From NCBI GenBank assembly GCA_031269735.1, contig JAISYS010000004.1:1-36804 (forward strand): DNA of 36,804 bases. The letters are read 5' to 3'. This stretch comes from Candidatus Endomicrobiellum cubanum. Its GTDB lineage: Bacteria; Elusimicrobiota; Endomicrobiia; Endomicrobiales; Endomicrobiaceae. Every line of letters starts with the position of its first letter. Positions within the stretch are counted from its first letter, which is position 1. Shown one piece after another: positions 1 through 36,804 of this stretch. The notes under the pieces are model-generated. The model did no database searches. It worked only from the letters and a program-made list of their open reading frames with translations, and was not told the DNA's origin. Position numbers and translations under genes: made by a program.

Positions 1-539
1 TAAAATTTAGAAGTTAATACTTAAGCTAGGAAACACACCATGAAAAATATCAAATATATAGTTGGACATTAAGAGTATAATGTAAAGGCGAAGAGGGGTA
101 TAAGTCGCTCTTGGCCTTTGGAGGAAATTGAGCGAGGTTGAATATGCAGTATTGCAACAGGTTTTACAAGACACCATATAGTAAGGAGATCAAAGGGTTT
201 GAAAAAGTAGTAAATAATACCAATATAGATGATACGAAAGCAGGTATTATTAAAACACGGATATAGATTGACAAAAGAGGTATGGAGAATTTGGAATAGT
301 GGGTTTAATCAAGGAGAGAGAAGGTCTAAACGAAAGCGTGATAAGACAAGAAATAAAAGATTATAAAGGGAAGCAAAAGGAAATAAAGCCGCATTTAGAA
401 GAACATTGCAAGGGATTATGGAAAGAAACGATATCAACGGCAGGCATAGGGCTAATAATACGAGAGCTTAAATACCTAAATGTCCAATATGTTGTGATAG
501 TTGCTAAGCTTTTATATAATTTGATAAGATATTAAAAGC
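1..539. other. Decayed, unidentified stretch with no intact gene
   Basis: No credible complete gene is seen. Short open stretches lie in several plus-strand frames and each is soon stopped. One, around 229-345, has a basic Lys/Arg-rich end; another, around 375-500, ends in a Cys-rich Cys-Pro-Ile-Cys-Cys run. An open frame of 78 codons from 299 has no clear ribosome site and resembles nothing I recognise. Coding-like composition broken by stops in every frame suggests the remains of one or more genes, possibly a mobile element, but the family cannot be named from the sequence. Confidence 0.4.
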
Positions 540-1108
540 ATGACAATTTCAAATTTAGAAAAAATCAAATGCCCTAAAGGACACATCTTTGAAGCACAGT
601 TAATTTCAGCAATTAGTGTTTCTGATAATTTTGAACTTAAAGAAGCTCTAATTGCTGGAGAAGTAAACCTTGTTACTTGTCCAGATAAGCTTTCAAGAAC
701 AAGCAACTCAATAGCATGGCTAAAATGAAAAAAGAATTTAAGCTTGCTTTGGAAAATTTTAACGATAAAAATAAAATCACTTATGAGCCAATTTTATTGT
801 TTGGTGTTGAAGATTTAGTTTTACTTCTTAAGAAAGAGCAAGATATAGAAGATGAGGAAACTATTTTAACACATTTGGCTAATAGATTAAAATTAAATAT
901 AGTAAAAATAACTCCAAATGTCGCTAGGAAATTAGCTATACCAAAGCTTATGCCTTTTTTAAATCAAGATTTTAGTGAAAAATCTTTAATTTTTGGATTA
1001 GAAACTCTGATAAAGTATAATTCAAATCTTGAATATTATATTGATTTTTTAAAGAAATTATCAAATTACAAAAACATATTTACAGAAATAGCTAGAGTTA
1101 TTAAGTAA
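540..1108 (+). pseudogene. Broken CpXC-domain protein gene
   Basis: Two overlapping frames look like the two halves of one CpXC-family protein, a family of unknown function with paired Cys-Pro-x-Cys-like motifs. The first (540-728) has the N-terminal pattern: CPKGHIFEA near residue 10, then a helical stretch with ELKEALIAGEVNLVTCP. The second motif then reads CPDK where CPxC is expected, and the frame ends in unrelated residues. The second frame (716-1108, 130 codons) starts in the middle of an alpha-helical protein and has the character of the family's C-terminal part. The frame change near 690-720 and the missing segment after the second CP point to a small out-of-frame deletion. Alternatively, the 130-residue half could be expressed alone from the ATG at 716. 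Confidence 0.6.
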
Positions 1109-1110
1109 AT

Positions 1111-1647
1111 ATGAAGATTTGTTTAATTCTTTTTTTTATTATAATTTTTCTTAACTGTGCTTTTGCTAGTTTAAAAATTACTGCAATTTCAAATAAAAAC
1201 AACAAATTCAATATAATTTTAAATAATAGTATACAAATTTTAAATATAGAACTACAAAATAATGAACTGAAGTTTCCAACATACAAATCAAAAAATAAAC
1301 AATATCAACAGTTTTCCATATTGAAAAGAGATTTTAAAATATATTTAAAAGATTCTTTGCTAGGCAATAAAGTCCTTAGCAATAATAGAGATGTATCTTT
1401 TAATACTAATAAGCTTTATATATTAAGAAATAACACAGGTATTAAAGCTTTTGCCTCTGTGATTTTTGATAATGAAATTGAGATAGAGTGCCGTATAATA
1501 CAAGGAAAAAACAGTTTGTGGATAGCCTGGCCCAGTAATAAAATTAATGATAGGTGGGTTAAAAATTTTAAATTTATAGATAAAAATTTACAAAAGAAGG
1601 TTGAAACAAAACTTATCGTTGACTATACTACATATCATGAAAAATAA
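1111..1647 (+). CDS. Exported protein with SpoVG-like domain(s)
   Basis: The 178-residue product starts with a typical signal peptide: a hydrophobic run at residues 4-17, then small residues ending in AFA/S near 20. Residues about 105-170 match the SpoVG fold in order: IKAFASVIFDNEIEIECRII, then QGKNSLWIAWPS, then a C-terminal helix (KNLQKKVETKLIVDY). SpoVG is normally a cytoplasmic nucleic-acid-binding regulator of about 90 residues. The first half (about 22-88) repeats the same pattern in worn form (LNNSIQILNIEL, NNELKFPTYKS, RDFKIYLKDSLL), so I infer two tandem units. The ATG lies two bases after the stop of the broken CpXC gene, and the 3' end overlaps the next gene by 11 bases. The SpoVG resemblance is fairly sure; the role outside the cytoplasm is unknown. 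Confidence 0.65.
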   Translation: MKICLILFFIIIFLNCAFASLKITAISNKNNKFNIILNNSIQILNIELQNNELKFPTYKSKNKQYQQFSILKRDFKIYLKDSLLGNKVLSNNRDVSFNTNKLYILRNNTGIKAFASVIFDNEIEIECRIIQGKNSLWIAWPSNKINDRWVKNFKFIDKNLQKKVETKLIVDYTTYHEK

Positions 1648-3040
1648 CTTTTTTACAAACTCTAAGGTTAAATATATATTAAAAACATGCTTGTCTATCA
1701 CTTTAGTTATATTTTTTGTTATTTGGGCATTATTTTTGCATAAAAATATCAGTGTAAACTTTCCTATGATAGGTTTGCCAATAATAATTTTATGTTATTT
1801 TTTTAAAAATAATTACGCTACTATTTTAATTTGTTTAACTGTGGTCGTTACTTTTATGGAAATCATAGATTTTGTTATTAACTCAGGAGAACCATTTGTA
1901 GTTATTCGTTTCCAATCTAGATTAGTTTCTCTTGAATGTATAGCACTTATAATTTTATATTGGATTTTTGAGATGTATAAAAATCGATATAAAAAAGTTG
2001 AGAATGCATTAGTAGATGAAAACAACAATATTGCACTTGATATAATGTTAAAAAAAACTGAAATCTTAAAAAATAATACAGAAATAGAAAAAATGTCCAA
2101 AAAGATTGAAAATTTTGTTAATCTTGGTAATATTATACAGTTTTTTCATAAATTTTCTAGCGAAAATGAAATGTTTCTCAAAATTCAAGATATTGCTATT
2201 AATTTTATGGAAAAAGGGAGCTGGAAAGTAAAAAAATATACCGAAGATGATGTTTTTGCAAAATATATAAGAACAGAAAATTCTACTTTAATGATAAATG
2301 ATTTGTCTAAAGATAAACGCTTCAATATGAAAAACAGTAAAAAAAAATCTATATTGGTTGTGCCTATAAATATTAATGGTAAAGTTTGGGGGATTATAGA
2401 AGGCTTTTCATATATAAATAATTTTTTTTATGATGAAGATGTAGAAAAATTATTACTTTTTTCATCAAGTATAAGTAAAATAATTAATAATTACTATTTA
2501 TACGAAAACCTTCAAGCTCTTTCTATTGTTGATAGAGTTACAGGTTGTTACAGACAAAGTTTTTTTAAAGAACGTTTTAATGAAGAATTAGCTTATGCAA
2601 AAAGAAACAAACTTTCTTTAACTATTGGTATTTTAGATATAGATTTTTTCAAAAATATTAATGATAAGTATGGACACTTAGCTACAGATTCTGTTTTACA
2701 ACAATTCGCATCAGTCTTGCGTTCCACATTTAGAGAAACAGATATCTTAGCTAGATACGGAGGAGATGAATTTTCTTTTATAATGACACATACTAGCCCC
2801 AATGACGCTTTAAAAATATTAGAAGAAATAAGACTAACTATAGAAAAAACAAAATTTTATTTACCATTAGAAAAATTTCCACCTATTAGTCTAAATGTAA
2901 CAGCAAGTTTTGGTTTTGTATCGTTAACTCAAAATGATGATAATCTTAATGCTGAAGATTTTATAAAAAATTCAGATAAAGCTCTCTACAGAGCAAAGAA
3001 ATTAGGAAGAAATAGAATTGAAAAATACAATAACTCTTGA
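1637..3040 (+). CDS. Membrane-anchored diguanylate cyclase with GGDEF domain and I-site
   Basis: Predicted to make cyclic di-GMP from two GTP. About four hydrophobic segments occupy the first ~110 residues, followed by a coiled-coil linker (~115-155), a GAF-like region (~165-290) and a C-terminal GGDEF domain (~300-467). The catalytic motif RYGGDEF is intact (GGDEF at residues 375-379). The inhibitory-site motif RxxD (RETD, 366-369) sits exactly five residues before it, so product feedback inhibition is expected. I chose the ATG at 1637; an upstream in-frame TTG at 1601 would give 12 more residues but has a purine-rich run abutting it with no spacer. The gene overlaps the preceding exported-protein gene by 11 bases and the next GGDEF gene by 23 bases, so all three are probably co-translated. 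The signal sensed is unknown. Confidence 0.88.
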   Translation: MKNNFFTNSKVKYILKTCLSITLVIFFVIWALFLHKNISVNFPMIGLPIIILCYFFKNNYATILICLTVVVTFMEIIDFVINSGEPFVVIRFQSRLVSLECIALIILYWIFEMYKNRYKKVENALVDENNNIALDIMLKKTEILKNNTEIEKMSKKIENFVNLGNIIQFFHKFSSENEMFLKIQDIAINFMEKGSWKVKKYTEDDVFAKYIRTENSTLMINDLSKDKRFNMKNSKKKSILVVPININGKVWGIIEGFSYINNFFYDEDVEKLLLFSSSISKIINNYYLYENLQALSIVDRVTGCYRQSFFKERFNEELAYAKRNKLSLTIGILDIDFFKNINDKYGHLATDSVLQQFASVLRSTFRETDILARYGGDEFSFIMTHTSPNDALKILEEIRLTIEKTKFYLPLEKFPPISLNVTASFGFVSLTQNDDNLNAEDFIKNSDKALYRAKKLGRNRIEKYNNS

Positions 3041-4364
3041 TAAAAGATTACTAAGTTTAATATATACGTTTTTTGTAATAATTTTTTTATATTTTATAGT
3101 ACCATCTTCTGGCGGTACTATAATATGGATAACTTTTATAGGCTTATTAGGATTTTATTATTCATTATATATTAAAAGCTGCGTTATTTTTTCTTCAGTT
3201 TTTGTATGTTGCCTTTTTATAGCTTTTACAAAAAACTTTTCTTTTAATTTATTCATTATGTGTTTAATTTTTATTTCTTTAATACCATTTCCATATTATA
3301 TAAATATAAAGTTAAAAAAAATAAAAACAATTTTGTCTTCAAAAAAAAATGTTTTAAAAAATCAATATACATCTGTATTTTCTGAATATCAAGAGTCTAT
3401 AAAGTTAAAAAAAGAATATGAATATGACATGCAAAGGATATCTAAGCTGTATGATTTAGATGATTTGCTATCTAATATTACATTAAAAAAGGATTATGCT
3501 GATTTAATTTTAGATTTTTTTAGTCAAAGTTATGGTGTTTTTGGTGGAGCTATTTTGGAAAAAGTTCCCTCTGGATGGGAAAAAATATCTGTTTTTGGTA
3601 TTTTACAGGGAAATGATTTAGCTTCTTTTATGGAACTTACTAGTTTAGTTAATAATGGCACTAGTAGTTGTTATGTTATAGATAATAAAGAATTTAGTAA
3701 ACAGTATTTTAGTGTTTTATATTTTCCAATGTTTGTTGAAAACAGTATATTAGGGTGTATTTTTATTGTTGTAAAAAAAGATTTAGAATCAAGATATATA
3801 AAAGATGGTTCTATTTTTGTTTCTCATTTTTCTTTAGGTTTGAAAAGAATAAATTATTTTGAGGAAATAAAGCAAAAATTGCGATTTGATCCTTTGACAG
3901 GAGTATTATTAAAATTTTACTTTTTAGAGACTGTAAAGATTGAAATTCAAAAAAGTAAATATTTTTGCATTTTAATGCTAGATCTAGATAATTTTAAAGA
4001 TATTAATGATAAATACGGACATTTAGTTGGTGATAAAATTCTTGCAGAAATTAGTAAAATTATATTATCTATATTAGGAAATAATAGTTTGGTTGGTAGA
4101 TATGGAGGAGATGAATTTATAATATTTATTCCTGATTTAACTGAAAAAGAAACTATACTTATAGTAAATAAAATTAATAAATCTTTAAATAATAAATTTT
4201 TTGAAGAAAATAATGAAAAATTTAATATTACAGCAAGTATAGGTGTAAGTTATAATTCAAAAAGCAACTTAGAATTAAATACTATAGTTAATAAAGCTGA
4301 TGCAGCCTTATATAAAGCTAAGAAAAATGGAAAAAATACTTCAGTATTTTATAAAGAATTATAA
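3018..4364 (+). CDS. Second membrane-anchored GGDEF diguanylate cyclase, no I-site
   Basis: The layout matches the preceding gene: about four hydrophobic segments in residues 8-100, a charged coiled-coil linker (~100-145), a GAF-like domain (~160-285) and a GGDEF domain (~290-448). The active-site motif RYGGDEF is intact (GGDEF at 363-367). The position of the inhibitory RxxD reads GNNS, so product inhibition through that site is not expected. The TTG at 3018 is preceded by AGGAAG at good spacing and lies inside the 3' end of the upstream gene; no better ATG exists before the first membrane segment. The two cyclases probably arose by duplication, or were kept together as a pair with different feedback behaviour. 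No EAL or HD-GYP phosphodiesterase is present in the window. Confidence 0.85.
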   Translation: MKNTITLDKRLLSLIYTFFVIIFLYFIVPSSGGTIIWITFIGLLGFYYSLYIKSCVIFSSVFVCCLFIAFTKNFSFNLFIMCLIFISLIPFPYYINIKLKKIKTILSSKKNVLKNQYTSVFSEYQESIKLKKEYEYDMQRISKLYDLDDLLSNITLKKDYADLILDFFSQSYGVFGGAILEKVPSGWEKISVFGILQGNDLASFMELTSLVNNGTSSCYVIDNKEFSKQYFSVLYFPMFVENSILGCIFIVVKKDLESRYIKDGSIFVSHFSLGLKRINYFEEIKQKLRFDPLTGVLLKFYFLETVKIEIQKSKYFCILMLDLDNFKDINDKYGHLVGDKILAEISKIILSILGNNSLVGRYGGDEFIIFIPDLTEKETILIVNKINKSLNNKFFEENNEKFNITASIGVSYNSKSNLELNTIVNKADAALYKAKKNGKNTSVFYKEL

Positions 4365-4366
4365 AT

Positions 4367-4395
4367 TTGACTAGTATTCCTTTTTAAAGTATAAT
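4367..4395 (+). promoter_or_regulatory. Sigma-70-type promoter for the O-antigen ligase gene
   Basis: TTGACT at 4367-4372, a 17-base spacer, then a perfect TATAAT at 4390-4395. It lies in the only gap between the GGDEF pair and the next gene, about 48 bases before the ATG. Because the atp genes follow closely, this promoter may also feed the ATP synthase operon. Confidence 0.75.
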
Positions 4396-4442
4396 TATCG
4401 TCGAATAAATAAATATTTTCTAAATTAAAGGTTATTGCAGAT

Positions 4443-6566
4443 ATGTTAAGAACTAAACTACAGCAAATAGTCGTGTACGGTATGTCAGTATTATATTTTT
4501 TTATGGCCATCTCTTTTTATCTTGGCACTTATGATTCTGCTCAAATAAAAATCACTATTTTTCACGTCGGCGGAATTTTTGTTATTATGTCTTGGCTTCT
4601 TTTAAAATTAGAGGAAGGCAACTTATCTTTTTTAAAGAAAAATTCTATTTATCTATTACCGTTAATTTTATTTCTGTGTTCAGGTGTGGTTTCTCTTATA
4701 TGTTCTCCATTTAAACTTGCAAGTTTAAATGATTTTATTAGAAGGTTTATATATTCTGGAATTGTTTTTGTTTTGATAGATCAGTTCAGTAACGATAAAA
4801 GTCTTTCTAAGCTAAAAAGTTGGCTTTTAGCTGCTACTGCTATAGTATGTTTTTATGGTATATTACAAATATTAGATTATTATGTTATGCCTGGCCTTGA
4901 TCCCTTTATGTGGAGGCAAGCTTTTGGCGATAGGATCATGTCAACTTTTGGAAACCCAAACTTTTTTGGTGATTTTTTAATCGTTATGAGCCCAATACTA
5001 CTTGCCTTATGCATATGTCAAAAAAATGTTTTTTTATTCTTTTTATGGCTAATGATTGTATTATGTGTTTACAATACTGTTTCCAAAGGTGCTTGGCTTG
5101 GTTTTACAGCAGGACTTTTTATTTTCTCGATAATATATATTTTTGTGTTGTTGCGTAATAAGTTAAATAAAAAAATTATCATAATCAGTTCTATTTGTTT
5201 GCTAGGTCTAGTATCAATTTTTGGTTTTGGCACATATCGTAAAACTTTAGAAAGGACAGACAGTGCTTCTTTTAGAATATTTACTTGGCTTTCCACTTGG
5301 GAAATGATAAACACGCATCCCGTTTTAGGTACTGGTATAGGTACTTTTTATGTAACTTATCCTGCTTGGCGACGACCTCAGATATTTTTTATTGAGGATA
5401 AACATAATACAGAAAGTGATCATCCAGAAAATGAATACTTAGAAATTTGGTATGAGGAAGGTATAGTAGGCATATCTATATTTTTAACTTTTGTAATTTT
5501 AATTCTTGTTGTTGGCTACAAAAACATAATGTTTTTACGTTTAAGAAAAATGCCAAAAGAACGATTTCTTTTGTATCTCCAGTTGGGTGTAACTTCTGCA
5601 TTTGTAGCACAACTTGTACATGATAGTGTATGTGTATCTTTGAGGTTTGTTTCTTCAGGAGTTATGTTGTGGTTAGTAATAGGTTTAACTTTGACTATAG
5701 CTGCAAGAATTAGAATTTTAAACGAAGAAATTAATTTTAATGAAATAAATGCTTTAAAAAAGTCAATAAAAATTTTGTTACAAGTAATTGTTATAATAAT
5801 ATTTTCAGTTGCTATAATTTTTACATCCAGGTTTTTTATTGCAGACTATTTACATCCTAAAGCTATAGCTTTTTCAAAAGTTTCAAACTTGACTAATGCT
5901 ATAGCTACGTATGATAAAATCAATAAATATAATCCATCGTTTCCAATGTCTATGTATTTTAAGGCAAACGCCTATATTGAAAGATGGAAAGCAGGCGATC
6001 CATTAAAAGCAGAACAAACCTTTATAAATCTTTGGACACTCGCTCCCAATTATGTGCAATCAAAATATATTGCAGGAACAATGTATGAAAAGGGGATACG
6101 TGCACATATAAATTTGCTAAATGAGTATAAATCTTTAGGAAAATCTCAAGATATTATAGATTCTCAACAAAAAGAAATTGCTAGGGCTTTTATTAATGCT
6201 GAAAAGTATTACAAGCAATATATTGAAATTGATCCAATATACTCACTAACTTACTATGCTCTTGCTAGTTTATATGCAAAAGCAGGTAAGTTTGACGAAG
6301 CAGAAAGAATCTTAAAAGCTCACTTAGAATACCCTAAAAATTTACAAGTTCCTCCACACAATTTTTGGATAGAAGATTGGTCTCAAAGACGCAAAACAGA
6401 ATATTCTGAAACTTATATTCATCTTGCTAATTTATATAAATACTTAGGCAAACTCAACGATGCAAAAAAAGCTTATAAACAAGCTTTGGACTTGAATCCT
6501 TTTAATATAAATGCTAAACTTGCCATAAGTGAATTAGATAATAGTTTAAATCATAATAATAAATAG
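4443..6566 (+). CDS. O-antigen ligase family (Wzy/WaaL-like) membrane protein with C-terminal TPR repeats
   Basis: A 707-residue polytopic membrane protein. The first ~420 residues hold about ten hydrophobic segments with a large loop carrying the O-antigen ligase/polymerase signature (PVLGTGIGTFYVTYPAWRRP, then the charged HNTESDHPENEYLEIWYEEG at about 320-345). One more membrane segment follows near 440-465, then a soluble C-terminal part (~480-707) with tetratricopeptide repeats: ALASLYAKAGKFDEAERIL and HLANLYKYLGKLNDAKKAY are clear units. Such proteins join or polymerise polysaccharide units on the outer face of the inner membrane, or attach glycans to proteins; the substrate cannot be read from sequence. 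The gene has a consensus promoter at 4367-4395 and ends 18 bases before atpB. Confidence 0.82.
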   Translation: MLRTKLQQIVVYGMSVLYFFMAISFYLGTYDSAQIKITIFHVGGIFVIMSWLLLKLEEGNLSFLKKNSIYLLPLILFLCSGVVSLICSPFKLASLNDFIRRFIYSGIVFVLIDQFSNDKSLSKLKSWLLAATAIVCFYGILQILDYYVMPGLDPFMWRQAFGDRIMSTFGNPNFFGDFLIVMSPILLALCICQKNVFLFFLWLMIVLCVYNTVSKGAWLGFTAGLFIFSIIYIFVLLRNKLNKKIIIISSICLLGLVSIFGFGTYRKTLERTDSASFRIFTWLSTWEMINTHPVLGTGIGTFYVTYPAWRRPQIFFIEDKHNTESDHPENEYLEIWYEEGIVGISIFLTFVILILVVGYKNIMFLRLRKMPKERFLLYLQLGVTSAFVAQLVHDSVCVSLRFVSSGVMLWLVIGLTLTIAARIRILNEEINFNEINALKKSIKILLQVIVIIIFSVAIIFTSRFFIADYLHPKAIAFSKVSNLTNAIATYDKINKYNPSFPMSMYFKANAYIERWKAGDPLKAEQTFINLWTLAPNYVQSKYIAGTMYEKGIRAHINLLNEYKSLGKSQDIIDSQQKEIARAFINAEKYYKQYIEIDPIYSLTYYALASLYAKAGKFDEAERILKAHLEYPKNLQVPPHNFWIEDWSQRRKTEYSETYIHLANLYKYLGKLNDAKKAYKQALDLNPFNINAKLAISELDNSLNHNNK

Positions 6567-6584
6567 TTTCAGAGGTGTTTAGAG

Positions 6585-7307
6585 ATGCAGATTAGTCCTG
6601 ATGTGTTGTTTTCTGTAGCAGGATTTCCTGTGACAAATACAGTTATTACTACTTTAATCACAGATGTTGTCATAATTACGCTTGTTATATTAGCTACTAA
6701 AAAAGTATCTTTAAAACCTCAAGGTACACAAAATGCTATCGAAGCTATTATCGACTATTTTAGAGAAACAACTGAAAGTATTGCCGGCAGTAGAGCGTCT
6801 TTTATATATCCTTGGGTAGTATCATTTTTTCTATTCATAATAATTTCAAATTTAATAGCACAAATTCCAGGTTTTGAATCTATAAGATTCCATGTATCAT
6901 CTGGGGACCATGGAGTTCCTCTCCTAAGAGCTGCTACAAGCGATTTAAATTTAACTTTAGCGCTTGCAGTTGCTTCTGTAGTAACAACGCATTTTCTGAG
7001 TATTAAACACACTGGTATAAAAGGCTATTTAACAAGGTTTATTAGTTTTAAAATGTTTCCTGTATTTTTATTTGTGGGTATATTAGAATTTGTAAATGAA
7101 CTTGCAAAGTTTATATCTTTTTCTTTTCGTTTATTTGGAAATATTTTTGCAGGAGAAAAGGTTATGGCAACAATGTATGGAATATGTTCGTTTGGGTTAC
7201 CGCTACCGTTTATAGGATTAGAGCTCATGGTAGCTCTTATACAAGCAATAGTATTTGCTATGCTTACTATGGCATTTATGCATATAATGACAGACAAGTC
7301 TCATTAA
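6585..7307 (+). CDS. atpB: ATP synthase F0 subunit a
   Basis: The 240-residue product forms the stator half-channel next to the c-ring. Hydrophobic helices span the protein and the essential arginine is present in ELAKFISFSFRLFGN (Arg182). The C-terminal helix has the family pattern LELMVALIQAIVFAMLTMAFM. The start has AGAGGTG upstream at usable spacing. It is the first gene of an atpB-E-F-H-A-G-D-C set and begins 18 bases after the O-antigen ligase gene, so the operon may lack a promoter of its own. No atpI is seen upstream. Confidence 0.95.
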   Translation: MQISPDVLFSVAGFPVTNTVITTLITDVVIITLVILATKKVSLKPQGTQNAIEAIIDYFRETTESIAGSRASFIYPWVVSFFLFIIISNLIAQIPGFESIRFHVSSGDHGVPLLRAATSDLNLTLALAVASVVTTHFLSIKHTGIKGYLTRFISFKMFPVFLFVGILEFVNELAKFISFSFRLFGNIFAGEKVMATMYGICSFGLPLPFIGLELMVALIQAIVFAMLTMAFMHIMTDKSH

Positions 7308-7316
7308 ATTTAATGA

Positions 7317-7553
<237 letters not shown>

Positions 7554-7570
7554 TTAAATAAGAGATAAAA

Positions 7571-8080
7571 ATGGAAATAATACAAAAATTTGGACTTGAA
7601 GCAAAATTATTTTTATTTCAGCTTGTCAATTTTTTAATCATTGTATTTATTCTTAAAAGATTTTTGTTTGCTCCTTTAAGAAAAATGCTTGAACAAAGAA
7701 AACGCAAGATAGAACAATCCTTACTAGATGCAGAAAATGCTAAACTGGCTTTGGATAATGCTAGCCAAGAAAGAAAAAAAATGTTATCTGAAGCTAAACT
7801 TAATGCAGATAAACTGACTTCTTCTGTTAAAATTGCTATTGAAGAGGAAAAACAAAAAGCTACAATTGAAGCAAAACATCAGGCTCAGACGATTTTAGAT
7901 GAAGCAAGACAGCAGGCTGGTTTAGAATTTGATAACGTTTCTAAACAACTTGGGAAAATGTCTATAGATTTATCACAAAAAATTTTGAAAAAAGTCTTTT
8001 CTGACCTGTTTAGCGAAGAAGAAAAACAAAAGCTTATGTCGCGTGCTTTGGAAAAAATAGATGAAAAGATTACAAATTAA
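7571..8080 (+). CDS. atpF: ATP synthase F0 subunit b
   Basis: The 169-residue peripheral-stalk protein has one N-terminal membrane helix (residues ~12-32, LFLFQLVNFLIIVFILKRFLF). A long, highly charged alpha-helix follows (~40-150) with the Ala/Glu/Lys pattern of the dimeric b stalk, including RKMLEQRKRKIEQSL and EAKHQAQTILDEARQQA. Length is normal for the family. It follows atpE by 17 bases and overlaps the start of atpH by 20 bases, indicating translational coupling. A single b gene is present, as in non-photosynthetic bacteria. Confidence 0.95.
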   Translation: MEIIQKFGLEAKLFLFQLVNFLIIVFILKRFLFAPLRKMLEQRKRKIEQSLLDAENAKLALDNASQERKKMLSEAKLNADKLTSSVKIAIEEEKQKATIEAKHQAQTILDEARQQAGLEFDNVSKQLGKMSIDLSQKILKKVFSDLFSEEEKQKLMSRALEKIDEKITN

Positions 8081-8417
8081 AGAACTTGTCTGGTCAATTG
8101 TAAAATACGATGAATTATCTGAAAAAGATTTGAATTGGATTATTTCAAACTTTTCTAGAAAAGAGCTTAAGTTATTTATGATGCTTCTTTTTAAAGAGAT
8201 TAAAAATAACAATATTTTAGTAAATTTTGCAGGTACTTTAAGCGAAACAAACAAAAATAAAATCTTAGAAATGTTCCCAGGTAAAAAAATTATTTTTAAT
8301 AGAGATGATGAGACTTTAGTGGGTGGAATTTGTTTGGAATATGGTGATTTTGTTTTTGATTGTAGTGTCAGTGCAACCATAAAAAGAATTTTAAATGTAA
8401 TAAAAGAGGCTCTCTAA
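8061..8417 (+). CDS. atpH: ATP synthase F1 subunit delta, shortened at the N-terminus
   Basis: It occupies the atpH place between b and alpha and carries the C-terminal delta signature: VNFAGTLSETNKNKILEMF, then DETLVGGICLEYGDFVFDCSVSATIKRIL, with the Gly-Gly and the final helix of the family. The product is only 118 residues against about 175-185 usually, so most of the N-terminal six-helix domain that caps the alpha subunits is missing or greatly reduced. The ATG overlaps the end of atpF by 20 bases, leaving no room for a longer frame without running through atpF. It could be a natural short form or an eroded gene. Identity rests on the C-terminal half and on position. Confidence 0.78.
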   Translation: MKRLQIKELVWSIVKYDELSEKDLNWIISNFSRKELKLFMMLLFKEIKNNNILVNFAGTLSETNKNKILEMFPGKKIIFNRDDETLVGGICLEYGDFVFDCSVSATIKRILNVIKEAL

Positions 8418-8560
8418 AAACCTTAACGCATTTTTTTACCGTGCCTTTTTTCGACATTGCTGCGTTAAAAGTCTTGTGCTTATCATACGATAAGTCCTAC
8501 GTCTTTTGTCTTGCATTGTCAAAATTCATAGGAATCTATACACACTATGGCTTTTAGAGA
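8411..8560 (-). repeat. Dispersed intergenic element, copy A (inside the atp operon)
   Basis: A palindrome-flanked element fills the atpH-atpA gap. The ends are TCTCTAAAAACC (8411-8422) and its near-perfect reverse complement (8549-8560, 11 of 12). A second inner pair is TTAACGCA / TGCGTTAA, and a hairpin CTTAT-CGTATG-ATAAG is seen on the minus strand. Read on the minus strand, it aligns with the elements at 12784-12913 and 28202-28336. Shared blocks include TTGACAATGCAAG, TTATCGT, ATAAGCACAA, TTTTAA and GGCAC(A/G)GTAA. Its left end overlaps the atpH stop codon and its right end lies just before the atpA ribosome site. Confidence 0.7.
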
Positions 8561-8581
8561 AACCCCAAAAGAGAGATTGTA

Positions 8582-10097
8582 ATGAAACCAGAAGAAATTA
8601 TACAGAAAATAGAAAAAGAATTATATTCTCTTCAAACTAATCCGGAATTTATAAATTTTGGAATAGTTGAGTCTGTTGGTGACGAAATTGTTAAAGCTTC
8701 CGGTCTTTCTAACGCAGGCTATTATGAAGAGGTAGAATTTGAAGAAGGTTCAGTAGGTTTTGTTTTAAATATTGATGAAGATTTTGTTTCTATAGTTTTA
8801 CTTAAAAATTCTGGACACGTCGTACGTGGAATGAAAGTTAAATCTACAGGTAAAGTTTTAAATATTGCTGTTTCAGAAAAGCTTGTAGGACGTGTTGTAA
8901 ACACGTTGGGAGAGCCCTTAGATGGTATGGAACTAAAACATGAAAAACCATCATCTTATCCAGTTGAAAAAATAGCGCCTGGTATTATATATAGAAGTCC
9001 AGTTGACACACCTTTAAAAACAGGTATTAAAGCTATTGATGCTATGACTCCTATAGGTAGAGGACAAAGAGAGCTTATAATAGGTGATAGAGGTACAGGT
9101 AAAACAGCTATTGCTATTGATACTATAATAAATCAGAAAAAACTTGATATGGGATTAAAAAGAGTAATTTGCATATATTGTTCTATAGGACAAAAGCAAT
9201 CTAATTTAGCTTCTATTGTTGCAAAATTAAAAGATGAGGGTGCATTAGATTATACAATTATTGTTGCAGCTACAGCTTCTGAACCTGCTTCCATGCAATA
9301 TATAGCTCCTCTTGCTGCTTGTGCAATAGGAGAATATTTTATGGATAAAGGTGAAGATGTTTTAGTTGTTTATGACGATCTAACCAAGCATGCCTGGTCT
9401 TATAGACAGCTTTCTCTTTTAATTAAAAGACCTGCTGGTCGTGAGGCTTATCCTGGTGACATCTTTTATTTACATTCAAGGCTTTTAGAAAGAGCTTCTA
9501 GAATGTCAGACAAAAATGGTGGAGGATCGCTTACGGCTTTGCCAATTATTGAAACGCAAGGAAATGATTTATCAGCGTATATTCCAACCAACGTAGTTTC
9601 TATTACAGATGGACAAATATATTTGGAAGCGGATTTATTTAATGCAGGTGTTCGTCCAGCTATAAATGTAGGACTTTCTGTTTCTCGTGTAGGTGGGGCT
9701 GCTCAAACTAAGTCTATGAAACAACTTGCTGGTCCTGTAAGGCTTGAACTTTCTCAATTTAGAGAATTACAAGCTTTTACGCAATTTGGAAGTGATTTAG
9801 ATGATGATACATTAGGGCGCCTTGAGAGAGGGAAAAGAACAACTGAAATTTTAAAACAACCTCAATACAGACCTTATGATGAAATTTCAGAAATTTTATC
9901 TTTATTTGCTGTAACTTCAGGTTTGTTTGACGATATATCAGTAACTAATATTATAGATGTTGAACATAAAATGACAGATTATATAAAACAGACATATCCG
10001 GCAACAATAAAAAAACTCTTATCAGGTTCAAAAATAGATGCCGCACTAAAAGCAGAACTTGAAAAAGAAATAAAAGAATTTAAGAGTATAAATAATT

Positions 10098-10123
<26 letters not shown>
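8582..10123 (+). CDS. atpA: ATP synthase F1 subunit alpha
   Basis: The 513-residue product, normal length, is the regulatory nucleotide-binding subunit of the F1 hexamer. The P-loop GDRGTGKT is at residues 168-175, the Walker B region reads VLVVYDDLTKHAWSYR, and the alpha signature PAINVGLSVSRVGGAAQ is intact with its arginine (the arginine finger contacting the beta active site). The N-terminus (EEIIQKIEKEL) fits the helix that binds delta. GAGAG precedes the ATG by seven bases, directly after the repeat element in the atpH-atpA gap. The 3' end overlaps atpG by 26 bases. Confidence 0.97.
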
Positions 10124-12782
<2,659 letters not shown>

Positions 12783-12783
12783 A

Positions 12784-12913
12784 GTCTGTAAAAATCTTAA
12801 TGTGTATAATTTAGAATGAATTTGTAGAGTTTATCGTGTAATAAGCATAAAGTTTTAATGTACCAGAGCCCAAAATGGTGCAGTAAGGGTATGAATTAAG
12901 GGTCTTAACAGAT
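12784..12913 (+). repeat. Dispersed intergenic element, copy C
   Basis: It begins two bases after the atpC stop and fills the gap to yebC. The ends are imperfect inverted repeats (GTCTGTAAAAATCTTAAT at the left, ATCTGTTAAGACCCTTAAT read on the minus strand from the right). The core reads TTTATCGTGTAATAAGCATAAAG, TTTTAATG, CCCAAAATGGTGCAGTAA in order, interrupted by variable bases. These blocks align with the element after purF and, in opposite orientation, with the element between atpH and atpA. Confidence 0.65.
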
Positions 12914-12939
12914 AGCAAAAGTTTAATTAAGGAGATATT

Positions 12940-13695
12940 ATGTCAGGTCATAATAAATGGGCTAGTATTAAACATAAAAAAGCAGCAACCGATGCTAAGA
13001 AAGGTAAAATCTTTACAAAAATTATTAGAGAAATTGTTGTTTCTACTAAAGAGGGTGGCCCTCAAATTGAAAATAACGCTCGTTTAAGAAAAGCTATAGA
13101 AGATGCCAAAGAAGCAAATATGCCTCAAGATAATATAAAAAAAGCTATACAAAGAGGTAATGGCGAAATACCTGGTGCTATTTATGAAGAAATGGTTTAT
13201 GAAGGATATGGTCCTAATGGCGTAGCTTTGACTGTAGAGGTAACAACAGACAACAAAAATAGGACTGCTTCTGATATACGTAAAATGTTTTCTAGTCATA
13301 AGGGGAATCTTGGAGAGACAGGCTGTGTAGGATGGATGTTTGATAGGAAAGGTTATATAACTGTAACCAAATCTGGCGTAGATGAAGAGTTCTTAATGAA
13401 TTTGGCTTTAGAAGCAGGTGCAGAAGATTTTAAGAGTGAAGATGGAAGTGATGTGTTTGAAATTATTACTTTGCCAACGGACTTAGATGCTGTAAAAAAT
13501 GCTTTAAAAAATAAAAATATAAAAATTTCCTCTAACGAGATTACAATGATTCCACAAACTCAAATAGCCCTTGCTGGAGATGATGCCAAATGTATGTTAA
13601 AACTTATGGATGCTTTAGAGGAGCATGATGATGTTAAAAATGTTTACGCAAATTTTGATATTTCTAATGAAGAAATGGAAAAAATAGAAGTATAA
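12940..13695 (+). CDS. yebC: YebC/PmpR family protein
   Basis: The 251-residue product has the family N-terminus SGHNKWASIKHKKAATDAKKGKIFTKI and the following conserved segments NARLRKAIEDAKEANMPQDNIKKAIQRGNGE and MVYEGYGPNGVALTVEVTTDNKNRTASDIR, with full-length C-terminal domains. Members bind DNA as transcriptional regulators, and some act on ribosomes stalled at proline runs; which applies here cannot be told from sequence. A strong AAGGAG site precedes the ATG. It is followed by ruvC after 8 bases, an arrangement seen in many bacteria. Confidence 0.95.
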   Translation: MSGHNKWASIKHKKAATDAKKGKIFTKIIREIVVSTKEGGPQIENNARLRKAIEDAKEANMPQDNIKKAIQRGNGEIPGAIYEEMVYEGYGPNGVALTVEVTTDNKNRTASDIRKMFSSHKGNLGETGCVGWMFDRKGYITVTKSGVDEEFLMNLALEAGAEDFKSEDGSDVFEIITLPTDLDAVKNALKNKNIKISSNEITMIPQTQIALAGDDAKCMLKLMDALEEHDDVKNVYANFDISNEEMEKIEV

Positions 13696-13703
13696 ATAAT
13701 AAA

Positions 13704-14180
13704 ATGGTAATACTTGGAATAGATCCTGGATTGTCGCTTACGGGTTGGGGAGTTGTAGAAGCTGTATCTAGAGACAAAATGAAAGCTTTAAAGTATGGTT
13801 GTATAAAAACTGCTCCTCCATCACTTCTTATAGAAAGGCTTCAACTAGTGCATGATAAATTACAGAGTCTTATAGATATATACAAGCCTGATGTAGTTGC
13901 TATAGAAGAAATATTTTTTTTAAAAGCGGCTAGAAGCGTTGCAGCCGTAGGACAATCCAGAGGCGCTATATTGTTAACTATTTCTATGAATAAAATTCCA
14001 TTGTTTGAATATAATCCTAGAAGTGTTAAGATGGCATTAACTGGATATGGTTCTGCAGACAAACATCAAATGCAGCATATGGTAAAAACCTTTCTAAAAC
14101 TAAAAGAAATTCCAAAACCTGACGATACAGCAGACGCACTTGCTATGGCTATATGTCATATAAACACAATGAGATGGTAA
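13704..14180 (+). CDS. ruvC: Holliday junction endodeoxyribonuclease RuvC
   Basis: Cleaves Holliday junctions moved by RuvAB. The 158-residue product has the RNase H-like fold landmarks: the first catalytic Asp in VILGIDPGLSLTGWG (Asp6), the Glu in VVAIEEIFF, and the C-terminal acidic pair in KPDDTADALAMAICH. The basic region RSVAAVGQSRGAILL is also present. Length is normal. It sits 8 bases after yebC and 6 bases before ruvA, so the three genes form one transcription unit. A start at the ATG gives the family's usual N-terminus. Confidence 0.96.
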   Translation: MVILGIDPGLSLTGWGVVEAVSRDKMKALKYGCIKTAPPSLLIERLQLVHDKLQSLIDIYKPDVVAIEEIFFLKAARSVAAVGQSRGAILLTISMNKIPLFEYNPRSVKMALTGYGSADKHQMQHMVKTFLKLKEIPKPDDTADALAMAICHINTMRW

Positions 14181-14186
14181 AAATGT

Positions 14187-14801
14187 ATGATAGATTATTT
14201 AATAGGTACTTTAGAATCTAAAACGAGTAATAATATTACAATTGATGTTAATGGTATAGGATATGCTGTATCTATATCCATTAATACTTTTTCTAAGCTT
14301 CCTGAAATTGGAGAGCAAGTAAAATTGTATATTATAGAAGCTGTATCTGGTATGTATGGTGGAGTTATATATCTATATGGTTTTCTATCTAGAGAAGATA
14401 GAAATATGTATGTATTGGTTAAAGAAGAAGTACCAGGTACTGGAGCTAAAAAGGCTATGGAGTACATAGATAAAATTTCTAAATCTTTTATAGATTTTAA
14501 AACTGCAATATTAAAGAAAGACACTGTTATGTTACAAAGTATATTTGGATTTACTAAAAAAACTTCTGAAAAACTTATTTCTGCTTTGAAAGATAAAATA
14601 CAAGATATATGTGTTGCAGGGGAACAAAAGTGGTCAAATGTGGACACAATTGAAAATTCAATTATTTTAGAAGCTATAGATGGCCTTGTAGCGCTGGGAT
14701 ACAAGGAATCGCAAGCGCGTTGTGTAGTAAATAAGCTATATGTGCCAGAAAAAGGGATTAGCGTAGAAGAATTAATTAGGAAATCTTTGCAAAATTTATA
14801 A
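14187..14801 (+). CDS. ruvA: Holliday junction branch migration protein RuvA
   Basis: RuvA binds the four-way junction and recruits the RuvB motor. The 204-residue product has the N-terminal OB-like domain (MIDYLIGTLESKT, ITIDVNGIGYAVSISINTFSKLPEIGEQVKLYI), helix-hairpin-helix motifs (EEVPGTGAKKAMEYIDKI; LQSIFGFTKKTSEKLISALKDKI), and the C-terminal RuvB-binding domain (ILEAIDGLVALGYKESQARCVVNKL). The first hairpin is more divergent than in model species. The ribosome site is weak, suggesting coupling to ruvC. Downstream is an AT-rich gap with a T-run and a loose inverted repeat (around 14813-14870) before the ruvB promoter. Confidence 0.92.
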   Translation: MIDYLIGTLESKTSNNITIDVNGIGYAVSISINTFSKLPEIGEQVKLYIIEAVSGMYGGVIYLYGFLSREDRNMYVLVKEEVPGTGAKKAMEYIDKISKSFIDFKTAILKKDTVMLQSIFGFTKKTSEKLISALKDKIQDICVAGEQKWSNVDTIENSIILEAIDGLVALGYKESQARCVVNKLYVPEKGISVEELIRKSLQNL

Positions 14802-14867
14802 TTTTTTTTCTCTAATTTAAATAAACTTATCATCTTTCCATAAAATAAATAAAAAACTTATTTAAAT

Positions 14868-14896
14868 TTGTACAGCTCAAAGAACTTTTGTATAAT
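14868..14896 (+). promoter_or_regulatory. Sigma-70-type promoter for ruvB-queH-spoIID-queA
   Basis: TTGTAC at 14868-14873, a 17-base spacer, and a perfect TATAAT at 14891-14896, about 35 bases before the ruvB ATG. It lies in a 129-base gap that separates ruvB from ruvCA, so ruvB is probably expressed from its own start. Confidence 0.65.
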
Positions 14897-14930
14897 AAGA
14901 CTTATTAAATATTAGATAATAGGACTTTTA

Positions 14931-15953
14931 ATGGAAGAATTGGAAAGAATTATTGAACCTTCTAAAGTTGAACAAGAAGATAAAACAGAAAGCTCTTTAA
15001 GACCGCAAAGTCTTTCTGACTTTATAGGACAAGATAAGCTAAAAAACAATCTTAAAGTTTTTATAGAAGCTGCTAAAAATAGAAAAGAAGCATTGGATCA
15101 TTGTCTATTTTATGCTCCTCCAGGTCTTGGAAAAACAACTCTTTCACATATTATTGCAAAAGAAATGGGTAGTAATTTAAGAATGACTTCTGGTCCAGTT
15201 TTAGAAAGGGTAGGTGATCTAGCTGCAATTCTTACTAATCTTTCTGAAGGTGATGTTTTTTTTATAGATGAAATTCACAGAATGAACCATTTAGTAGAAG
15301 AATCTTTATACCCTGCAATGGAAGATTTTGAGCTTGACATTATTATAGGTCAAGGTCCTTCAGCAAAAACTATAAAACTTCCTATACCGCGTTTTACATT
15401 AATAGGTGCAACTACAAGAGCAGGTCTTTTATCTAGTCCATTAAGAGACAGATTTGGCATAATAGAGCATCTTGAATTTTACAATATAAAAGATTTAATG
15501 CTGATAGTAAATCGTTCTGCATCCATAATGAATGTTGAAGTAGACCAAGATGCAAGCAAAGAGATCGCAAGGCGATCTAGAGGTACTCCAAGAATTGTAA
15601 ACAGGCTCTTAAAAAGAGTACGCGATTTTGCTCAAATACGGGGCGGTAAAATAACTAAAGATATAGCCAAAGAAGCATTGCATGCTTTAGCTGTAGATAA
15701 TGCTGGTCTTGATAGAATGGACAGGCTTATTCTTAACACTCTGGTTAATAAATTTGGTGGTGGTCCTGTTGGGGTGGACACTATAGCTGTAGCAGTATCT
15801 GAAGAACCTGATACTATCACAGATGTTTATGAACCATACCTCATACAGTCTGGATTTCTCGCTAGGACGCCAAGAGGTAGAATTGTAACAGAAGCTGGAT
15901 GTAAGCATATTGGCGTGGAGTCTCCAAAAAATTTGCAGAAAGAATTGATTTAG
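14931..15953 (+). CDS. ruvB: Holliday junction helicase motor RuvB
   Basis: AAA+ ATPase that drives branch migration with RuvA. The 340-residue product has the N-terminal [23 protein letters not shown], Walker [13 protein letters not shown], Walker [11 protein letters not shown], sensor 1/arginine-finger region [21 protein letters not shown], sensor 2 [23 protein letters not shown], and the C-terminal winged helix ([21 protein letters not shown] ... [17 protein letters not shown]). Normal length. It is separated from ruvCA by its own promoter and runs straight into queH with 3 bases between. Confidence 0.97.
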
Positions 15954-15956
15954 TTT

Positions 15957-16496
15957 ATGAATGATTCTTTAAAATCTAAAGTTTTACTACATATTTGTTG
16001 TGCACCATGTTCTGCCTCAAGCATGAAAGTACTCTACAATAATTATAATGTTTCTTTTTATTGGTACAATCCAAACATTTGGAATTTTGATGAATATAAG
16101 AAAAGGAAAGATTCTGTTATAAAGTATGCGAAAGAACTCAATATTGCTTTTTATGAAGAACAAAATTTTGTTTACGACTATAAAAATTGGATAGAACAAA
16201 GTTTAGAAACTTGCAATTTGTGTTATTCTTTACGTTTAGAAAAAACAGTTTTATTTGCAAAATTGAATAATTTTGATTTCTTCACCACATCTCTTTTGTC
16301 TAGTCCTTATCAAAGCCATGGTTTAATTAAACAAATTTCTAAAGACTTATCATTAAAACATTCGTTAAAATTTCTTTATGCAGATTTTAGAGAGTTTTTT
16401 TACGAGGGGAAAAATACTCTAAAACAAAAAGGTTATTATATGCAAAAGTATTGTGCATGCAATAAATCTTATATGGAGAGATTTGAAAAAAAATGA
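15957..16496 (+). CDS. queH: Epoxyqueuosine reductase QueH
   Basis: Reduces epoxyqueuosine to queuosine in tRNA, the last step of the pathway; QueH is the non-cobalamin type, replacing QueG. The 179-residue product has the family cysteine motifs: LLHICCAPCS near residues 10-19, ETCNLCYSLRL in the middle, and a C-terminal YCACNKSY. FFTTSLLSSPYQSHGLI and YADFREFFYEGKNTLKQKGYYMQKYCAC are characteristic of the family. The clustered cysteines fit iron-sulfur binding. It follows ruvB by three bases and overlaps the next gene by ATGA. Confidence 0.9.
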   Translation: MNDSLKSKVLLHICCAPCSASSMKVLYNNYNVSFYWYNPNIWNFDEYKKRKDSVIKYAKELNIAFYEEQNFVYDYKNWIEQSLETCNLCYSLRLEKTVLFAKLNNFDFFTTSLLSSPYQSHGLIKQISKDLSLKHSLKFLYADFREFFYEGKNTLKQKGYYMQKYCACNKSYMERFEKK

Positions 16497-17635
16497 CTCT
16501 AAAAAATATGCGGCATGTGCTAATAATATTATTTATATCTATGTTGCTGTGTCAAAGTTTATATGCATTAGATTATGTAAATAAAAACGTAAATATTGGC
16601 ATACTTGTAGATGTTTCTTCTACAGTGGTAGGAGGTTCGCAAAATTTTACCATTTTGGACTCTACTGGTAAAAAACTAAAATTTTCAAAAGGTACAATAA
16701 CCTTAAGTTGTACACAGGAAGGCATAAAAGTAAACAGTTATAGTTTGCATGCTCCTATTACAATATTCCCGTCAAATAATATTATTTTTGTTAATTCTCA
16801 AGCTTACAATGGGTATTTATGTATCAAAAAATTAAAAAATAAAATGACTGTCATAAATGTTTTAGCAATAGAAGAATACTTAAAAGGTGTTTTGCCTAGA
16901 GAAGTTGGTGCTTCATGGCCAATAGAAGCTTTAAAAAGTCAAGCTGTAATAAGTAGAACTTATACAATAGCAAATTTTAACAAACACAAAGATCAAGGTT
17001 TTGATCTTTGTTCTACAACACATTGTCAAGTATATGGAGGACTTAGCCATCATACACATTTAACAAACCAAGCTGTTAACGAAACAAATAGAGAAGTTTT
17101 AACGTACAAAGATAAGGTTATACAAGCAGTTTTTCATGCGACATGCGGTGGACATACGGATTCTCCAGAATATGTTTGGAATTGGCAAGATATACCTCAT
17201 TACTTAAAAGGTAGGAAATGTGGTTATTGCAATAACGCTCCCTACATAACATGGGAACAGGTTTTAGATGAACATTTCATAAACGAAAAACTTTCACAAA
17301 ACAATAAAATAGGTAAAATCAAAAAAATAAATATTAAAGGTAAAACTTCGGCAAAAGCAGCTAAAGAAGTAGAGATTGTGCATTCGAAAGGCACTATAAA
17401 TTTAAATGCTTACCAGTTTAGAATTTTAGTTGATCCTTGGAAAATAAAAAGTCACACGTTTGAGTCTATAAAGGTAAAAAACGATAAAATTTACTTTAAA
17501 GGTAAAGGTTGGGGGCATAAAGTTGGCCTTTGCCAAGAAGGTACAAAAGGAATGGCTCAAAAGGGTAAAACATATAAAAAAATACTCCTGTATTTTTACC
17601 CTAAAACAAAAATTGAAACTATAAAATTTATCTAA
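16493..17635 (+). CDS. Exported SpoIID/LytB-domain protein (peptidoglycan lytic transglycosylase family)
   Basis: The 380-residue product has a signal peptide or N-terminal anchor (VLIILFISMLLCQSLYA, residues ~8-25). The SpoIID domain follows: EEYLKGVLPREVGASWPIEALKSQAVISRTY, including the Glu of LPREV at the position of the catalytic Glu in SpoIID; CSTTHCQVYGG; VFHATCGGHTDSPEYVW; and the C-terminal GKGWGHKVGLCQEGTKGMA. Family enzymes cleave glycan strands lacking stem peptides. In non-sporulating bacteria the domain acts in envelope remodelling, and this protein presumably works in the periplasm. It shares ATGA with queH and is followed by a palindrome and queA. The link to queuosine genes is probably only positional. 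Confidence 0.85.
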   Translation: MTLKNMRHVLIILFISMLLCQSLYALDYVNKNVNIGILVDVSSTVVGGSQNFTILDSTGKKLKFSKGTITLSCTQEGIKVNSYSLHAPITIFPSNNIIFVNSQAYNGYLCIKKLKNKMTVINVLAIEEYLKGVLPREVGASWPIEALKSQAVISRTYTIANFNKHKDQGFDLCSTTHCQVYGGLSHHTHLTNQAVNETNREVLTYKDKVIQAVFHATCGGHTDSPEYVWNWQDIPHYLKGRKCGYCNNAPYITWEQVLDEHFINEKLSQNNKIGKIKKINIKGKTSAKAAKEVEIVHSKGTINLNAYQFRILVDPWKIKSHTFESIKVKNDKIYFKGKGWGHKVGLCQEGTKGMAQKGKTYKKILLYFYPKTKIETIKFI

Positions 17636-17656
17636 AACCTACAGGTTTTAGATAAA
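17627..17656. repeat. Perfect 14-bp palindrome across the spoIID stop codon
   Basis: The two 14-base arms (17627-17640 and 17643-17656) are exact reverse complements around a two-base centre; in RNA, a few inner bases would open into a loop. The left arm contains the stop codon of the SpoIID-type gene. No T-run follows on the plus strand, so it is not a classical terminator. It may stabilise the upstream mRNA end, be a processing site, or bind a dimeric protein. Confidence 0.7.
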
Positions 17657-17682
17657 TACTGTAAATTATTGGAGATAAAAAA

Positions 17683-18756
17683 ATGACAAATAACGATTTA
17701 GAATTATCAAATTATGATTATGCTATACCTAACAATCTGATTGCGCAAACTCCAACTGCAAACAGACAAGATTCTAAACTTTTTGTCGTAGATAGAACAA
17801 CTGAAAAATTCTTTCATAAAAAGTTTTCAAGTATAGTTGAATATTTTAAAAACGGGGATTGCATAATTCTTAATGAAACTAAAGTAGTGCCGTCTAGAAT
17901 ATTTGGTAAAAAAGTCAGCGGAGGAAAAGTTGAATTGCTTTTCCTTGATCCGTGCCAGAATAGAAAAGAATATAATGTTTTAATTAAACCGTTTATAGGT
18001 ATTGGTAAAAAAGTTTATTTTGAGAACGGGTACGAGTGCGAACTACTTTCTAAAGGAGAAAATGGCAAAACTTTAGTTAAGTTTAACAAACCCGGAATTC
18101 TAGCTTTTTTACAAGAATATGGTATTATGCCGTTACCTCCTTATATAGATAGAAAAAATGGTTTAGCTATTACAATGTCAGATATTGACAGAAAAAGGTA
18201 TCAAACAGTATATGCTAAAAATCTTGGAGCGATCGCTGCGCCAACGGCAGGTCTACATTTTACGGACGAAATTTTAAATTCTCTAAAAAATAGAGGGGTA
18301 AGTGTAGCAAAACTAACATTACATGTAGGTTGGGGGACTTTTAAACCTATAAAAGCAAACAATTTAAATGAACATAGTATGCTTCCTGAAAAGTTTGTTT
18401 TGAATAAAGAAAACGCTAAAATTATAAACGATTCTATCAAAAACAATAAAAAAGTAGTTGCAGTAGGCACTACCTCGACAAGAGCAATAGAATCAATAGC
18501 AAATTTTGCTAGTTTTAGAGAGGATAGGAAGATTTTTATAAAAGATTTTTCTGGAGAAACTTCAATTTTTATATATCCAGGTTACACATTTAAGGTAATA
18601 AATACTCTGATAACAAATCTACATTTGCCAAAGTCTACGCCTCTTGTGATGGCTAGCACATTCTCCTCTAGAACTCTTGTGTTAAAAGCCTACAATGAAG
18701 CTATTAATAAAAAGTATCGTTTTTTCTCTTATGGAGATTCAATGCTCATTTTGTAA
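17683..18756 (+). CDS. queA: tRNA preQ1(34) S-adenosylmethionine ribosyltransferase-isomerase
   Basis: Transfers and rearranges the ribosyl group of S-adenosylmethionine onto preQ1 in tRNA to give epoxyqueuosine, which QueH then reduces. The 357-residue product has the family N-terminus (LSNYDYAIPNNLIAQTPTANRQDSKLFVVDR), the segment CIILNETKVVPSRIFGKK, AAPTAGLHFTDEILNSLKNRG followed by LTLHVGWGTFKPI, VVAVGTTSTRAIES, and the C-terminal NLHLPKSTPLVMASTF. GGAGA precedes the ATG. Having queH and queA in one unit, with only the SpoIID gene between, supports a working end-pathway for queuosine; earlier pathway genes are not in the window. Confidence 0.96.
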   Translation: MTNNDLELSNYDYAIPNNLIAQTPTANRQDSKLFVVDRTTEKFFHKKFSSIVEYFKNGDCIILNETKVVPSRIFGKKVSGGKVELLFLDPCQNRKEYNVLIKPFIGIGKKVYFENGYECELLSKGENGKTLVKFNKPGILAFLQEYGIMPLPPYIDRKNGLAITMSDIDRKRYQTVYAKNLGAIAAPTAGLHFTDEILNSLKNRGVSVAKLTLHVGWGTFKPIKANNLNEHSMLPEKFVLNKENAKIINDSIKNNKKVVAVGTTSTRAIESIANFASFREDRKIFIKDFSGETSIFIYPGYTFKVINTLITNLHLPKSTPLVMASTFSSRTLVLKAYNEAINKKYRFFSYGDSMLIL

Positions 18757-18778
18757 GTATTCAAAATTAATATATAAT
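18751..18778 (+). promoter_or_regulatory. Possible promoter for asd
   Basis: TTGTAA at 18751-18756, overlapping the queA stop, a 16-base spacer, and TATAAT at 18773-18778, about 60 bases before the asd ATG. The region is AT-rich, so a chance -10 box is possible. Confidence 0.4.
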
Positions 18779-18838
18779 AATATTTTGATGAAGATGTGTT
18801 TAATTGTAAAGGATAAATTTGGAATGGGGTAAGTTAGA

Positions 18839-19855
18839 ATGAAAAAGTATAAAGTGGCGATAGTTGGTGCAACAGGAGCTGTAGGTTTAGAGATGATAAG
18901 GATGCTTGAATGCAGAAAATTCCCTATAGAAAACATAAAATTCTTAGCGTCTGAGCGTTCTATTGGCAAAAATTTAAGATTTAATAATAAAGAAATCGCA
19001 GTTGAGTTACTTACAAAAAATAGTGGTAAGGGTATTGATATTGCTTTGTTTAGCGCGGGTTCAGAAATTTCTAAAGAAGTGGCTCCTTTTTTTGCAGCTG
19101 ATGGTTGCTTTGTTATAGACAATTCAAATGCTTGGAGAATGGACAAAAATGTACCTTTAGTAGTACCTGAAGTTAATCCTAATGATTTAAGTAAGAATAA
19201 AAAAATAATAGCCAATCCTAATTGTTCTACAATTCAATTGGTAGTAGCTCTGAAACCTTTGCATGACTTTGCAAAAATTAAAAGAATAATTGTTTCTACA
19301 TATCAATCTGTTTCTGGTGCTGGCCAAAAGGGGATAAATGAATTTACAGATCAAATAAAAGCTTGGTCAAAAGATGAAACTTTACCTCAACCAAACAAAT
19401 TTCAGTATCAAATAGCGTTTAACTTAATACCTCAAATAGATACTTTTACAGAAAATGACTACACAAAAGAAGAAATGAAAATGACAAATGAAACTAAAAA
19501 AATTATGAATGACAATTCTATAGAGGTAAGTGCAACATGCGTCAGAGTACCTGTATTTAGATCGCATTCAGAAAGCGTATGGATAGAAACAGAAGAACTG
19601 CTCTCTCCACAAAAAGCAAAAGAACTGTTATCCCAAACAGAAGGAATACAGCTTCTAGATGATCCAGAAAGAAAAAAATATCCTATGCCATTATTTGCAG
19701 AAAACATGCAGACAACATATGTAGGTAGAATTCGCTCTGATATTTCAACAAAGAACAATGCATTAACATTTTGGGTAGTTTCAGATAACCTTTTAAAGGG
19801 TGCAGCTTTAAATGCAGTGCAAATTGCGGAAACTTTAATTAAGAAAGGAGTTTAA
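18839..19855 (+). CDS. asd: Aspartate-semialdehyde dehydrogenase
   Basis: Makes L-aspartate 4-semialdehyde from aspartyl phosphate with NADPH, the branch point to lysine/diaminopimelate, threonine and methionine. The 338-residue product has the Rossmann start VAIVGATGAVGLEMIRMLE, the catalytic cysteine in NPNCSTIQLV (Cys129), STYQSVSGAGQKG, and the substrate segment CVRVPVFRSHSESVWIETE with the active-site His. Normal length. Its product is also the carbon donor for the carboxynorspermidine synthase encoded at 31126-32376. The next gene begins two bases after the stop, with AAGGAG inside the end of asd. Confidence 0.96.
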   Translation: MKKYKVAIVGATGAVGLEMIRMLECRKFPIENIKFLASERSIGKNLRFNNKEIAVELLTKNSGKGIDIALFSAGSEISKEVAPFFAADGCFVIDNSNAWRMDKNVPLVVPEVNPNDLSKNKKIIANPNCSTIQLVVALKPLHDFAKIKRIIVSTYQSVSGAGQKGINEFTDQIKAWSKDETLPQPNKFQYQIAFNLIPQIDTFTENDYTKEEMKMTNETKKIMNDNSIEVSATCVRVPVFRSHSESVWIETEELLSPQKAKELLSQTEGIQLLDDPERKKYPMPLFAENMQTTYVGRIRSDISTKNNALTFWVVSDNLLKGAALNAVQIAETLIKKGV

Positions 19856-19857
19856 AG

Positions 19858-20706
19858 ATGGCATTAATTAGTAAACTTTTGGTTGTTGCTTTTGGTTGTT
19901 GCTTTTTATTTGTACCTATCATTAGCAGTGCATCTGATTTTGGTGAAATCAATATCAACCTTGGTGCAAGTCTTCTTTCCAGAGCTACTCTGCTTGATGA
20001 AAAAAATTCCCCATCAGGATACGAACCAGACGGATTAGATAATCTAAAAAAATTGGCAGATACAAGTTTAACAGACGATTTCTGGAAACAGAGATATATA
20101 TGTTCTTTTGGTTTGGAATATATGCACTCTTTAAATATTGTTGCACCAAAACTTGAGTGGATAAAAATTGGTGTCGGAACAAAACTTATACAAAGATCTG
20201 TACAAGCTTTTTATGATCTTTTAGGGATTCCTAACCCTGATGGTAACCCTTTTGCAGGCGGAGGCATTTTTGTCACCAATCTTGACATGAACGAGTATTT
20301 GCTAAATAATAAAGCAACTAGAAACATCTACATGTTGCCTTTATATTTTTCAGTGCAGGCAAATCCTATCAATTCAAACAGCAGTTTTTCTGGACTATAT
20401 TTAAAAGGTAATATTGGCTATAACTTTATTGTTAAAGATGATTTACTAGGAAAAGCTAAATATTACAATAATAGCAGTCTTTGGGAATATAAAAGAGAAG
20501 GTGGTTTATATTTAGGCGCAGAATTGGGAAATGAATTTGAATTTAGCAAAAAGTGTGCCATAATTTTAAGCGTTTATTATGATTACGTTCAGTACACCTC
20601 CGTATTAACAGATGTAGGTGTTTACCATGGCCCACTAGAGCATGCTCGTTTAACAAATGTTGATCACTCAATTGGAGTTAAAACTGGTCTTAAATTTAAG
20701 ATTTAG
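19858..20706 (+). CDS. Putative outer-membrane beta-barrel protein
   Basis: The 282-residue product has a signal peptide (residues 1-26, hydrophobic core LLVVAFGCCFLFVPIIS, small residues before ASDFGE). The rest has alternating hydrophobic/aromatic stretches that look like barrel strands (LYFSVQANPI, GLYLKGNIGYNFIV, GLYLGAELGNEFEF, AIILSVYYDYVQYTSV, SIGVKTGLKFKI). It ends in a strand with a terminal hydrophobic residue, as is common in outer-membrane proteins. I do not recognise a named family, and the ligand or role is unknown. It is tightly coupled to asd (two-base gap, ribosome site AAGGAG), which suggests shared expression rather than shared function. Confidence 0.6.
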   Translation: MALISKLLVVAFGCCFLFVPIISSASDFGEININLGASLLSRATLLDEKNSPSGYEPDGLDNLKKLADTSLTDDFWKQRYICSFGLEYMHSLNIVAPKLEWIKIGVGTKLIQRSVQAFYDLLGIPNPDGNPFAGGGIFVTNLDMNEYLLNNKATRNIYMLPLYFSVQANPINSNSSFSGLYLKGNIGYNFIVKDDLLGKAKYYNNSSLWEYKREGGLYLGAELGNEFEFSKKCAIILSVYYDYVQYTSVLTDVGVYHGPLEHARLTNVDHSIGVKTGLKFKI

Positions 20707-20851
20707 ATTCATAATTTCCCCATATATTTATAAAGTATAAGCATATGGGAATATGTCAAAAAGCGTATACTCAGTAGCAAATAGGCTGCTAAGAAATATT
20801 GATTTTTATCAAAACAAGAAGATAAGTCTGTCTAAAACCTCTCATATAAAC

Positions 20852-20913
20852 AATTTTACCAAATCCATAGAAAGTTTAGCGGTTGTCAAGATTGTCTATA
20901 ATTTGGTAAAATT
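20852..20913. repeat. Perfect 13-bp inverted repeat upstream of carA
   Basis: AATTTTACCAAAT at 20852-20864 and its exact reverse complement ATTTGGTAAAATT at 20901-20913, 36 bases apart, in the 277-base gap before carA. A TATAAT at 20897-20902 touches the right arm, though no good -35 box lies at standard distance. The pair could be an RNA stem in the leader or two half-sites for a repressor. Further left (around 20825) a GTCTGTCTAAAACC stretch resembles the ends of the dispersed elements, and a weak CCCATAT/ATATGGG hairpin follows the upstream gene. Confidence 0.5.
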
Positions 20914-20983
20914 AACAAGTTTTTAGGATATGTTATGTTAGTGGTTTTATTATATACTTGTTTCTGTTATAAAGGATTATACA

Positions 20984-22141
20984 ATGGTAAAGGCTGCTGA
21001 TGACATTTTTGGTAAAAGTTATAAAAAGGCTTATCTAAAACTTTCAAATGGTGTTACACTCATAGGAAGAGCCATTGGAGCTAATGTAATAACCAGCGGG
21101 GAAATGGTTTTTAATACAGGTATGCTTGGCTATAGCGAATCTATGACAGATCCTTCATATTTAGGGCAAATTCTTGTTTTTAGTTTTTGTCTTATTGGCA
21201 ATTACGGAATACCATTCCCCAAAGATGGTAATTTGTTTATGTCAAAAGGCCATGAAAGTGCTTCAATAAAAACGCAAGGTATTATAGTTTCAGATATTTA
21301 CGACGGTTGTCATCATCATGATGGTGATATTGATATACAAGATTGGATGAAAGGACAAGATGTTCCTGGTATTGCAGGAATAGATACCAGATATTTAGTG
21401 CAAATGATTAGGAAAAGCGGAAATCTATGGGGTAAAATTGTCCCTGAAGGTGCCAAAGCTCAAAGTAAAGAAAAATTTGAATTTCTAAAAAATTTTAAAG
21501 ACGATGAATATGTCGACCCGTCAAAATATAACCTAATGCCATCTGTGTCAACAAAAGAAATATTGTATATGGGAAAAGGTGGGAAAACTATTTCTGTTAT
21601 CGACTGTGGTGCTAAGTGGAACATTATGCGGATGCTGATGGAAAGAGGGTGTAATGTTAAAGTTTTACCTTGGGATACAGATTTTTCCAAAATAGAATGT
21701 GATGGTTGGGTGATAAGTAATGGTCCTGGCGATCCTAAAAATACTAAAGATTTGGTTGATAGAATAAGAAAAGATGTTCTAGGGTCAAATAAACCTATCT
21801 TGGGTATATGTTTAGGACACCAACTTTTGGCTTTAGCTTCTGGTGCAAAAACTAAAAGATTAAATCATGGGCATAGAAGCCACAATCAGCCTGTTTTTTC
21901 GCTTCCAGAAAGAAAAGCTTATATGTCTAGCCAAAATCACAGATATGCTGTGGAAAAAAGTTCAATACAGCCAAATTGGCAATTGTGGTTTGAAAATGCA
22001 AACGATGACTCCGTAGAAGGATTAAGACATAAAACAAAACCTTTTATATCGGTTCAGTTTCATCCTGAAGCGTCAAGTGGACCAAATGACACATCTTGGA
22101 TAATGGATAAGTTTGTAAAGTTTGTAGAAGAAAAGAGGTAA
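20984..22141 (+). CDS. carA: Carbamoyl-phosphate synthase small (glutaminase) subunit
   Basis: Releases ammonia from glutamine for the large subunit, feeding pyrimidines and arginine. The 385-residue product has the N-terminal CarA domain (AYLKLSNGVTLIGRAIGA, GEMVFNTGMLGYSESMTDPSYLGQI, GIAGIDTRYLVQMIRKSG) and a C-terminal class I amidotransferase domain: VISNGPGDP, the nucleophile in GICLGHQLLALASGAKTKRLNHGHRSHNQPV (Cys276), and the His-Glu pair in VQFHPEASSGPNDT. It starts MVKAADDIFGKSYKKAYLKL with AAAGGA upstream. A broken permease gene separates it from carB, so the usual carAB coupling is lost. Confidence 0.96.
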   Translation: MVKAADDIFGKSYKKAYLKLSNGVTLIGRAIGANVITSGEMVFNTGMLGYSESMTDPSYLGQILVFSFCLIGNYGIPFPKDGNLFMSKGHESASIKTQGIIVSDIYDGCHHHDGDIDIQDWMKGQDVPGIAGIDTRYLVQMIRKSGNLWGKIVPEGAKAQSKEKFEFLKNFKDDEYVDPSKYNLMPSVSTKEILYMGKGGKTISVIDCGAKWNIMRMLMERGCNVKVLPWDTDFSKIECDGWVISNGPGDPKNTKDLVDRIRKDVLGSNKPILGICLGHQLLALASGAKTKRLNHGHRSHNQPVFSLPERKAYMSSQNHRYAVEKSSIQPNWQLWFENANDDSVEGLRHKTKPFISVQFHPEASSGPNDTSWIMDKFVKFVEEKR

Positions 22142-22165
22142 TTTTAAATTAAAGTACTACATTTT

Positions 22166-23363
22166 ATGCAAGATAGTAATCAAGAACATTTAAAAAGAGA
22201 TTTAAGTGAACGGCATATACACCTAATAGCAATTGGTGGCTCTATAGGTGTTGGTATTTTTTTTGCTGTAGGAAACTCGATTGCCTCTGCTGGCCCATCT
22301 ATACTGTTATCTTATATTTTAAGTAGCATTGTAATTTATTTAATTATGCGTGCTTTGGGGGAAATCGCTGTTGAAGAGCCTATTTCTGGTTCGTTTAGTG
22401 TATATGCGTATAAGTTTATAAGTCCTTGTGTAGGTTTTGTAGTAGGTTGGTCGTATTGGTTTTTATGGTCACTAAGTTGTATGGTACAGATAGGTATATA
22501 TTGCAACTTTTGGTGGCCTTTTTTACCACAATGGATACCTGCATTTTTGACTTTAGGGTTTATAACATGTATAAATTTGCTAAATGTTAAGTTGTTTGGA
22601 GAGCTTGGATTTTGGCTTGCATTAGTAAAAGTTTTTGCTTTAGTGTCTATTATTGTTGCAGGTATTGTAATTCTTTTTTCAAGAATTACTGGTAATGATT
22701 TATTTAGATTTTCAAATCTGTGTTTGCTTTTATAGGTGTTGAATACATATTGCCCATTTCTGTTATTTTATGTATTTTACCTTGGTAAAAGGCAATGGTT
22801 TCCAAGAAAGTGCTTTTGTTACAACATTTTTAGGGTGTGGGATAAAAAATTTCTTCAATACTAAATTTTGTAGTTATTTTGGTAGCTACGTCAGCATGTA
22901 ATAGTGGTATTTTTAGTAATGGTAGAGTGCTTTACAATCTTGCTTTAAGGAAAGATACTCCAACTTTTTTGACTAAGACTTCTTTATCAAAAGTCCCTAT
23001 TAATGCTATTTTGATTTCTTCTGCATTTGTATCGATAGGTGTAATTGTGAATTTTTTTATACCAGAAAAGGCATTCTTGTTTCTTGCAAATATCACTATA
23101 ACTTTAACTATTTTTACTTGGAGTGTTATAGTTGTAGTTCAAATGAAACATAGACATTTTCTGAGCAAAGAAGAAATTGCCAATTTAAAGTACCCGATGC
23201 CTTTTTATCCGTATTCAAATATTTTAATTTTCATTATTTTAGCTATGTCAAGTGTTAGTTTATAGCAGATAGCAGTAGACGCAACTCTATGTTTATGGGA
23301 TTAGTATGTTTAGCTATACTCTATATTGTTTATAAAATATTTTTAAGAAATAAAACAGCATAA
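22166..23363 (+). pseudogene. Decayed amino-acid permease (APC family)
   Basis: The first frame (22166-22735) is a convincing N-terminal part of an amino-acid/polyamine/organocation permease: LKRDLSERHIHLIAIGGSIGVGIFFAVGNSIASAGPS, then five to six membrane helices. It ends in a frameshift near 22720. Remnants continue in other frames (GVEYILPISVILCILPW, then a stop) and a third frame (22879-23265) holds later helices with SACNSGIFSNGRVLYNLALRKDTP and PINAILISSAFVSIGVIVNFF. A last membrane helix, in another frame, ends at 23363. At least three lesions plus missing sequence after the sixth helix mean it cannot be functional. The original substrate was an amino acid; which one is not clear. Confidence 0.9.
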
Positions 23364-23469
23364 TCATAATAATCATAAATAATAGATAAAATAAAGCTCT
23401 ACTAGGTATAGAATGCATTAAGTTTTTTAACGCAATTGTGTCAGTGTATATAAGTTTAAGAGGAAAGTT

Positions 23470-26400
23470 ATGCCAATTTTAGATTTTTTGTTGCCAAAAA
23501 ACGGGAAAAAGCAAAAAGTAATTTTATTAGGTTCTGGTGCTTTGTCTATAGGACAAGCTGGAGAATTTGATTACTCTGGCTCTCAAGCTGTAAAAGCTTT
23601 AGAAGAAGAAGGTCTAGAAGTTATAATTATTAATCCTAATATTGCTTCAGTACAGACAAATAAAGGTCCAAATAAAAAAGTATACTTATATCCCATAACG
23701 CCTTTTTGGGTTGAAAAGATTATTAAAATAGAAGAGCCTGCTGCTATTATATCAAGTTTTGGTGGGCAGACATCTTTAAACTGTGTTATAGCTTTGGCAA
23801 AAAGTGGAGTACTAAAAAAATATAATGTTAAAGTTTTAGGAACTCAAGTAGATGCACTTGAACTTTCAGAAGACAGAGATCTTTTTGCTCAAAAAATGAA
23901 ATCTATAGGTGTTCCAATTGCAAAAAGTCACGCTGTGTCTACAGTTACAGAAGCTTTAGAAACAGCACAAAAAATAGGGTACCCTGTTATAACTAGATCT
24001 GCATTTGCACTTGGAGGACTTGGATCAGGACTTGCAAAAAATGAGATAGAGTTAAAGAAGCTTACACAATCAGCATTGATGATGGCACCTCAAGTTTTGA
24101 TTGAAAGATCATTACACGGTTGGAAAGAAATAGAGTATGAAGTGATGCGCGATAAAACCGGAAACACCATAACTATATGTAATATGGAAAATTTCGATCC
24201 TATGGGTATACATACTGGCGATTCTATAGTTATAGCTCCCTGTCAAACAATAAATAACACAGAAAACAATATGCTAAGGGATACTGCACTTAAAATTGCA
24301 CAAAGTGTAGATATTGTTGGGGAATGTAATGTTCAATATGCTTTAAACCCTCAAGATTATGGTTTTTACGTTATAGAAATTAATGCTAGACTCTCTCGCT
24401 CTAGCGCTTTAGCAAGTAAGGCAACGGGCTATCCGATTGCCTATATAGCTGCAAAAATAGTTATAGGTTTTGATTTGCTTGAACTTAAGAATCCTGTTAC
24501 TGACACAACTTCAGCGTTTTATGAACCTTCTTTGGATTACGTTACTTTAAAGGTTCCTCGTTGGGACTTGAGCAAATTTACTGGTGTGTCAAAAAATCTT
24601 GGTACTCAAATGAAGTCTGTAGGAGAAGTTATGGCTATAGGCAGAAACTTCTGTGAAGTTATGCAAAAAGCTTTAAGAATGGTAAACGAAAATGACAATG
24701 GAATAACATCAAACGTGTTTGTTGATACTACAGATGATGAGCTAGAAAAGGAACTTATATTTCCTACAAACTTGAGAATTTTTGCTATATACGAGTCTTT
24801 TAAAAGAGGTAAGACATTAGAACATATTTATGAAAAAACCAATATAGATTATTGGTTTTTATCTCATATTTTGTACTTATCAAAAGTCGAAAAAGGGTTA
24901 TTAGATTTTTTTAAAGAAAATGTTACCAAACAAGATGCTTTTACTGTTAAAGATATTTATAATGCATTTAATCGATTATCAAAAGAACATTTGCATCGCC
25001 TTAAATCAAGAGGTTTTTCTGATTTTCAACTTACAAAAATATTTTTAAAGGCTTGTTTAAATCCTGAAATAAAACTGAGTATAAAGCAAGTAAGAACTTT
25101 ATCTTTTGGAATAAGAAAGTTAAGAAAGAAGTTGACTATAGTGCCTATTGTGAAACAAATAGACACGACTTCTTCAGAGCATCCTACAAAATCTAACTAT
25201 TTATATCTTACTTATGACGGTATATACAGCGATGTTTCTCCTAAAAAAAATTCTAAAAGCATTATAACTTTAGGAAGTGGCAGCTATCGTATAGGCAGTA
25301 GTTTGGAATTTGACTGGTGTTCTGTGATGACGAGCAGTTACTTTAAAAATAAAAAATATGACAGTGTTATTATAAATTGTAATCCAGAAACGGTTTCTAC
25401 AGATTACAGCGCTTCTGACAGGCTTTATTTTGAAGAGCTTTCTTATGAAAGAGTTTTAGATATTATAGATATTGAAAAACCTAAAGGTGTAATAGCGTGT
25501 ATGGGTGGTCAAAATCCTAATAATTTAATTGTGCCTTTAAGTCAAGCAAAAGTAAATATTTTAGGACATAGTCCTAAAAGCGTTGACGGAGCAGAAGATA
25601 GAGAAAAATTTTCTGCAATGCTTGATAAACTTGGTATTGATCAACCAAAATGGACGTCTGCTATTTCTATTGCCGAGATAGAAAAGTTTATAGAAAAGGT
25701 TGGTTTCCCTGTATTGATACGTCCAAGTTTTGTTTTATCAGGCACATTAATGAATGTTGCAAATGATAAAGCTAGTTTAAATTATTATTTATCTCTTACA
25801 AAAGATATATCTAGAGATTATCCTGTAGTGATTTCTAAATTTATTCTTGACGCCAAAGAAATAGAATGCGATGGTGTTGCTAAAAATGGAGAAGTGATAC
25901 TTTCGCTTGTTAGTGAACATATAGAAAATGCAGGGGTGCATAGTGGGGATGCTACAATAGTATTTCCTGCTCAAAAAATATACACGCATACTGTAAATGT
26001 CATAAAAGATATAGTTAGAAAGATAGTAAAAGGGCTCAATTTAAATGGACCTTTCAATATACAGTTTATAGCTAGAGATAATGATGTTAAAGTTATTGAA
26101 TGTAATGCAAGAGCTTCAAGATCTTTTCCATTTATTTCAAAAGTTTCTGGTATTAACTTATCGGAACTTTCATGTAAAGTGATGAACAATGAAAAAGTTA
26201 AAAAAATTTTACTAGATGAAAGTGAACTTGCTCATATTGGAGTTAAAGCTTCGATCTTTAGTTTTCAGAGGTTAGACGGTGCAGATCCAGTTATTGGTGT
26301 GGAAATGACATCTACCGGTGAAGTTGGCTGTTTGGGAGAAAAATTTAATCATGCAATGATTCTTTCAATGGAAGCAACTCAAATAAAGAAACCTCAAAAA

Positions 26401-26784
26401 GGTGTTCTTTTAAGTACGGGAAGAGAAAAAGATAAAGTTAAGTTTATGGAAGTAGTGGATAATGTATATAAATTAGGTGTTTCTATTTATGCCACAAAAG
26501 GAACTGCAAAGTATCTTGAAGATAGAGGTTATAAAGTAAACGTTGTACATTGGAATAGAAGTCCAAGAGCTATAGACGTTATAATAGATGGTAAAGTTGA
26601 TTTTATTATAAATATTAATAAAAATTTAAGTGTAGACGAACTTAACCATAATTCTGAAATAAGAAAGACAGCAGTTAGGTGTGGATGCTCTATACTTACA
26701 AATTTAGAAAAAGTGATAGCGTACTTGAGAGCTTATGATTCTTATGGAGAATTACAAAATATAGAAAATTGTATCACGTTATAA
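23470..26784 (+). CDS. carB: Carbamoyl-phosphate synthase large subunit
   Basis: Makes carbamoyl phosphate from bicarbonate, two ATP and ammonia passed from CarA. The 1104-residue product has two ATP-grasp halves. The first starts VILLGSGALSIGQAGEFDYSGSQAVKAL, with ALGGLGSG and VIEINARLSRSSALASKATGYPIA. The second starts IITLGSGSYRIGSSLEFDWC, with VLIRPSFVLSG and VIECNARASRSFPFISKVSG. A middle oligomerisation domain separates them, and the C-terminal MGS-like allosteric domain (from about 980; VLLSTGREKDKVKFME, YATKGTAKYLEDRGY) binds effectors. Slightly longer than the usual ~1070. AGAGGAAAG precedes the ATG. purF follows after 37 bases. Confidence 0.97.
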   Translation: MPILDFLLPKNGKKQKVILLGSGALSIGQAGEFDYSGSQAVKALEEEGLEVIIINPNIASVQTNKGPNKKVYLYPITPFWVEKIIKIEEPAAIISSFGGQTSLNCVIALAKSGVLKKYNVKVLGTQVDALELSEDRDLFAQKMKSIGVPIAKSHAVSTVTEALETAQKIGYPVITRSAFALGGLGSGLAKNEIELKKLTQSALMMAPQVLIERSLHGWKEIEYEVMRDKTGNTITICNMENFDPMGIHTGDSIVIAPCQTINNTENNMLRDTALKIAQSVDIVGECNVQYALNPQDYGFYVIEINARLSRSSALASKATGYPIAYIAAKIVIGFDLLELKNPVTDTTSAFYEPSLDYVTLKVPRWDLSKFTGVSKNLGTQMKSVGEVMAIGRNFCEVMQKALRMVNENDNGITSNVFVDTTDDELEKELIFPTNLRIFAIYESFKRGKTLEHIYEKTNIDYWFLSHILYLSKVEKGLLDFFKENVTKQDAFTVKDIYNAFNRLSKEHLHRLKSRGFSDFQLTKIFLKACLNPEIKLSIKQVRTLSFGIRKLRKKLTIVPIVKQIDTTSSEHPTKSNYLYLTYDGIYSDVSPKKNSKSIITLGSGSYRIGSSLEFDWCSVMTSSYFKNKKYDSVIINCNPETVSTDYSASDRLYFEELSYERVLDIIDIEKPKGVIACMGGQNPNNLIVPLSQAKVNILGHSPKSVDGAEDREKFSAMLDKLGIDQPKWTSAISIAEIEKFIEKVGFPVLIRPSFVLSGTLMNVANDKASLNYYLSLTKDISRDYPVVISKFILDAKEIECDGVAKNGEVILSLVSEHIENAGVHSGDATIVFPAQKIYTHTVNVIKDIVRKIVKGLNLNGPFNIQFIARDNDVKVIECNARASRSFPFISKVSGINLSELSCKVMNNEKVKKILLDESELAHIGVKASIFSFQRLDGADPVIGVEMTSTGEVGCLGEKFNHAMILSMEATQIKKPQKGVLLSTGREKDKVKFMEVVDNVYKLGVSIYATKGTAKYLEDRGYKVNVVHWNRSPRAIDVIIDGKVDFIININKNLSVDELNHNSEIRKTAVRCGCSILTNLEKVIAYLRAYDSYGELQNIENCITL

Positions 26785-26821
26785 GCATGGAGCTGTCATA
26801 GTTTGTAAAAGGATTAGATTT

Positions 26822-28207
26822 ATGTGCGGTATAATTGGTATTGAAAATAATGAAAATGCGTCCATTTTAGCTTCCCTTGGCTTGGTTACATTGCAACATA
26901 GAGGGGAAGAATCTGCAGGGATTACAATTAGTGGTAAAGGAAAAATGAAAACTTTTACTGCTATGGGGCTTGTTTCTGAATTTTTTAATGAAGATATTTT
27001 ACTAAACAAGCTTCCAGGAACAGCTGCTATAGGACATGTTAGGTATACAACTTCCGCAAAAAGTTCTTTAATTAATGCTCAACCTTTTCAAATGAGTTGT
27101 ATTCACGGAAATATCGCAGTAGCTCATAATGGTAATATAACAAACTTTCCAAAACTCAAGCAAGAGCTTTTAAAAAAAGGTGCGATTTTTAACCACACAT
27201 CAGATACAGAAATATTATTGCATCTTATTGCTATGTCTAAGGGGAGTTTAGCAAATATAGTTGCAACTTCATTATGTAAATTAGAAGGGGCGTTTTCTTT
27301 AGTAATACTTAAAGATAAAACTATTGTTGGAGCAAGAGATGAGTATGGTTTTAGACCTTTAGTGCTTGGAAAAGTAGATAGTTCTTATATAATAGCTTCT
27401 GAAAGTGCAGCTGTTGAAGTTATAGGGGGCACATATGTTAGAGATGTAAAACCCGGTGAAGTTGTAGTTATAGAAAACGGGCAAATAAAAAAATCGTTTT
27501 TATATAAACAACCCAAAAAGCAAAATACTTGCATATTTGAACAAGTATATTTTTCAAGGCCTGACAGTATAATGTTTGGAAAAACTGTTGAAGCTGCAAG
27601 AGTTAAAATGGGCCAATTTCTTGCTCGACAAATGAGGGATATAAAAGCAGATATTGTTATGCCAGTGCCAGACTCAGGCTATTTTGCCGCTTTGGGGTTT
27701 GCAAGAGCATCTAATATCCCTTTTGAAAATGGTTTTATTAAAAATCATTATGTTGGACGTTCATTTATAAAACCATCACAAAGTTTAAGAGATTTAACCA
27801 CTAAGCTTAAACTACGTCCTATAAAAGAACTTGTAGCAGGAAAAGAGATAATTCTGATAGACGATTCTATAGTTAGGGGGACAACTTCAAGAGAGCTTAT
27901 AAATCTTTTAAAAAATTGCGATGTAAAAAAGATTCATTTTGCAATATCTTGTCCTCCAATTGTAGGACCTTGTTACTACGGTATAGATACACCTAATAAA
28001 GAGTATTTGATTGCAGCAAATAACTCTGTAGAAGAAATAAGAAAATATTTAGGAGTAGAGAGTTTAACTTTTTTAAGTTTAGAAAATCTTGTTAAAGCTT
28101 GTTCTTACGAAGGGAAAAAAGATAATCTATTTTGTAAATCGTGCTTTACAGGAAAATATATTACAAAATTTCAAAGAATGGGACTTTCTAAAAAACTTAA
28201 TGTGTAA
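26822..28207 (+). CDS. purF: Amidophosphoribosyltransferase
   Basis: First committed step of purine synthesis: PRPP and glutamine to phosphoribosylamine. The 461-residue product begins Met-Cys, so the Ntn-type nucleophile Cys2 is exposed simply by loss of Met, with no propeptide to cleave. The glutaminase half shows LQHRGEESAGI, IGHVRYTTSAKSS and AHNGNITNF, then HTSDTEILLHLI; the phosphoribosyltransferase half has the PRPP loop IILIDDSIVRGTTSRELI (~342-359). Cysteines in NTCIFEQVYFSRPDS, VGPCYYG and the late FCKSCFTGKY match the spacing of the iron-sulfur ligands of the Bacillus-type enzyme, fitting an anaerobe. It is probably co-transcribed with carB. Confidence 0.96.
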   Translation: MCGIIGIENNENASILASLGLVTLQHRGEESAGITISGKGKMKTFTAMGLVSEFFNEDILLNKLPGTAAIGHVRYTTSAKSSLINAQPFQMSCIHGNIAVAHNGNITNFPKLKQELLKKGAIFNHTSDTEILLHLIAMSKGSLANIVATSLCKLEGAFSLVILKDKTIVGARDEYGFRPLVLGKVDSSYIIASESAAVEVIGGTYVRDVKPGEVVVIENGQIKKSFLYKQPKKQNTCIFEQVYFSRPDSIMFGKTVEAARVKMGQFLARQMRDIKADIVMPVPDSGYFAALGFARASNIPFENGFIKNHYVGRSFIKPSQSLRDLTTKLKLRPIKELVAGKEIILIDDSIVRGTTSRELINLLKNCDVKKIHFAISCPPIVGPCYYGIDTPNKEYLIAANNSVEEIRKYLGVESLTFLSLENLVKACSYEGKKDNLFCKSCFTGKYITKFQRMGLSKKLNV

Positions 28208-28336
28208 ATTGCTATAAAATTTTTGACAATGCAAGGAAAAAAATGTGAGATTTATCGTGTAAAAGCACAAATTTTTTAATACAGTAGTCTCCAAAAGGCA
28301 CAGTAACTATATGGGTTAATAGTTTTTTACATACTC
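28202..28336 (+). repeat. Dispersed intergenic element, copy B
   Basis: It overlaps the purF stop and fills the gap to pyrG. Landmarks in order are TTGACAATGCAAG, TTTATCGTGT, AAAAGCACAAATT, TTTTTTAATACAG, CCAAAAGGCACAGTAA and GGGTTAATAGTTTTTTAC. They align along the whole length with the element after atpC and, on the minus strand, with the element between atpH and atpA. Outer ends are looser inverted repeats than in the other copies, so the limits are uncertain by several bases. Confidence 0.65.
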
Positions 28337-28363
28337 AGAATAAATATAAGGAAGGCTGTTAAA

Positions 28364-29944
28364 ATGGCAAAGTATATTTTTATTACCGGTGGGGTTGTAA
28401 GTTCTTTAGGCAAAGGAATTTCTGGAGCAAGTATAGGTAAGCTTCTTCAACTACACGGATTTAAAGTTAACATGATAAAGTTTGATCCTTATATTAATGT
28501 TGATCCGGGTACTATGAATCCATATCAACATGGTGAAGTATTTGTAACCACAGATGGCGCAGAATCTGATTTGGATTTGGGTACTTATGAAAGATTTCTA
28601 GATGTTTACACTAGCAAGGCTAATACAAATACAGCTGGTGATATTTATAAAACTGTAATAACAAAAGAAAGAAGGGGTGACTATGATGGCGCTACTGTTC
28701 AAGTTATCCCTCACATTACAGATGAAATTAAAAGACGTTTTGCAGCATTAAAAGACGAGTGTGACATATCCATAATAGAAATAGGTGGTACAGTTGGAGA
28801 TATTGAAGGACTTCCTTTCATGGAAGCAGCAAGACAATTTAAACTAGAAAATAAGGCAGAAGATATCCTTAGTATACATGTAACGCTTGTGCCTTACATT
28901 GCAGGAGCGCATGAATTAAAAACAAAGCCTACACAACACTCTGTTAACAAACTTAGAGAGATAGGTATTTCTCCAGATATAATTATTTGTAGAACAGAAT
29001 ATCCGTTAGATGAGTCTTTAAAGAAGAAAATTTCTCTTTTTTGTAATGTAAGACAAGATTGTGTTGTAGAAGCTATGGATGCTGCATCTATATATTATAT
29101 TCCAGAAGCTTTATACAATCAAAAAGTAGATGTTGTAGTAATAGAAAAACTTAACATAAAGCCGAAATCAAAGTTTGATAAGGCTTGGTTTGCAAAAATA
29201 AAATCTTTAGGTGAAAATAATAAAATAGTCAAAATTGCCGTTGTAGGGAAATATGCAGATCTGAAAGATGCTTATAAATCCATAGATGAATCTTTAAATA
29301 TTGCAGCTTCAGAGTTAAAAGCTAAAGCAGAAGTGCATTATCTTGGAGCAGAAGACAAAAATTTAATTAGTAAGCTTAAAAGTTATGACGGTATTTTAGT
29401 TCCTGGAGGTTTTGGAAATAGAGGAATAGAAGGTAAAATTAAAGCTATAACTTATGCCAGGGAAAATAAAATACCATTCTTTGGTATATGCCTTGGAATG
29501 CAATGCAGTGTTATAGAAGCAGCAAGAAATTTGGCAAAACTAAATGATGCAAATTCAACAGAATTTGATGAGACAACAAAATACCCTGTAATAAAGATTC
29601 TTGATGAGCAAAAAAATGTTAAGTACAGGGGTGGTACTATGCGATTAGGCAATTATAAAGCCGAAATCAAGAAAAATACTTTAGCTCATAGTTTGTACAA
29701 GGCAACTGAAATTGAAGAAAGACACAGGCATAGGTATGAGTTAAATCCTGAGTTTGTTGAAACATTAGAAAAATCAGGAATGACAGTAAGCGCATACCAT
29801 AAAAAAGTTTTACCCGAAATAGTAGAAATTAAAGAACATTCATTTTTTATAGGGGTGCAATTTCATCCAGAATTTGGTTCTAGACCAATGAAGGCTCATC
29901 CTATTTTTAAAGGATTTATCAGTGCTGCTTTAAAAAATAAATAA
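28364..29944 (+). CDS. pyrG: CTP synthase
   Basis: Makes CTP from UTP, ATP and glutamine. The 526-residue product has the synthase domain (KYIFITGGVVSSLGKGISGASIGKLL with the P-loop-like motif; KFDPYINVDPGTMNPYQHGEVFVTTDGAESDLDLGTYERFLD) and a C-terminal glutaminase domain with the nucleophile in FFGICLGMQCSV (Cys376) and the His-Glu pair in GVQFHPEFGSRP. Slightly shorter than the usual 535-545. AAGGAAGG precedes the ATG. It lies just after copy B of the dispersed repeat and 31 bases before nspC. Confidence 0.97.
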   Translation: MAKYIFITGGVVSSLGKGISGASIGKLLQLHGFKVNMIKFDPYINVDPGTMNPYQHGEVFVTTDGAESDLDLGTYERFLDVYTSKANTNTAGDIYKTVITKERRGDYDGATVQVIPHITDEIKRRFAALKDECDISIIEIGGTVGDIEGLPFMEAARQFKLENKAEDILSIHVTLVPYIAGAHELKTKPTQHSVNKLREIGISPDIIICRTEYPLDESLKKKISLFCNVRQDCVVEAMDAASIYYIPEALYNQKVDVVVIEKLNIKPKSKFDKAWFAKIKSLGENNKIVKIAVVGKYADLKDAYKSIDESLNIAASELKAKAEVHYLGAEDKNLISKLKSYDGILVPGGFGNRGIEGKIKAITYARENKIPFFGICLGMQCSVIEAARNLAKLNDANSTEFDETTKYPVIKILDEQKNVKYRGGTMRLGNYKAEIKKNTLAHSLYKATEIEERHRHRYELNPEFVETLEKSGMTVSAYHKKVLPEIVEIKEHSFFIGVQFHPEFGSRPMKAHPIFKGFISAALKNK

Positions 29945-29975
29945 TATATTTTGCATGAGCAATAAGGATTTTTAT

Positions 29976-31079
29976 ATGGTAAAAATTGAAACCCCTTACT
30001 ATTTAATTGATGAATCAAAATTATTAAAAAATCTAAAAAAAATAGATTATGTAAAAAATCAAAGTGGAACAAAATCTGTTTTGGCATTAAAATGTTTTTC
30101 TACTTGGTCGGTTTTTGATTTAATGAATAAGTATATGGATGGGACAACTAGTAGTTCTCTATACGAGGCAAAGCTTGGGCACGAGTATTTTGGCAAAGAG
30201 ACTCATGCTTTTAGTGTTGCATATAGTAAAGATGATATAAAACAATTAAAAAACATTTCTGATAAAGTTATTTTTAATTCTGTTTCTCAACTTAAAATGT
30301 TTTATAATGAAGTAAGGCATTTAAAAGTTGGCCTTAGAATAAATCCTGGCTTTAGTTATTCTCATTTTGATTTGGCAGATCCTGCAAGAAAATATTCACG
30401 ACTTGGGTCAAATAGCGACAAAGAAATTATGTCAGTTTTAGACAAAATTAGCGGCATTATGTTTCATTATAATTGCGAAAATGACAACTTTAAAAATTTT
30501 AGTGATATGCTTGATAGACTAGCATTAAAATATGAGCTAATTTTAAAGAAAGTTGAGTGGATTAGTTTAGGTGGAGGGATATATCTTACTAAAGAGGAAT
30601 ATCCTATAGACAAATTTTGTAGAAAACTTAAAAGTTTTAGCGAGAAATATAATCTTCAAATATACTTAGAGCCAGGGGAAGCTTCTATTACAAATAGTTG
30701 TGAACTTGTTACAACAGTTTTAGATATTGTGAAAAATGAAAAAGACATAGCTATAGTCGACTCCTCTATTGAACCACATATGTTAGATTTGCTCATATAT
30801 AGAATACAGGCAAAGATTAGTGCAAAAGCCGGTAAAAATGAATACATAATCGCAGGTAGATCTTGCCTTGCAGGGGATATCTTTGGAACATATAAACTTG
30901 CAAGTAAGCTTAAGATAGGATCTACTGTACGTTTTGCTGATGCTGCAGGGTACACAATGGTAAAAAAAAATTGGTTTAATGGATTAAAAATGCCTTCTAT
31001 TGTAGTTAAGAGATTAAATGGAAAAGTAGAAATTGTTAAGAAGTTTTTATATAATGACTATATAAAAAGTTTATCGTGA
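29976..31079 (+). CDS. nspC: Carboxynorspermidine/carboxyspermidine decarboxylase
   Basis: PLP enzyme of the alanine racemase/ornithine decarboxylase fold that removes the carboxyl group from carboxy(nor)spermidine to give (nor)spermidine. The 367-residue product has IETPYYLIDESKLLKNL at the start, the PLP lysine in SVLALKCFSTWSVFDLM (Lys39), LEPGEASI, and the C-terminal IIAGRSCLAGDIFG and RFADAAGYTMVKKNWFNG. I prefer ATG 29976, which has AAGGA at seven-base spacing and begins at the family's usual N-terminus; an ATG at 29955 has no ribosome site. The partner synthase follows after 46 bases. Bases 30971-30999 recur exactly at 34117-34145. Confidence 0.93.
   Translation: MVKIETPYYLIDESKLLKNLKKIDYVKNQSGTKSVLALKCFSTWSVFDLMNKYMDGTTSSSLYEAKLGHEYFGKETHAFSVAYSKDDIKQLKNISDKVIFNSVSQLKMFYNEVRHLKVGLRINPGFSYSHFDLADPARKYSRLGSNSDKEIMSVLDKISGIMFHYNCENDNFKNFSDMLDRLALKYELILKKVEWISLGGGIYLTKEEYPIDKFCRKLKSFSEKYNLQIYLEPGEASITNSCELVTTVLDIVKNEKDIAIVDSSIEPHMLDLLIYRIQAKISAKAGKNEYIIAGRSCLAGDIFGTYKLASKLKIGSTVRFADAAGYTMVKKNWFNGLKMPSIVVKRLNGKVEIVKKFLYNDYIKSLS
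30971..30999 (+). repeat. 29-bp perfect direct repeat, copy inside nspC
   Basis: This stretch near the 3' end of nspC, starting TTGGTTTAATGGATT and ending TGCCTTCTA, is repeated base for base at 34117-34145 in the same orientation. Flanking bases differ on both sides. Here it encodes the family-conserved NWFNGLKMPS region, so this is the source copy. Confidence 0.9.
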
Positions 31080-31125
31080 TAAGTTGTTAAATTTATTAGT
31101 ACGGAATGGGGGAAATCCATAAGAA

Positions 31126-32376
31126 ATGAGAAAAAGAAATGTACTTCTTGTTGGAGCAGGGGGAGTTGCTCATGTTGCTGCTCACAAATTAGCTCAAAAC
31201 AATGACTTATTTGGAAATATTTTTATAGGTTCTCGTTCAATAGACAGTTGTAAGCAAGTCTTAGAAAGTATAGAACGTAAAAATAATTATAAAATCTCTT
31301 CAAAAAAAATACAAATTAAACAAATCGATGCTTTAGATGTTCCAGAAATGATAAAGTTAATAAAAGAACTTAATATTTCTATTACCATAAATTTAGCCTC
31401 AGCTTTTTGTAATATGTCTATTTTAGAAGCTTGTATAGAAACAGATTGTGCGTATATAGATACTGCAATTCATGAAGAGCCAAATAAAGTGTGTGAAAAT
31501 CCACCTTGGTACGCTAATTATGAGTGGAAAAGAAAAGATCGCTGTAAGGACAAAGGTATTACAGCTATTTTAGGCGCTGGTTTTGATCCTGGAGTGGTAA
31601 ATGCATATGTAGCATATGCAAAAAAGCACTTTTTTGACGTTATAGATACAATAGATATTATGGATGTAAATGCTGGTAGTCATGGCAAATATTTTGCTAC
31701 TAATTTTGATCCAGAAATAAATTTTAGAGAATTTATGAAAGTTTGGACCTGGATAGGTAAAAAATGGGTATGTAAACCTGTACATTCTGAAAAGAAAGTT
31801 TTTGACTTTCCTGTAGTTGGCCCACAAACTATTTATTTGACTGGCCATGATGAATTGCATTCACTTTCTAAAAATATTGATGCAAATTCAATAAGATTTT
31901 GGATGGGCTTTGGAGATCATTATTTAAATGTTTTTAATGTCCTTAAGAATTTGGGCCTTTTGTCAGAAAAACCAGTAAAAACTGCTGAAGGACTAGAAGT
32001 TGTACCTTTAAAAATTGTAAAAGCTTGCCTGCCCGATCCGAAAACACTAGCTCCTAATTATGTTGGCAATACTTGTATAGGAGATTTAATAATTGGCACA
32101 AAAGATGGCAGGAAAAAAGAACTTTTTATTTATAATGTTTGCAATCACAAAGCCTGTTATGAAGAAGTTGAATCTCAAGCTATAAGCTATACAGCTGGTG
32201 TACCTGCAGTTGCTACTGCAATGTTGATTGTAAAACGGGATTGGGATACTAAAACTATGGTGAACGTTGAAGAATTAAACCCAGATCCTTTTATTAATCT
32301 ACTTAAAGATATAGGTCTCCCAACTGAAACTATAAAAGTTAGCTATTCCAAAAAAAATTCAAAAACCTCAAGATAA
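31126..32376 (+). CDS. Carboxynorspermidine synthase (saccharopine dehydrogenase family)
   Basis: NADPH-dependent condensation of aspartate semialdehyde with putrescine or diaminopropane to give carboxyspermidine or carboxynorspermidine, the substrate of the nspC product just upstream. The 416-residue product has an N-terminal Rossmann start NVLLVGAGGVAHVAAHKLAQN, then SITINLASAFCNMSILEACIETDCAYIDTAIHEEP, the signature ITAILGAGFDPGVVNAYVAYA, and a C-terminal SYTAGVPAVATAMLI. The pairing with nspC separates it from lysine-forming relatives. It probably supplies spermidine-type polyamines; which diamine is used cannot be read from sequence. A rho-independent terminator follows the stop. Confidence 0.9.
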   Translation: MRKRNVLLVGAGGVAHVAAHKLAQNNDLFGNIFIGSRSIDSCKQVLESIERKNNYKISSKKIQIKQIDALDVPEMIKLIKELNISITINLASAFCNMSILEACIETDCAYIDTAIHEEPNKVCENPPWYANYEWKRKDRCKDKGITAILGAGFDPGVVNAYVAYAKKHFFDVIDTIDIMDVNAGSHGKYFATNFDPEINFREFMKVWTWIGKKWVCKPVHSEKKVFDFPVVGPQTIYLTGHDELHSLSKNIDANSIRFWMGFGDHYLNVFNVLKNLGLLSEKPVKTAEGLEVVPLKIVKACLPDPKTLAPNYVGNTCIGDLIIGTKDGRKKELFIYNVCNHKACYEEVESQAISYTAGVPAVATAMLIVKRDWDTKTMVNVEELNPDPFINLLKDIGLPTETIKVSYSKKNSKTSR

Positions 32377-32398
32377 AATTTTCGCGTTAAATTTTAAC

Positions 32399-32435
32399 AC
32401 CCTAGCTGGAAAACAGTAAAGTTAGGGTATTTTTT
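32399..32435 (+). terminator. Rho-independent terminator after the carboxynorspermidine synthase gene
   Basis: Stem ACCCTAGCT (32399-32407) with AGTTAGGGT (32420-32428), nine pairs including one G-U, a 12-base loop, then a run of six T (32430-32435). It closes the polyamine genes and probably the long plus-strand run before them. Confidence 0.85.
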
Positions 32436-32471
32436 ATTGCCTATTTTAGCTCCCTTAAATATCCTATAGAA

Positions 32472-32674
32472 CCTGACTTGACCGTTTTAACGAAAAAAAG
32501 GAAAAAACACTCATAAAAAGGAAGGTTTGTGGGAACCCAAAGAGTTAGTTTTATATAAAAACATCTGTTTTTTGTTTTTTCTAAAAAAGGAGTTGTCCTC
32601 TAAAACAGAATATGTATTAAATACTTTTATATTATTGCTTTTTCTTTCGGGCTAACCCTAATGCTCAAGTCAGG
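32472..32674 (+). mobile_element. MITE-like element with 10-bp terminal inverted repeats
   Basis: The ends CCTGACTTGA (32472-32481) and TCAAGTCAGG (32665-32674) are perfect inverted repeats. The ~200-base interior has no protein-coding frame and carries GAAGGTTTGTGGGAACCC (32521-32538) and GCTAACCCTAATGC (32651-32664). A shorter relative with the same ends and the same two internal blocks lies at 36619-36681 on the other strand, and an end fragment lies at 33276-33293. No transposase is present, so it would have to move with one encoded elsewhere. No clear target-site duplication was found. Confidence 0.65.
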
Positions 32675-33008
32675 TAACAGTTTTACTCATAGATGTTCTC
32701 ATTCGCGCTTATACTTAATTATACGCAAGAGCAGTATATCAGCGCATTTGTGATGGCGATTTTTCGCAGTTCATGAAACCGGGTGATTTTTTTGCTAAAA
32801 AAATTTTGAAAAAAGTGTCCGATAATATACATTATGTTAAGTACGATATATTAATTTGTTTTTTCTGTTTATTTAAAGTAAATTATTAATGTTTCTAAAA
32901 TTTATATTTATAAATATAAATAATTTAAAATAAGTTTATGTTTTTCTTTAGTTGATTGATGCTAGCGTTATATCTGGCTGATTTATTTTGAGTATTATTT
33001 TAGGAATA
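32675..33008. other. Non-coding stretch with no identified gene
   Basis: No credible reading frame. The first ~110 bases are richer in GC than the rest and have short open stretches on both strands (the minus strand around 32700-32800 reads like a worn protein fragment), possibly a transposase or other gene remnant that I cannot name. The remainder is very AT-rich. ATAATATACATTAT near 32823-32836 is an exact inverted copy of a 14-base stretch near 36700, in low-complexity sequence. Confidence 0.4.
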
Positions 33009-33037
33009 TTGACAAAATTTACAAATAAGGTTAGTAA
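33009..33037 (+). promoter_or_regulatory. Promoter for the small signal-peptide ORF
   Basis: A perfect -35 box TTGACA at 33009-33014, 17 bases, then TAGTAA at 33032-33037 as a weaker -10. It lies about 48 bases before the ATG of the small ORF, which also has a GGAGG ribosome site. Confidence 0.5.
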
Positions 33038-33084
33038 AATCTGATAACTCTTGCGAAAAATCTAAATGTACGGAGGTAAAAATT

Positions 33085-33246
33085 ATGAGATCTTTCTACT
33101 TTTGTGTTTTGTTTTTTGTAATGTTGATGAGTGTTCCTGTTTTGGCTGGGACTGGTGATGGAGATGATGAAAATGCAGGCGACAAGAATATAATATCAGC
33201 AGATACAGAAGAACGACATTTTATCTGTTTAATTTGTATATTTTAG
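33085..33246 (+). CDS. Small exported peptide or truncated 5' end of a secreted-protein gene
   Basis: The 53-codon frame has a strong ribosome site (ACGGAGG at good spacing) and an upstream promoter. It encodes a clean signal peptide, MRSFYFCVLFFVMLMSVPVLA, with a predicted cut after LA, then a short acidic segment (GTGDGDDENAGDKN). It ends abruptly in a Cys-rich hydrophobic tail, CLICIF. The signal peptide and acidic linker look like the beginning of a larger cell-surface protein whose rest has been lost: a fragment of the CCTGACTTGA-type element begins about 30 bases after the stop. A true small secreted peptide is the alternative. I do not recognise a family. Confidence 0.5.
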   Translation: MRSFYFCVLFFVMLMSVPVLAGTGDGDDENAGDKNIISADTEERHFICLICIF

Positions 33247-33275
33247 AAAACTTAAGAGATTAACCCTCCTCCCTT

Positions 33276-33293
33276 TTGAGCATTAGGGGTTAG
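33276..33293 (-). repeat. End fragment of the CCTGACTTGA-type element
   Basis: Read on the minus strand this is CTAACCCCTAATGCTCAA, matching the right-hand end of the element at 32472-32674 (CTAACCCTAATGCTCAA) with one extra C. The terminal CAAGTCAGG is not preserved. It lies in inverted orientation between the small ORF and the methyltransferase remnant. Confidence 0.5.
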
Positions 33294-33315
33294 AGTGTAA
33301 TAATGCTTTTTCTGC

Positions 33316-33372
33316 TAAAAACGGCATACCTTTTCAATGACTACATTCAAAAATATAGTCTGGTATTATGCC
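33316..33372 (-). terminator. Rho-independent terminator downstream of the methyltransferase gene
   Basis: On the minus strand GGCATAATACC (from 33372) pairs with GGTATGCC (to 33323), with a two-base bulge. An inner stem GACTA/TAGTC lies within the loop, and GTTTTT follows (33322-33317). It ends the minus-strand ugd-glycosyltransferase-methyltransferase unit. Confidence 0.5.
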
Positions 33373-33378
33373 ATATAT

Positions 33379-33413
<35 letters not shown>

Positions 33414-33970
33414 AAGTATTCTTCTGTTTTAATAGTATTTACACTAAACCCCGCATTAACTAATCGTTGTTCAAAATCCATGCCATATCGCCTAACATGG
33501 TCAGACTGTCCATAATGTAAGCTGTACCACTTTTTTTTAACACTCTCAACAACTCTTTCATTGCAGTATTGTCATCAGGTATGTGCTCTAACACATGAAT
33601 ACAAATAATAATATCAAACTTTTCATTCTCATATTGGATTTTTTGTATGTCTACAACATCTCTTATGCCTTTGAATTTGGGATTAAAATCCACCGGGAAA
33701 TAGTTCACATTTGAACAATTGGAGAACTTATCGTAAAAAAACCTTTCAGGGGCAAAATGCAACACTTCCAACTTATTCACAAAAATTTCATCTAGGATTT
33801 TTGTATTTCGTTGGAGATATAACCATAATGCGCGCCCTCGCTCAAGAGAATAGCAGAAAGGACATCTGGCATTTTTTCTAGGACTTACACCCATTGGGAG
33901 AAATTCAGAGATTTTATTGCAAGCAGGATAAAATCTTAAATTTTGCGTATCAATAACTGTACTATGTGTA

Positions 33971-33981
33971 CCCCCCCCCCC
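33971..33981. repeat. 11-bp poly-C/poly-G homopolymer in the methyltransferase gene
   Basis: Eleven C on the plus strand, read as G in the minus-strand gene at about codon 42. In an otherwise AT-rich window this is the only long G/C run. Frames downstream rejoin the methyltransferase only when the tract is a multiple of three (9 or 12). Confidence 0.95.
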
Positions 33982-34116
33982 ATTGAAACTTCAATAGATT
34001 CAAGCTTAGACAATACTTGACATAACTTTGAATTTAATTCGTTAATCTCCCTAAAGACAGGATTCAACAACATTCTCCGAATATGACGTAATAGATTTTT
34101 CATTTATGCTTCTCCT

Positions 34117-34145
34117 TTGGTTTAATGGATTAAAAATGCCTTCTA
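34117..34145 (+). repeat. 29-bp perfect direct repeat, second copy
   Basis: Identical to 30971-30999 within nspC. Its last three bases are the stop codon of the minus-strand glycosyltransferase gene (34143-34145), and its left end lies beside the ribosome site of the methyltransferase gene. It looks like an inserted or recombined scrap of nspC marking a DNA junction. Confidence 0.9.
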
Positions 34146-35174
34146 AAGTTTTAAACAACCTTTTTTTGTCTGAAATTTAATCTTTAATCCAAATATTATT
34201 ATAACTTTATACTTATTTCCATAATGTACAGAAAATATTTTTCTCAATGTGCCACATATAGCTAAATCTAAATCGCTACCATCAAAAAAAAATTTAAAAT
34301 ATTTCTCATAATATTGTACTTGTATTTTTTCTATAAATTTTTTCTTTAATTTTCTACACCTAATATGGCAATATTCGTATACCATGTGCCCTTTCATTTT
34401 AATATAAAACGATTGTTCGAGAATTGGAATTGAAAAAAGTTTTTTGTATATAAATAATTTTTCTAGCTCATTGCAAACTTTAAATATATTATCACAATAA
34501 ATTCCTCTACTTGCTTTTTTAACGTGATTTATTCTATAAATATAAAAATAATTATCAGTATATGTAACTCTATTCGCAAATACTGCTGAAGCATAACTAA
34601 AAAAAACATCATTACAAGTATATAAATTTTGAAATTTTAATTTGTTGTTAATCACAAACGATTTTTTATAAAATTTTATTGTGACCTTAGGGTCAAAAAC
34701 TTTAAATATATCCTCGATAATATCCTTATAAGAAAAAACTTCCAATCCTTTTAGTACTTTCGTATCAAAGTATTTAAACTTTTCTAACAATCTTAAATTA
34801 TCATAATAGTATTTATATGAAAACAGTACTATATCAGAATTAGTTTTTTCTGCTTTATTGTATAAGCTTTCTAGCATATTCAAATTAATCCAATCATCAG
34901 AATCCACAAAAGCTATATATTGTCCTTTTGCAGTTTCTATTCCTTTATTCCTTGCAGCTCCTGCTCCCTCATTTTTTTGATTAATAATCTTAATTCTTAA
35001 ATCTTTATGTTCATATTCTTTTAATATGTCCAAACTGCCATCCGTAGAACCATCATTTACACATATTATTTCTATATCCTTAAGTGTTTGATTACAAACA
35101 CTATCTAAACACTGTTTTAAATATTTCTCTGTATTGTATACTGGTATTATTACTGAAACTTTTGAAGTAGTCAT
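34143..35174 (-). CDS. Glycosyltransferase, family 2
   Basis: The 343-residue product has the GT-A fold landmarks: VSVIIPVYNTEKYLKQCLDSVCNQTLKDIEIICVNDGSTDGSLDIL, then NEGAGAARNKGIETAKGQYIAFVDSDDWI, with the metal-binding Asp pair (VDSDDW, ~91-96). The C-terminal ~200 residues are basic and aromatic-rich as in LPS or capsule glycosyltransferases. It transfers a nucleotide-activated sugar to a surface glycan on the cytoplasmic face; donor and acceptor are unknown. It follows ugd by 80 bases on the same strand. The stop codon lies in the 29-bp scrap of nspC, so the original C-terminus may have been altered by a rearrangement. Confidence 0.9.
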   Translation of the reverse strand: MTTSKVSVIIPVYNTEKYLKQCLDSVCNQTLKDIEIICVNDGSTDGSLDILKEYEHKDLRIKIINQKNEGAGAARNKGIETAKGQYIAFVDSDDWINLNMLESLYNKAEKTNSDIVLFSYKYYYDNLRLLEKFKYFDTKVLKGLEVFSYKDIIEDIFKVFDPKVTIKFYKKSFVINNKLKFQNLYTCNDVFFSYASAVFANRVTYTDNYFYIYRINHVKKASRGIYCDNIFKVCNELEKLFIYKKLFSIPILEQSFYIKMKGHMVYEYCHIRCRKLKKKFIEKIQVQYYEKYFKFFFDGSDLDLAICGTLRKIFSVHYGNKYKVIIIFGLKIKFQTKKGCLKL

Positions 35175-35254
35175 ATTACTGCTCTTATTTTAAACATATA
35201 AATCTTTTTTTGATAAGTTTATTCCACATAATCTTTATAATAGGCCTTTATTAT

Positions 35255-36547
35255 CTAACAACCTGTTTTATAACATTCAAATCCATATTTTAATGCTTCT
35301 TGTCTATCTACAATATTTCGCATATCAAATATAATTTTACTATTGACAATCTTGCTTAATTTAGCCCAATCAAGAGACCTGAATTGCTTCCACTCAGTAG
35401 CAAAAACCATTATGTCTGCATCTTTTGCAGCTTCGTATTCATTTTTTGCATACGAAACTTTAGTTTTCAATACACTCCTTGCATTCTTCGTAGCAGCAGG
35501 GTCATATACACAAACTTTTGTTCCTTTGTTTATAAGGTGCAAAACAATATCTATAGCTGGAGAAAATCTACAATCATCTGTACCGCTCTTGAAAGCAAGT
35601 CCTAAAAATGCAATTTTTGCATTTTTTATATTTTCAACAAAGCTTAAAGTTTTTGTAGCAAAACTCTTAATTCTATTTTCGTTACCACAAATTACAGCCT
35701 CTATAAGATTAAAATTTGCTCCTACTCGTTTTCCTAAAGACGCTAATGCTTTAGTATCTTTGGGCAAACATCCTCCGCCATAGCCAGGCCCTGTTTTTAA
35801 GAACTCAACACCTATTCTTTTGTCTAGTCCCATTCCATGAGCAACGTCATATACATTACCACCAACTTTTTCACAAAAGTCTGCCATTTCGTTAATAAAA
35901 TGAATTTTCGTAGCAAGAAAAGAGTTGCTGGCACACTTAATAAGCTCACTAGAGCACCTTGATGTAAACACAAACTTTTTCTTTTTAAGAGGCTTATATA
36001 GTTTTTTTATAACGTCTTTTGCATGTTGAGATTCTGTACCCATAATTATTCTGTCAGGATTAAAAAAATCATAGACAGCAGACCCCTCTCGTAAAAATTC
36101 TGGAATAGATACAACGTCAAAGTCAGCTTTTGGATTAGCTTCTTTTATAATCTGTTCCACTCTATCACATGTGCCAACTTCTACAGTAGACTTGATTACA
36201 ATGATTGTATATTTATTAATAAATTTAGTTATATTTTTAGCGACACAATATATAGCATTTTGGTCATACCTATTTAAACTATCATCAAATGGTGTACCAA
36301 CTGATATCATTACAACATCTGCATTTGCTACGTTTTTCATTGAAATATCAAATTTTAATCTCTTAGATTTCAAATTTTTAATAAGGAGTTTATCAAGATT
36401 TTTTTCAAATGTTGTTAACTTGCCTTTTAAAAGAGTATTTATCTTATTTTTTTGCTTATCAATACAAATAACACTATGCCCAAGCTCTGAAAAACAAACC
36501 GCCATAGTAAGTCCAACATAACCTGCACCTATAACCAGTATATTCAT
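35255..36547 (-). CDS. ugd: UDP-glucose 6-dehydrogenase
   Basis: Oxidises UDP-glucose to UDP-glucuronate with two NAD+, supplying an acidic sugar for capsule or LPS. The 430-residue product has the N-terminal NAD-binding MNILVIGAGYVGLTMAVCFSELGH, VISVGTPFDDSLNRYD, STVEVGTCDRV, IPEFLREGSAVYDFFNPDRIIMG, the catalytic cysteine in GPGYGGGCLPKDT (Cys260), and the C-terminal FLGLAFKSGTDDCRFSPAIDIV and VYDP. UDP-N-acetylmannosamine dehydrogenases are related, but the LREGSA and FLKTGPGYGGGCLPKDT blocks favour Ugd. GAGG precedes the ATG. It is the first gene of the minus-strand surface-sugar unit. Confidence 0.93.
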   Translation of the reverse strand: MNILVIGAGYVGLTMAVCFSELGHSVICIDKQKNKINTLLKGKLTTFEKNLDKLLIKNLKSKRLKFDISMKNVANADVVMISVGTPFDDSLNRYDQNAIYCVAKNITKFINKYTIIVIKSTVEVGTCDRVEQIIKEANPKADFDVVSIPEFLREGSAVYDFFNPDRIIMGTESQHAKDVIKKLYKPLKKKKFVFTSRCSSELIKCASNSFLATKIHFINEMADFCEKVGGNVYDVAHGMGLDKRIGVEFLKTGPGYGGGCLPKDTKALASLGKRVGANFNLIEAVICGNENRIKSFATKTLSFVENIKNAKIAFLGLAFKSGTDDCRFSPAIDIVLHLINKGTKVCVYDPAATKNARSVLKTKVSYAKNEYEAAKDADIMVFATEWKQFRSLDWAKLSKIVNSKIIFDMRNIVDRQEALKYGFECYKTGC

Positions 36548-36618
36548 TATTTAAACCTCTAGTGAAGTCATCCCATTAATCAAGACAAAATTTAAGTTTT
36601 AAGTATTTATAAATAAAA

Positions 36619-36681
36619 CCTGACTTGTCCATTAGGGTTCTCCCACAAACTTCTTTTTTCCCTTTTACCAGTCAAGTCTGA
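36619..36681 (-). mobile_element. Short deletion derivative of the CCTGACTTGA-type element
   Basis: It starts CCTGACTTG (36619-36627) and ends CAAGTCTGA (36673-36681). Read on the minus strand it joins GAAGTTTGTGGGAGAACCC directly to CCTAATGGACAAGTCAGG. Both blocks occur, far apart, in the 203-bp element at 32472-32674, so this copy looks like an internally deleted form in inverted orientation. It sits about 70 bases upstream of ugd. Confidence 0.6.
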
Positions 36682-36804
36682 TACTAAAATGCCCTATAAT
36701 GTATATTATGTTTTGTTCAGGAATGCCTGCTTTAATGTATCCTGAAATTTGGTAATCTAAAATACACTTCCCGCAAACGTTGTAATAGGTAATAATCTAA
36801 TCCC
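36682..36804. other. Window end, no gene identified
   Basis: AT-rich sequence with no credible frame. ATAATGTATATTAT near 36697-36710 is the inverse of a stretch near 32823. A gene could begin or end just outside the window. Confidence 0.3.

Follow-up and report, generated by a model that had tools for sequence, protein, structure and literature searches.

A predicted exported protein with two SpoVG-type domains in Elusimicrobiota, encoded next to diguanylate cyclases in Endomicrobiales

A stretch of 36,804 nucleotides from Candidatus Endomicrobiellum cubanum (hereinafter, the window) contains, close to its start, a gene for a 178-aa protein that, judging from sequence comparison and structural models, is almost certainly a Sec-exported periplasmic or surface protein consisting of two fused SpoVG domains that arose by one ancient duplication in, or before, the early Elusimicrobiota. 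SpoVG has so far been described as a cytoplasmic regulator that binds DNA and RNA. An exported two-domain form that selection maintains in a large part of a phylum, and that is kept where the canonical form was not found, suggests a second role for this fold, outside the cytoplasm. In a search of open-access literature, we found no description of an exported, tandem or cyclase-linked SpoVG. The features relevant to the argument are the following.

540..1108, + strand: CpXC-type zinc-ribbon gene upstream, split here into two overlapping ORFs (540-728 and 716-1108); the first fragment matches CpXC (3e-5), and relatives have an intact homologue of 217 aa
1111..1647, + strand: tandem-SpoVG gene, predicted exported protein of 178 aa; ORF with an ATG, SpoVG profile match, purifying selection, 76 intact relatives
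1111..1167, + strand: predicted Sec-type signal peptide, residues 1-19 (MKICLILFFIIIFLNCAFA, followed by S); positive N-region and AFA site on either side of a hydrophobic core (KD 3.73), with a hydrophobic leader at the aligned position of the homologues
1168..1392, + strand: N-terminal SpoVG-type domain (P56, Y58, Y65 and Q67 near-invariant), from profile-profile comparison, AlphaFold2 modeling of the half alone and Pfam matches in relatives
1393..1644, + strand: C-terminal SpoVG domain (IEC127R; W137-x-x-W140-P141-S-x-K144), from Pfam PF04026 above the cut-off, Pfam matches in relatives and hhalign
1637..3040, + strand: diguanylate cyclase 1, with four TM-like segments, a GAF-like domain, an intact GGDEF domain (Pfam, 8e-39) and an RxxD inhibitory site, from Pfam and a TM/motif scan
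3018..4364, + strand: diguanylate cyclase 2, overlapping cyclase 1, with four N-terminal TM-like segments and an intact GGDEF domain (Pfam, 1.5e-38) but without the RxxD site, from Pfam and a TM/motif scan

The genome from which the window comes (1.33 Mb in 60 contigs, 95.4% complete) encodes no other SpoVG match: in a profile search of the whole assembly, the product of 1111-1647 was the only one, and SpoVG is the only Pfam family matched by this protein. According to the ORF list, the ATG of the gene lies two bases past the stop of the preceding gene. Comparison with the nearest relatives yields dN/dS values of about 0.19-0.28, which argues that the ORF is neither a chance one nor decayed. 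Phage and plasmid sequence collections contained no match to the protein, and an origin of the gene from either source was accordingly rejected. The preceding CpXC-type gene has undergone an internal deletion and a change of frame, with the loss of the second CxxC region, and is intact in close relatives.

The SpoVG relationship is most readily detected in the C-terminal half, where PF04026 matches residues 105-173 (2.8e-9; 37.4 bits against the curated cut-off of 29.6), in agreement with the sequence-only reading, which had noted a convincing SpoVG-like domain behind a signal peptide. The N-terminal half of the window protein, searched alone, does not match the Pfam SpoVG profile; among homologous halves searched alone, matches were obtained for 9 of 32 N-halves and 32 of 32 C-halves, and in eight genomes the Pfam search finds two SpoVG matches within one ORF. 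Profile-profile comparison with hhalign relates all three kinds of domains in co-linear fashion: N-halves to C-halves (probability 93.1, E-value 3.2e-7), C-halves to canonical SpoVG (98.1, 8.3e-14) and N-halves to canonical SpoVG (93.2, 3e-7, over 73 columns). In the AlphaFold2 model of the mature protein (32-sequence alignment; pLDDT 93.3, pTM 0.88), an arrangement of beta-strands forming a sheet and followed by a helix occurs twice, and the best nine PDB matches found by Foldseek are SpoVG chains of 2IA9, 2I9X and 2I9Z. Folded alone, the N-half yields a model with pLDDT 89.1, the first eight PDB matches of which are all SpoVG (probabilities 0.47-1.00, E-values 0.06-1.5). Thus, the SpoVG fold is predicted in both halves, and both are SpoVG-type domains by sequence and model, the N-half being strongly diverged.

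The first half had been taken for a worn second copy. That it is a second domain of SpoVG type is borne out by hhalign and AlphaFold2; that it is worn is not, given its near-invariant P, Y and Q residues. Among the 76 relatives, P56 is retained in 74, Y58 in 71, Y65 in 72 and Q67 in 59, and the respective counts for the C-half are 76 for P141, 70 for W137 and 68 each for W140 and C127. By these patterns of conservation, the N-half is an ancient second domain, diverged yet constrained. When 76 N-halves and as many C-halves were placed in a tree with 13 canonical domains, each of the three sets formed one clade with all its members (support 0.99, 0.64 and 0.94, respectively). This clean separation is most simply explained by a single fusion event.

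Export of the tandem protein is a strong and well supported prediction from the sequence. Cleavage is predicted after residue 19, within AFA-S, so that the mature protein would start at S20. Export was judged by one signal-peptide rule, which is passed by 72 of 76 members and 15 of 19 predicted outer-membrane neighbours, as against one of 81 cytosolic controls, namely, RdgB. The four members that fail include two with a clear leader (G038 and G098), one cut near a contig end and one with an over-long ORF. A lipoprotein was considered and rejected: the Cys of the leader (FLNC-AFA) does not match a lipobox, and the relatives do not conserve it. It is highly improbable that the leader does not work as an export signal, with the protein either held by the membrane at its cytoplasmic face or made from a start codon further downstream. 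Such an interpretation could draw on the predictive nature of the export assignment and on two genes, in G038 and G041, that have no ATG ahead of the leader, but it has to contend with the recurrence of the leader, the positive N-region and the small-x-small site across many families, and with the lack of a hydrophobic leader in the phylum's canonical SpoVG copies. Conservation in homologues throughout the phylum also shows that the signal peptide recognized in the initial reading is no artefact of the choice of start site.

Our collection of intact two-domain genes comprises 76 from 75 genomes, which represent most of the Endomicrobiales, several other families of Elusimicrobiota and one small further phylum. 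Matches to the two-domain profile at E<=0.001 are present in 255 of 295 genomes of the phylum, many of these being canonical SpoVG proteins that match the C-half alone; in several families (e.g., f13, f21 and f22), all matches are of the canonical type. The scan of named genomes employed a narrower alignment than the full family and is no evidence of the family's absence from other phyla. In the small further phylum, four of six genomes carry the two-domain gene, and these genomes carry canonical SpoVG as well. In the genus of the window, no canonical SpoVG was found in the genomes searched; the exported gene has been lost from the smallest genomes of this genus and is broken in G019, G026 and G032. 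To judge from its small genomes, this genus most likely consists of symbionts of termite flagellates. A genome of the same family that is assembled into one contig of 1,588,979 bases (G075) encodes the tandem-SpoVG protein along with both cyclases. One locus outside the window (L105) contains two complete tandem-SpoVG genes side by side. Annotations of 'SpoVG' in Elusimicrobiota may denote the exported protein.

The gene lies directly upstream of two diguanylate cyclases with intact GGDEF domains, as originally noticed, and its frame overlaps that of cyclase 1 by 11 bases. The suggested search for the same gene beside GGDEF genes in other Elusimicrobiota finds this arrangement within the order and not outside it: at 37 of the 50 loci from Endomicrobiales, the tandem-SpoVG gene is directly followed by one or two GGDEF genes, mostly in overlapping frames, whereas this is the case at none of 28 loci outside Endomicrobiales. 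Either partner can be found without the other. Three genomes (G010, G013 and G014) encode the tandem-SpoVG protein and have no GGDEF gene; two (G001 and G015) retain both cyclases, whereas their SpoVG gene is gone or present as traces; three (G037, G039 and G042) encode the cyclase pair and no two-domain gene; and four (G044, G045, G047 and G048) encode both, apart from each other. An obligatory cyclase partner was rejected on account of this mutual independence, and since the linkage is also confined to one order, the case for a dedicated circuit of SpoVG and cyclases is not made. The membrane GGDEF genes, as an overlapping pair, are themselves found phylum-wide, independently of the SpoVG gene, and in several families are located near a gene for a MalK-like ABC ATPase (L149-L158). 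At another locus (L154, positions 5967-6224), a remnant of the C-terminal part of a tandem-SpoVG gene precedes the cyclase pair, and an intact copy resides elsewhere in the same genome, beside a CpXC gene. The window assembly has no GGDEF genes other than the two cyclases at 1637-4364. Neither PilZ nor MshEN receptors were found in this genome, and an output from c-di-GMP via these receptor families was rejected for that reason.

Outside Endomicrobiales, the neighbours vary between families and include PorV-like predicted outer-membrane proteins, secreted proteins with lamin-tail domains and a protease with a Por_Secre_tail sorting domain; in four genomes, the tandem-SpoVG gene adjoins a division cluster of the MraZ/MraW/FtsI type. 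In the small further phylum mentioned above (L076, L077 and L078), the flanking genes encode a secreted PLD-like nuclease, a lamin-tail-domain protein, a PorV-like protein and a helix-hairpin-helix outer-membrane-like protein. None of the candidates for a constant neighbourhood outside the order (pilus, secretion, outer membrane, secreted PLD nuclease, division cluster) was accepted, each being confined to some families.

The mature proteins are markedly basic, with a median net charge of +10 and a pI of 9.6 (76 members); the charge per residue is +0.062, close to the 95th percentile of 415 neighbouring proteins (their median being +0.013), and compares with +0.025 for canonical SpoVG. The SpoVG proteins studied bind DNA (PMC3688583) and RNA (PMC4959528). 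For Staphylococcus aureus SpoVG, which by its behaviour is a tetramer in solution, alanine at either position of the K50-R51 doublet abolished DNA binding (PMC3688583). This doublet aligns with PS-x-K of the C-domain, where the second position is K in 58 of 76 members and the first is R in 25 of 76; in the window protein, the first position is N143, which is not basic. The N-domain lacks the basic loop and doublet altogether, and the IAHPI segment present in canonical SpoVG is missing from the consensus of both domains.

By analogy with the pairing of SpoVG subunits, the two domains most likely pack as a single-chain version of the SpoVG dimer; the mature protein, being very basic, would bind a polyanion outside the cytoplasm, with nucleic acid as the first candidate because the studied SpoVG proteins bind it. 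The C-domain retains part of the basic nucleic-acid-binding loop (WPS-x-K), and the N-domain, having lost the loop, would be structural or the source of a new specificity. In Endomicrobiales, the gene would have come to lie in front of two membrane cyclase genes that were already paired, with which it is probably co-expressed without the cyclases being needed for its basic activity. We tentatively favor this scenario, in which a strongly basic pair of SpoVG domains in one exported chain has a polyanion, perhaps nucleic acid, as its ligand, even if we would put its chances at somewhat less than even. It accommodates the strong basicity, the DNA and RNA binding of known SpoVG proteins and the frequent retention of lysine at the second position of the doublet. 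It is weakened by the state of the essential doublet, only partly kept in the C-domain and absent from the N-domain, by the disappearance of IAHPI from both, and by the inconstancy of the gene neighbourhoods outside Endomicrobiales. Furthermore, the invariant residues are aromatic or proline (W137, W140 and P141; P56 and Y58) and would suit the binding of protein or polysaccharide at least as well.

The same residues underlie an alternative that we consider nearly as likely, namely, that the periplasmic SpoVG fold is an envelope scaffold or ligand binder that engages protein, peptidoglycan or polysaccharide via aromatic and proline surfaces, with no involvement of nucleic acid. The invariant W, P, Y and F of the WxxWP and FPxY motifs, the degenerate basic doublet and the envelope- and division-related neighbours outside the order listed above are all compatible with this possibility, which leaves the strong basic charge unexplained and draws on neighbours that differ between families; moreover, WxxWP could reflect mere core packing at the position of the canonical MPS. 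Quite unlikely, in our assessment, is a dedicated periplasmic regulator, in which the exported SpoVG pair would sense a periplasmic signal and act on the membrane segments of the cyclases to tune c-di-GMP. The occurrence in most Endomicrobiales of the gene order SpoVG-GGDEF-GGDEF, in frames that overlap, and the presence in the window assembly of just these two cyclases, both with four N-terminal TM-like segments and intact GGDEF domains, invite such a model. Its difficulties are the absence of the association from all 28 loci outside the order, the phylum-wide occurrence of the cyclase pair without a SpoVG neighbour, the genomes that retain one partner without an intact copy of the other, and the failure to find a PilZ or MshEN receptor in the window's genome. 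A broader extension of the polyanion-binding scenario, for which the odds are low although not negligible, is a phylum-level extracytoplasmic system in which the exported single-chain SpoVG dimer would capture DNA or RNA at the periplasm or surface, for uptake, scavenging or matrix formation, and would be tied to c-di-GMP signalling in Endomicrobiales, including the symbionts of flagellates.

The tandem protein is a member of the SpoVG fold superfamily, yet the name SpoVG should not be given to it because it departs from SpoVG in equivalog score, size, predicted localisation and the IAHPI motif. Against the NCBIfam equivalog PRK13259, it scores 29.9 bits, far below the cut-off of 108. The likeness to SpoVG (PF04026, PRK13259; PDB 2IA9, 2I9X and 2I9Z) lies in the fold of both halves, in the C-half score above the Pfam cut-off, and in the P-S-x-K motif and terminal helix that the C-domain retains. 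The septation regulator SpoVG, in contrast, is a small single domain without an export signal, whereas the window protein combines a signal peptide with two domains, is strongly basic and lacks both IAHPI and an intact basic doublet. The membrane GAF-GGDEF diguanylate cyclases, although adjacent downstream in Endomicrobiales, are a separate gene family. The canonical SpoVG proteins of the same phylum (e.g., those of G040, G041 and G043) share with the exported form a common fold ancestry and often the same genomes, but differ in being about 100 aa long and devoid of a signal peptide, in scoring about 98-112 bits against Pfam and in forming a clade of their own.
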